Virus record (IMG/VR): IMGVR_UViG_3300030102_003092
Location: 1 to 43,575 of that record
Reading direction: 5' to 3' (one strand)
DNA length: 43,575 nucleotides
Origin: a virus
Every line of letters begins with the position of its first letter. Within the stretch, counting starts at the first letter, position 1. Below the pieces are notes generated by a model. That model did no database searches and was not told where the DNA came from. It saw only the letters and a program-made list of their open reading frames with translations. The translations under genes were made by a program, and so were the position numbers. This document shows, in pieces, positions 1-43,575 of the stretch.

Positions 1-585
1 GATGAAGTTGATGATTTAATGTCTGGTTTAAGAATAGAATGGAAATATCCATGGACCGGCGAGGTGAATGATATAAAATCTGGTCTTACATTGCGTGCAT
101 ATCAAACAGCAGATCCTAAAAAAAGAATGGCATGCTTTTTATCACATTATTGTTTATGGGAAAAAACAGTAAAAAGTGGTAAACCAATGTTAATTTTAGA
201 ACATGATGCAATGTTTATATCAAAGAAACCCATACCATTTGATGATATACTTGATTCTGGTTTTGAAATAATTGGAATTAATGAACCGTTTGGTGCAACT
301 CGACTTTCTCAAGTATTTCATGAAAATGTGCAAAAAGAACATTTTTGTAAAAACGATGTTGTAAGAGCTCCGTTAATTGATGATATAAAAGTTCCACAAG
401 GTATTGCCGGAAATAGCGCATATATAATTACACCAAAGGGAGCAGATACCATGATTAAACTTACAAAAGAACATGGAGCTTGGCCTAATGATGCTTTAAT
501 GTGTAGACAATTAATTTTTGGTTTAGGTGTAACAAAAACATACTATACAAAGATACAACGAATTAAAAGTACTACGACATTATGA
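1..585 (+). CDS. Glycosyltransferase family 25-like protein, 5' truncated by window edge
   Basis: The frame is open to base 1 without a stop, so the ATG at 19 is probably internal and the true start lies before the window. The visible protein shows the glycosyltransferase family 25 (LPS biosynthesis) pattern: a CFLSHYCLWEK helix, then LILEHDA where the family usually has LEDDA (acidic nucleotide-sugar/metal site), then GNSAYIITPKGAD near the C-terminus. The stop overlaps the next gene's ATG by 4 nt, and the next gene is a paralogue of the same family, so the two are translationally coupled. The likely role is sugar transfer, either to host surface glycan or to a phage component; the acceptor cannot be read from sequence. 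The family call is fairly secure, the function is inferred. Confidence 0.72.
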   Translation, partial: DEVDDLMSGLRIEWKYPWTGEVNDIKSGLTLRAYQTADPKKRMACFLSHYCLWEKTVKSGKPMLILEHDAMFISKKPIPFDDILDSGFEIIGINEPFGATRLSQVFHENVQKEHFCKNDVVRAPLIDDIKVPQGIAGNSAYIITPKGADTMIKLTKEHGAWPNDALMCRQLIFGLGVTKTYYTKIQRIKSTTTL

Positions 586-1238
586 AAGCATACGTCATAA
601 CAATAATGAATAATCCAGAGTCGGTACACTTTGCAAATCGTTGTATCGCATCTGCGCCTAAATTAAATATTCAATATTTTAATGCCATAACACCTGACGA
701 TGATACTATTAAAATTTTAAATGAAAACAATATAGAAGATTTAAACAATTTTAAAATAGATCAAAAATATTCTAGAATGGAACGATGCATAGCTGCATTT
801 CTTTCCCATCTTCATTGTTGGAAAAAAAGCGTAGAATATAATCAAAATGTAATTATATTTGAACACGATGCAATAGTCACAGGAAACATTCCAACTAATT
901 TAAATTTTAGTAAAGTAATAACACTTGCTAAACCATCTTATGGTAATTATAATACTCCAACGCATTTAGGTGTTGGTCCTTTAACTCAAAAGCCATATTT
1001 TGGAGGTGCACATGGTTATATGGTATCTCCAAAAGGCGCAAAAGATTTATTAAAAAAAGCAGAAACAGATGCTGGACCAACTGATGTATTCTTACATTTA
1101 AGCAACTTTCCTTTTTTACAAGAATATTATCCATGGATAGTTGAAGCAAAAGATTCTTTTACAACTATTCAAAACGAAAAAGGCTGCAGAGCAAAACATA
1201 TGTATCATATAAATCCACAAGATTATAAAATAATATGA
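582..1238 (+). CDS. Glycosyltransferase family 25-like protein
   Basis: A 218-residue protein with a complete family-25 layout. It starts MKAYVITIMNN (first Rossmann strand), has an AAFLSHLHCWKK segment near residues 71-82, an IFEHDA acidic motif at residues 93-97 and a GAHGYMVSPKGAKDLL segment towards the C-terminus. It is a clear paralogue of the preceding truncated gene, and both carry EHD instead of the common EDD. It overlaps its neighbours by 4 nt on each side (ATGA junctions), which indicates one polycistronic unit. No secretion signal is visible, so it should act in the cytoplasm of the infected cell. Donor and acceptor are unknown. Confidence 0.75.
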   Translation: MKAYVITIMNNPESVHFANRCIASAPKLNIQYFNAITPDDDTIKILNENNIEDLNNFKIDQKYSRMERCIAAFLSHLHCWKKSVEYNQNVIIFEHDAIVTGNIPTNLNFSKVITLAKPSYGNYNTPTHLGVGPLTQKPYFGGAHGYMVSPKGAKDLLKKAETDAGPTDVFLHLSNFPFLQEYYPWIVEAKDSFTTIQNEKGCRAKHMYHINPQDYKII

Positions 1239-1879
1239 AATACGATAAAGCATTTTTAACTGGTTGTGATCATAGACACGAATGGATTTTGCCGTGGTTT
1301 TTTAAAAACTATAAAAAATATAATGATGCTCCTTTGGTATTTGCAGATTTTGGTGTAAAGAATAGAGATCTTTTAACAGGCAATGTTCATGCTATCATTA
1401 ATTTAGCAAATACAGCTGAACAAGGTTGGTTTAAAAAACCAAAAGCAATGTTAAACTGTCCAGCAGAAAAAACAGTTTGGATTGACACCGATTGCGAAAT
1501 ACTATCAAACATAGAAGATATATTTGATTTATTAAAACCTAGTAAATTAAATATGGTTGAAGATAAACCATGGACAAAAAGAAGAGGACAATACGGTACT
1601 TGGTATAATTCAGGCGTTGTTGGATTTATAGGAAAACCGGTTATATTAAAACAATGGTCAAAATGGATTTTAGAAAGTAATCAAGTCGGAGATCAAGAAG
1701 TATTATATGAAAGACTAGATCAGCTCCAAAAACTTACATATATAAATCCATTACCGAATGAATACAATTGGCTAAGAGTTCAATTGGAAAATGATAATGA
1801 AAATAGTTGGGATAAAAAAATTATACATTGGACTGGCTATAAAGGTAAAGAAAGAATTAAGGAGCTAATGAATGCCTAG
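1235..1879 (+). CDS. GT-A-fold glycosyltransferase-like protein with DTD motif
   Basis: A 214-residue protein. The stretch AEKTVWIDTDCEIL (D84-T85-D86) is a hydrophobic strand followed by a DxD motif, the metal/nucleotide-sugar site of GT-A glycosyltransferases such as family 8. Downstream WYNSGVVGF and a DQEVL segment also resemble that class (acceptor loop and helix). The ATG overlaps the stop of the family-25 gene (ATGA), and the next gene begins inside its last codons, so it belongs to the same operon. The family number is not certain. A sugar-transfer role is inferred from fold and context. Confidence 0.62.
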   Translation: MKYDKAFLTGCDHRHEWILPWFFKNYKKYNDAPLVFADFGVKNRDLLTGNVHAIINLANTAEQGWFKKPKAMLNCPAEKTVWIDTDCEILSNIEDIFDLLKPSKLNMVEDKPWTKRRGQYGTWYNSGVVGFIGKPVILKQWSKWILESNQVGDQEVLYERLDQLQKLTYINPLPNEYNWLRVQLENDNENSWDKKIIHWTGYKGKERIKELMNA

Positions 1880-2522
1880 GGTTGTACACATAATTGGAAA
1901 TGGAGATTCTTCATTACTATATGAAGCGGAACCACGTAAAGGATTAAAATTAGGTTGTAATAGAATAGGGTTTCCCGTTCCTGATATGTTTGCTTCTTGT
2001 ATCGTTGATTACAAATTTATGCAGGCAATGACAAATAAAGAAATTGATTTACCTGGTCAATGGATTTTAGGATTTAGACCAAAGCACTGGATGGAAATGC
2101 ATCCAGAATATTATATGAGAGTGTCGCATCAAGTTAAAGAATTCTATACCGAACTTCCAAAATACGCTGCAAATTATACTGATTTTAATTGTGGTCATAT
2201 GGCAACACATTATGCCGCTAATAAATTAAAAGCTGATGTTATCCATATGTATGGATTTGATTCTATCTTTGATTTTAACTTAAAGAGTGGTACTGATTTT
2301 TCACTTAGTTCAGATCGAGGTGGTGCTAATAATTTAAGACTTGCCGATAACTGGAGACCAATATGGCAACATATGTTTAGAGAATTTTCTGACACAAAAT
2401 TTGTTTTACACTACCCTCACGATAAATTAAAGATTAACATCGATAATAATGTTGAAGTAAAGATGTACGATATGAGTCATAAAAAGCAAAACTTATCTTT
2501 TGATCAATTAAGTGAAGCTTAA
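1872..2522 (+). CDS. Hypothetical protein, DUF115/sialyltransferase-like N-terminus
   Basis: A 216-residue protein starting MPRVVHIIGNGDSSLLYE followed by LKLGCNRI. This glycine-rich GNG-[DP]S opening with a downstream CNR is reminiscent of DUF115/MptE-like and small sialyltransferase-like proteins found in surface-polysaccharide loci. That assignment is weak and rests on pattern memory only. A later segment has NCGHMATHYAA and MYGFDSIF, which could be a second Rossmann-like half. The start is supported by GGAG at 1861-1864 and overlaps the preceding glycosyltransferase gene by 8 nt. It ends the glycosyltransferase run; a host-type promoter follows immediately. A glycan-related role is inferred from neighbours. 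Confidence 0.55.
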   Translation: MPRVVHIIGNGDSSLLYEAEPRKGLKLGCNRIGFPVPDMFASCIVDYKFMQAMTNKEIDLPGQWILGFRPKHWMEMHPEYYMRVSHQVKEFYTELPKYAANYTDFNCGHMATHYAANKLKADVIHMYGFDSIFDFNLKSGTDFSLSSDRGGANNLRLADNWRPIWQHMFREFSDTKFVLHYPHDKLKINIDNNVEVKMYDMSHKKQNLSFDQLSEA

Positions 2523-2525
2523 CTA

Positions 2526-2554
2526 TTTACATTTAATTTAAAATATGTTATAAT
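2526..2554 (+). promoter_or_regulatory. Host sigma70-type early promoter, TTTACA-17-TATAAT
   Basis: TTTACA at 2526-2531, a 17-nt spacer beginning TTT, and a perfect TATAAT at 2549-2554. Only 6 nt separate the -10 box from the ATG at 2561, so the expected start site falls on or next to the A of the ATG. The same TTTACATTT plus 17-nt spacing recurs at 6017 and 8322. Confidence 0.82.
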
Positions 2555-2560
2555 AATATC

Positions 2561-2929
2561 ATGCTTTTTGTAAAAGGTGGACAAAAGAAACAAAGAAAAC
2601 TAGCTGAAGATGCGGCGTGTTTTGCTATCAATAAACTCTTTCCAAGATTCAAAAAGTATAGTGTTTTATTAAAATTAGATAAATTTAACGATTGCTTTGA
2701 GTATGACGATAGAGAATTTGTTATCAACGTCGATAAACAACAAGATCACGATGATTTTTTAACTGCAATATTTCATGAACTAGTTCATGTTAAACAGTAC
2801 TTAAAAAATCAAATGGATAATTATTCTTTTAGAACAACTACTGATTATTATATGTTACCACAAGAACAAGAAGCTTATTTTTTACAAGAGGAACTTTTAA
2901 AGCAATGGGATATAGAGAAGAAGAATTAA
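2561..2929 (+). CDS. Zincin-type metallopeptidase-like protein (HExxH)
   Basis: A 122-residue protein with HELVH at residues 72-76, the HExxH zinc-binding/catalytic motif of zincin metallopeptidases. An acidic PQEQEAY segment at about 100-106 could supply a third ligand (gluzincin-like HExxH...E). The size and layout resemble the small SprT/ImmA-type metallopeptidase domains seen in phages. The substrate is unknown. No Shine-Dalgarno sequence precedes the ATG; the strong promoter at 2526-2554 would start the RNA at the ATG itself, so translation may be leaderless. Early expression is inferred from that promoter. The next small gene overlaps its 3' end. Confidence 0.68.
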   Translation: MLFVKGGQKKQRKLAEDAACFAINKLFPRFKKYSVLLKLDKFNDCFEYDDREFVINVDKQQDHDDFLTAIFHELVHVKQYLKNQMDNYSFRTTTDYYMLPQEQEAYFLQEELLKQWDIEKKN

Positions 2930-3084
2930 AAGCCAAGGGCCAAAAAGCAATGATTGAAGTTGATGAATTAAAACATAAAGTCAGAGCGCTTGAAAAAGAA
3001 GTAGCAATACTTCAAGAGCAATTACAAAAAAGTTATATTCGTATAAAAGAATTAAATGATCTAAAAGATGCAATGGTAAGATAA
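2905..3084 (+). CDS. Small coiled-coil protein
   Basis: A 59-codon ORF starting MGYREEELKAKGQKAM and continuing as an almost unbroken charged helix with hydrophobic residues in heptad positions (for example DELKHKVRALEKEVAILQEQ). It is predicted to be a short dimeric coiled coil. It overlaps the metallopeptidase gene by 25 nt in another frame. A GAGG lies about 13 nt before the ATG at 2905, and an alternative ATG at 2950 would give 44 residues. The amino-acid pattern is too regular to be chance, but no function is recognisable. Confidence 0.55.
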   Translation: MGYREEELKAKGQKAMIEVDELKHKVRALEKEVAILQEQLQKSYIRIKELNDLKDAMVR

Positions 3085-3114
3085 AAATATATAATAACAC
3101 ATATATATAAAACT

Positions 3115-3597
3115 ATGAACGAAACAAAGAAACTTATAAAAAAGGTATCTAAAATGGAATTGGGTAATCCCGCTCTTACTGCAATCGTAGGTCTTGTTGT
3201 ATTTTATATAGGATTAAAAATGTTCTCTGGTGGAATGAAAGCTATGGGGAATATGGATCATCTTAGTTACTTCACACACAATCCATATTGGATGTTTTTG
3301 GGTGGAATTGTTATGACTTTGTTATGGCAATCGTCATCATTATCAACTACAGCAATAATTGCTCTTGTGGCTTCTGGAACTGTTCCATTACCTGCTGCAG
3401 TTGCGTGTGTATTAGGTGCTAATATTGGAACTACTGGAACTATATGGTTAGCAGGTTTCTTTGTATCAGATGGTCATATACCTAAAGGCGATACATTAAG
3501 AATAGCAATGGCACATACTGGTGTTAATTTATTAATGGCTTTATCACTTTTACCTTTTGTTGGTTATATTGGTAAACTACTATCACGTTTTGGATAA
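3115..3597 (+). CDS. Na+/phosphate cotransporter-like membrane protein (single Na_Pi_cotrans repeat)
   Basis: A 160-residue integral membrane protein with about four hydrophobic segments (roughly 20-40, 57-80, 85-112, 132-155). It carries both signature motifs of the Na/Pi cotransporter (NptA/SLC34-like) fold: WQSSSLSTT at 71-79 and GANIGTTGT at 101-109. Cellular homologues normally have two such inverted repeats, often with a PhoU-like tail; here there is only one repeat, so the product would have to dimerise or act differently. The ATG at 3115 lacks a clear ribosome-binding site. ATG 3154 (MELGNPAL) has an AAGG about 8 nt upstream and is a plausible alternative start. It is probably an auxiliary metabolic gene for phosphate uptake; the function is inferred. 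Confidence 0.75.
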   Translation: MNETKKLIKKVSKMELGNPALTAIVGLVVFYIGLKMFSGGMKAMGNMDHLSYFTHNPYWMFLGGIVMTLLWQSSSLSTTAIIALVASGTVPLPAAVACVLGANIGTTGTIWLAGFFVSDGHIPKGDTLRIAMAHTGVNLLMALSLLPFVGYIGKLLSRFG

Positions 3598-3603
3598 TTT
3601 TTT

Positions 3604-3611
3604 TATAAATA
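3604..3611 (+). promoter_or_regulatory. T4-type late promoter TATAAATA
   Basis: Exact TATAAATA, followed about 49 nt later by the start of the secreted protein gene at 3660. The predicted transcription start is near 3617. Confidence 0.78.
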
Positions 3612-3659
3612 AACTGTATGGGAGAGGACCCTTTTTTTTCAAACGTACTGGAGAATTTA

Positions 3660-4031
3660 ATGAAAAAATTACTATTGGCCATGGTAACGGCCTTACTATT
3701 ACCTATGTCCGTTGCGGCTATCGAATTGGGTAGCACAGGAATAACTTTGGATAATTCTGTCGAAGCAACATGGAGCATCGACAATGAAGATTACGACTTA
3801 ACATTAGAATCTGGTGTAACTGTACCAGTTTGGATTATGAGTGCAAATATTAATGCAGATTTTGATATCGAAGCATTAATTGAAGATCATCATAATACAG
3901 ACACGTATAAAGGTTTAGATATCGGTGTCGATTATAGTCTAACATCATTTTTAATGTTAGAATTAGATACTGGTATTGATAATGATTGGGAAAGAGAAGA
4001 TATTAAATTGTCAGCAACATTCTCATTCTAA
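3660..4031 (+). CDS. Secreted, beta-barrel-like small envelope protein
   Basis: The start ATG at 3660 is chosen over the in-frame ATG at 3618 because GGAG (3650-3653) precedes it and a signal peptide begins there: MKKLLLAMVTALLLPMSVAA, with cleavage expected after AVAA-like residues. The mature part (about 100 residues) is made of short alternating strands (ITLDNSVEATWSI, YDLTLESGVTVPVWIM, GLDIGVDYSLTSFLMLEL) and ends KLSATFSF. A C-terminal Phe strand is the hallmark of outer-membrane beta-barrels. The size is small for a closed barrel. The gene sits between a late promoter (3604) and a strong terminator (4038), so it looks like a self-contained late unit. The function is unknown; superinfection exclusion or lysis support are possible. 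Confidence 0.7.
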   Translation: MKKLLLAMVTALLLPMSVAAIELGSTGITLDNSVEATWSIDNEDYDLTLESGVTVPVWIMSANINADFDIEALIEDHHNTDTYKGLDIGVDYSLTSFLMLELDTGIDNDWEREDIKLSATFSF

Positions 4032-4037
4032 TTTTAG

Positions 4038-4063
4038 AAACCCCATAGCAATATGGGGTTTTA
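4038..4063 (+). terminator. Rho-independent terminator with GCAA tetraloop
   Basis: A perfect 10-bp stem, AAACCCCATA / TATGGGGTTT, with a GNRA-type GCAA loop (4048-4051), running into TTTTAT. It lies 6 nt after the secreted-protein stop codon. Its T tract runs directly into the next late promoter box at 4062. Confidence 0.88.
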
Positions 4064-4069
4064 TAAATA
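4062..4069 (+). promoter_or_regulatory. T4-type late promoter TATAAATA fused to terminator tail
   Basis: Exact TATAAATA overlapping the end of the terminator T tract. The predicted start is near 4075, giving a leader of about 14 nt that contains GGAGA before the ATG at 4089. Confidence 0.75.
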
Positions 4070-4088
4070 TTATATAATGGAGAGTAAA

Positions 4089-4367
4089 ATGAACAGCAAA
4101 AAAGATTATAATGAAGTATTAGAATTTCAGGAATTGCTATACCACGTGTTACATCAACACACTAATCAAGCTATAGCCGATGAAATACACCCATCAACCG
4201 TACTTAATATTCAAGCAGCTGTATTACTTAAAACAGCTGTAGAATTATATACTATACATTTTCGAAAAGATGTTGATGTTCAAAAAATACTCGACGTAGC
4301 CAAAAGTACTGTATCTTCTGTAAGAGATAGAATAGATACAGAAATAAATCCTCAGACATATCATTAG
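4089..4367 (+). CDS. Hypothetical helical protein
   Basis: A 92-residue protein starting MNSKKDYNEVLEFQELL. The start at 4089 is preferred because GGAGA (4079-4083) lies 5 nt upstream. The in-frame ATG at 4053 is inside the terminator stem and ATG 4077 overlaps the ribosome-binding site. The sequence is mostly amphipathic helix with NIQAAVLLKTAVELY in the middle, and I do not recognise a family. It has its own late promoter, so expression is probably late. Its stop codon is the first base of a 16-bp palindrome. Confidence 0.6.
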   Translation: MNSKKDYNEVLEFQELLYHVLHQHTNQAIADEIHPSTVLNIQAAVLLKTAVELYTIHFRKDVDVQKILDVAKSTVSSVRDRIDTEINPQTYH

Positions 4368-4453
4368 TTACATTAATGTAACACTATAGAAGTTTTTTTA
4401 AATTATTTAAAAAAAAGCGTGTACTTTTTCTCAAAAAGTATTATATTAATACT
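4367..4453 (+). other. Cluster of four inverted repeats in an intergenic region
   Basis: In 87 bases there are four perfect or near-perfect palindromes: GTTACATTAATGTAAC (4367-4382), an AT-only TTTTTTTAAA...TTTAAAAAAA (about 4393-4412), TACTTTTT-CTC-AAAAAGTA (4422-4440) and AGTATTA-TAT-TAATACT (4437-4453). The last two overlap, so they could form alternative hairpins. A strong GAGGAG (4459-4464) and ATG 4471 follow. No convincing -35/-10 pair could be fixed here. It may hold an operator or an RNA switch. Confidence 0.5.
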
Positions 4454-4470
4454 ATAACGAGGAGAAAAAT

Positions 4471-4845
4471 ATGACATTTACATACGATGATAATACATTT
4501 TCAGATTTAGTAAAAGAAGTTTACGGCACAAGAAGTCCTGCTCGTGAATATGGTCATCTTTTTCATTATTATAATGCAACACCTGAAAATAAACAGGTAC
4601 TATGGGACGATCTTTGTAACGAGCTTGAAGTTCAAATGGCTGAAGATAAGATTCGTAAAGCTGAGCAAGTTGCAGCTTTCGAAGCTAGAATCCATGAGAC
4701 AATTGTTCTTGGAGCTGGAAACAGAGAAACAGCTCTTCGCTGGATCTTGCAAGGTGACGGTATATCTTTTGATGATCCAGGTTATGCATGTTATTTACTT
4801 AATATACCGTATACTTATGAAGATGAATTTAGGAGTATGATATAA
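4471..4845 (+). CDS. Hypothetical phage protein
   Basis: A 124-residue acidic protein starting MTFTYDDNTFSDLVKEVYG, with a helix-rich centre (residues about 45-75) and a C-terminal DGISFDDPGYACYLLNIPYTYEDEF. I recognise this as the style of conserved T4-type marine phage hypotheticals but cannot name a domain. The start is supported by GAGGAG 6 nt upstream. The stop shares a base with the next ATG (TAATG), so the genes 4471, 4845, 5189 and 5539 are probably one operon. Confidence 0.62.
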   Translation: MTFTYDDNTFSDLVKEVYGTRSPAREYGHLFHYYNATPENKQVLWDDLCNELEVQMAEDKIRKAEQVAAFEARIHETIVLGAGNRETALRWILQGDGISFDDPGYACYLLNIPYTYEDEFRSMI

Positions 4846-5189
4846 TGCAATTAGAATTATTTAAAAGTTCATGGGCTACAAATGAAGGGTTTGAAGCTCT
4901 TAGAAATCAACTTACTGATTTGTTACCTTTATCTGGTAGGTGTGATAAATCAAGATCAACAAACAAGAAACTAGATAAGTTTCGTACTGCTCAGAATCTA
5001 TTACATGATTTGTTCAATAATGGTCTTTGCAATCGTAAAGCTCATTTTAGACAATTCTTTGGTTGGGCTCCATTAGGTTTTGATTTTAGTAGAAATCAAT
5101 GGGAAATGTTTGAAGAAGAACTCGAGCCTACATTTACTCAACTAATGCAGGAAGCTGCTGCTGAACAAAGAAAGTTAGGAAATTTATAA
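4845..5189 (+). CDS. Hypothetical phage protein
   Basis: A 114-residue protein, MQLELFKSSWATNEGFEALRN and onward, with two cysteines, an aromatic-rich HFRQFFGWAPLGFDF segment around residues 62-76 and an acidic C-terminal helix. No family is recognised. It is coupled by one-base stop/start overlaps to the genes on both sides, so it is certainly translated as part of this small-gene operon if its neighbours are. Confidence 0.58.
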   Translation: MQLELFKSSWATNEGFEALRNQLTDLLPLSGRCDKSRSTNKKLDKFRTAQNLLHDLFNNGLCNRKAHFRQFFGWAPLGFDFSRNQWEMFEEELEPTFTQLMQEAAAEQRKLGNL

Positions 5190-5539
5190 TGTCATCACAT
5201 TTATTACCAGTTTATTTTACGACTACTCGTTATAATCGTAAAAAGAAAAAAAGAAAGTTTAGTAAAGCTCATCAAGATCATGAAAAGTGGCTAAAAAAGA
5301 TGGGTGTTAAAAAACTTTCTGCATCTGATAAAAAAGATTTATACGATATACCAGATTATTCTGAGCATAAATCTAAATATAAAACATCAGATCAAATACC
5401 TGGTAACGGTACAGCAAAAGATAAAAATAAATATACAGGTACAAACATCATGGGTATTGCTACCATGCATAAATCAAATCTTGTGCCAGTAACAAATAAA
5501 AAATCGGCAGAAGATATATCCAAAATGAGGAGAGGATAA
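5189..5539 (+). CDS. Conserved phage hypothetical, basic
   Basis: A 116-residue, strongly basic protein. The N-terminus MSSHLLPVYFTTTRYNRKKKKRKF and the C-terminal ATMHKSNLVPV look like a small family seen across marine and enterobacterial phages (start MSSHLLP..., end ..HKSNLVPVF-like), but no biochemical function is known to me. The middle is lysine- and polar-rich and probably disordered. Nucleic-acid binding is possible from charge alone. It overlaps the genes on both sides by one base. Confidence 0.6.
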   Translation: MSSHLLPVYFTTTRYNRKKKKRKFSKAHQDHEKWLKKMGVKKLSASDKKDLYDIPDYSEHKSKYKTSDQIPGNGTAKDKNKYTGTNIMGIATMHKSNLVPVTNKKSAEDISKMRRG

Positions 5540-6012
5540 TGAATATCTTATCAAACATAGTAAATGCATTATTATTAATGTTGTTTATTGTGATAACAGT
5601 ACAGGCAAAACAAATAGATGAAAAACAATTAAAGTGTTTAGCACTTAACATATATCACGAAGCAAGATCAGAACCACCAGTCGGTCGATATGCTGTAGCG
5701 TGGGTTACTTTAAATCGAGTAGAACACGAAAAATTTAGAGATACAATTTGTAAAGTAGTTTATCAACCAGGACAATTCAGTTGGACTGAAGATGGTAAAA
5801 GCGATAAAGCATATGAAAAAGAAGCATTTAAAGAAGCTATGAAAATAGCTGAAGATGTTTACTATGCAAAAGAAGAAGGTAAAATAGATCCTACAGATGG
5901 AGCTACTTTTTATCATGCTGTATATGTCAAACCTAAATGGAGACATAGTATGTCAAGTAGTATTAAAATAGGTAAACACATTTTTTACAGATGGGACGGT
6001 ACTTGGAAATAA
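5539..6012 (+). CDS. SleB-type cell-wall hydrolase (candidate endolysin)
   Basis: A 157-residue protein with an N-terminal hydrophobic segment (about 4-23), either a signal peptide or signal anchor, followed by a Hydrolase_2/SleB domain. Family hallmarks are LALNIYHEARSE (37-45 region, Glu41 the likely catalytic acid), AVAWVTLNRV, PGQFSW at 77-82 and GATFYHAVYVKP near the C-terminus. SleB-type enzymes are lytic transglycosylases of peptidoglycan. With an export signal it could lyse the cell without a classical holin, as in SAR endolysins, or act in the periplasm. It is the last gene of the operon starting at 4471; a host-type promoter follows. Confidence 0.82.
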   Translation: MNILSNIVNALLLMLFIVITVQAKQIDEKQLKCLALNIYHEARSEPPVGRYAVAWVTLNRVEHEKFRDTICKVVYQPGQFSWTEDGKSDKAYEKEAFKEAMKIAEDVYYAKEEGKIDPTDGATFYHAVYVKPKWRHSMSSSIKIGKHIFYRWDGTWK

Positions 6013-6016
6013 ATGG

Positions 6017-6045
6017 TTTACATTTATAAAAAATTATGATATAGT
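6017..6045 (+). promoter_or_regulatory. Host sigma70-type early promoter, TTTACA-17-TATAGT
   Basis: TTTACA at 6017-6022, a 17-nt spacer beginning TTT, and TATAGT at 6040-6045. Six nt later comes the ATG at 6052, so the transcript should begin at or beside the start codon. The layout matches the promoter at 2526. Confidence 0.78.
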
Positions 6046-6051
6046 ATTACT

Positions 6052-6744
6052 ATGAGAAAAACAGTTAACTTAACATTTTATACAAAAGAAAACGAGCAAT
6101 TAGTTGAAATGTTTTCTCCTGATCTAATGAAAAAATTTATTCCAAACTGGTTCAAAGGTTTAAAACATACTCCCGGTATAACAATGAATAATTGTCCAGG
6201 TTTTGTAGATTTTTTACAATCTAGCATTGCCATTCCGCTTTGGTCTGATTATAAAATAACATATGAGAAAAGTATAATATTAGATGTCGAATGTCCTGGT
6301 GCAAATACTAGTAATAATATACAAGAGTATATACAACAACATACACCGAATCAATGGAACTTTGCATATAAAGATAGTTGTCACGTAAAACTTATGAGTC
6401 CATGGTTAGTAAAATCAGATACAGATATTGATTTTATGATGCATGATCCAACGTGGCATAAAGAAAAACAAATGGGTATGTATACGTTAGTTCCTGGTAT
6501 TGTTAATTTTAAATATCAACCAAGCACTGCAATAAATATGTTTTTAACTCCATCTGAAAAACCAAAGACTATAGAGCTTGAAGCAGGTGCACCAATGGCA
6601 TATTTGACACCACTTGGTAATGTAAATTTAAAAATTAAAACAGAATTAGTAAGTCATGAAAGATGGAATCAAATGTTAAAGCATAGATTTTCATTTACGA
6701 ATTTAGCACAAAAAACTAAAAAGTTTATAATGAGGAGAAAATAA
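6052..6744 (+). CDS. Conserved hypothetical phage protein
   Basis: A 230-residue protein, MRKTVNLTFYTKENEQLVEMF and onward. It includes FIPNWFKGLKHTPG, an NCPGFVDFL segment and a later mostly beta region with PWLVKSDTDIDF and FKYQPSTAINMFL. The layout (short N-terminal strand, P-x-W-[FY]-K motif, then a cupin-like beta region) resembles a family of cyanophage/pelagiphage hypotheticals of DUF6065 type. I hold that only as a weak resemblance. It lacks a ribosome-binding site and probably uses a leaderless start. The ribosome-binding site of the next gene (GAGGAG) lies inside its 3' end. Confidence 0.6.
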   Translation: MRKTVNLTFYTKENEQLVEMFSPDLMKKFIPNWFKGLKHTPGITMNNCPGFVDFLQSSIAIPLWSDYKITYEKSIILDVECPGANTSNNIQEYIQQHTPNQWNFAYKDSCHVKLMSPWLVKSDTDIDFMMHDPTWHKEKQMGMYTLVPGIVNFKYQPSTAINMFLTPSEKPKTIELEAGAPMAYLTPLGNVNLKIKTELVSHERWNQMLKHRFSFTNLAQKTKKFIMRRK

Positions 6745-6745
6745 T

Positions 6746-7879
6746 ATGGTTGTAAGAAAAAAGAAAGTTATAAGAAAAATACCAAAAACTGGATTAAACG
6801 CCGTTCCATTTAAAAATGGGTTTCAAAGTACGTTACACTATTTTCAATACGATATCGAGAAGAAACAAGTTGGAGATATAGTGAAAACGTATATAAAAAA
6901 CAATTATAATAAAGATGATGCACGTCATATATTGTCTCATCCAGATTGGAAATTTTCAACGTATTCGCATTATGGCTGTGTAGCATATTGGTTAAATACA
7001 AATCAAGAATTAACTTGTAAAAAATTATCACAGACTGTGCTTGATGAATATCTTATTTCATTTAAAAATTACCTATCTGAATTGATAGAACCAGGTAAAA
7101 TTATTTTAAAAGAAAAAAAATTAAAAGAGAAAGAAAAAGGTAATATAGTTGTATTATCACCGCAACAAAGATTGCAAAAGAAAATAGGAGATACTATAAT
7201 ACAAGATCTTTTAGAATTAGAAGATGAATGGATAAAAGGAAAAGAAACTTCTTTAAACGTTTATGAACAGTTTAAATTATATGGGCTAAGTGGATCTGCT
7301 ACTTTACCCGTACAAACGATGGTTGAGGGCTGGTTACTTGATTATGAAGATGCTTATTTTAAAAAGTGTGAACAAGCTGTAGAAAGCTATTCACATTTGA
7401 AAAAATCAGAACTCAATCGTCGTATAAACGAATGTCACAGTATGTTAAACGATTTAGCTAAAATTAAACTAGCAACTCGTGCAATGAGAAAAGTAAAGAT
7501 TAATAAACCTAAATCTGCAGATAAACAAATTAAAAACGTTAACTATAAAAAAGAAGATAACAACTATAAACTAGTATCAATAAATCCCATTCAAATCGTG
7601 GGTAGTGTTATGCTTTATACATTTAACACCAAATATAAAGTTTTAACGCAATACGTAACTCGAGCTGGTAATGGATTCGAAATATCAGGATCTACTATTA
7701 AAAATTTTAGTAAAGAAGATAGTCGATCAATTACGTTAAGAAAGCCCGATGAAATTTTACCGATTATCATGAGCAAGTCTCAAACTCAGATTGATAAAGA
7801 GTGGAATAATCTTACTACAAAAACTACAACGCCAAATGGCAGAATTAATAAGGAAACAATATTATTGAGGGTTAAATGA
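6746..7879 (+). CDS. Conserved hypothetical phage protein
   Basis: A 377-residue protein with a basic N-terminus (MVVRKKKVIRKIPKTG), a central charged helical region (about 105-260) and a C-terminal beta-rich part from about 280 (NPIQIVGSVMLYTFNTKYK, ISGSTIKNF). It is placed one base after the previous stop with GAGGAG upstream, and overlaps the gp33-like gene by 4 nt (ATGA). Similar-sized unknown proteins sit before gene 33 in other marine T4-type phages. I cannot assign a role. Confidence 0.6.
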   Translation: MVVRKKKVIRKIPKTGLNAVPFKNGFQSTLHYFQYDIEKKQVGDIVKTYIKNNYNKDDARHILSHPDWKFSTYSHYGCVAYWLNTNQELTCKKLSQTVLDEYLISFKNYLSELIEPGKIILKEKKLKEKEKGNIVVLSPQQRLQKKIGDTIIQDLLELEDEWIKGKETSLNVYEQFKLYGLSGSATLPVQTMVEGWLLDYEDAYFKKCEQAVESYSHLKKSELNRRINECHSMLNDLAKIKLATRAMRKVKINKPKSADKQIKNVNYKKEDNNYKLVSINPIQIVGSVMLYTFNTKYKVLTQYVTRAGNGFEISGSTIKNFSKEDSRSITLRKPDEILPIIMSKSQTQIDKEWNNLTTKTTTPNGRINKETILLRVK

Positions 7880-8112
7880 TAGAAAATAATTTTCTTACAA
7901 AAAGTAAATTCACTAAGCTTATAGAAAAAACTGTAAGCGATTTAAATATTCCGTATATGGAAGCTATATTGCATGTATGCGATAAAAACGATATCGAACC
8001 AGAAGATGTCAAAAAATTTATATCACCAATAATAAAAGGTAAAGTCGAAGCTGAAGCAATGCAGCTTAATTATTTACCGAAATTAAATACATTAGATAGT
8101 GCTTTTTCTTAA
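7876..8112 (+). CDS. 33: gp33-like late-transcription co-activator
   Basis: A 78-residue protein. The order KSKFTKLIEKTVSDLNIPYMEAILHVCDKNDIEPEDVKKFISP...EAEAMQLNYLP matches my memory of the cyanophage gp33 family. T4 gp33 bridges the sliding clamp (gp45), host RNA polymerase and the late sigma gp55, and makes late transcription depend on replication. The eight TATAAATA boxes in this window are the sites such a system would serve. The gene overlaps the upstream ORF by 4 nt. The cognate gp55 and gp45 are not in the window. Confidence 0.72.
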   Translation: MIENNFLTKSKFTKLIEKTVSDLNIPYMEAILHVCDKNDIEPEDVKKFISPIIKGKVEAEAMQLNYLPKLNTLDSAFS

Positions 8113-8125
8113 GAAAGGAGAAAAG

Positions 8126-8317
8126 ATGAGAAAAATAATTTTATTAATAACGTGTGGAATTTTACTAAGTGCTTGTAATACTACATACGTAACACCAAAA
8201 GGCCAAAGACTTCTCGGTAATACAGCCATGGGTTGCGTACTTGGTGAAGTAGCATTTGGTGCTTGTGAAGAAGGTGCAGCAATCGGTGCATTTACAACCG
8301 TCATAACAGATCAATAA
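8126..8317 (+). CDS. Small lipoprotein with glycine-zipper-like segment
   Basis: The start at 8126 is chosen because AGGAG sits 5 nt upstream and a signal begins there: MRKIILLITCGILLSAC. The lipobox is LLSAC, with Cys17 as the lipidated residue. The mature part is only about 47 residues and contains a Gly/Ala-rich stretch (GNTAMGCVLGEVAFGACEEGAAIGAF) with two further Cys, resembling membrane-associated glycine zippers. An in-frame ATG at 8099 would bury the signal and is rejected. Possible roles are superinfection immunity, spanin-like lysis function or envelope modification; none is proved. Confidence 0.68.
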   Translation: MRKIILLITCGILLSACNTTYVTPKGQRLLGNTAMGCVLGEVAFGACEEGAAIGAFTTVITDQ

Positions 8318-8321
8318 AAGG

Positions 8322-8350
8322 TTTACATTTGATCAATTATACGGTATAAT
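8322..8350 (+). promoter_or_regulatory. Host sigma70-type promoter of gene 32
   Basis: TTTACA at 8322-8327, a 17-nt spacer beginning TTT, and TATAAT at 8345-8350. Unlike its two relatives at 2526 and 6017 it drives a long leader (about 74 nt) before the gp32 ATG at 8431. Confidence 0.85.
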
Positions 8351-8356
8351 TATGAT

Positions 8357-8430
8357 ATATATTATGTGTTCCGCTTATACAGGAACATTTATATTTCAGT
8401 TAATATTTCAGCAATACGGAGAAACATACA
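8357..8430 (+). promoter_or_regulatory. gp32 mRNA leader with hairpin and direct repeat
   Basis: The predicted leader contains a 6-bp stem, TGTTCC (8367-8372) and GGAACA (8382-8387), with a 9-nt loop. After it, ATATTTCAG occurs twice (about 8391-8399 and 8404-8412). A CGGAGA ribosome-binding site precedes the ATG. In T4, gp32 binds a structured leader of its own mRNA to repress translation; a similar autoregulatory role here is inference. Confidence 0.45.
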
Positions 8431-9339
8431 ATGTCATTCGAAAATTTAAAAAGAAATAGAGATCAAATCTCAAAACTACTCAAAGCCGCAGAATCAGATG
8501 GTGGTAAGAGTGAAAAGAAATCATACGTCGACGATAGGATTTGGAAACCAACAGTTGATCAAGCTGGTAATGGTTATTCTGTTATTCGTTTTTTACCTGC
8601 AGCCGAAGGTCAAGAATTACCATGGGTAAGATTTTGGGATCATGGTTTCAAAGGCCCGACTGGTCTATGGTATATCGAAAACTCTTTAACTTCTATCGGT
8701 CAAACAGATCCAGTCGGTGAGTTAAATTCAAGACTATGGAATTCTGGTAATGAAAAAGATAAAGAAAGAGCTCGAAATCAGAAACGTAGATTGCACTACG
8801 TTGCAAATATCCTTGTAAAATCCGATCCAAGTAACCCTACAAATGAAGGTAAAGTTTTTATCTTTAAGTTTGGTAAAAAGATCTTCGATAAAATTATGGA
8901 TGTGATGCAACCAGCATTTGCAGATGAAGATCCAATTAATCCATTTGATTTTTGGGAAGGTGCAGATTTTAAACTTAAAATTCGAAATGTAGAAGGTTAT
9001 CGTAACTATGATAAATCCGAATTTGCAAGTCAAAATGCATTAGCAGATGATGATGCCAAACTCGAAGAAATTTATAACAGAGTTTATAATCTACAAGAAT
9101 TTGTCGAACCTACAAACTATAAAACATATGATGAGCTTAAAGAAAAACTCATGAAAGTTTTAGGTGAAGACACTGTTTTAATGGGAACGCCGACTATGAA
9201 ACAGGAAGTTCAAATGAATGAACCTGTAGAAGCACCTATTCAAAACGTTACAGAAATATCTGAGGCTTCTACTTCGAATGAAACGGAATCTGAAGATGAT
9301 ACAATGTCTTACTTTGCGAAGTTAGCACAACAAGGTTAG
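8431..9339 (+). CDS. 32: gp32 single-stranded DNA-binding protein
   Basis: A 302-residue protein with the T4 gp32 layout: basic N-terminal cooperativity region (MSFENLKRNRDQISKLL), a core with YSVIRFLPA, FKGPTGLWYIENS, HYVANILVKSDPSNPTNEGKVFIFKFGKKI and the PFDFWEGADFKLKI segment, and an acidic C-terminal tail ending MSYFAKLAQQG that in T4 recruits replication partners. The protein has no cysteine at all. Where T4 has the zinc-binding CPVC it reads DPVG, so the structural zinc of T4 gp32 is absent. It coats ssDNA in replication, recombination and repair. It is transcribed alone from the promoter at 8322 and faces the minus-strand tail block. Confidence 0.95.
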   Translation: MSFENLKRNRDQISKLLKAAESDGGKSEKKSYVDDRIWKPTVDQAGNGYSVIRFLPAAEGQELPWVRFWDHGFKGPTGLWYIENSLTSIGQTDPVGELNSRLWNSGNEKDKERARNQKRRLHYVANILVKSDPSNPTNEGKVFIFKFGKKIFDKIMDVMQPAFADEDPINPFDFWEGADFKLKIRNVEGYRNYDKSEFASQNALADDDAKLEEIYNRVYNLQEFVEPTNYKTYDELKEKLMKVLGEDTVLMGTPTMKQEVQMNEPVEAPIQNVTEISEASTSNETESEDDTMSYFAKLAQQG

Positions 9340-9361
9340 GGTTGTTACTTAATAAACACGC

Positions 9362-9383
9362 GAGGGGCCATGGTTAGCCCCTC
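9362..9383. terminator. Convergent intergenic hairpin, possible bidirectional terminator
   Basis: A 7-bp GC-rich stem, GAGGGGC (9362-9368) / GCCCCTC (9377-9383), with an 8-nt loop, sits exactly between the converging ends of gp32 (plus) and the 9385 gene (minus). Neither strand has a good T tract after it, so intrinsic termination is uncertain; it could instead protect mRNA 3' ends. Confidence 0.55.
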
Positions 9384-9384
9384 A

Positions 9385-9600
9385 TCAAAAACCTCTTAAT
9401 CTTTTTCTAAGATTTTCCATTTCCTCATCATAATCATCAAAATTAATATCATTATGTTTTATCATTGCATCAATTGCTTTCCAATCAGTTGGTTCGATTT
9501 CGTGAGTGTTTTCTTCGATGAACAAAGCCGTTAACTGTGCAATAAGCCATATCGATCCACCGATCCCTACAATATATAAAAAGATTATATAAGCAGTCAT
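9385..9600 (-). CDS. Small membrane protein
   Basis: A 71-residue protein with one strong transmembrane helix at residues 4-28 (IIFLYIVGIGGSIWLIAQLTALF) and an acidic cytoplasmic tail ending in a basic helix (ENLRKRLRGF). Its ATG directly abuts the stop of the tape-measure-like gene (TAAATG), so it is the last gene of the minus-strand tail operon. No function is recognised. The location and single membrane helix would fit a holin, spanin or tail-associated role equally; I do not choose. Confidence 0.6.
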   Translation of the reverse strand: MTAYIIFLYIVGIGGSIWLIAQLTALFIEENTHEIEPTDWKAIDAMIKHNDINFDDYDEEMENLRKRLRGF

Positions 9601-11403
9601 TTAGTTTCGATCGAGATCGAATCCATTTGTCAATCCAGAATTATCTGATGCATCTTTAGAAATTGTAGGATTAGCGTCTAATGCGGTATGATTAGTTTGA
9701 CTAGTACTGTTATTATCTCCTCCAACAATTACTGGAGATCCATTTGCGGCGTTTTGTTCTATAGCTGCTTTTAATTCAATAATACCATCTGATAATGTTT
9801 GATTTCTCATTATTAATCTATCTAATTGTCTAAATTTATCTTCGCCTATTTCTCTTCCAGCTCCTATTTGTGCAGCTATTCTATCAAATCTGTCTTGAGA
9901 AAATTTAGTTATTTCACCAGACAAAACCTTATCATAAAACTGTTGATCTACTGCACTTAATCCTCTACCGGATCTATTAACCATTCCTTCTAAATCTTTT
10001 TGCAAAGTTTTTATTATTTTTTTGTTATCGTACTTTTCAATATTCATACTTTTTAAAGATAATTCTTCTGCAGTTTTTTCTTCTTTTTTAAACGGATTAA
10101 AGAAATTAATTAATGCTTTAAAGAAATTTTTAATCATTCCTTTTATTGAATTAAATGTTTCTTTTGCAACTCCAACCGGATCTTTTACAAATTCAACAAG
10201 TTTTTCAAATACTTTAAATGGAAAACCAACAATCGATTTAATTAAATCAACAAAGCTAAAGTCTTCAACGTATTTTAATATTGCGCCGGAATATGTTGAT
10301 TCGTCAATTTCACCAGTTTCTTTATTAACGCCAATACCTAAAAACTTTAATAGTTTTACAAATCCTGTTTTAATAAGATCTAATGGAGCTCCAAGAAAAT
10401 CACCGATAAAAGCCTTTAATGCTTCTTTTGTTTTTTCATAAGTGCTGCCTTCAGTTTTAATAAATGTATCAAAAGCTGTAAATGCTGAAAACAATATACC
10501 CAAAGGCCATAATATTCTACCAGCTAGTCTAAGTACGCCACCAGTGGCTTTTCCTACCGGGCCAGCAACAGCGCCAACTCCTGTTAATCCGAATTGTCCT
10601 AAAAATTTAAGAGTCTTTGCGAAAGGACCTGCTATATATTTTTCTATGCCAGTTGCAATAACACGTATTGGATATAGTAAAGTATTAATTCCTCTCATAA
10701 ATCTATTTGCAATATTAATAGGCGCTGCTTTAAATTTACCAGAAGCACTATCTTTTACTACCATTTTAGATCCATCTGGATTTAATCCCATTGAAAACAT
10801 TAAATTAGCAAGTAATCCTGCTTTAACAGATTTTAATCCATTTAATATTTGAGTTGTTAATGGTGTTTTTAAACCACTACCTGGTTGATTAAATTTTTTT
10901 AATGTTAAATCAAATCCTAAAAATTTTAAAATATTAAATTTTAATCTTGATAGTTTAAATGTTATGTATTTTGTAAAAGATCCAAATGCGCCAAATGATA
11001 ATATATCAAGAACTTTTGGAATTAAAGTAACTGGAAAAAACATCAACGCTTTACTTAAACTTTTAATATTTTTTAAAGCTGACACCTCCCAACCTCTTAA
11101 TCCAGATATAGCAGCTGTTACTGCGCCTATACTTGCAAGAATACCACTTAATCCTAATAATGGTGGAAGATCAATTTTTTTACCAGGACTTGATTTTATT
11201 TTATTTGTATTTCGACTTGTTTCGCGAGAAGATTCAAGTTTATCCATAGCAATTGCTTCAAGAGATCTTTGCATTCCTTTAAATATATTAGTCATCGTGG
11301 TTTGAAGCATTGCAACTTGATCGTTCAAAAATGCTAATTGAACAGTATTTTTATCCTGATTCTTTTGAAGTTGATTTATTACGCCTTTTAAATCGTCAGC
11401 CAT
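9601..11403 (-). CDS. Probable tail tape-measure protein (gp29-like by position)
   Basis: A 600-residue protein, close to T4 gp29 (590). It has an N-terminal helical/coiled-coil region (1-60), then long stretches of hydrophobic, glycine-rich helix (LPPLLGLSGILASIGAVTAAISGL; FLGQFGLTGVGAVAGPVGKATGG; RILWPLGILFSAFTAF) alternating with amphipathic helix. This composition is typical of tape-measure proteins, which set tail length and enter the host membrane on injection. It directly follows gp26 plus its frameshift extension, the same order as lambda G-GT-H. The ATG overlaps the end of that extension by 8 nt. Detailed homology to gp29 cannot be shown by eye. Confidence 0.7.
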   Translation of the reverse strand: MADDLKGVINQLQKNQDKNTVQLAFLNDQVAMLQTTMTNIFKGMQRSLEAIAMDKLESSRETSRNTNKIKSSPGKKIDLPPLLGLSGILASIGAVTAAISGLRGWEVSALKNIKSLSKALMFFPVTLIPKVLDILSFGAFGSFTKYITFKLSRLKFNILKFLGFDLTLKKFNQPGSGLKTPLTTQILNGLKSVKAGLLANLMFSMGLNPDGSKMVVKDSASGKFKAAPINIANRFMRGINTLLYPIRVIATGIEKYIAGPFAKTLKFLGQFGLTGVGAVAGPVGKATGGVLRLAGRILWPLGILFSAFTAFDTFIKTEGSTYEKTKEALKAFIGDFLGAPLDLIKTGFVKLLKFLGIGVNKETGEIDESTYSGAILKYVEDFSFVDLIKSIVGFPFKVFEKLVEFVKDPVGVAKETFNSIKGMIKNFFKALINFFNPFKKEEKTAEELSLKSMNIEKYDNKKIIKTLQKDLEGMVNRSGRGLSAVDQQFYDKVLSGEITKFSQDRFDRIAAQIGAGREIGEDKFRQLDRLIMRNQTLSDGIIELKAAIEQNAANGSPVIVGGDNNSTSQTNHTALDANPTISKDASDNSGLTNGFDLDRN

Positions 11404-11583
11404 TTTTAGTTGTCTCTTGTCTTAATTTTTCTTCTTTTAAATGTTGTTCTAATAATGATAAATAAATCTCTCTTTCGTATGGGATCATTTCCTCTATCTC
11501 AGTAAGTGAATAATGATAATGATGAAGCAAAAGAAAATTTGTTTTATAATAATTTTCTAAACTCTCATGAGATAGAGCTAACC
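11396..11583 (-). CDS. Frameshift extension of gp26 (gp51/GT-like tail chaperone segment)
   Basis: No start codon lies near the beginning of this open frame, yet it encodes a clearly protein-like stretch. Read in the -1 frame after the TTTTTTA slip site, it gives RLALSHESLENYYK..., then LLLHHYHYSLTEIEEMIPYE, REIYLSLLEQHLKEEK and a stop at 11396. The motif 'hh-y-l-EIE-MIP-ERE-Y--LL--HL-EE' resembles small ORFs annotated as gp51 or tail-assembly chaperone after gene 26 in T4-type phages. About 62 residues would be added to gp26. It fills the apparent 174-nt gap between gp26 and the tape measure. An internal ATG (EEMIP) could give only a 28-residue product. Confidence 0.7.
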
Positions 11584-12291
11584 TAAAAAATTTGAGACGC
11601 CCTCCACTACTTGTTTATTCTTATGTCCACAACTTACACAATCAAATTCTAAAGTATGTTGTAGCTTTGGTATATTTTCAATAAAATCTCTTACCTTTCC
11701 AAATTGACTAGAATTCATAGATTCCATAAACTCTTGTAATTCTCGTTTGCTAACCTCTTTTAAATTTATTCTTTCGTCATCGGTTATAATTGTTTTAAAA
11801 CAACTTTGCATTACTACAAAAATTTGATCAGCAGTTGGAGTATCACCCATTACGACGTCTGATCCAATTAAATCATTAAAACTAGGCCAATCTACTTCCA
11901 ATGTTATACTATCGTCTAATTTAATTGTTTTATTAACTTCAGGTATATGTATTTTTATATCATCAAGTCTAACATCAATTTCATTTTGTGTTTTACATTC
12001 TGAACACTCTAAACTTACTTTTGCAGTTTCTCCGACACTTTTTGATCTTATTTGTAAAAACATATATTCAATATCAAAAGATGTTAATTGATGTATTTTT
12101 ACTTCATCTTTTACACAACTTCTAATTGTATCTAAAAGAGAAGAAAAGACAACTCTATTGTCTTTTGATTCCATTGCAGTTAACAATGTTTTTTCTTCTT
12201 TCATTAAAAAAGGTCGATATCGAACTTCTTTATTCATTGATGGTATAATCATATTATAATTTACATCATTATTCAATCTTGGTAAAGCCAT
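11578..12291 (-). CDS. 26: gp26 baseplate hub / tail assembly protein
   Basis: A 237-residue protein of the T4 gp26 family (T4 gp26 is 208). Visible family features are an N-terminal VRYRPFLMKEEKTLLTAMES, a central SFDIEYMFLQIRSKSVGE, and two CxxC pairs (Cys96/Cys99 and Cys218/Cys221) that should form a zinc ribbon. In T4, gp26 is needed for hub assembly and has been compared with lambda gpG tail chaperones. The stop follows a perfect slippery heptamer, so a minor fusion product of about 300 residues is expected. GGAG precedes the ATG. It lies between a tube-like protein and the tape measure. Confidence 0.88.
   Translation of the reverse strand: MALPRLNNDVNYNMIIPSMNKEVRYRPFLMKEEKTLLTAMESKDNRVVFSSLLDTIRSCVKDEVKIHQLTSFDIEYMFLQIRSKSVGETAKVSLECSECKTQNEIDVRLDDIKIHIPEVNKTIKLDDSITLEVDWPSFNDLIGSDVVMGDTPTADQIFVVMQSCFKTIITDDERINLKEVSKRELQEFMESMNSSQFGKVRDFIENIPKLQHTLEFDCVSCGHKNKQVVEGVSNFLG
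11584..11590 (-). promoter_or_regulatory. Programmed -1 frameshift site U_UUU_UUA
   Basis: On the minus strand the last gp26 codons are AAT TTT TTA GGT TAG. The heptamer T_TTT_TTA is in the zero frame required for tandem slippage and is preceded by A_AAT_TTT, a second slippery pattern. The gp26 stop is 3 nt after the heptamer. A short CTCT...AGAG hairpin begins about 6 nt downstream. Confidence 0.7.
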
Positions 12292-12299
12292 AATTTCTC

Positions 12300-12944
12300 C
12301 TATAATTTAAAACTAATTTGAGAGTTTCCATTTCTCTTAAAATTAGTATACGACATTTGAATATTCAACTCAACAAATGCGTCTGGTTGATTATTAAATT
12401 CTATTGCACTAATCGTAGTAGGAAATGCGTCTATTAATTCTACTGAATATACAGATCTTCCGACGTTAATTCCAGATTTTGCGGTAAGTGAATTTAAAAA
12501 ATTTGTGACATCGATACCGATAGGTAATGAACCTACTTGAATATCAAAAGCTGTTCTTGGTATTGAATTACTCAATTGATGGATGACGACTTTAGCTTGA
12601 TAAGAATTTTTATAATTTGCTATTTGTCGATCTTCGTTGATTATAAAATCTTTCCATCTATCAAAATATCTTTTTACGTAATAATCGTTAGTTAATAAAA
12701 AAGTTAATGACACATCATCAACTGCATATCCGTATGCTATCTTTTCAAACTCCATACCGATTCGTCTATCTGTAGTTAATATTTGTTTACTTGGTATTGA
12801 AGCATTTGTACATAAAATATTTAATGGATCACTTGCTCGGCTAAATCCTGGTAAAGATGGTAATTCAACAAGAAAATTATTTGGTCTTGCAATGCCACCA
12901 CGTGATGCTACTGTACTTTTAAGATTATCTATTGATGCTACCAT
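12300..12944 (-). CDS. Tail-tube-family protein (gp19/gp54-like)
   Basis: A 214-residue protein: GGIARPNNFLVELP near residue 16, CTNASIPSKQILTTDRRIGMEFEKIAYGYAVDDVSLTFLLTNDYYVKRYFDRWKDFI in pieces across 45-100, and a C-terminal VELNIQMSYTNFKR. This is the pattern of the gp19 tail-tube fold, which T4 also uses in gp54, the tube initiator, and gp48. Placement among hub and tape-measure genes favours a gp54-like initiator or hub-tube adaptor rather than the main tube protein, but the distinction cannot be made by eye. Its stop shares one base region with the neighbouring ATG, so it is coupled to the gp2-like gene. Confidence 0.7.
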   Translation of the reverse strand: MVASIDNLKSTVASRGGIARPNNFLVELPSLPGFSRASDPLNILCTNASIPSKQILTTDRRIGMEFEKIAYGYAVDDVSLTFLLTNDYYVKRYFDRWKDFIINEDRQIANYKNSYQAKVVIHQLSNSIPRTAFDIQVGSLPIGIDVTNFLNSLTAKSGINVGRSVYSVELIDAFPTTISAIEFNNQPDAFVELNIQMSYTNFKRNGNSQISFKL

Positions 12945-13513
12945 TATAATCCACCATATAGTTTTCTTGAATCTTTGTATACTTTATTTGCACTTGCACC
13001 TCTCCAATCTGCCATCGGTAAAAAAGTTGCAATTTCCCATTCTGGTTTTTCAACAAGTGCAAATCGACTTTTAACGTGTGCAGTTAGATAATGTTTTAAT
13101 GCAGGTTTTAAAAACTTTTCGGGTATCTTACCGCCATTTCCAAGCACAACGTCTAACATCTTTGCTCTTAATACCGGTGGTAAGTAATGTAAGTTAACTC
13201 CTTTAAATCCGCCTTTAGCCGGTCCCATCATAATTACTAATGGAAACCCATCAAAGTATGGTAATGTTGCTTTATGTTTTGCATCATAATAATACATGTA
13301 CATATTACCGATAGGCGATGCAGATCGATCAGGTCTGCTTTTTAAACTTAATGCATCATCTTGCATGATATCTCTACGATTATTAATAGTTCTACCACGA
13401 AATAATTGTCTCGCTTTTTGACTAAACCAACGAATAGATTCTTTCGTTCGCGGTGTAATACCAGCGCGAAACGCTTCTATCTCCATTTGTCTAAATAAAC
13501 TTTCTCCAGCCAT
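12944..13513 (-). CDS. Probable gp2-like DNA end protector / head-completion protein
   Basis: A 189-residue protein with a basic N-terminal helical region (to about 65), then IGNMYMYYYDAKHKATLPYFDGFPLVIMM, GFKGVNLHYLPPVLRAKMLDVV and a C-terminal EWEIATFLPMADWRGASANKVYKDSR. I associate this conserved set with T4-superfamily proteins annotated as gp2 DNA end protector. T4 also places gene 2 next to gene 4, as here. The gp2 assignment is moderate; that it is a conserved T4-type structural gene is much surer. A late promoter lies 5 nt before the ATG, predicting a leaderless late mRNA. Confidence 0.6.
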   Translation of the reverse strand: MAGESLFRQMEIEAFRAGITPRTKESIRWFSQKARQLFRGRTINNRRDIMQDDALSLKSRPDRSASPIGNMYMYYYDAKHKATLPYFDGFPLVIMMGPAKGGFKGVNLHYLPPVLRAKMLDVVLGNGGKIPEKFLKPALKHYLTAHVKSRFALVEKPEWEIATFLPMADWRGASANKVYKDSRKLYGGL

Positions 13514-13518
13514 ATCGT

Positions 13519-13526
13519 TATTTATA
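13519..13526 (-). promoter_or_regulatory. T4-type late promoter TATAAATA (minus strand)
   Basis: TATTTATA on the plus strand is TATAAATA on the minus. Only 5 nt separate the box from the ATG at 13513, so the expected +1 is the A of that ATG. Confidence 0.75.
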
Positions 13527-13527
13527 A

Positions 13528-14025
13528 TTATTTTTTACGTTTTCTTCGATATGGTCTAAATCGTTTTAACGGTTTCAATTTACCAGGCATTGCCTTTGGT
13601 AACAATCCCATTTCTTGTAATGTTTTTTCTGTCCATATTTGAAACTCCCAACCGCGATCTTTACAAAAAGTTTCTGCTGCTTCCCACTTATTCATATTTT
13701 TAACGTATGTAAAACCTTCTACGATATATTTCTTCGTGCGTTTAGGACCGGTCGGTGGTGAAGTTTGATCTTCTGGTTTAATCTCAACTAACACTGTTTT
13801 ATCTTCAAATACTATTTTTATATCAGGAAAATACTTGTGATAACGTTTATCTGCTTCATAATAATACGGTATTATGATTTCTTCTGATGACCATTGTTTT
13901 ACGTTAGGATTTTCATCGCACCATTTGAATACATGTCTTTCCCATAAAGAACGATAAATGATATTATCAAAATCACCTTTATACTTCTTAATGTTCTTTA
14001 CTTTAAACTTGCCAGAATATGCCAT
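13528..14025 (-). CDS. 4: gp4 head completion protein
   Basis: A 165-residue protein matching T4 gp4 (about 150): FKVKNIKKYKGDFDNIIYRSLWE, then VKQWSSEEIIIPYYYEADKRYHKYFPD, then TVLVEIKPEDQT and the C-terminal WEAAETFCKDRGWEFQIWTEK. T4 has the same SSEEIIIPY and VEIKP-type core. The core resembles a nuclease fold (E, D, ExK), and gp4 caps the filled head before tail joining. The extreme C-terminus is Lys/Arg-rich. It is transcribed from the minus-strand late box at 14051-14058. Confidence 0.92.
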   Translation of the reverse strand: MAYSGKFKVKNIKKYKGDFDNIIYRSLWERHVFKWCDENPNVKQWSSEEIIIPYYYEADKRYHKYFPDIKIVFEDKTVLVEIKPEDQTSPPTGPKRTKKYIVEGFTYVKNMNKWEAAETFCKDRGWEFQIWTEKTLQEMGLLPKAMPGKLKPLKRFRPYRRKRKK

Positions 14026-14032
14026 AATTTGA

Positions 14033-14040
14033 TATAAATA
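14033..14040 (+). promoter_or_regulatory. T4-type late promoter TATAAATA driving gp48 operon
   Basis: Exact box; predicted +1 near 14046, with the gp48 ATG at 14071. It is interlocked with an opposing late box at 14051-14058. Confidence 0.8.
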
Positions 14041-14050
14041 GTTTTAAATT

Positions 14051-14058
14051 TATTTATA
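14051..14058 (-). promoter_or_regulatory. T4-type late promoter TATAAATA driving gp4 operon
   Basis: TATTTATA on the plus strand. Predicted +1 near 14045 on the minus strand, one base from the opposing plus-strand start, with the gp4 ATG at 14025. Confidence 0.8.
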
Positions 14059-14070
14059 ATAGGTCACACA

Positions 14071-15174
14071 ATGCCAGAACCGGGTATAAACACAATTAAT
14101 TTAGGTAATCCATTTAGCTATGGCGGTGGAGCAGTAAAGTTTCCAATTGACACTCATGCACAAGTTGGATCACAGATTGTATTTCAAGCTATAAGAATAG
14201 AAGCTCCTGAAGCACCGATTAAATTTACTTCTAGTAGTACATTTAAAGATATATTTCAAAATCCGGGCGAATCAGCCTTAGATACCGTTGATCTTCTCAC
14301 ATCAAGTCTTAAAAATGCTAAAGGTCAAAAAATATTTCCTATAGCCAATAATAGGGTACAACTGTATTTACCTATATCATTTCAAGTTAATGATGCATTT
14401 CAATACGATAATGCTGCTTTAGGCGCAGTAGGTGGTGCAATTGCCAATGTGCTACAAGGAAATTCCGCAAGTGGAACAGTCGGTGGCGCATTAGCAAATG
14501 CTTTGGGTGCAGGTGCAGCATCTTTAAAAGATTTCTTTTTTGGTGGTGCATATACTGGTGAAGCCGGTAGAATTGCCGCAGCAGTAGGTGCAGGTGCGAT
14601 TAACTTCGCATCTCTCGGTATGGGAGCAGGCATCTCAGATGCGATTCAATTAACTGCAAGAGTTACAATTAATCCAAATTTAAGAACTAAGTTTAACGGT
14701 GTTGCAATTCGAGAATTTGCATTTCAATTTAAATTTATACCTAAGAGTCAAAGAGAATCTGCGGCTATAAAACAGATTATTAAATTTTTTAGATTTCACG
14801 CATATCCAGATGAAATACCGGGCGGTGGTCAATTTCCTATTGCATTAGAATATCCGAATTTATTTAAAATAAAATTAAAAAGTCAAGTCGGAGGTAGATT
14901 TCGAAATGTTGGAACTCCAATTAAATATTGCTATCTTAGAAATATATCAACAGTCTATAATCCTACTAGTCCTGTTTTACATCCAGATGGTGCACCTAAT
15001 GAAATTGATTTAAATTTAAGTTTTACAGAATACAAAACTCTATCTCGTCAAGATATTGTCAATGAAGATAATGACGCTGCATTTGACGCAGAAAATGAGT
15101 TAAATTTAAGTAATGAACAAATTAGGGATATTGTTATAGATTCTCTAGATCCCGATGATAATGTAGGAGTTTGA
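14071..15174 (+). CDS. 48: gp48 baseplate tail-tube cap
   Basis: A 367-residue protein, nearly the length of T4 gp48 (364). The C-terminal half carries the tube-like signature (LTARVTINPNLRTKF, REFAFQFKFIPKSQRESAAI, FFRFHAYPDE, YCYLRNISTVYNP). The centre (about 112-190) is an unusually Gly/Ala-rich, hydrophobic insertion. gp48 sits on the hub/wedge junction and starts tube polymerisation with gp54. It is the first gene of the plus-strand baseplate operon, read from the late box at 14033, with gp53 one base downstream. Confidence 0.78.
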   Translation: MPEPGINTINLGNPFSYGGGAVKFPIDTHAQVGSQIVFQAIRIEAPEAPIKFTSSSTFKDIFQNPGESALDTVDLLTSSLKNAKGQKIFPIANNRVQLYLPISFQVNDAFQYDNAALGAVGGAIANVLQGNSASGTVGGALANALGAGAASLKDFFFGGAYTGEAGRIAAAVGAGAINFASLGMGAGISDAIQLTARVTINPNLRTKFNGVAIREFAFQFKFIPKSQRESAAIKQIIKFFRFHAYPDEIPGGGQFPIALEYPNLFKIKLKSQVGGRFRNVGTPIKYCYLRNISTVYNPTSPVLHPDGAPNEIDLNLSFTEYKTLSRQDIVNEDNDAAFDAENELNLSNEQIRDIVIDSLDPDDNVGV

Positions 15175-15175
15175 T

Positions 15176-15901
15176 ATGTATTTTAAAAATTTTCCAATAG
15201 TAGATTATTTTTTTGGCGAAGAAGGTTTGTCGAATCGTATTGAAAACATCGGTATATTTTCAGATGTTATAGATCAGATTAAAGATGCAACAACTGCATA
15301 TCAAGATTATTATATTCTGCCAGACGAAAGACCAGATCAAGTTTCTTTCAAACTATATGGTAGTATTAATTTTTACTGGACATTTTGGTTAATGAACAAT
15401 CATATACGAGAACAAGGATGGCCTTTATCAAATACAAAAATATACGAATATGCGATCGACAACTATACAGAAAAAGTTCTCGATACAAAAACAGTATTAA
15501 CTGACAAATATGCAATAGGCGAAAGCGTTGAAGGCCTTACCAACTTTGCAACTGGAACTGTAGTACATCGTAATTTAGATCTTGGTCAAATATGGGTTAA
15601 GAGTACAAATAATAAATCATTTCAAGCTGGTGAAATTGTTCGTACCACTACAACCGTTGTCGATGAATTATTAACGGTACGTGCAACTTCGGATCGACTT
15701 AATGCAGTGCATCACTATGAAAATGCGGCTGGTGAGTATGTTGATATTGATCCAAACGTAGATAGGCCTGCAATATTTACAGAAAAAACTTGGCTCGATG
15801 AATTGACTAGACAAAACGATAATTTAAAACAAATTAAAATTATCAAAAAAGACATAATTGGAGAAGTGGTTAAATCATTTAATGCAGCCATAAGATCGTA
15901 A
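15176..15901 (+). CDS. 53: gp53 baseplate wedge subunit
   Basis: A 241-residue protein with the conserved gp53 opening MYFKNFPIVDYFFG, then YYILPDERPDQVSFKLYGSINFYWTFWLMN (residues about 46-75), which is the core of this family. The later part contains a LysM-like/beta extension (GESVEGLTNFATGTVV) and a long C-terminal helix. T4 gp53 is 196 residues and glues wedges together in the baseplate. It shares TAATG with the downstream hub gene. Identification is secure from motif order and context (48-53-hub-5). Confidence 0.9.
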   Translation: MYFKNFPIVDYFFGEEGLSNRIENIGIFSDVIDQIKDATTAYQDYYILPDERPDQVSFKLYGSINFYWTFWLMNNHIREQGWPLSNTKIYEYAIDNYTEKVLDTKTVLTDKYAIGESVEGLTNFATGTVVHRNLDLGQIWVKSTNNKSFQAGEIVRTTTTVVDELLTVRATSDRLNAVHHYENAAGEYVDIDPNVDRPAIFTEKTWLDELTRQNDNLKQIKIIKKDIIGEVVKSFNAAIRS

Positions 15902-17343
15902 TGACAAGTACAATATCACCATATATAATAGCAGGTATTATGTTACAATCGCCTAGGTTTGGTCAAGCGATTGACTTAGTTGGCATGTTTGTTTCTTGTG
16001 ACATATTTGAAGATCTAGATAAACCTTATATAACTGCAGATTTAATTTTAAACGACGATAAAAGTTGGTATGAATCTACTGATATTATCGGCGGTGAAAC
16101 TATTACGTTAATGATTAGATCTAATAGAGATAAGATTGACAATTCTGAAGTTACATTAATTAAAAAAACATTTTATATTCATTACGTTTCTGTTCAGCAT
16201 CGAGTAAGTGAACACCAACAAATTTTGATGTTGCATTTGATTGAAGATGTAGGTTATGTTTCAAATTTACAAAACGTAAATTTACCTTATGAAGGTAGAG
16301 GTGAAGATATTATAAAAAATATAGCAGAAGATTTTTTAATTTTAGAAAAACCAAATGGAAATTTTACTGGTACTACATCTAGAGCAAAAGAAGTATTATA
16401 CACCAACCCCAGTGGTGTAGGTGATAGAAAAAACTATAAGCTTATAGTACCAAATTTAAATCCTCTGCGTGCAATGAAATGGATTTGCAATAATATGGTA
16501 AATCAAAATGGTTCTCCATTTTATTTATTTTCTACTTTTGTTGGAGATAAAATTATATTAGCACATCTACAAGATTTAATACAAACTCCTGCATTAAATA
16601 GAGAATCAGAACCATTTATCTTTTCTCCAAGTACAGCAGCTTCTCCACCCGATATGGAATCAACTAGGGCTATCATGAATATGAAGATAGGTCAATCTGA
16701 AGATTTATTTAAATTAATTAAAAATGGAAACGTAGGTGCGTCATATACAATCATAAATGGTGCAGCTCCTAATGCGACTACAGAAGTAGAATTTGACTTC
16801 GATCTTAGAAAAGATACTTTAGAACCTTATCTACAGTTTCATCTACCTGAAAATGCAAGACAAAAAGATCCTGCGTATTCTCCTAGATTTACGTATCAAG
16901 GCACTCCATTCAATGAACTTAAAAGTAGAAATATTACATTATTTGGTGGTAGCAATCCATATAGAGAAACTACATTGCCTGATGGTGAGATCGGTGAATA
17001 TCCTTTGGCTTTAGGTGAAGGATATAACGCGGCTGATTATAAAATGTTCGTAATTGCAAAATCTTTTGATGCTTTATTTAGAAAAAATCCATTAACAATT
17101 AATTTAAACGGGATTGAATTTATAAATGGTGATCGACACGCTACGATAGGAAATTCAATTCACGTACAATTTCAAAAATCAGATGATCAAAGACCTCGAG
17201 GAGAAAAGATAGCCGCACCACTTGATCGAAAATTGTCTGGAAAATATTTAATATATAGAGCAAGACACATATTAAAACGAGAAAAATATGATATGTCATT
17301 TACGTTAGCTAAACTTACAAATATAAATGAAGGTGGAGATTGA
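15901..17343 (+). CDS. Probable baseplate hub protein (gp27-like)
   Basis: A 480-residue protein immediately upstream of gp5. It opens STISPYIIAGIMLQSPRFGQAIDLVGMFVSCDIFEDLDKPYITADLILND in pieces, a beta-rich N-terminus like the first tube-like domain of gp27/VgrG hubs, followed by VQHRVSEHQQILMLHLIEDVGYVSN and a middle domain with PLRAMKWICNNM. T4 gp27 is 391 residues and forms the trimeric cylinder that holds gp5. The assignment is based on position and domain style, not clear sequence identity. Confidence 0.68.
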   Translation: MTSTISPYIIAGIMLQSPRFGQAIDLVGMFVSCDIFEDLDKPYITADLILNDDKSWYESTDIIGGETITLMIRSNRDKIDNSEVTLIKKTFYIHYVSVQHRVSEHQQILMLHLIEDVGYVSNLQNVNLPYEGRGEDIIKNIAEDFLILEKPNGNFTGTTSRAKEVLYTNPSGVGDRKNYKLIVPNLNPLRAMKWICNNMVNQNGSPFYLFSTFVGDKIILAHLQDLIQTPALNRESEPFIFSPSTAASPPDMESTRAIMNMKIGQSEDLFKLIKNGNVGASYTIINGAAPNATTEVEFDFDLRKDTLEPYLQFHLPENARQKDPAYSPRFTYQGTPFNELKSRNITLFGGSNPYRETTLPDGEIGEYPLALGEGYNAADYKMFVIAKSFDALFRKNPLTINLNGIEFINGDRHATIGNSIHVQFQKSDDQRPRGEKIAAPLDRKLSGKYLIYRARHILKREKYDMSFTLAKLTNINEGGD

Positions 17344-17346
17344 TAT

Positions 17347-19218
17347 ATGAGTTTTTATGGAGATAATTCTCGTTGGTTTATTGGAGAAGTTAAAAGTATT
17401 AGCGATCCGATTAGAATGGGTCGCGTTAAAGTTCGTATATTTGGTGTACATGCAGATGACGAACAACTTATGCCTGATGATAAATTACCGTGGGCTCAAG
17501 TTTTAGCACCAGTAACAGAAGGTGGAACTCCTAATCAAGGTAATTTTTTGGGTATACAACCGACAGCGAGAGTATTTGGTGTATTTCTTGATGGAACAAA
17601 TTCACAAATGCCTCTTGTTCTAGGATCTATACCTCATAGTGAAAAATGGGTATCAAAAGGCGGTATTCAATCTCATGTTACAACAGATATTAATGCGCAG
17701 AGTTTAACGAATGAAGTGCAAGATGGATATGTTCAAGATGATGCAGAAGCATTTGACGAAACAATAGTAAAGCATGAAGTATTCGATCATGAAACAAAAA
17801 AACAAGAAACAGAAGGAATAGATGAACCCTTACAAACAAATGTAAGAAAAAACGTTTATCCAAATAATAAAGTTAAAAGAACCACGAGTGGTCATGTTAT
17901 TGAGATTGATGATACGCCTGGTGCAGAAAGATTGCATGTGGTACATAAAACTGGAACATCGATTGAAATACAACCTAGCGGTGATGTTGTAACTCATCAT
18001 AAAAATGGTTTAAGAACAGTCGTAGGCGATGATAGATTAAAAGTTACAGGTAACGTTGAATGGGTTGTCAATGGTAATCTTGATATATCTGTATTACAAA
18101 ATATCAATCTTATGTCTGCCGGCAATTTACAGGTTATTACAACTGGTAGACAAGATTATCACTCGCACGGGAACATGTCGCATTTTTCTAAAGGACAACA
18201 TACACTTGCTAGTGAAACAGCAATTTTATCTGGAACAACAAAAGCAGATATAAGAGGAGCAAGAGTTGATCTTGCGACTAATGATCCGGTGACTGTTGCT
18301 CTTGAAAGCTTTAAATTAAGAGGAGTAGAATCTCCGGCATTTGCAACTGCAGGTGGCATGGTAAATACACCGGTTGACGATAATGGAAATTCATTAGGTC
18401 CGACTGATCCAGATGCAGGTCCGATGTCGCCTGGTTCTACAGATCTTGGACCTCCAGGTGATTGTACAAGAAAAAATATAGGAGCATCATCTGCAATAGG
18501 TGAATCAAATAACGATCCAGGAGCAATTAGTAGTAGAGAACAACAAAATACAGATGGCTTTTCTTATGGTACATATCAAATATCTACAAAGGTTGGTAGA
18601 ATGCAAGAGTTTATTGACGCTTTAAATAATCCTAATGGATTGGGTGGTAGAGATCCTAAGTATTTAGAATACGGTAGAAGATTAAACGAAGCCGGAGGTA
18701 ATTCAGCAGCAGCAAATAGAACTACATTATTTGAAAGAACTTGGAAAGAAATGGCTTATGATAATCCAAGTGATGGAAGTTCTTTTGCTCAAGCACAACA
18801 TGATTTTATACAAGCAACACATTATGATGTTGCAGTAGAAAAACTCAAAGCTGCAACTGGTATCGATCCATGTGCAAGAAATAGAAGTAACGGATTGCAA
18901 GATGCAATATGGAGCACCTCGGTTCAACACGGCCCGCATGCAGTTACAGGTATTGTAAAGAACGCGCTTGCAAGAACTGGTAAAACGGCTGAAACTGTAA
19001 CTGATGCAGAATTAATTTCAGCAATATACGATGAACGCATGTCAGATAATGGATTTACTTATTTTCACGGATCAACCCCTGGCATCAGAAAAAACATAGT
19101 TAAAAGATTTAAAAGAGAAAAACTTCTAGTTTTGCAAGAAGCAGATAAAACATTAGAAAATTTAGCTACTGAAACAGCTTCGAGTACTGCAAGTGTAAAA
19201 GGATTTTATGGTGGATAA
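17347..19218 (+). CDS. 5: gp5-like spike with OB domain, beta-helix and C-terminal lysozyme-like domain
   Basis: A 623-residue protein. Residues 1-100 are the gp5 OB domain: WFIGEVKSISDPIRMGRVKVRIFGVH then KLPWAQVLAP, matching the T4 gp5 N-terminus. Residues about 185-330 are short repeating strands (VEWVVNGNLDISV, INLMSAGNLQVIT) forming the membrane-piercing beta-helix. After a Pro/Gly linker (about 340-375) comes a lytic domain: IGESNNDPGAISSREQQNTDGFSYGTYQIS, then a C-terminal AIWSTSVQHGPHA. That is the pattern of VgrG-associated/phage muramidase-like domains, with a Glu in the ES-N-PG motif as candidate catalyst. T4 has its lysozyme between OB and helix; here it is moved to the C-terminus. 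GGTGGAG precedes the start. Confidence 0.88.
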   Translation: MSFYGDNSRWFIGEVKSISDPIRMGRVKVRIFGVHADDEQLMPDDKLPWAQVLAPVTEGGTPNQGNFLGIQPTARVFGVFLDGTNSQMPLVLGSIPHSEKWVSKGGIQSHVTTDINAQSLTNEVQDGYVQDDAEAFDETIVKHEVFDHETKKQETEGIDEPLQTNVRKNVYPNNKVKRTTSGHVIEIDDTPGAERLHVVHKTGTSIEIQPSGDVVTHHKNGLRTVVGDDRLKVTGNVEWVVNGNLDISVLQNINLMSAGNLQVITTGRQDYHSHGNMSHFSKGQHTLASETAILSGTTKADIRGARVDLATNDPVTVALESFKLRGVESPAFATAGGMVNTPVDDNGNSLGPTDPDAGPMSPGSTDLGPPGDCTRKNIGASSAIGESNNDPGAISSREQQNTDGFSYGTYQISTKVGRMQEFIDALNNPNGLGGRDPKYLEYGRRLNEAGGNSAAANRTTLFERTWKEMAYDNPSDGSSFAQAQHDFIQATHYDVAVEKLKAATGIDPCARNRSNGLQDAIWSTSVQHGPHAVTGIVKNALARTGKTAETVTDAELISAIYDERMSDNGFTYFHGSTPGIRKNIVKRFKREKLLVLQEADKTLENLATETASSTASVKGFYGG

Positions 19219-19535
19219 TGCCAGAAATATGTAGACAAGATGATACTTTAAATACCGGTCATGCATGCGATGCAACATCAACTCTTGCTGCGCCTGGTCA
19301 AACTAAAGTATATGCAGAAAATAAATTAGTTGCACGTAAAGGAGATAATACTAATAGTCATAATACTCAAACTGGTACTGATGAAGATGGAGATCCGATA
19401 TGTACACCACATACTGCATCAATAAGTGGTAGTTCATCTAAAGTTTACGTAGTTGGTGAATTAGTTGCAAGAGTTGGAGATGCAGTAGATGCCGGTACTT
19501 TAACGTCTGGATCTTCAAAAGTCTTTGCTGGTTAG
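19218..19535 (+). CDS. 5.4: PAAR-family spike tip protein (gp5.4-like)
   Basis: A 105-residue PAAR-domain protein, like T4 gp5.4 (97). It shows the two pseudo-repeats TKVYAENKLVARKGD and SKVYVVGELVARVGD. Likely metal ligands are His15 (TGHAC), His48 (NSHN), Cys62 and His65 (CTPH), consistent with the His/His/Cys/His metal site known from PAAR tips. It would cap the gp5 beta-helix as a sharp cone. It overlaps the gp5 stop by one base, and a late promoter follows directly after its stop. Confidence 0.88.
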   Translation: MPEICRQDDTLNTGHACDATSTLAAPGQTKVYAENKLVARKGDNTNSHNTQTGTDEDGDPICTPHTASISGSSSKVYVVGELVARVGDAVDAGTLTSGSSKVFAG

Positions 19536-19543
19536 TATAAATA
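19536..19543 (+). promoter_or_regulatory. T4-type late promoter TATAAATAC before the Cys-rich gene
   Basis: TATAAATA followed by C, the T4 consensus, one base after the PAAR stop codon. Predicted +1 is near 19549, with AAAGGAG before the ATG at 19565. Confidence 0.82.
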
Positions 19544-19564
19544 CAAGTTAAAAGGAGAAAGTTA

Positions 19565-19687
19565 ATGTCGTGCACATGCAACGGAAAATGCAAAAAGTGT
19601 AATCATGACTGTCATTGTGAAAAACAATGTGAAGAGTGTGTTAATGATGTTTGTACTGGTTGTGAATGTGAAAAGTGTAATTGTTAA
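19565..19687 (+). CDS. Metallothionein-like cysteine-rich peptide
   Basis: A 40-codon ORF reading MSCTCNGKCKKCNHDCHCEK in its first half and ending TGCECEKCNC. It has 13 Cys and 2 His in 40 residues, arranged as repeated CxC, CxxC and CxxxC, with Lys/Glu/Asn between and no aromatic residue. That composition is characteristic of metallothioneins or compact zinc/copper clusters. It has a strong AAAGGAG site, its own late promoter, and its stop overlaps the gp25 start (TAATG), so translation of gp25 may depend on it. A virion or assembly metal-donor role is inference. Confidence 0.8.
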   Translation: MSCTCNGKCKKCNHDCHCEKQCEECVNDVCTGCECEKCNC

Positions 19688-20127
19688 TGCCTAGAGTTTT
19701 TTCACAAGAAGACGGTGGTTTAGATAACGCAGCCATAGTTACAAGCCGAAAGAAAGTCTATAAAGATATAGATCTTACTTTTGCTGTGAGAACGATGGGT
19801 GATGTTTTTAAAAAAACAGATGCAGCATCAGTTAAACAAGCTGTAAAGAATTTGTTATTAACTAATCATTTTGAAAAACCCTTTACACCTTTCTTTGGCG
19901 GCAATTTGCACTCTTTCTTGTTTGAAAACATTGAAGATTTAGACGAAATGGAAATTATGGATCATGTAAGTGCTGCGATAAACAATTACGAACCAAGAGC
20001 AATTATGAGATCACTACAAGCTAAGGCGCGACCTGATAATAATTCTATAGAATTAATTATAAGATTCCAAATTATTAACACATTTGAAAACGTAGAATTA
20101 AATGTAGAACTTACGAGGTTAAGATAA
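19687..20127 (+). CDS. 25: gp25 baseplate wedge subunit
   Basis: A 146-residue protein (T4 gp25 is 132). The ATG at 19687 overlaps the Cys-rich gene's stop; a TTG at 19681 in frame is not preferred. The family pattern is KVYKDIDLTFAVRTMGDVFKKTDAASVKQAVKNLLLTNHFEKPFTPFFGGNLHSFLFEN in order, then the C-terminal beta pair IELIIRFQIINTFENVELNVEL. gp25 is the universal contractile-system wedge protein that nucleates the sheath at the baseplate. It shares one base with the gp6 gene. Confidence 0.93.
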   Translation: MPRVFSQEDGGLDNAAIVTSRKKVYKDIDLTFAVRTMGDVFKKTDAASVKQAVKNLLLTNHFEKPFTPFFGGNLHSFLFENIEDLDEMEIMDHVSAAINNYEPRAIMRSLQAKARPDNNSIELIIRFQIINTFENVELNVELTRLR

Positions 20128-21977
20128 TGGCTACAACAATCAAATCATCGGGTTTAGATTTTGACACGATAAAAGAAAATTTAAAAAATTATTTTGCACA
20201 ACAATCAGAATTTGCAGATTATGATTTTGAAGCTTCGGGTTTAAACAATATATTAGATGTTCTTGCATATAATACCCATATCAACGGTCTAACCGCGAAC
20301 TTTGCATTAAACGAAGCATTTTTAAATACTGCACAATTAAGATCATCTGTATTATCTCATGCTGCAAACTTAGGTTATTATCCAAGATCAAATACGTGTT
20401 CTCAAGCAGTTGTTAACATAACCGCAAATACAACCGATACCATTACAGGAAGCGCAACGCTTCCAAGATTCAGTTCTTTTTCAACATCAATTGACGACGT
20501 TACTTATACTTTTAGCACGACAAGTGAAACAAGTGCACTGAATGATGGATCAGGCGGATTTACATTTAAAAATCCAGATGGAACAAGTAATATTGTTATT
20601 AAAGAAGGAATACAAAAAACTAAAACATTTTTAGTTGGTAATCAATCTGACAATGCAGTTTATATTATACCTGATACAAACGTAGATACCTCAACACTTG
20701 TTGTTAGAGTGTTTGATAATGTGGGTTCACAAAGTTTTACTGAATTTGCAGATATTCGTAATGCTGTTAATATTACACCGACTTCGAAAGTTTATATTGT
20801 AAGAGAAGCTCCTAATGGTTTTTATGAATTAATATTCAGTGAAGGTAATGTATTAGGACAAGCTCCAGTTGCTGGTAATCAAATTGTCGCGACTTATCTT
20901 TCAACAAAAGGTGGAACTGCAAATAACGCATCATCATTTACTGCAATCAATAAGATATCAATAGGTGGTGCGAATTATAATTTAACTACAACAAAGGTTT
21001 CAAATTCAGCTGGTGGTGCAGATAAAGAATCACTTGATTCAATAAAGTTAAATGCACCTACTGCATTTGCAGCTCAGCAAAGAATGGTTACTGCCGAAGA
21101 TTATAAAACATTAATCATTGGAAGATACAATAACGTTTTAGATGATGTTATTGCATGGGGCGGTCAAGATAATATACCTGCAACATTCGGAAACGTTTAT
21201 CTAAGTTTAAAATTTAAAGATGGTATTGCTGCAAACATACAACAAGAAACAAAAGATTCGATTAAATCAAATTTTGCTGCTAACTTATCGATAATGTCAA
21301 TCGATACTGAGTTTGTTGACGCAACCGAAACGTTTATGGAAGTTAACGTTAAATTTGATTTTGATCCGGATTTAAGTGGAGATACTGTAAATTCTACACA
21401 AATTAAAATTAAAAACAAAGTCGGTGAATTTTTTGCGGCTAACTTAGGATTGTTTGGAAGAACTTTCAGAAGATCTGCATTATTGTCTGAACTTGATGCA
21501 TTATCACCAGCGGTTTTAAATAGTAGTGCAACTGTTAATCTACAAAGAAGAATATCGGCACCTACAGATTTTCAATTTAATGTTTCAGCGCCGGTATCAG
21601 TAGAATTTCCTGCAAGACTTGCATTACCAGACGATGAATTACATATTGTTAATTCGTCGATCTTTACATTTAATGGAGTTTTAGCAAGACTTCGAAATAA
21701 ATTAGGTACCACAACATTAGAAATCGTTGACGTTAACACGAGTGGTGTACTAAATGAAAACGCTGGAAGTTATGATCGTTTAAATGGTACAGTTCGTTTA
21801 GATGATACTTTTAATATTAGTGCACATGAAGGTGCTTTTATTAAAATAAGTGCAACACCTGATAATCAAAGTACGGTGAAACCATTAAGAAGTCACATTC
21901 TAAAATATGATAGAGATACTTCTCTTTCTGCCGGTACTATCGATACTCAAAATACATTAGCGGTAATTACAACATAA
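20127..21977 (+). CDS. 6: gp6 baseplate wedge subunit
   Basis: A 616-residue protein (T4 gp6 is 660). It opens with the conserved TIKSSGLDFDTIKENLKNYFAQQSEF and NNILDVLAYNTHINGLTANFALNEAFL, the signature N-terminus of gp6/baseplate J-like proteins. The middle contains AFAAQQRMVTAEDYKTLIIGRYNNVLDDVIAWGGQDN, the J-like ring core. gp6 forms the iris ring that changes conformation when the sheath contracts. It lies in the conserved order 25-6. Confidence 0.94.
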   Translation: MATTIKSSGLDFDTIKENLKNYFAQQSEFADYDFEASGLNNILDVLAYNTHINGLTANFALNEAFLNTAQLRSSVLSHAANLGYYPRSNTCSQAVVNITANTTDTITGSATLPRFSSFSTSIDDVTYTFSTTSETSALNDGSGGFTFKNPDGTSNIVIKEGIQKTKTFLVGNQSDNAVYIIPDTNVDTSTLVVRVFDNVGSQSFTEFADIRNAVNITPTSKVYIVREAPNGFYELIFSEGNVLGQAPVAGNQIVATYLSTKGGTANNASSFTAINKISIGGANYNLTTTKVSNSAGGADKESLDSIKLNAPTAFAAQQRMVTAEDYKTLIIGRYNNVLDDVIAWGGQDNIPATFGNVYLSLKFKDGIAANIQQETKDSIKSNFAANLSIMSIDTEFVDATETFMEVNVKFDFDPDLSGDTVNSTQIKIKNKVGEFFAANLGLFGRTFRRSALLSELDALSPAVLNSSATVNLQRRISAPTDFQFNVSAPVSVEFPARLALPDDELHIVNSSIFTFNGVLARLRNKLGTTTLEIVDVNTSGVLNENAGSYDRLNGTVRLDDTFNISAHEGAFIKISATPDNQSTVKPLRSHILKYDRDTSLSAGTIDTQNTLAVITT

Positions 21978-21978
21978 T

Positions 21979-23025
21979 ATGGCTCATACAGTAAAAGATT
22001 ATAATCGGAGAAATATAACTTTAACAACGTCTAAAGTTGGTGAAGTTGTACCTGAATATTTTGGTGAAGAAAATTCTAAATTAATTCAATTTTTAGAAAA
22101 ATATCAAGATTTTTTAGACAGCGATCAAGCAAATGGTTTTGGTTACAAGATTAAACAACTTATTCATGCAAGAGATGCAGATAGAGTTGATGAAGAAGAA
22201 CTTGATTCAATCATTGAAGAAATAGGTAATGGATTAAAATCGGCATCATTCTTTCAAAAACCAAGATTAATGACTAAACTTCTTGGTGATTATTATAGAG
22301 CAAAGGGATCATTTAACTCAGCTCAAGGTTTTTTTCGTGGTTTTTTTGGTTTAGAACCTGAAATAAGTTATCCTAAAAAAGATATATTTACAATTGGTGA
22401 ATCTAATATTGGATTTGAAGCACAAAAGTTTTTAGTAAATGCTGGCATCTATCAAGTCTTTTCAATACTAATTAAGTGTGGTATATCTACATTAGATTAT
22501 GAAACATTATATAAAAAGTTTGTACATCCTGCAGGATTTCATTTTGCAGGTGAAGTTATTGCGGTAGACGAAGGTGCATTAGATGTAGGAGTTCCAAGCG
22601 GAGAATTTCTTATTGATCCTCTTGAACCCGATAGTCCGGATTTAAAAGTTGTAGATCAAGCATATGTTACACCTCTTACTGGTTTCAGATCAGATGGGAC
22701 AGTGCAACAAGACGTTGCGCCTACTATACCATTTAGAGAACTTACAATATTACAAGATTCTGGTGGTGATACTACTTATATAACAAATGATACTTATAGA
22801 ATTGATCCGTACGGAACTTCAATAACAGATATTCTAACATTAGTATCAGGTAATTTAAATAAATTTTATTCGAATATTGCAGAAATACTTACGCCTAACT
22901 CATTTACGTTTGATGATAGTGATACCGGTTTAACTGCAGCAAATGCAAGACCTGATTTCTCATTAACACTAGAAACAATGGATGATGATAAGTTTACAAC
23001 ATATTTGAGCGATTCTGCATATTAA
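21979..23025 (+). CDS. Baseplate-associated structural protein between gp6 and gp8
   Basis: A 348-residue protein, VVPEYFGEENSKLIQFLEKYQDFLD near residue 24, LMTKLLGDYYRAKGSFNSAQGFFRGFFG near 107, and a C-terminal acidic, Thr/Asp-rich tail. Its position between gp6 and gp8 equals that of T4 gp7 (1032 residues), but it is three times shorter, so equivalence is doubtful. The N-terminal part resembles marine T4-type virion proteins described only as structural. It begins one base after the gp6 stop. A late promoter box begins 5 nt after its stop. Confidence 0.68.
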   Translation: MAHTVKDYNRRNITLTTSKVGEVVPEYFGEENSKLIQFLEKYQDFLDSDQANGFGYKIKQLIHARDADRVDEEELDSIIEEIGNGLKSASFFQKPRLMTKLLGDYYRAKGSFNSAQGFFRGFFGLEPEISYPKKDIFTIGESNIGFEAQKFLVNAGIYQVFSILIKCGISTLDYETLYKKFVHPAGFHFAGEVIAVDEGALDVGVPSGEFLIDPLEPDSPDLKVVDQAYVTPLTGFRSDGTVQQDVAPTIPFRELTILQDSGGDTTYITNDTYRIDPYGTSITDILTLVSGNLNKFYSNIAEILTPNSFTFDDSDTGLTAANARPDFSLTLETMDDDKFTTYLSDSAY

Positions 23026-23029
23026 CCTT

Positions 23030-23037
23030 TATAAATA
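23030..23037 (+). promoter_or_regulatory. T4-type late promoter TATAAATA
   Basis: Exact box, predicted +1 near 23043, before the gene at 23058. It is the last visible late box until 38545, so it may serve about 15 kb of tail and cargo genes. Confidence 0.8.
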
Positions 23038-23057
23038 ACATAAATCAAGAGTGAAAC

Positions 23058-23549
23058 ATGGCAAAACAAGTAATAGCAACAGGTAGCGCAGCAAACGACG
23101 GAACCGGAGATACACTACGATCTGCTGGTACGAAGATTAATTCTAATTTTACAGAATTATACGATATGCGTGGAAGAGTAACTAAAACAGAAACTACTGC
23201 CTCTATTAATAATGGAGATCAAGATAAATTAACTTTTGCTCCTGCTGATGTTGGTAAATCATTTGTATTGCATGAAATTAAACCGAGTGCGGCTTCTTAT
23301 ATTAAACTTTATACAGATTCAGATTTTCGTATAGCCGATATTGGTAGAAGTACGTTAGCCACTCCAGTCGGTGAAGGTTTAATAACTGAATTTGTAACTC
23401 AAGCAGATAGCGCTGTCAGATTTACGCCTGGTATACTTGGTTATACAGATTCTGACAACGTACTAGGAGTTTCAATGCAAGTTAAAAATTTAAGTGGTGG
23501 AACAGCTGCAATAAGCGTACGTTTAAAAGCGTTAAAATTAGAGATATAG
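23058..23549 (+). CDS. Fibre/baseplate attachment-type structural protein
   Basis: A 163-residue protein with the N-terminal motif ATGSAANDGTGDTLRSAGTKINSNFTELYD, a recurrent attachment module at the start of marine phage fibre and baseplate proteins. The rest is beta-rich (SFVLHEIKPSAASYIKLYTDSDF, VSMQVKNLSGGTAAISVRL) and looks like a small sandwich domain. It probably trims or decorates the wedge. The first gene after the late box at 23030, with gp8 11 nt downstream. Confidence 0.65.
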   Translation: MAKQVIATGSAANDGTGDTLRSAGTKINSNFTELYDMRGRVTKTETTASINNGDQDKLTFAPADVGKSFVLHEIKPSAASYIKLYTDSDFRIADIGRSTLATPVGEGLITEFVTQADSAVRFTPGILGYTDSDNVLGVSMQVKNLSGGTAAISVRLKALKLEI

Positions 23550-23559
23550 GAATAATACC

Positions 23560-25002
23560 ATGACTGCTATAGCAACAGAAGCTTTAAAATTTAATTTTGC
23601 TGAATTACTGCATAAAGAAATTATAAACACGACTGATAGTAATCATTTCTATATCGGTATTGGTAAAAGTGATCAATACGATAGTGCTTCTGATAATACG
23701 ATCGATCCTGTAAGAGTGAAAAGAGATGAACAAGAAGCAAGATATAATCTAGAATCGATTATCAAAGTTTCTGAAACTGCTATGACTTTTACTGTTCCAA
23801 GAAATAACTGGATAAGCGGTACTATATATTCTGCGTATAATGATAATCAAGTTGGATATCCAGCTCAGCCGTATTACGTAATTACTGAAGACCAACAAAT
23901 TTACATCTGTTTAGCAAATAATCGTAATACTTCTGGAGTTGCTCAACCTTCTACTATAAAACCAAGTTTTTCTACTGAAGGTGTTGGTAATCATCAAGCA
24001 TTTAAAACTGCTGATGGCTATATTTGGAAATACTTATATGAACTTTCAGTTGTTAAAGTAGCTGCATTTTTATCTTCTAATTTTATGCCGGTTGCAGTAT
24101 TTGATTCTGCTACAGCATCTGGTGCAGCTGAACAAGATCAGGCTAAAATAAGAAAAACGGCTAAACCAGGTCAAATTATAGGTGTTGAAGTTGTAGATCC
24201 AGGTGCTGGTTATTCAAGTACACCAACTTTAAACATTATTGGAAACGGAACAGGTGCTGCAGGTACCGTTACGCTTAATGGTACGACTGTTGGAAAGATC
24301 GATATGAATTGTGTTGTAAGTGATTCTGGATTTGGATCTGGTTATGACTTTGCTCGAGCACAATTATCTGGTGGCGGAACACCAAGTAAAGAAGCAATAT
24401 TACGTCCGATACTTGGTCCAACGAAGGGGTTTGGTCATGATCCAAGGAAAGATTTAAAATCATCTTCCTTAATGTTTAATGCAAAACCTGCGGGCGCGCA
24501 AAATAATAACTTTTCAATAACGACTTCAGGCACATTTGGTGGACAATCAGATTTTAGACAAATTACTTTATTTAAAAATTTAGATTTTGAAGACAGCGCA
24601 GTAGCAGGAAATAGAGTTCAACTTACAGATGCAAGAGCAAATCGAATTGTAACATTAACAACAAAACCTGCATTTGTTAAAGACGAAAAAGTAACAGGAC
24701 AAACAAGTGGAACTGTAGCACATATCGATCACATAGATAGTACAGGCGGTGGAGCATTACAAATTCACTATCATTTTAATCACAGATCAGATTTTAGGCA
24801 CGGTACGTTTTCAGGATCTGAAGTTATTCAAGGTAACACATCAGGCGTATTTGGAACAGTAGATTCTGATAGTCAACCAAAGATAGCCAACGTTGGCGCT
24901 ATTAATCGGTTTAGCGGTGATGTACTGTATATTGATAATAGATCAAGGATTATAAGATCTGCTTCACAAACTGAAGATATAAAAATTGTACTTACAATAT
25001 AG
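23560..25002 (+). CDS. 8: gp8 baseplate wedge subunit
   Basis: A 480-residue protein (T4 gp8 is 334). Family landmarks in order: NHFYIGIGKSDQ, VPRNNWISGTIY (T4 has PRRDW), YYVITEDQQIYICLANN, DGYIWKYLYEL (T4 DGYVWEYLFEI), and a C-terminal LYIDNRSRIIRSASQTEDIKIVLTI, matching T4 YMENRPPII...QTEEINILFTF. The extra length lies in a Gly-rich beta insertion (about 205-330), including GAGYSSTPTLNIIGNG repeats. gp8 dimers tie the wedge to gp6/gp7/gp10. Confidence 0.9.
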   Translation: MTAIATEALKFNFAELLHKEIINTTDSNHFYIGIGKSDQYDSASDNTIDPVRVKRDEQEARYNLESIIKVSETAMTFTVPRNNWISGTIYSAYNDNQVGYPAQPYYVITEDQQIYICLANNRNTSGVAQPSTIKPSFSTEGVGNHQAFKTADGYIWKYLYELSVVKVAAFLSSNFMPVAVFDSATASGAAEQDQAKIRKTAKPGQIIGVEVVDPGAGYSSTPTLNIIGNGTGAAGTVTLNGTTVGKIDMNCVVSDSGFGSGYDFARAQLSGGGTPSKEAILRPILGPTKGFGHDPRKDLKSSSLMFNAKPAGAQNNNFSITTSGTFGGQSDFRQITLFKNLDFEDSAVAGNRVQLTDARANRIVTLTTKPAFVKDEKVTGQTSGTVAHIDHIDSTGGGALQIHYHFNHRSDFRHGTFSGSEVIQGNTSGVFGTVDSDSQPKIANVGAINRFSGDVLYIDNRSRIIRSASQTEDIKIVLTI

Positions 25003-25014
25003 TAGAGATAAAAA

Positions 25015-28000
25015 ATGGCAACAAATCTTTCAAATGTAACTTTCAGCAACGTTTATAAAGACGACTTTGCAGACAGTGATAATTTCCATAGAATATTATT
25101 TAATAGTGGTAAGGCATTACAAGCTCGTGAACTTACTCAAATGCAAACCATTATTCAAAAAGAAATCGAAAGATTTGGTTCAAATATATTCAGACAAGGT
25201 GGAGCGGTAACTGGCGGTGGTTTAACAATTGACAATAAACAAGAATTTGTAAATCTCGCAACGAATCAATTACCGGCCGATCCTTCTACACTTGTTGGAA
25301 AATACTATAAGGATAATACAAATAATTTAATTATTAGAATTAAAGAAGTTTTAGTAGCCAACGCGACTACATCTGATATTTCTATTGATGGTGCAAGTGC
25401 AGTTAACCATAATGTAGATACATTAATTATCGAATATATTAGTACAAGTTCAGGTACAGCCGGAACGACACCGGTAAGATTACAAGCCGGTAATATGCTA
25501 CAAAGGATAGTTGCTGCTAATGATACAACTTTAGTTAACGATACTCCAAATTATCCAGATATGGCAGTAACAGCCGGTCATCCAAGTACAGGTCAAAACA
25601 TATCTGGTTTAGGATTAAAAGCAAACATCGATAAAGGTAGTTTTTTCGTACAGGGCCATTTTGTATTTTGTAAAGCGCAATCAGTACACATACAAAGATT
25701 TTCTGAAAGACCGAATACAATCCTAGGATTTCAAATAGCAGAACAGATTATCAATACAGATGATGATGTTTCTTTGTTTGACAATCAAGGTGCGGCTCCA
25801 AATTTATCCTCTCCTGGTGCAGATCGTTATCGTATAAGTTTAACACTTACAACAAAAGCAAATGCGGGATCGAATAATTTTATTTACCTAGCAAACGTAG
25901 TAAATGGTAAACTTTCAGACGAAATAAACTTAGATAATTCATATAAGCAATTACAAGAAGTTTTAGCTCTTAGAACAAAAGAAGAGTCTGGTAATTATAT
26001 CGTTAAAAGATTCGATTTAAATCCGTCTGAAGTAACATCTACAAAGATAAATTTTAACGTATCCGATGGTATTGCTTATGTTGATGGATATAGATTAGAT
26101 TTAGATGCAAAAAGTTTAGAAGTTGATAGACCAACCACGACTCAAGAAGTTGAAGGCGAATTAGTTAGCGCTAACTTAGGCAATTATGTTGTCGTTGCTG
26201 GTGATCATCCAGATGATTCTGCTAGCTTAGAAAATAATAATATACCAGACATATCTAATTTTCAAAAGTTAAATTTATATGCAGCATTTTCTGCAGGACA
26301 GGGAACAGCTGGAGGTAATGTTGCAGATCATTCAACTTTAGTTATCGGATCAGCTCGTTGTCGAGGACTTTATAGAGAAACAACTGGTAGATATAGAATG
26401 CATTTATTTGATGTGCGAATGAAACCGAATCAATCATTTTCTTTTGTAAGAAGTATAGGTAGAGATCAAACAAGCTTCATGAATGTAGTTTTAGAAGGCG
26501 ATCAAGCAGTTCTTAAAAATACTACAAACAATGATCTGTTATTTGCTCTTCCAAAAAATAGACCGCAGTTTGACGGTATTACTGGTCAATCTATGATTGT
26601 ACAAAGAAAATTTCAATTTACTACGTCAATGGGACTTACTTCTATTTCAGGAGATAACGGCGGTGGTCTTCCTGCGGGTTGTGATGCATTTTTTGGTGGA
26701 TCAAATTGGGTAGTATCAGAAGTTGGCGAAGGAATTGTTGAAGGCGCAGTTTGTTCAGTTGATCCTGGTAACGTAACATTTACAATTACTGGTTTACCAG
26801 TTGGCTCTAAAACATTTAATCTTCTTGCACAAGTACAAATGAGTGGATCTACTTCAGTAGCAGAAAGATCAAAAACATTAAAAGAAACTACAATAACTCG
26901 AGGTGCAACTTCTGATTCAGATGGAAGAGGATTTAAATTTATAAGTTTAGATAAACCAGATGTTTTTACAATTAAGGCTATAAAAGAAACAGATTCAAAC
27001 GGTGTAGATATATCTGGAAATTTTGTATTAGATAACGGTCAAAGAGATAATTATTACGGCATAGGTAGATTATTACCTAAACAAAACGTTGATATGCCTG
27101 CGGGTAATGTATTTGTAAGATATCAATATTTCGAACATGAACCTTCGGTGACTGGTGTTGGCGGTCAAAAATGTTACTTTAGTGCTACTTCTTATAAGAA
27201 TAACTCAAATGCAGTAGGATCATTAGATGGTACTGGAGTAACATATGAAACAATACCAGATTATACAAAGGGCAATGGACAAAAAGTTAATTTAAGAGAT
27301 GTTTTAGATTTTAGACCAGTAGCTGTATTACAACATGACTTTGATTCAGCTGGTGCTACACTAAAAGCTAATGGTCATTTTAATATTACTTTTGATTCAA
27401 ATGGTCCAGACGTTGCTGGTACAACTCCGCTTATTCATTTATTACCACAACCTGGCGGAACAGTTCAAGCCGATATAACATATTTTTTAGGAAGAAAAGA
27501 TCGTCTAGTTGCAAACTCTTCAAATCTTAGAGGTGGAAGATCTGCGACTGGATCTATAGATTACATTCAAGGTTTACCAAGCTTTGATCCTGAATTACCA
27601 AATCTTCCAAACGGAGCTATGCCACTTTATAACGTCAATTTAGGTGGAAATACAGTTAATACAAAAGATATTACTACAGAGCCGTATGCAAATAAAAGAT
27701 TTCAAATGGCCGATATTGCCAGATTAGAACGAAGAATTGATAATTTAGATGAAGTCACATCATTAAGTTTATTAGAATTAAATACGTCAACACTTAATGT
27801 TGTAGACTCTGCTGGAAATTCAAGAGTAAAATCTGGATTTTTAGTAGATAATTTTAGAGATTATTCATTTACAGATATTACTAATAATGAACAAAGAGCA
27901 AGTATTGATCCACAAGCAGGATATTTATCACCTTTAGTTGTATCAAAGGTTACAAGATTACAATACGATTCAGCTGATGCTGCAAGCAACGCTGCTCTTC

Positions 28001-30453
28001 GTGGAGATAACTTATACTTATCAATGTCAGATTCTGCAGTAGAATACATTAATCAAAATCTTGCAACTACTACAGAAAATATTAATCCATTTGCAGTCAT
28101 CAGATCAAATGGACATATCGAATTATCGCCTGCTACAGATACATGGGTAGAAACTCAATTTGCGCCAGCCGAAGTTAATGGTGGTGGAACTGTAACGCAA
28201 GTAGTACCAACACAAGTTCAATTTGGAAGTTTAGCCGCTTTTAGAGATAATTGGATTGGACAACCGACTGCGTGGAATGTTGGAGAAACATCAGTAGCAG
28301 CGTCTGGTAGAAGAAGAGATTTTTCAAGAACAAATACAAGAAGTGTTACAATTAGTGGTGGATTTGATACTGTAACTACACAAGTTGGGGAAAGAGTATT
28401 AAGTGTTTCAATATTACCGTTTATGAGATCAATTAAAGTTTACTTTAGAGCTCAAGGCTTAAGAAGAAAAACAAGACACTTTCCGTATTTTGGTGGCAGT
28501 GCAATTGACAATTTTACGAGACAAGAATCATTTGCTCGATATTCAACAAGAACCGATGCGGGTTCGGTAAGTGCCGGTGCTACCGCTCATCCAGATGGTT
28601 CGACTAATCTTATTTCAGATAGTAATGGAACTATTACAGGTTCGTTTATCATTCCAAGTAGTAATACATTGCAATTTAATACAGGTACGCAACAGTTTAA
28701 ATTATTAGATATTAGTGGTGGTATAGATTCGAATTCTATATCTTCAGCTAATACTTCTTTTACTGCGTCTGGTACATTAGAAACAAGACAAAGAATATTT
28801 ACATCAACAAGGGTTGAAAGAGTTCAAACTGTTGTTGAAGAAAGCACACAATCATGGACACAATGGGTTGATCCACTTGCACAATCATTTTTAGTTGATC
28901 CTATCGATAATCCAAATGGTGTGTTTATAACTAAAGTAAAGATTTATTTTGCAACAAAAGATGATAATCATGGTGTGCCTGTTCAGTGTCAGATAAGACC
29001 AATGGAAAATGGAGTTCCCGTAAATCAACCTTTACCGCAAGCTGTTAAGTTTGTAGAGCCTGCCAGTGTTAACGTAACTGCTCTAAGTGGTGCAACGATG
29101 AGTGGCGTGCAAGGTGCAGGAACTGATTTTAAATTTGATGAACCAATTTACTTAGCGCCTGGTGAAGAATATGCGATTGTTCTTCTTGCAGAATCAACGG
29201 CTTATACGGTCTATGTAGCAGAAACTTATGAGTTTGTTGTTGGCACAACATCTCAAAGAATAGCTAAACAACCAACGCTCGGTTCATTATTTTTATCTCA
29301 AAATGGTTCAACGTGGACACCTGAGCAAAGTAAAGATTTAATGTTTACTTTATATAGAGCAGATTTTAATACAAGCAGTTCAGCAATATTAAATACGCAA
29401 ACTCCTCCAAGAGAAACATTAGCCACTAATTCAATTCAAACTGTAAATGGCGATGCAGACGTAAGGGTATTTCATACTGGTCATGGATTTTCTAAAAATG
29501 ATAAAGTTACTATTGAAGGTATAACTGATACTATAGCAGGTATAACTGCATCTAACATAAATGGAAATAGAACGATAACAGAAGTAGACGCAACAGGTTA
29601 TACGTTCGGAGCTGGAGCTGCAGCAAATTCAAATGTTAGAGGCGGTGGATCTAATATGGTTGTAACTGCTAATACTGTATTTAATACTTTTCTACCGCAA
29701 ATACAAACTTTACAAGTATTAAATACTAATATATCGGCTGAGGCAAAATTTACTACTGGTCGTTCTTTTGGTAATTCAAATTCTAGAACTTCTGGAAGAT
29801 CATACGCTAAAGATACTAGTTTTTCTAATATTGTTTTAAATGAATTTAATTTTACAGATAATTCAAAGGTAATACTTACCGATTCAAATGCTACAGAAAT
29901 AAGTAATGCCAAATCTGCCACTATTAAATTAAATCTATCTACAAATGATTCAAAGGTTTCGCCAATAATTGATTTACAAAGAGTAAACTTTGTTGGATTT
30001 GAAAATTTAATTGATAAACTAGATTCAACAGGAACTGGCGGTGATGGTATTAAACCAATATTAACATCATTTGTGCATGAAACAGAACCAACAGATGGTA
30101 CGCATTCGGCTAAACATTTAACAAAACCAGTTAACCTAGAAGAATCCGCAGTTGGATTAAAGATATTATTTGCAGCTAATAGGCCAGCTGATTGTCAATT
30201 TAGAGTTTATTATAGAACTGCGACGTCAGATGAAGATCTATCTACTCAAGCTTTTAGATTACAACCAGAATTTAGTAACAATCCAGCTGATGACGATAAT
30301 CAAACTTTTAGAGAATATGAATATCTACCAGGTGGACAAATTGGTAATTTAGATGCATTTACAAAATTTCAAATTAAGATTGTTATGAGATCAACAAATC
30401 AATCTAAGATACCAACATTAAAAGATCTTAGAGTAATTGCGATGGTGACATAA
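25015..30453 (+). CDS. Giant baseplate/tail protein with DUF4815-like N-terminus
   Basis: An 1812-residue protein. The N-terminus FHRILFNSGKALQARELTQMQTIIQKEIERFGSNIFRQGGAVTGGG in pieces (residues 24-68) is the DUF4815-type signature of large phage baseplate proteins. Middle regions are beta-rich, with an ADIARLERRIDNLDEVTSLSLLE helix near residue 900 (a trimerisation-like segment). The C-terminal part has LAQSFLVD...NGVFITKVKIYFATKD and PVQCQIRPMENGVP, a carbohydrate-binding-like beta sandwich. By position after gp8 it could combine roles of T4 gp7, gp9 and gp10. It shares TAATG with the next gene. Confidence 0.8.
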   Translation: MATNLSNVTFSNVYKDDFADSDNFHRILFNSGKALQARELTQMQTIIQKEIERFGSNIFRQGGAVTGGGLTIDNKQEFVNLATNQLPADPSTLVGKYYKDNTNNLIIRIKEVLVANATTSDISIDGASAVNHNVDTLIIEYISTSSGTAGTTPVRLQAGNMLQRIVAANDTTLVNDTPNYPDMAVTAGHPSTGQNISGLGLKANIDKGSFFVQGHFVFCKAQSVHIQRFSERPNTILGFQIAEQIINTDDDVSLFDNQGAAPNLSSPGADRYRISLTLTTKANAGSNNFIYLANVVNGKLSDEINLDNSYKQLQEVLALRTKEESGNYIVKRFDLNPSEVTSTKINFNVSDGIAYVDGYRLDLDAKSLEVDRPTTTQEVEGELVSANLGNYVVVAGDHPDDSASLENNNIPDISNFQKLNLYAAFSAGQGTAGGNVADHSTLVIGSARCRGLYRETTGRYRMHLFDVRMKPNQSFSFVRSIGRDQTSFMNVVLEGDQAVLKNTTNNDLLFALPKNRPQFDGITGQSMIVQRKFQFTTSMGLTSISGDNGGGLPAGCDAFFGGSNWVVSEVGEGIVEGAVCSVDPGNVTFTITGLPVGSKTFNLLAQVQMSGSTSVAERSKTLKETTITRGATSDSDGRGFKFISLDKPDVFTIKAIKETDSNGVDISGNFVLDNGQRDNYYGIGRLLPKQNVDMPAGNVFVRYQYFEHEPSVTGVGGQKCYFSATSYKNNSNAVGSLDGTGVTYETIPDYTKGNGQKVNLRDVLDFRPVAVLQHDFDSAGATLKANGHFNITFDSNGPDVAGTTPLIHLLPQPGGTVQADITYFLGRKDRLVANSSNLRGGRSATGSIDYIQGLPSFDPELPNLPNGAMPLYNVNLGGNTVNTKDITTEPYANKRFQMADIARLERRIDNLDEVTSLSLLELNTSTLNVVDSAGNSRVKSGFLVDNFRDYSFTDITNNEQRASIDPQAGYLSPLVVSKVTRLQYDSADAASNAALRGDNLYLSMSDSAVEYINQNLATTTENINPFAVIRSNGHIELSPATDTWVETQFAPAEVNGGGTVTQVVPTQVQFGSLAAFRDNWIGQPTAWNVGETSVAASGRRRDFSRTNTRSVTISGGFDTVTTQVGERVLSVSILPFMRSIKVYFRAQGLRRKTRHFPYFGGSAIDNFTRQESFARYSTRTDAGSVSAGATAHPDGSTNLISDSNGTITGSFIIPSSNTLQFNTGTQQFKLLDISGGIDSNSISSANTSFTASGTLETRQRIFTSTRVERVQTVVEESTQSWTQWVDPLAQSFLVDPIDNPNGVFITKVKIYFATKDDNHGVPVQCQIRPMENGVPVNQPLPQAVKFVEPASVNVTALSGATMSGVQGAGTDFKFDEPIYLAPGEEYAIVLLAESTAYTVYVAETYEFVVGTTSQRIAKQPTLGSLFLSQNGSTWTPEQSKDLMFTLYRADFNTSSSAILNTQTPPRETLATNSIQTVNGDADVRVFHTGHGFSKNDKVTIEGITDTIAGITASNINGNRTITEVDATGYTFGAGAAANSNVRGGGSNMVVTANTVFNTFLPQIQTLQVLNTNISAEAKFTTGRSFGNSNSRTSGRSYAKDTSFSNIVLNEFNFTDNSKVILTDSNATEISNAKSATIKLNLSTNDSKVSPIIDLQRVNFVGFENLIDKLDSTGTGGDGIKPILTSFVHETEPTDGTHSAKHLTKPVNLEESAVGLKILFAANRPADCQFRVYYRTATSDEDLSTQAFRLQPEFSNNPADDDNQTFREYEYLPGGQIGNLDAFTKFQIKIVMRSTNQSKIPTLKDLRVIAMVT

Positions 30454-30677
30454 TGAGTGATCATATACGAGTTGAAGGGCATTCATATCTCATGAGAGAT
30501 GGCCAATCCGGAGCTATAATAAATACAAATGTAAATGAAATGACTCAAGCGCGTGTAAGAAAAGCACAGTGGAAAAAACAACAAAATGAAATAAAAGAAT
30601 TGAAAAGCGAATTACAAGAAATGAAAAAACTTTTAAATCAAATGATAGAGGTAAATGATGGCCGTAACAGTAGTTAA
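30453..30677 (+). CDS. Small coiled-coil structural protein
   Basis: A 74-residue protein: a short N-terminal VEGHSYLMRDGQSGAIINTN beta hairpin-like segment, then a long charged helix (ARVRKAQWKKQQNEIKELKSELQEMKKLLNQMIE in pieces) with heptad Leu/Ile/Met. Such small hairpin-plus-coil proteins occur between baseplate genes of marine T4-type phages. Start shares a base with the giant gene's stop, and the end overlaps the next gene by about 20 nt. Confidence 0.65.
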   Translation: MSDHIRVEGHSYLMRDGQSGAIINTNVNEMTQARVRKAQWKKQQNEIKELKSELQEMKKLLNQMIEVNDGRNSS

Positions 30678-30930
30678 TTTATCTGATACCATTTCACAAT
30701 GGGTGACTAAAACGAATACTATATCAAGTGATTTAGGTGATAAATCTCTTTTAGCAACACCTGTTACGACTGATGTAGTATCTGCAATTAATTCTATTAA
30801 AACAAGAGATTCGGCTGGTGTAAGAACAATAGAAAATTTCACAAGTTTTAACTTCGATAACGTTGTAACATTACAAATATTCGACTCATCAGGAAGTGTA
30901 TTAAAAACGCTTAGAACGCCGGGGTCTTAA
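30658..30930 (+). CDS. Small tail/fibre structural protein
   Basis: A 90-residue protein. Two consecutive ATGs exist (30655 and 30658); 30658 is preferred because AGAGGT at 30647-30652 is then 5 nt upstream. The sequence MAVTVVNLSDTISQWVTKTNTISSDLGD has the look of a fibre N-terminal attachment helix, followed by TDVVSAINSIKTRDS and a final strand hairpin VTLQIFDSSGSVLKTLR. No named family. The stop is followed directly by the next ATG. Confidence 0.6.
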   Translation: MAVTVVNLSDTISQWVTKTNTISSDLGDKSLLATPVTTDVVSAINSIKTRDSAGVRTIENFTSFNFDNVVTLQIFDSSGSVLKTLRTPGS

Positions 30931-31869
30931 ATGGCCTATCGTTTTCCTTTATATTACGATCGCAGTAATGATTCGTTAAGAACCATGACGCAGGCTCAGT
31001 TAGTCGAGATCGTTGACGCTGTTAGATATGAATTTGGAAAAAATCCATTTCCAAGTTTATTAACAATACCAAGTGGCGGTAATTTTCCCGCATTAGAAGA
31101 AACAAGATTACAAGCAGGAACTCACGTAACTCATCCGAGTACTTTTATTGACGCACCTAATACTTCAACTGTCACAACAACATTTCAAAAATTAGATCAA
31201 GACGTAACCAATAGTACTAACATGGATACTTCTATTATGCCTATGCCATGTTACTACGATACTGGTGACGGTTCTATTAAACATATGTCGATGCAAGATG
31301 TAAAAGATACTTTTATCTATCCAGCATTAACAATATTATCTGATGGCACAGATCAACCTGGCACATACAAAGTAACAACTATAACAAATTTAGCTGGTCA
31401 CTCCGTTGATGTCGGTAATGGAGCTTTTTACATCGATACTCGCGCAGATGCTTCTGCTTATACATCTTCAAATATACCAGAAACTCAAGATCAGCCAACC
31501 ACAATAACATCATATTATATTGCGAGAGTTAATAACATTCCTGATCCTGTTCATCAATATCCAATGGTCATATTACCTGATGGAAATATTCACGAATATA
31601 TAAAAGTAGAATTTAGAAGATTATTACGACATACCGTACGATCGGCTTCAAAATTCGACACTGGTTTTAAGATAAGATATGGATATAATGACGGATCCAC
31701 ACATACTTCTGCTGGAATAAATATGGGTACAGGTATAACAGATACAAGATTAAATAATCAAACAACTGGACAACTTCAAGTTCATGGCGATGATTATAGA
31801 ACTCAAGATTTTCCTTCTGGCACACCGATAACAGCTAACACTACTTTTTTAAGAATACGGAGAGATTAA
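30931..31869 (+). CDS. Tail/baseplate structural protein, unknown
   Basis: A 312-residue protein with two similar motifs, FPLYYDRSNDSLRTMTQAQLVEIV near the start and MPCYYDTGDGSIKHMSMQDVKDTF near residue 104, which suggests an internal duplication of a [FM]P-[LC]YYD-[SG]-[DG]-x3-M-x2 element. The C-terminal part (HEYIKVEFRRLLRHTVRSASKF) is basic beta structure. It starts at the base after the previous stop. Context indicates a virion protein; the exact role is unknown. Confidence 0.62.
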   Translation: MAYRFPLYYDRSNDSLRTMTQAQLVEIVDAVRYEFGKNPFPSLLTIPSGGNFPALEETRLQAGTHVTHPSTFIDAPNTSTVTTTFQKLDQDVTNSTNMDTSIMPMPCYYDTGDGSIKHMSMQDVKDTFIYPALTILSDGTDQPGTYKVTTITNLAGHSVDVGNGAFYIDTRADASAYTSSNIPETQDQPTTITSYYIARVNNIPDPVHQYPMVILPDGNIHEYIKVEFRRLLRHTVRSASKFDTGFKIRYGYNDGSTHTSAGINMGTGITDTRLNNQTTGQLQVHGDDYRTQDFPSGTPITANTTFLRIRRD

Positions 31870-31871
31870 AT

Positions 31872-32666
31872 ATGCAACCTGGTTATGAATTTGTTGAAGC
31901 GAGATTTATAGATGAAGACCACCTTAACGTAGCAGTTATGTGGAAATCACCAGAAGAACAACTTATAGAAGAAGTTATATCTTCAGATCCAACTCAACCA
32001 CAATGGAATCGACTTATGAAACACACAACAGAAAAAGCTGTGTGGGATCGAACTGCTGAATGGAAATTAGAAGAAAAGAAAAAGTTTGATGCTTATATCA
32101 GACCTGTAGTTGATGTTGAAGTTGAAAGAAGAGTTCAAGCAGAAATAGCTCTTAGAGAAAAAAAAGTTAAAGAAGAAGTAGCTCATAGATTAGTTGAAAC
32201 ATATCCTGTTTTAGTTGATGAGTTAAATACAAAAAGATCTGAAGTAACAAATTTAGTAAAATTAGTTAAAGGAAAAGAAGGGGAAATAGACAATTTAATA
32301 ACAAATGTTAATTTAAAAGAAGGCGAAGTTCAGATTTTAGCAAGAGATAATAAAATTCTTGTAGAAGATATTGAAAGAATAAACTCGAATATGCTAGAGT
32401 TTATCGACAAGCCTTTTACTGCAGCTGCTTCTGACAAATTCCAAAAAGAACTTACAGCTATTAAACAGCAATTAATGCAGGAAATGACTATGACTCCTGA
32501 AAAATTATTTCAATTACTTATTGAAAATAATGAAAATGAAGAACATTTATTTAAATTTAAGTTAGAAGCTTTTAAATTAGATCATATTAAAAATGCCAAA
32601 TCTAAAAAAATAAAAACAGATATACGAAAAGCAAAAACTCTTATCGAATTGTTTAAATTAATATAA
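31872..32666 (+). CDS. Long coiled-coil protein
   Basis: A 264-residue protein. Residues 1-60 include YEFVEARFIDEDHLNVAVMWKS, a beta segment, and from about 70 onward it is nearly continuous charged helix (VEVERRVQAEIALREKKVKEE; VTNLVKLVKGKEGEIDNLI; DNKILVEDIERINSNMLEF), ending in a basic helix. It looks like a fibre chaperone, tail-fibre connector or assembly scaffold. Its stop overlaps the first glycosyltransferase gene of the cargo operon (TAATG), linking tail and cargo genes translationally. Confidence 0.62.
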   Translation: MQPGYEFVEARFIDEDHLNVAVMWKSPEEQLIEEVISSDPTQPQWNRLMKHTTEKAVWDRTAEWKLEEKKKFDAYIRPVVDVEVERRVQAEIALREKKVKEEVAHRLVETYPVLVDELNTKRSEVTNLVKLVKGKEGEIDNLITNVNLKEGEVQILARDNKILVEDIERINSNMLEFIDKPFTAAASDKFQKELTAIKQQLMQEMTMTPEKLFQLLIENNENEEHLFKFKLEAFKLDHIKNAKSKKIKTDIRKAKTLIELFKLI

Positions 32667-33307
32667 TGAATATAATATTTGTTAAATGGGGTACTAAGTA
32701 CTCGAGTGATCACGTTATCAATTTATATAATTCTTTAAAGAATTACGATTATCCAAATCACTACTATTATTGTTACACAGATAGAGATGCAGATATTTTA
32801 ATTAATGCTGGTCTTAGAACAGTTCCTATTCCAGAAAAACCAATGTTAAAAAGGTGGTGGAATAAGCTTAAAATGTTTGATAAAGATTTTCCATTAGTTG
32901 GAAAAAATTTATATTTTGATTTAGATGTTAAAATAAATTCTGATCCTTTTAATATCGTTGAACAAGTCAATTGGAATAAACTAACAGTAATTGATTGTCA
33001 TTGGAAAAAATCTAATTTATATAAAAGATTGTCTAATTACGATGTTGATATAAATTCATCAATGCTAGCGTGGCATTCTAAATCAACTAGTGTGCATGAA
33101 ATGTGGGATCATTTTTATAACTCTGGTTATAAAGATTATTTTTTAAGAAAATACGTTGGAATAGATCGCTATATAGTACATGAAGATTTTGAATATAATA
33201 CATTTCCACATGACTTTATACAATCATATAAGTATGAACCAGATAAAAAAGCACCAGTGACAACTTATGAAGAGGTAAATTTTGAAGGAACAAATTCTAT
33301 ATCGTAG
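32666..33307 (+). CDS. GT-A-like glycosyltransferase (DLD motif)
   Basis: A 213-residue protein with NIIFVKWGTKYSSDHV at the N-terminus and GKNLYFDLDVKINSDPF at about 79-95. The strand plus D85-L86-D87 is a DxD-type metal/nucleotide-sugar site. KRWWNKLKMF before it is typical of small capsular/LPS transferase-like proteins in phage genomes. It is the first gene of the overlapping cargo operon and overlaps the methyltransferase gene by 26 nt. Donor and acceptor are unknown. Confidence 0.65.
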   Translation: MNIIFVKWGTKYSSDHVINLYNSLKNYDYPNHYYYCYTDRDADILINAGLRTVPIPEKPMLKRWWNKLKMFDKDFPLVGKNLYFDLDVKINSDPFNIVEQVNWNKLTVIDCHWKKSNLYKRLSNYDVDINSSMLAWHSKSTSVHEMWDHFYNSGYKDYFLRKYVGIDRYIVHEDFEYNTFPHDFIQSYKYEPDKKAPVTTYEEVNFEGTNSIS

Positions 33308-33914
33308 TCTTAAGATTATAGAAGAAATATATGATGAATCACAATACGGCGTAGATGATTTATATCGTATAAAGGATATTGTACATTCGTTAGACGACAA
33401 TCATTGGAATAGTAAACAATGGCTTGTCGATACGTTAACGCCTATTCATAAAAAATTGTTTCCAAATAATTGTAAAATGTATATTGCAGGTGGCTGGTAT
33501 GGATTACTTGGTCATCTTTTACGTGATAGATTTAGTGATAATCATATCGTCTGTGGCGATATAGATCCTATGACAGAACACTATGGCCATAAGTTATTTT
33601 ATGATAGAGATATAGAATTTAAAATTGAAAACTGTTTACAGTCAAAAGATTTAGACGCTAATATAATTATTAATACTAGTTGCGAACATATGGATAAAGA
33701 TGATCTTGCAGACTTTATACAAATGAAAAATAAAGAATCTTTAATAGTATTGCAAACTAATGATTATTATGAGTTAGATTCTCATATTAATTGTTCAAAT
33801 ACATTAGAAGAATTTTGTGAGTTTGTTGAACCTTTATTATCAAAGAAATGGATTGTATCTAAAGCATCTTTAGATTTAGGCGACTTTAGTAGATACATGG
33901 TAATAGGTCAATGA
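33282..33914 (+). CDS. SAM-dependent methyltransferase-like protein
   Basis: A 210-residue protein starting at TTG with AGAGG 6 nt upstream. The middle has KMYIAGGWYGLLGHLL at 65-80 (glycine-rich SAM loop), IVCGDIDPMTE at 89-98 (acidic end of strand 2) and IIINTSCEHMD at 128-138 (motif IV region), the class I methyltransferase order. The NTSCEHM motif is shared with a phage methyltransferase family I remember from marine viruses. Target unknown. It lies between two glycosyltransferase-like genes and overlaps both (26 and 4 nt). Confidence 0.68.
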   Translation: MKEQILYRSLKIIEEIYDESQYGVDDLYRIKDIVHSLDDNHWNSKQWLVDTLTPIHKKLFPNNCKMYIAGGWYGLLGHLLRDRFSDNHIVCGDIDPMTEHYGHKLFYDRDIEFKIENCLQSKDLDANIIINTSCEHMDKDDLADFIQMKNKESLIVLQTNDYYELDSHINCSNTLEEFCEFVEPLLSKKWIVSKASLDLGDFSRYMVIGQ

Positions 33915-34765
33915 ACGTAGTTTATAGCATATACATTGATATTGACGATAATAATTTAGACAATCCTGGTTGGTGGGAAAATGGTGTACAAATAAAAACA
34001 AACAAGAGTTTAGAAACTAAATTAGCATTTAAAAGAAATTATGATAAATTAAATAAAGTAAAAAAAGATTATGCAGAATTAATAGGAGCCGACTATGTTT
34101 TATTTGAAAATGATAACCAATACAAAGAATATTTTAAATCATTTCAAAAAAAATATTCACAGATATCTGAGTACGATGTTATAAATTTTTATAAGCAATG
34201 GTTAATGAAAGAGATGGCATTGAAATATGATAGTGTTTGCTATCTAGATTTTGATGTTATACCAAATACAAAAGATGATATATTTAAAGCACATAAAATA
34301 GATACGCATTTTGCTTGTGCTGAAAATAATTCTTTAGCATTATGGGGAAAAATAGTAAATCCAAATAAATATAATACTTGTATTCGAAATCCTGCATCAA
34401 AATATTGGAATTGCCATGCAATGTTATTTGAAAAAGGATTAGAGCCAGAAACTGATGTTTTTAATACAGCAATTATGGTTTCGTCAAGTAAGATAATAAA
34501 TCAATTAAATTATTTTGGTGATTTTGATAAGACTTTAGATTTAATGACTTACGTAAAAAATGATAAAGATTCTATGTACCCTCATAATATAAAAAGAGTT
34601 TTTGGATATGATAACGAAACTGTGTTTGCTTACAGAAGAGTAGTTAATGAAATAAAAATAGATTATATTACCGATGATTGGCACTGGAGAGTTGATTCGG
34701 ATATATGGAAAGAAGACGCAAAAATGTTTCATGTCATGAATAAAAAGTTTGGTTTATTTTTATGA
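33911..34765 (+). CDS. GT-A-like glycosyltransferase (DFD motif)
   Basis: A 284-residue protein. After a helical N-terminal region, FYKQWLMKEMALKYDSVCYLDFDVIPNTKD at about 93-122 puts a DxD motif (D113-F114-D115) at the end of a hydrophobic strand, the GT-A hallmark. Then VFNTAIMVSSSK (acceptor-loop position) and a C-terminal DWHWRVDS. It overlaps the methyltransferase and the next gene by 4 nt each (ATGA). Confidence 0.62.
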   Translation: MNVVYSIYIDIDDNNLDNPGWWENGVQIKTNKSLETKLAFKRNYDKLNKVKKDYAELIGADYVLFENDNQYKEYFKSFQKKYSQISEYDVINFYKQWLMKEMALKYDSVCYLDFDVIPNTKDDIFKAHKIDTHFACAENNSLALWGKIVNPNKYNTCIRNPASKYWNCHAMLFEKGLEPETDVFNTAIMVSSSKIINQLNYFGDFDKTLDLMTYVKNDKDSMYPHNIKRVFGYDNETVFAYRRVVNEIKIDYITDDWHWRVDSDIWKEDAKMFHVMNKKFGLFL

Positions 34766-35400
34766 AAATATATTGTGTAAGTATAGGTGAAAAATATGGA
34801 CCAGAGTTTGAGAAATATTTAGAAAATAAACTTGGTACAATAATTTGGATACGAGATCAAATAGCTCCTAACGTTCCATTGCAATGGAATAAAATGTACC
34901 CGATGTCTTTAAGTGATACCGAACCTGTTTGTGTAATTGATTTAGACATTGTTTTAGAAAATGATTACATGGATTTATTTAATTATCCAATAGAAAGAGG
35001 TGAGTTTTTATCAATTCATGGTTGGTGGAGAGATGCGCCGGGTTATACATTAAATGGTGGATTTTTTAAATACTATCCGATTGACTGTAACTACATATAT
35101 GAAAAGTTTATGTCTGATATTGAAAAATGGAAAGTACATTATATTAAAAATAAAACTACAATCGGTCCAGTAAACGGCGAACAATATTTTGTAGAAGATA
35201 GTGTTAATGAAAAATTAAAATTAAAACTTGCGCCTGCAAGTTGGGTTACAAGATGGAAAAACGATTACAGTCATATATGGTTTGAAGAATTAACAAAGAA
35301 ATATATAGATGCATCAGGAGAAGATTATCTTAAAAAAGATGATTGGAATCCTAATATAAAACTAGTTCATTATAATCACACATTAAATAAACCACAATGA
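34762..35400 (+). CDS. GT-A-like glycosyltransferase (DLD motif)
   Basis: A 212-residue protein: MKIYCVSIGEKYGPEFEKYL start, PVCVIDLDIVLENDYMDLF with D60-L61-D62 as the DxD-type site, and NGGFFKYYPIDCNYIYEKF downstream. It is distantly like the 32666 product, and both are close in length, so the two may be ancient paralogues. Coupled by ATGA overlaps to the genes on either side. Confidence 0.62.
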   Translation: MKIYCVSIGEKYGPEFEKYLENKLGTIIWIRDQIAPNVPLQWNKMYPMSLSDTEPVCVIDLDIVLENDYMDLFNYPIERGEFLSIHGWWRDAPGYTLNGGFFKYYPIDCNYIYEKFMSDIEKWKVHYIKNKTTIGPVNGEQYFVEDSVNEKLKLKLAPASWVTRWKNDYSHIWFEELTKKYIDASGEDYLKKDDWNPNIKLVHYNHTLNKPQ

Positions 35401-36605
35401 AATGTTTAGTACCAGATACTGGAATTACAATTAATCCGATAGGAGAGCTTGTATTATGCTGTGCAGCTGATCATGTTCCTATTGGTCATATTAAAGATAT
35501 AGACGATGTTTCTGATTTTTTTAATTCAAAAGTTTATAATGATTTAAGAAAAAAATTTAAATTAAAAGAATTTCCTAATCAATGCGATGTATGTAAAGTT
35601 CATTATGATGCAGGAAGAATAGCAAGATTTGATTCTTATAATAGAATCTTTAATTTTCCTACATATGAGCAGGACATTTCTAGTAAAACAATACCTATAC
35701 GTTATTTAGAAATTACTACAAGTAATATTTGTAATCAGATGTGTGTTACTTGTTCTGGTAAATATTCATCTAAATGGGCTCCATACGAACAGCATGCTAT
35801 TGATGTTGGATTAAAATGGAGAAATGAAAATCATAAGTTTCATACAGAAATTTATAAAATGACTGATAACGACGTTGATAAGATTTTAAAAATAGTTCCG
35901 CACCTACAACATTTAACAATAAAGGGTGGTGAGCCTTTTGCTGATCATAATAATATAAAGATACTAAAATTATTAGGAGAAACAAACCCTAAATGCCGTG
36001 TAGAGATATGTACTAACTTTCAATTAGTGACTAATACAGTTATTGATTTACTGCATAAAATAGAAGATGTTCATATACAAGCAAGCATCGATGGAACTTA
36101 TGCTTTATACGATTGGATTCGTGGTGGTAATTTTGAAAAAACAATCAACAATATCAATAGATATCATGCAGTAGAAGGAAGACAAGTTCTTCCGGCTGTA
36201 TGCATATCAATATACAATTGGATGAACATTGTTGAGCTAATAGATTTTTTTAAACCTATGAAGGCAGTTCCAATGGTTGGTCTTGCAAACTTAGTAACAT
36301 TTCCAAAGTATTGTTCACCACTATATTTGTATCCTCGACATATAAAAGAAGGCCTTGATAAATTTTATAATTATTTAAAGGGTTATAAAAAGATTACAGA
36401 AAAAAGTTACAAGTGTGACGACTTAATAATAAGTGGCGTCAATAATATTAAAAGTGTAAAATATACAGAAGATTTTTTAGGAAACGATGTTATACAAAAA
36501 CGCATGATAGAATGGATAGATTTTTGTTTAATTGCTCGTCAAAACAATGAAGACATATACGAATTAGCACCATATTTAAAAGAATATAATAATGCCAAGT
36601 CCTAG
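35397..36605 (+). CDS. Radical SAM enzyme with N-terminal SPASM-like cysteines
   Basis: A 402-residue protein. The radical SAM motif is CNQMCVTC (Cys112, Cys116, Cys119), which holds the [4Fe-4S] cluster that cleaves SAM; the GGEP motif for SAM binding is at 177-180 (LTIKGGEPF). Before the core there is an extra Cys set (Cys21, Cys22, Cys63, Cys66) in a NPIGELVLCC...CDVC context, like a SPASM/twitch cluster domain moved to the N-terminus. SPASM-type enzymes commonly modify peptides or sugars. The substrate is unknown. It overlaps the next radical SAM gene by 14 nt. Confidence 0.85.
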   Translation: MKCLVPDTGITINPIGELVLCCAADHVPIGHIKDIDDVSDFFNSKVYNDLRKKFKLKEFPNQCDVCKVHYDAGRIARFDSYNRIFNFPTYEQDISSKTIPIRYLEITTSNICNQMCVTCSGKYSSKWAPYEQHAIDVGLKWRNENHKFHTEIYKMTDNDVDKILKIVPHLQHLTIKGGEPFADHNNIKILKLLGETNPKCRVEICTNFQLVTNTVIDLLHKIEDVHIQASIDGTYALYDWIRGGNFEKTINNINRYHAVEGRQVLPAVCISIYNWMNIVELIDFFKPMKAVPMVGLANLVTFPKYCSPLYLYPRHIKEGLDKFYNYLKGYKKITEKSYKCDDLIISGVNNIKSVKYTEDFLGNDVIQKRMIEWIDFCLIARQNNEDIYELAPYLKEYNNAKS

Positions 36606-37863
36606 ATACATTTATTTACATAAAAAATTAACTAAAAAAGTTAATCCAGAATCTTTGATAATTGCTAATAAAAAAAGAACTATTCCAGAATATCAAAAAT
36701 ACATTAGCTGTTTCGCACCTTTTAATCATCTTAGAATTAATAGATTAGGCGAAGTATCACCGTGTTGTTTTGCTACATACAGAGAAAGATGGAAAAGAGG
36801 TAGTGTTAGTTTACGTGAAATTTGGTTTGAAGGTATCATGACCAAATATCAAGAGCAAATGATTAATCAAAAATTACATTCGGGTTGTACTATATGCATT
36901 AATAAAATTAATCGAAATATTACTCCGCATATTCCAGATTATGATTGGAATGATAATGATAGAATGAGAAGCGCACTTAATATAACCTATCCTAAAATAC
37001 TCGATATCGAATTATCTAATTTATGCAATTTAGAATGTCCTATGTGTTTCGGTTTTTTATCGTCTAAGCATGCTATGAATCGAGATAAATTTTATAATGA
37101 AAAAGCTGATAAAGCAGATCGAGGTAAGAAAAAAGAATGGGGCGCAAATAGATTTGATAGCGATAAAAACTTAGACGCGTTTATTGAAGAATTAAAAGAA
37201 TTTATACCGCATTGTAAAGAAATGCGTTTTTCAGGAGGTGAGCCTTTTGCACATAAAGCCATGTATAAGATAGCAAAAGTAGTTGCAGAAATTAATCCAA
37301 AAGTTAAATTAGAAATATGTACAAATGGAACTGTATACAATAAAAATGTTGAAAAAATTATAAAAGAAAATAACGTTTATTTCTCATTTTCTATCGATAC
37401 TGTAATACCAGAAGAATATAATTCTATTCGTGTTGGTGCTGAATACGAAAAAACATTTCGAAACATTGAAAAAATATCTCAATTAACGAAGCCAGAAAAT
37501 ATAACAATATCTACTGTTTTAATGAGTAAGAATTGTGAAAACTTTATAAAATTTTTTAAATGGGGTTACGACAGAAAATATAAAATATTTGTTAATACGT
37601 ATGATCTTCATGGAAGAAGAAGATGGATACCTGATTGGAGTTTATATTTAGTTGACAAAGAAATAAAAGATAATGTTGTCAAGCAATGCGAATATTGGTT
37701 AAACAAAATTAAAATAAACGAAGAAGATTATAAGTCAGAGGATTTGCTTGAAACTATAAATTTAGCTAAAAAATTAGCTACTGTTCGAGTGTATAATGAT
37801 AATTATGAAAATCAGCTTAAAAAAGTAATATTTTTATTGAAAGAAAATAATAGTAATGTCTAG
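36592..37863 (+). CDS. Radical SAM enzyme with N-terminal SPASM-like cysteines (paralogue)
   Basis: A 423-residue protein with CNLECPMC (Cys145, Cys149, Cys152) and GGEP at 215-218 (MRFSGGEPF). The N-terminal extra cysteines Cys40, Cys58, Cys59, Cys99 and Cys102 lie in an INRLGEVSPCCF...CTIC context, matching the arrangement of the upstream enzyme. Both therefore belong to one subfamily with an N-terminal auxiliary cluster region. It is 8 nt overlapped by the kinase-like gene. Requires reduced Fe-S chemistry, presumably borrowing host flavodoxin or ferredoxin. Confidence 0.87.
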   Translation: MPSPRYIYLHKKLTKKVNPESLIIANKKRTIPEYQKYISCFAPFNHLRINRLGEVSPCCFATYRERWKRGSVSLREIWFEGIMTKYQEQMINQKLHSGCTICINKINRNITPHIPDYDWNDNDRMRSALNITYPKILDIELSNLCNLECPMCFGFLSSKHAMNRDKFYNEKADKADRGKKKEWGANRFDSDKNLDAFIEELKEFIPHCKEMRFSGGEPFAHKAMYKIAKVVAEINPKVKLEICTNGTVYNKNVEKIIKENNVYFSFSIDTVIPEEYNSIRVGAEYEKTFRNIEKISQLTKPENITISTVLMSKNCENFIKFFKWGYDRKYKIFVNTYDLHGRRRWIPDWSLYLVDKEIKDNVVKQCEYWLNKIKINEEDYKSEDLLETINLAKKLATVRVYNDNYENQLKKVIFLLKENNSNV

Positions 37864-38533
37864 ACATTTTCATGGAAAAGAAAATAGAGATCTTATAAAG
37901 CATAAACATTTTGTATATGAACAAGATGGTGCTTATCATAAAAGAATTACCAAATTTAGAACCCGTCATTGGTTTAATAACCGTGGTAAATCATATGCAG
38001 AAGATATTTGGTTTAAAACTTATAAGAAAAGATTTAATGATCATCCTAATTTTGTATCTTTATTACACATTGATTTTGATGACAAATATTATAAAATGAG
38101 TAAAATCGATTACATTTGTACATTATATGAAAGATTAGATAATTTACTAGTAAATCAAGCAGCAAAAAAATATTCTAAAAATAAAAACAAATATTTAGAA
38201 GATGAAAAAGAATGTATACAAAAAATATTTAATCAATATAAAATTATTGTAAATTATATTCTTTCGTTTAACGACAATTTTTTACATACTGATATATGGG
38301 GTTATCAAAATATATTAGTTGATAAAAATAATAATCTATTCTTAATCGATCCAGACGGATTTTCACATTTAAGCAGATATCACTCACACTGGGCAAAATA
38401 TAAGATGTATAAAAACCTAGCAGATATCAAAAGAATAGAACTTTTCATTATAAATAATGATATTAATATCTCTTGGGAAAGAATTAGATACGGTTATTTG
38501 TCAGATAGTTGTAAAATACCTGCATCTATTTAA
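37856..38533 (+). CDS. Protein-kinase-fold / aminoglycoside-phosphotransferase-like protein
   Basis: A 225-residue protein. NFLHTDIWGYQNILVDKNNNLFLIDPDGF in order (141-169) gives a kinase catalytic loop (His144, Asp146, Asn152) and an IDPDG metal-binding motif (Asp165), the pattern of APH/LPS-kinase/small-molecule kinase folds. The N-lobe is short and very basic, with a possible nucleotide-binding Lys in HKRITKF. It would transfer phosphate to a small molecule, sugar or protein. It is the last gene of the cargo operon; a late promoter follows 11 nt after its stop. Confidence 0.7.
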   Translation: MSRHFHGKENRDLIKHKHFVYEQDGAYHKRITKFRTRHWFNNRGKSYAEDIWFKTYKKRFNDHPNFVSLLHIDFDDKYYKMSKIDYICTLYERLDNLLVNQAAKKYSKNKNKYLEDEKECIQKIFNQYKIIVNYILSFNDNFLHTDIWGYQNILVDKNNNLFLIDPDGFSHLSRYHSHWAKYKMYKNLADIKRIELFIINNDINISWERIRYGYLSDSCKIPASI

Positions 38534-38544
38534 ACTTTATATTA

Positions 38545-38552
38545 TATAAATA
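38545..38552 (+). promoter_or_regulatory. T4-type late promoter TATAAATA
   Basis: Exact box, predicted +1 near 38558, before the structural gene at 38586. It separates the cargo operon from the distal fibre genes. Confidence 0.8.
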
Positions 38553-38585
38553 ACATAAATAGTTTTTTTAAGGTATTTTATATAA

Positions 38586-38948
38586 ATGGCTAGGTACGAA
38601 GAATTCACTATAGATAAAGGTTCAGACGTTTCAATTCAATTGGAATTGACTGATGCGGGTGGTGGAAAGAAAAATCTAACTGACCACTCATTAAGAGCAA
38701 GAATAAAGAAAAATTATAATGATAGCGCAGGAGAAGCTATTAACTTTTTTACAGCAATACCTCTTGAAACCCAAACTCAGGGTGTTGTTACTTTAGGATT
38801 GACGCATGGTCAAACTAAAAGTATGAAAGCTGGAAGGTACGTGTTTGATGCTGAGTTAAATCATATTGCTGCAGGTGGACTTCGAATAAAGGAACGTGTT
38901 TTAGAAGGTATTATTACTGTTACGCCTTCTGTAATGGATTCGGCATAG
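38586..38948 (+). CDS. Small beta-sandwich virion protein
   Basis: A 120-residue protein, EFTIDKGSDVSIQLELTDAGGGKKNLTDHSLRARIKKNYN, then GVVTLGLTHGQTKSMKAGRYVFDAELNH and IKERVLEGIITVTPSV. The order of strands is like BppU/Ig-like baseplate or fibre-base domains of many phages (an 'x-KGSD-...-L-G-x-x-RA-I' entry strand and 'L-x-G-x-I-x-V-x-P' exit strand). It precedes the fibre genes under the late box at 38545. Role as fibre base or neck decoration is inferred. Confidence 0.65.
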   Translation: MARYEEFTIDKGSDVSIQLELTDAGGGKKNLTDHSLRARIKKNYNDSAGEAINFFTAIPLETQTQGVVTLGLTHGQTKSMKAGRYVFDAELNHIAAGGLRIKERVLEGIITVTPSVMDSA

Positions 38949-38957
38949 GAGAAATAA

Positions 38958-41387
38958 ATGGCGACAATCGTAAATACAATCACACAATCGACTCCGAGTT
39001 CATCACCGGCTGAGGGTCAAGAAAAGAAAAATTTCGATTCGTCAAGAATAGACTTTTTATCAAGTTCATTCGCAAATATTGATTCAGGAAGATATACAAA
39101 TCTTCATATCGATTCAAGCCATATTAATACATTAACTGCTAATAGTATTTCCTTTACTGGATTAAATGTTGATTCAGGTAATATTACTACGCTATCAACG
39201 ACTACTCTAAACCCTGCTACTATAAATGCTACTACCATAAATGGTGATTCTGGTAACTATGTAAATCTTACGGCCACTAATTTAACTGCTACTAATTTAA
39301 ATATTAGTAATGGTACTACACTTTCTTTTTCAGGTATATTTACAAATTTAACGGCTGATTCAGCTAATATTACAAATATCACATCGCATACTTTAAAAAG
39401 AACACCACCTGCCGGTGTAACGCCTGGCAAATACGGTCAGATGGGTGCTAATAGTAAATTATCTAAAGCGCCAATAATAACAGTTGACTCTTCTGGGTTT
39501 ATCAATATAACAGATCAAGGCGCTGTTGCTGGTGTGGCAAGTACTGCTTTTGATAGTGCAAGTTTTAACTTTAGTATTAATACCACTGATAGTGGAAGTA
39601 CACCAGTAGTTAAAATGGCTCATACAAGAAAGCCTGGTTTGGATGCGAGTGCGGGTTTTTATGGAACATCATCTAAAATTCCAACAGTAAAAATAAATCA
39701 ATACGGTCATGTGGATAGTATTGCTTTAGTTGATATTGCAGGAATTAGTAGTACAAACTGGGATTCAGCAAACTCAACGTTTCAGATTACTCAAACTGAT
39801 GGAAGCGTTGTAAGCGAAGTCATTAACGGTTGGGGTGACAATCAAAAAATATTTTTAGGTACTGGACAAGATTTACAAATCTATCATGATACAACAAACA
39901 GCGTTATTAAAGATAACGGTGATGGTAGTTTAATTCTTGCTAGTGATAATGTCGCTATTCAAAATGTTGGTCAAACAGAAACGATGGCTACATTTCAACA
40001 AGATGCAGGTACTGCTTTATATTTTGACAACGGACAAAAATTAGTAACAACAACGGCTGGTGTTCAAGTTACTGGTACTATGACAACAACTTCTGGAATT
40101 ACTGCAGGTAGTCATATCTTACCAGCAACTGATGGCGACGTTGATCTCGGATCTGCTACAAAGAAATTTAGAGATTTACATTTAAGCGGTTCAACTCTTA
40201 AAATCGGAACTATACAATTTAAAGATAGCGCATCTGGATTAAGAGTAGAAAAGATTACTGGCAATGAGGTAGTTCCGATTGTTTTTAGAGAACTTAACGT
40301 TGATTCTGCTACAGTAACAGGTAATATTACCGCAGGTACTTTTACAGGTGACGGTAACGCTCTTACTAATTTTAATCCAGCTCAAATTAGAACACATATA
40401 ACTGCAGGAACTGGTGTTAGTTTCGTTGGCGGAGAAATTGCAATTGGTCAAGCAGTTGGTACTGGTAATGATGTACAATTTAAAGATCTTATATTAACTG
40501 GAGACTTAACAGTTCAAGGTAATACAACTACTTTAAATACCGCAACCTTAGATGTTGAAGATAAAAATATTACGATTGCAAAAGGTGCAGCATCAGCGGC
40601 AGATGCAGATGGTGGTGGTATAAACATCGAAGGTGCTGGTGCTAATTTTACTTACACAAGTAGTAATGATAGATTTAATATGAATAAAGACCTTCAGGTT
40701 TCCATGATGCATGGTAACGTAACAGGAACAGTATCATCACTAGCAAATCACGATACAGATGCTCTTTCAGAAGGTTCTACGAATCTTTATTTTACACAAG
40801 GTAGAGCAAGACAATCTATTAGCGGTGATAAGGGTTTAACTTATAACTCTGGTACCGGAATCATGGACGTTGATTCATCGAATATTATAGAATTTACAAG
40901 AGCTTCTTTAGGAGGTGATAAAGGTTTAACCTATAATACTACAACCGGTGTCATGGATGTTGATTCTGCTAATGTAAAAGAAATGTTTACTGGTGTGAAT
41001 AACATAGTATATAATAATTCCACCGGTCAAATTCGTACAAATATAACAAGTGCAGATCTATCAACAGATAGTTCTTATTTAACTGCCACATCATCTAATC
41101 AAGTAATATCATCAATATCAGCATTAACTCATAGAAGTGTAAAGTTTTTAGTTCAAGTACGAGTTGATGCAGGTGGAGAAAAAGTTCAAACTTCTGAGAT
41201 AAATGTTATACATCAAGGTGGAAATGCATTTATGACAGAATACGGTAGAGTAGGTAATACTGACGATAATTTGGCTACTTATGATGCAGACATAAACACA
41301 AATAATTTAAGATTGTTAGTGACTCCAGCAAACGCAAATACAGAATTTAAAGTATTTAAAACGGCAGTCAAAATCAATACAACTTAA
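38958..41387 (+). CDS. Tail fibre protein, repeat-rich
   Basis: An 809-residue Ser/Thr/Asn-rich, cysteine-free beta-repeat protein. Early repeats follow a DSGNITTL / DSGNYVNL / DSANITNI pattern (about 12-30 residues apart). The middle contains GTGNDVQFKDLILTGDLTVQGNTTTL, a fibre-shaft motif common in marine phages. From residue 623 there are 30-residue units beginning GDKGLTYN, shared with the next gene. The C-terminus (VKFLVQVRVDAGGEKVQTSEINVIHQGG) forms a globular tip-like domain. AGGAG precedes the ATG. Confidence 0.85.
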   Translation: MATIVNTITQSTPSSSPAEGQEKKNFDSSRIDFLSSSFANIDSGRYTNLHIDSSHINTLTANSISFTGLNVDSGNITTLSTTTLNPATINATTINGDSGNYVNLTATNLTATNLNISNGTTLSFSGIFTNLTADSANITNITSHTLKRTPPAGVTPGKYGQMGANSKLSKAPIITVDSSGFINITDQGAVAGVASTAFDSASFNFSINTTDSGSTPVVKMAHTRKPGLDASAGFYGTSSKIPTVKINQYGHVDSIALVDIAGISSTNWDSANSTFQITQTDGSVVSEVINGWGDNQKIFLGTGQDLQIYHDTTNSVIKDNGDGSLILASDNVAIQNVGQTETMATFQQDAGTALYFDNGQKLVTTTAGVQVTGTMTTTSGITAGSHILPATDGDVDLGSATKKFRDLHLSGSTLKIGTIQFKDSASGLRVEKITGNEVVPIVFRELNVDSATVTGNITAGTFTGDGNALTNFNPAQIRTHITAGTGVSFVGGEIAIGQAVGTGNDVQFKDLILTGDLTVQGNTTTLNTATLDVEDKNITIAKGAASAADADGGGINIEGAGANFTYTSSNDRFNMNKDLQVSMMHGNVTGTVSSLANHDTDALSEGSTNLYFTQGRARQSISGDKGLTYNSGTGIMDVDSSNIIEFTRASLGGDKGLTYNTTTGVMDVDSANVKEMFTGVNNIVYNNSTGQIRTNITSADLSTDSSYLTATSSNQVISSISALTHRSVKFLVQVRVDAGGEKVQTSEINVIHQGGNAFMTEYGRVGNTDDNLATYDADINTNNLRLLVTPANANTEFKVFKTAVKINTT
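40824..41063 (+). repeat. Fibre repeat block A (GDKGLTYN units)
   Basis: Two 90-nt units beginning at 40824 and 40914 plus a degenerate third near 40992. They encode GDKGL-YN-TG-MDVDS-NI-E, near-identical in places to the units of the next gene. Confidence 0.75.
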
Positions 41388-41418
41388 TAACGGCAGTTAA
41401 TATTACAGGATAGATCAT

Positions 41419-43575
41419 ATGCCTATTAGAAAAATAACGTTACAGAGAGCAGCTACAGATAAGCCGCAGCTAGGGATAGATTTTATTGATTCGAGTTTTG
41501 CGTTAGACTCATCAGAAGCAATTCAACTACTAGGATTTAATCCAACACTTGGTGGAAGTTTTGTAGACTCTGCGGAAGCTAGAAAACTTATTGAAGGAGA
41601 TAAAGGTTTAACTTATAACTCTGGTACAGGTGTTATAAGTGTTGACTCAGCAAACATCAAAGAAATGTTTGAAGGAGATAAAGGCTTAATCTACAATAAT
41701 TCTACCGGCGTTATGAGCGTAGATTCTTCTAATATTATAGAATTTACTCGAGAATCAATATCCGGCGATAAAGGTTTAACTTATAATAATACTACTGGCG
41801 TATTTAATCTAGATTCAGCAAATGTTAAATTAATTTTTGGAACAGATAATAAAGGTTTAGTTTATAGTAATGGTACATTTAACGTTGACTCTACAAACAT
41901 AAAAAGTTTTACTGTTGCTGATGCTATCAATAACGGTATCACGGATGTTGCACCTTCACAAAATGCGGTATTTGATAATTTAGCTTTAAAAGCAGATATA
42001 TCACTTGTTCCAACTTTAGGCGATGATTTTGTTGATTCGGCCGAAGCAAGAAAATTAATTTCAGGTGATAAAGGATTAACATATAATAATGCAACCGGTG
42101 TTATGGATCTCGACTCTGCTAATGTTACAGAAATTGCTCGAGCAAGTATTATATCACATAATAAAGGAATAACATATAATAATACTAGTGGTGTTATTCA
42201 AGTTGACTCTTCAAATATTAATGCAATAGCTGACGCAAGAATAACCACTGCCTTAGCTGGTAATATTATAATCGGTGGTAACTTAACAGTTACTGGTACA
42301 TCAACAACCACAATATCGAATACAGTTAATATCGGTGATAATATAATTGTATTAAATGCCGATGAAACTGGAGCTGCTTCGCAAGATGCAGGGATCGAAA
42401 TAGAAAGAGGAACAGATACTAATGTTCAACTTAAATATGATGAAAGTTTAAATAGATGGCGTTTTACTAACGATGGTACAACTTTTCAAGATTTAGGAGC
42501 AGGTACTGGTGATATTACCGGTGTTAATATTACTGCTGGCACTGGACTAACAGGTACGGTAAGTACGTCTTCAGGTGATCATACACAAACACTTGATGTT
42601 GATGTTGGTACTGCAGCTAATAAAATAGTTCAATTAGATGGTACTGCAAAGTTACCAGCAGTTGATGGTTCTCAATTAACAAATCTACCATCCGCATCAA
42701 CCGCCTTTACTTCTTTAACAGATACGCCTGCTAATTTTACTGGTGCTGCAACTAAAATAGTAAGAGTTAATGCCGCTGGAAATGCATTAGAATATTTAAC
42801 TGATACAACATTAGTTGATGCTGATTTTTCTTCTGCAGGTTTAATGAAAACAGATGGAGCTGGTAATTATTCGTTAGTTACAGATGCAAGTGCTAATTGG
42901 AATACCGCATTTGGTTGGGGCAATCATGCTAGTGCTGGTTATTTAACATCGCAAACATCTCATGCTGATGTTTTAGTTGATGGTGATTTTTCATCAGCAG
43001 GTATCATGACAACAAATGGTTCTGGCACTTATACTATAATTACAGACAATAGTTCAAATTGGAATACTGCGTTTGGTTGGGGTAATCACGCCAGCGCTGG
43101 CTATCTTACTGGTACTTTACCAACTTTAGGTAACGATTTTGTTGATTCGGCCGAAGCTGCTAAAATACCAGAAACAGAATTTAGCGTAACAACAGCAAAT
43201 GGCGGTGTGTACAAATTTACTGGCGATGGTTTCCCCACTCAATCAGGTGATAATCCACCTATCTTTTTTACTCGTGGTAAAAAATATGTTATAAACAATT
43301 CTTCTCATTCAGCACATCCACTTTATATCAAAACAGTTGGCGGAGCTGGAACAGGAAATCAATATACTTCAGGTGTAACCGGTCAAGGATCTGTTAAAGT
43401 TACTTTTGAAGTTCCAATGGATGCTCCAAAGAAATTATATTATCAGTGCTCTATTCACGCTGCTATGCAGGGTGAAATTTTCATTGCAAATCCTGAACAT
43501 GGACCTGACTCTGCAGACGTCAATACATTAGCAGATGCTAGAATAGCTGCTGCTTCAATTAACGCTTTATCAGAC
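41419..43575 (+). CDS. Tail fibre protein with cupredoxin-like domain, 3' truncated by window edge
   Basis: An open frame of 719 codons from ATG 41419 to the window end. It starts MPIRKITLQRAATDKPQLG, followed by GDKGLTYN-type units (residues 60-275), a TGTSTTTISNTVNIGDNIIVLN shaft segment, two WNTAFGWGNHASAGYL repeats, and TLG-DFVDSAEA three times. Residues about 590-695 form a cupredoxin-like domain: FFTRGKKYVINNSSHSAHPLYIK, VTFEVP, then LYYQCSIHAAMQGEI. The type-1 copper ligand set is present as His633, Cys677, His680 and Met683 with C-x2-H-x2-M spacing, as in amicyanin. It is likely a receptor-binding or decoration fibre. Confidence 0.85.
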   Translation, partial: MPIRKITLQRAATDKPQLGIDFIDSSFALDSSEAIQLLGFNPTLGGSFVDSAEARKLIEGDKGLTYNSGTGVISVDSANIKEMFEGDKGLIYNNSTGVMSVDSSNIIEFTRESISGDKGLTYNNTTGVFNLDSANVKLIFGTDNKGLVYSNGTFNVDSTNIKSFTVADAINNGITDVAPSQNAVFDNLALKADISLVPTLGDDFVDSAEARKLISGDKGLTYNNATGVMDLDSANVTEIARASIISHNKGITYNNTSGVIQVDSSNINAIADARITTALAGNIIIGGNLTVTGTSTTTISNTVNIGDNIIVLNADETGAASQDAGIEIERGTDTNVQLKYDESLNRWRFTNDGTTFQDLGAGTGDITGVNITAGTGLTGTVSTSSGDHTQTLDVDVGTAANKIVQLDGTAKLPAVDGSQLTNLPSASTAFTSLTDTPANFTGAATKIVRVNAAGNALEYLTDTTLVDADFSSAGLMKTDGAGNYSLVTDASANWNTAFGWGNHASAGYLTSQTSHADVLVDGDFSSAGIMTTNGSGTYTIITDNSSNWNTAFGWGNHASAGYLTGTLPTLGNDFVDSAEAAKIPETEFSVTTANGGVYKFTGDGFPTQSGDNPPIFFTRGKKYVINNSSHSAHPLYIKTVGGAGTGNQYTSGVTGQGSVKVTFEVPMDAPKKLYYQCSIHAAMQGEIFIANPEHGPDSADVNTLADARIAAASINALSD
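41596..42240 (+). repeat. Fibre repeat block B (GDKGLTYN units)
   Basis: Units start at 41596, 41674, 41764 and 42064, with degenerate NKG[LI][VT]Y units near 41848 and 42163. Unit length is 26-30 codons. They are homologous to block A in the preceding gene. Confidence 0.72.
42895..43107 (+). repeat. Duplicated NWNTAFGWGNHASAGYL segment
   Basis: The 17-residue segment is encoded at 42895-42945 and again at 43057-43107. The protein is identical, but the codons differ at several third positions, so the copies are old or maintained by selection. Confidence 0.85.

Follow-up and report, generated by a model that had tools for sequence, protein, structure and literature searches.

The short open reading frame between the PAAR tip gene and gp25 in the window, by which we mean the whole stretch of 43,575 nucleotides that was analysed, is a genuine coding gene. 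Its product is probably a metallothionein-like peptide that forms a zinc- or copper-thiolate cluster, is carried by phages alone as mobile cargo and acts inside the infected cell rather than as a part of the tail.

Results

The gene (19565-19687, plus strand) is translated into the peptide MSCTCNGKCKKCNHDCHCEKQCEECVNDVCTGCECEKCNC, in which 13 of the 40 residues are Cys, two are His and none is aromatic. The Cys residues, one third of the total, are arranged in CxC and CxxC motifs with Lys beside Cys, which bears out the metallothionein-like composition that the earlier note had described. At the base composition of the window, 39 codons would by chance include 13 Cys or more with a probability of about 2e-11. 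AlphaFold2 returned no confident fold for the 40 residues (pLDDT 50). The gene stands among T4-type baseplate genes, with both direct neighbours on the plus strand: upstream is the gp5.4-like PAAR tip protein (19218-19535; Pfam PF05488, E 2.7e-6), whose stop codon occupies 19533-19535, and downstream is the baseplate wedge gp25 (19687-20127; Pfam PF04965, E 1.5e-11). The signals listed by the earlier note were all found in place on the same strand, namely a T4-type late promoter box TATAAATA (19536-19543) that begins 1 base 3' of the PAAR stop, a ribosome-binding site AAAAGGAGAA (19550-19559) with a good AAGGAG Shine-Dalgarno sequence upstream of the ATG, and a TAATG stop/start overlap of one base (19685-19689) that couples the peptide to gp25. 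A purine-rich GGAG-type site also precedes most of the homologues described below.

Other features of the window were recorded as well. A gp5-like hub protein whose C-terminal domain is VgrG3-like (PF21277, E 6e-35) is encoded at 17347-19218, and a hub gene and its adjoining genes on the minus strand (9601-14025) diverge from the baseplate operon, which starts at 14071; TATAAATA boxes lie on both strands between these divergent blocks, at 14033 and 14058. On the downstream side of the genes for the baseplate and tail fibres, a Radical-SAM domain protein is encoded (35397-36605; phrog_14086, E 1e-15).

A search of IMG/VR with gp25 gave 80 loci, of which the 12 nearest (gp25 76-100% identical) were taken as near relatives. 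The peptide was present between PAAR and gp25 in all 11 that had DNA upstream, while the twelfth contig begins at the last codons of the peptide; the same one-base TAATG overlap was found in L001-L003 and L005-L012. Among 18 homologues, the conserved Cys columns varied between TGT and TGC without a single replacement, and the pooled pN/pS was 0.25, a value drawn from short sequences whose synonymous sites are near saturation in distant pairs. This retention, the silent changes in the Cys codons and the low pN/pS mark the frame as a real gene under purifying selection. No peptide was found before gp25 in the relatives whose gp25 was at most 54% identical. Moreover, the peptide gene and its flanks diverge to different degrees. 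Between L003 and L009, the peptide gene is 89% identical, compared with 76% for PAAR and 80% for gp25, while between L009 and L011 the flanks are 90% identical and the peptide gene 78%. Such values indicate that peptide alleles are exchanged between phages within the PAAR-gp25 site.

The earlier note had assigned the late promoter to the peptide itself. The box is present, but it cannot be called the peptide's own. In relatives that lack the peptide, all 30 distinct regions upstream of gp25 carry ATAAATA, at 28-40 bp from the gp25 start, and 28 of the 30 have the full TATAAATA, compared with 1.3% in shuffles. In two empty sites, L088 and L090, TATAAATA comes after PAAR, and gp25 stands directly behind it. 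Although the count of the motif over the whole window was not above chance, its position before gp25 is conserved. Because the relatives without the peptide keep the box between PAAR and gp25, we assign it to the gp25 transcription unit and reject it as a promoter of the peptide. In the window, ATAAATA lies 28 bp 5' of the peptide gene instead, so the gene was most likely inserted between a pre-existing late promoter and gp25.

Viral metagenome contigs, which are fragments, were searched with a degenerate pattern and with a profile, the kind of metagenome search that the earlier note had proposed. Over 40 distinct peptides of one family came to light, 35-55 residues long with 9-14 Cys and distributed over 64 distinct flanking haplotypes. 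The PAAR-gp25 context accounts for 12 of these haplotypes, and in the lineage of the window the gene is upstream of gp25 in all members. Elsewhere, it is found between the baseplate hub and tape measure genes (L133 and its relatives), before the DNA polymerase gene gp43 (in two distinct phage lineages, of which one has hsp20 upstream), between ribonucleotide reductase and RusA, between the neck protein gp14 (head closure) and the tail sheath stabiliser gp15, and in several unnamed contexts. Since the same family stands beside DNA polymerase, ribonucleotide reductase, neck and hub genes, it is not tied to the baseplate. The copy in L133, between the tail-hub and tape-measure genes, is 88% identical to that of the window, while the PAAR of that contig is only 59% identical to the window's. 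The unrelated sites and this incongruence with the flanks identify the gene, on sequence grounds, as mobile cargo (a moron). One full copy per contig was found in each of the 11 long contigs tested. In a polymerase-region contig, the gene downstream of the peptide (L168:4237-4884) matched phrog_3704, which is labelled ferredoxin in PHROGs (E 1e-102).

In an alignment of 42 members, C9, C12, H17, C18, C22, C25, N27, C30, C33 and C35 (window numbering) are invariant, and nine of these ten positions (eight Cys and one His) are possible metal ligands. The window peptide and its family carry C-x3-C-x2-C-x-N-x2-C without a loop. Cys makes up 30-33% of the peptides in the group of the window and less in the longer members; the highest density is 14 Cys in 36 residues, and at the lower end of the size range, members of 35 residues carry 9 Cys and 2 His. 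Aromatic residues are absent from the locus group of the window and number 0-4 elsewhere, mostly outside the core.

No significant match to the family was found in Pfam, PHROG, NCBIfam or PDB, and the earlier note's remark that no T4-type baseplate gene of this kind is known agrees with the lack of any PHROG or Pfam match. The PDB matches that did appear (Dickkopf, a retroviral nucleocapsid and the RNA polymerase II zinc ribbon) were rejected as weak Cys-pattern matches, and no metallothionein was among them. The bacterial metallothionein model PF02069 gave no match in the phage record at E<=10 or in the Pfam scans at E<=1, while the control genomes, including Synechococcus elongatus, did respond. 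No phage-encoded metallothionein family was encountered in the protein libraries or the open-access literature searched, and the family is previously undescribed.

The nearest named phages to the window are Kyanoviridae at low identity, including the pelagiphage HTVC008M. A blastn search with two family members gave no real match. A tblastn search of cultured phages with the peptide likewise returned nothing, very likely an effect of the low-complexity filter on such a query, and does not count as absence. In the GTDB collection, a match was confirmed in one prokaryote genome, a Rhodobacteraceae metagenome bin (L305, FZLS01000007.1), in which two copies of the peptide lie on different contigs. 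The L305 contig is collinear with the viral contigs L200 and L201; it was therefore rejected as the site of a host gene and is probably a phage within the bin. With this, the family looks phage-specific within the collections searched.

Among 17 reference phage records, the profile matched only HTVC008M, weakly, and the other 16 gave no match. Tracing this one cultured-phage match led to a second, more widespread family with the pattern CxxCGHxxHC ... IEVCxxCxCxxC, seven Cys and two halves joined by a loop. The HTVC008M member (AGE60383.1; KC465899 30276-30398, L208:277-399) is encoded upstream of both PAAR (by three genes) and gp25 (by four). A member from Mosig with 8 Cys (QOI69074.1; MT647606 90375-90512, L224:2492-2629) has a PAAR/gp25 arrangement close to that of HTVC008M and, by its sequence, is intermediate between the two families. 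Together with L225-L304, these two make up a family of peptides of 45-57 residues, some longer, with C[KR]NCGH[DE]SHCG ... [IV]EVCKxCRCxxC, and many of them end in PDWG or TDWG. The sister family had no significant Pfam or PHROG match, only weak, sub-threshold matches to Pfam zinc ribbons. Both families come from marine phages, share the register CxxC(G)HxxHC ... CxxCxC(xxC) and, in the isolates HTVC008M and Mosig, the PAAR-gp25 neighbourhood. However, the sister peptides mostly have 7-8 Cys and an N-terminus without CxC, and a variable middle loop of 10-25 residues replaces the C-x2-C-x-N-D module; conversely, neither the window peptide nor its family shows the seven Cys with a long middle loop. 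The two profiles scored 49.2 in hhalign, whereas none of 100 composition-preserving column shuffles exceeded 18.0, and so they likely share ancestry. The two families also occur together in single genomes (L108 and L283 on contig 3300022074_000027; L177 and L288 on contig 3300020446_001892), in the first case as tandem metallothionein-like and zinc-ribbon-like genes beside ribonucleotide reductase.

Discussion

The peptide has two of the features that mark metallothioneins as a functional class: small size with about 25-35% Cys in CxC and CxxC motifs, and few or no aromatic residues. The third, the binding of several d10 metal ions in thiolate clusters, is predicted. Eukaryotic metallothioneins of vertebrates, plants and fungi likewise consist of about one third Cys, with Lys beside Cys and no aromatics. 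The likeness to them is one of composition only, however, as the peptide matches no Pfam metallothionein model and its metal cluster is putative. The bacterial SmtA/BmtA proteins (PF02069, Metallothio_Pro) are also small and rich in Cys with a few His, but the phage peptides differ from them in the order of the Cys as well as in the missing PF02069 match. SmtA binds 4 Zn (PMC10612145); with 9 Cys and 2 His in even the smallest phage members, a similar capacity is plausible by analogy.

Metal binding, its stoichiometry and the physiological role of the peptide are what we infer from these features. In the mechanism that we propose, the peptide would fold only around metal ions, and its 13 Cys and 2 His would probably form a metal-thiolate cluster with about four divalent ions (Zn2+) or several Cu+. 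The gene is mobile cargo of marine T4-like phages, inserted at many sites and, in the phage of the window, most likely between the late promoter and gp25. Because of this position, the peptide would share a transcript with gp25, be coupled to it in translation and appear late in infection. Most likely it would work in the cytoplasm of infected cells, where it may buffer or sequester zinc or copper and keep thiols reduced while host metalloproteins are degraded and phage metalloenzymes are produced. The family probably arose within phages, from the zinc-ribbon-like peptides or together with them. Against the metallothionein reading stands the fact that the peptide matches no known metallothionein family. 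Moreover, the metallothioneins that have been characterised mostly serve hosts under metal stress, and the peptide locus shows no sign of metal-responsive control. The members with 9 Cys and the sister family with 7 could be ordinary structural zinc proteins such as small regulators.

The main alternative is a small zinc-finger or zinc-ribbon protein with structural Cys, two to four Zn and a fixed fold, whose partner as a regulator or anti-defence factor would be a host protein, RNA polymerase or nucleic acid. We regard it as a serious but clearly less probable explanation. Phage proteins of very small size whose genes sit at variable sites often serve in host takeover, the homologous sister family looks like a zinc ribbon with its sub-threshold Pfam matches, and the core CxNDVCTGC is conserved more strictly than a pure buffer requires. 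Bacterial metallothioneins themselves, moreover, contain a zinc-finger fold (PMC10612145). However, a ribbon uses fewer Cys than the 14 that a member of 36 residues can contain, most members have no aromatic residues and AlphaFold2 yields no confident fold.

A thiol or redox buffer, or a scavenger of reactive oxygen during infection, for which metal binding would be secondary, is improbable. The high thiol content would suit it, and PmtA of Pseudomonas has been linked to oxidative stress (PMC11237414), but the conserved His, the Lys-Cys pairs and the CxC/CxxC spacing suggest metal clusters rather than free thiols.

From the place between the PAAR tip and gp25, the earlier note had suggested a metal donor for virion assembly, a redox buffer or a late protein that sequesters host metal. 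A donor or accessory factor for PAAR or another baseplate metal site would fit the constant place upstream of gp25 in the lineage of the window, which it shares with T4-type baseplate accessory genes (gp5.4-gp25), and the sister proteins of HTVC008M and Mosig also lie shortly upstream of PAAR and gp25. Both location and co-occurrence with PAAR fail across the family, however, and such a role is accordingly unlikely, slightly more so than the redox buffer. The peptide has no PHROG and its site varies, with members beside polymerase, reductase, neck or hub genes. The conserved presence and position of a T4-type baseplate gene are not seen either, given the direct PAAR-gp25 junction in L088 and L090, which have both genes and no peptide between them, and the 16 of 17 reference records that lack the peptide, the one match being the sister protein. 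Finally, a chance frame without function, as might be suspected of a short ORF spotted by eye, is scarcely credible in view of the Cys content, the retention in all 11 relatives, the pN/pS and above all the homologues conserved at unrelated loci, which refute it.

We return to the metallothionein-like cargo peptide as the preferred reading. A bolder form of it, which we put forward tentatively and as something rather less than an even prospect, is a virus-born metallothionein: a zinc-ribbon protein of marine T4-like phages may have given rise to a thiolate peptide for several metals, which these phages then passed around as exchangeable cargo to control the zinc or copper of ocean bacteria during infection. 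If this is true, the number of Cys, from 7 to 14, would record how a ribbon holding one or two zinc ions became a metal cluster. Should the peptides indeed bind several metal ions each, marine phages would possess a protein dedicated to handling metals, and the auxiliary genes of metal-poor oceans would gain a new class; intermediate sequences would then also allow the step from a zinc-ribbon-like peptide to a metallothionein to be followed.
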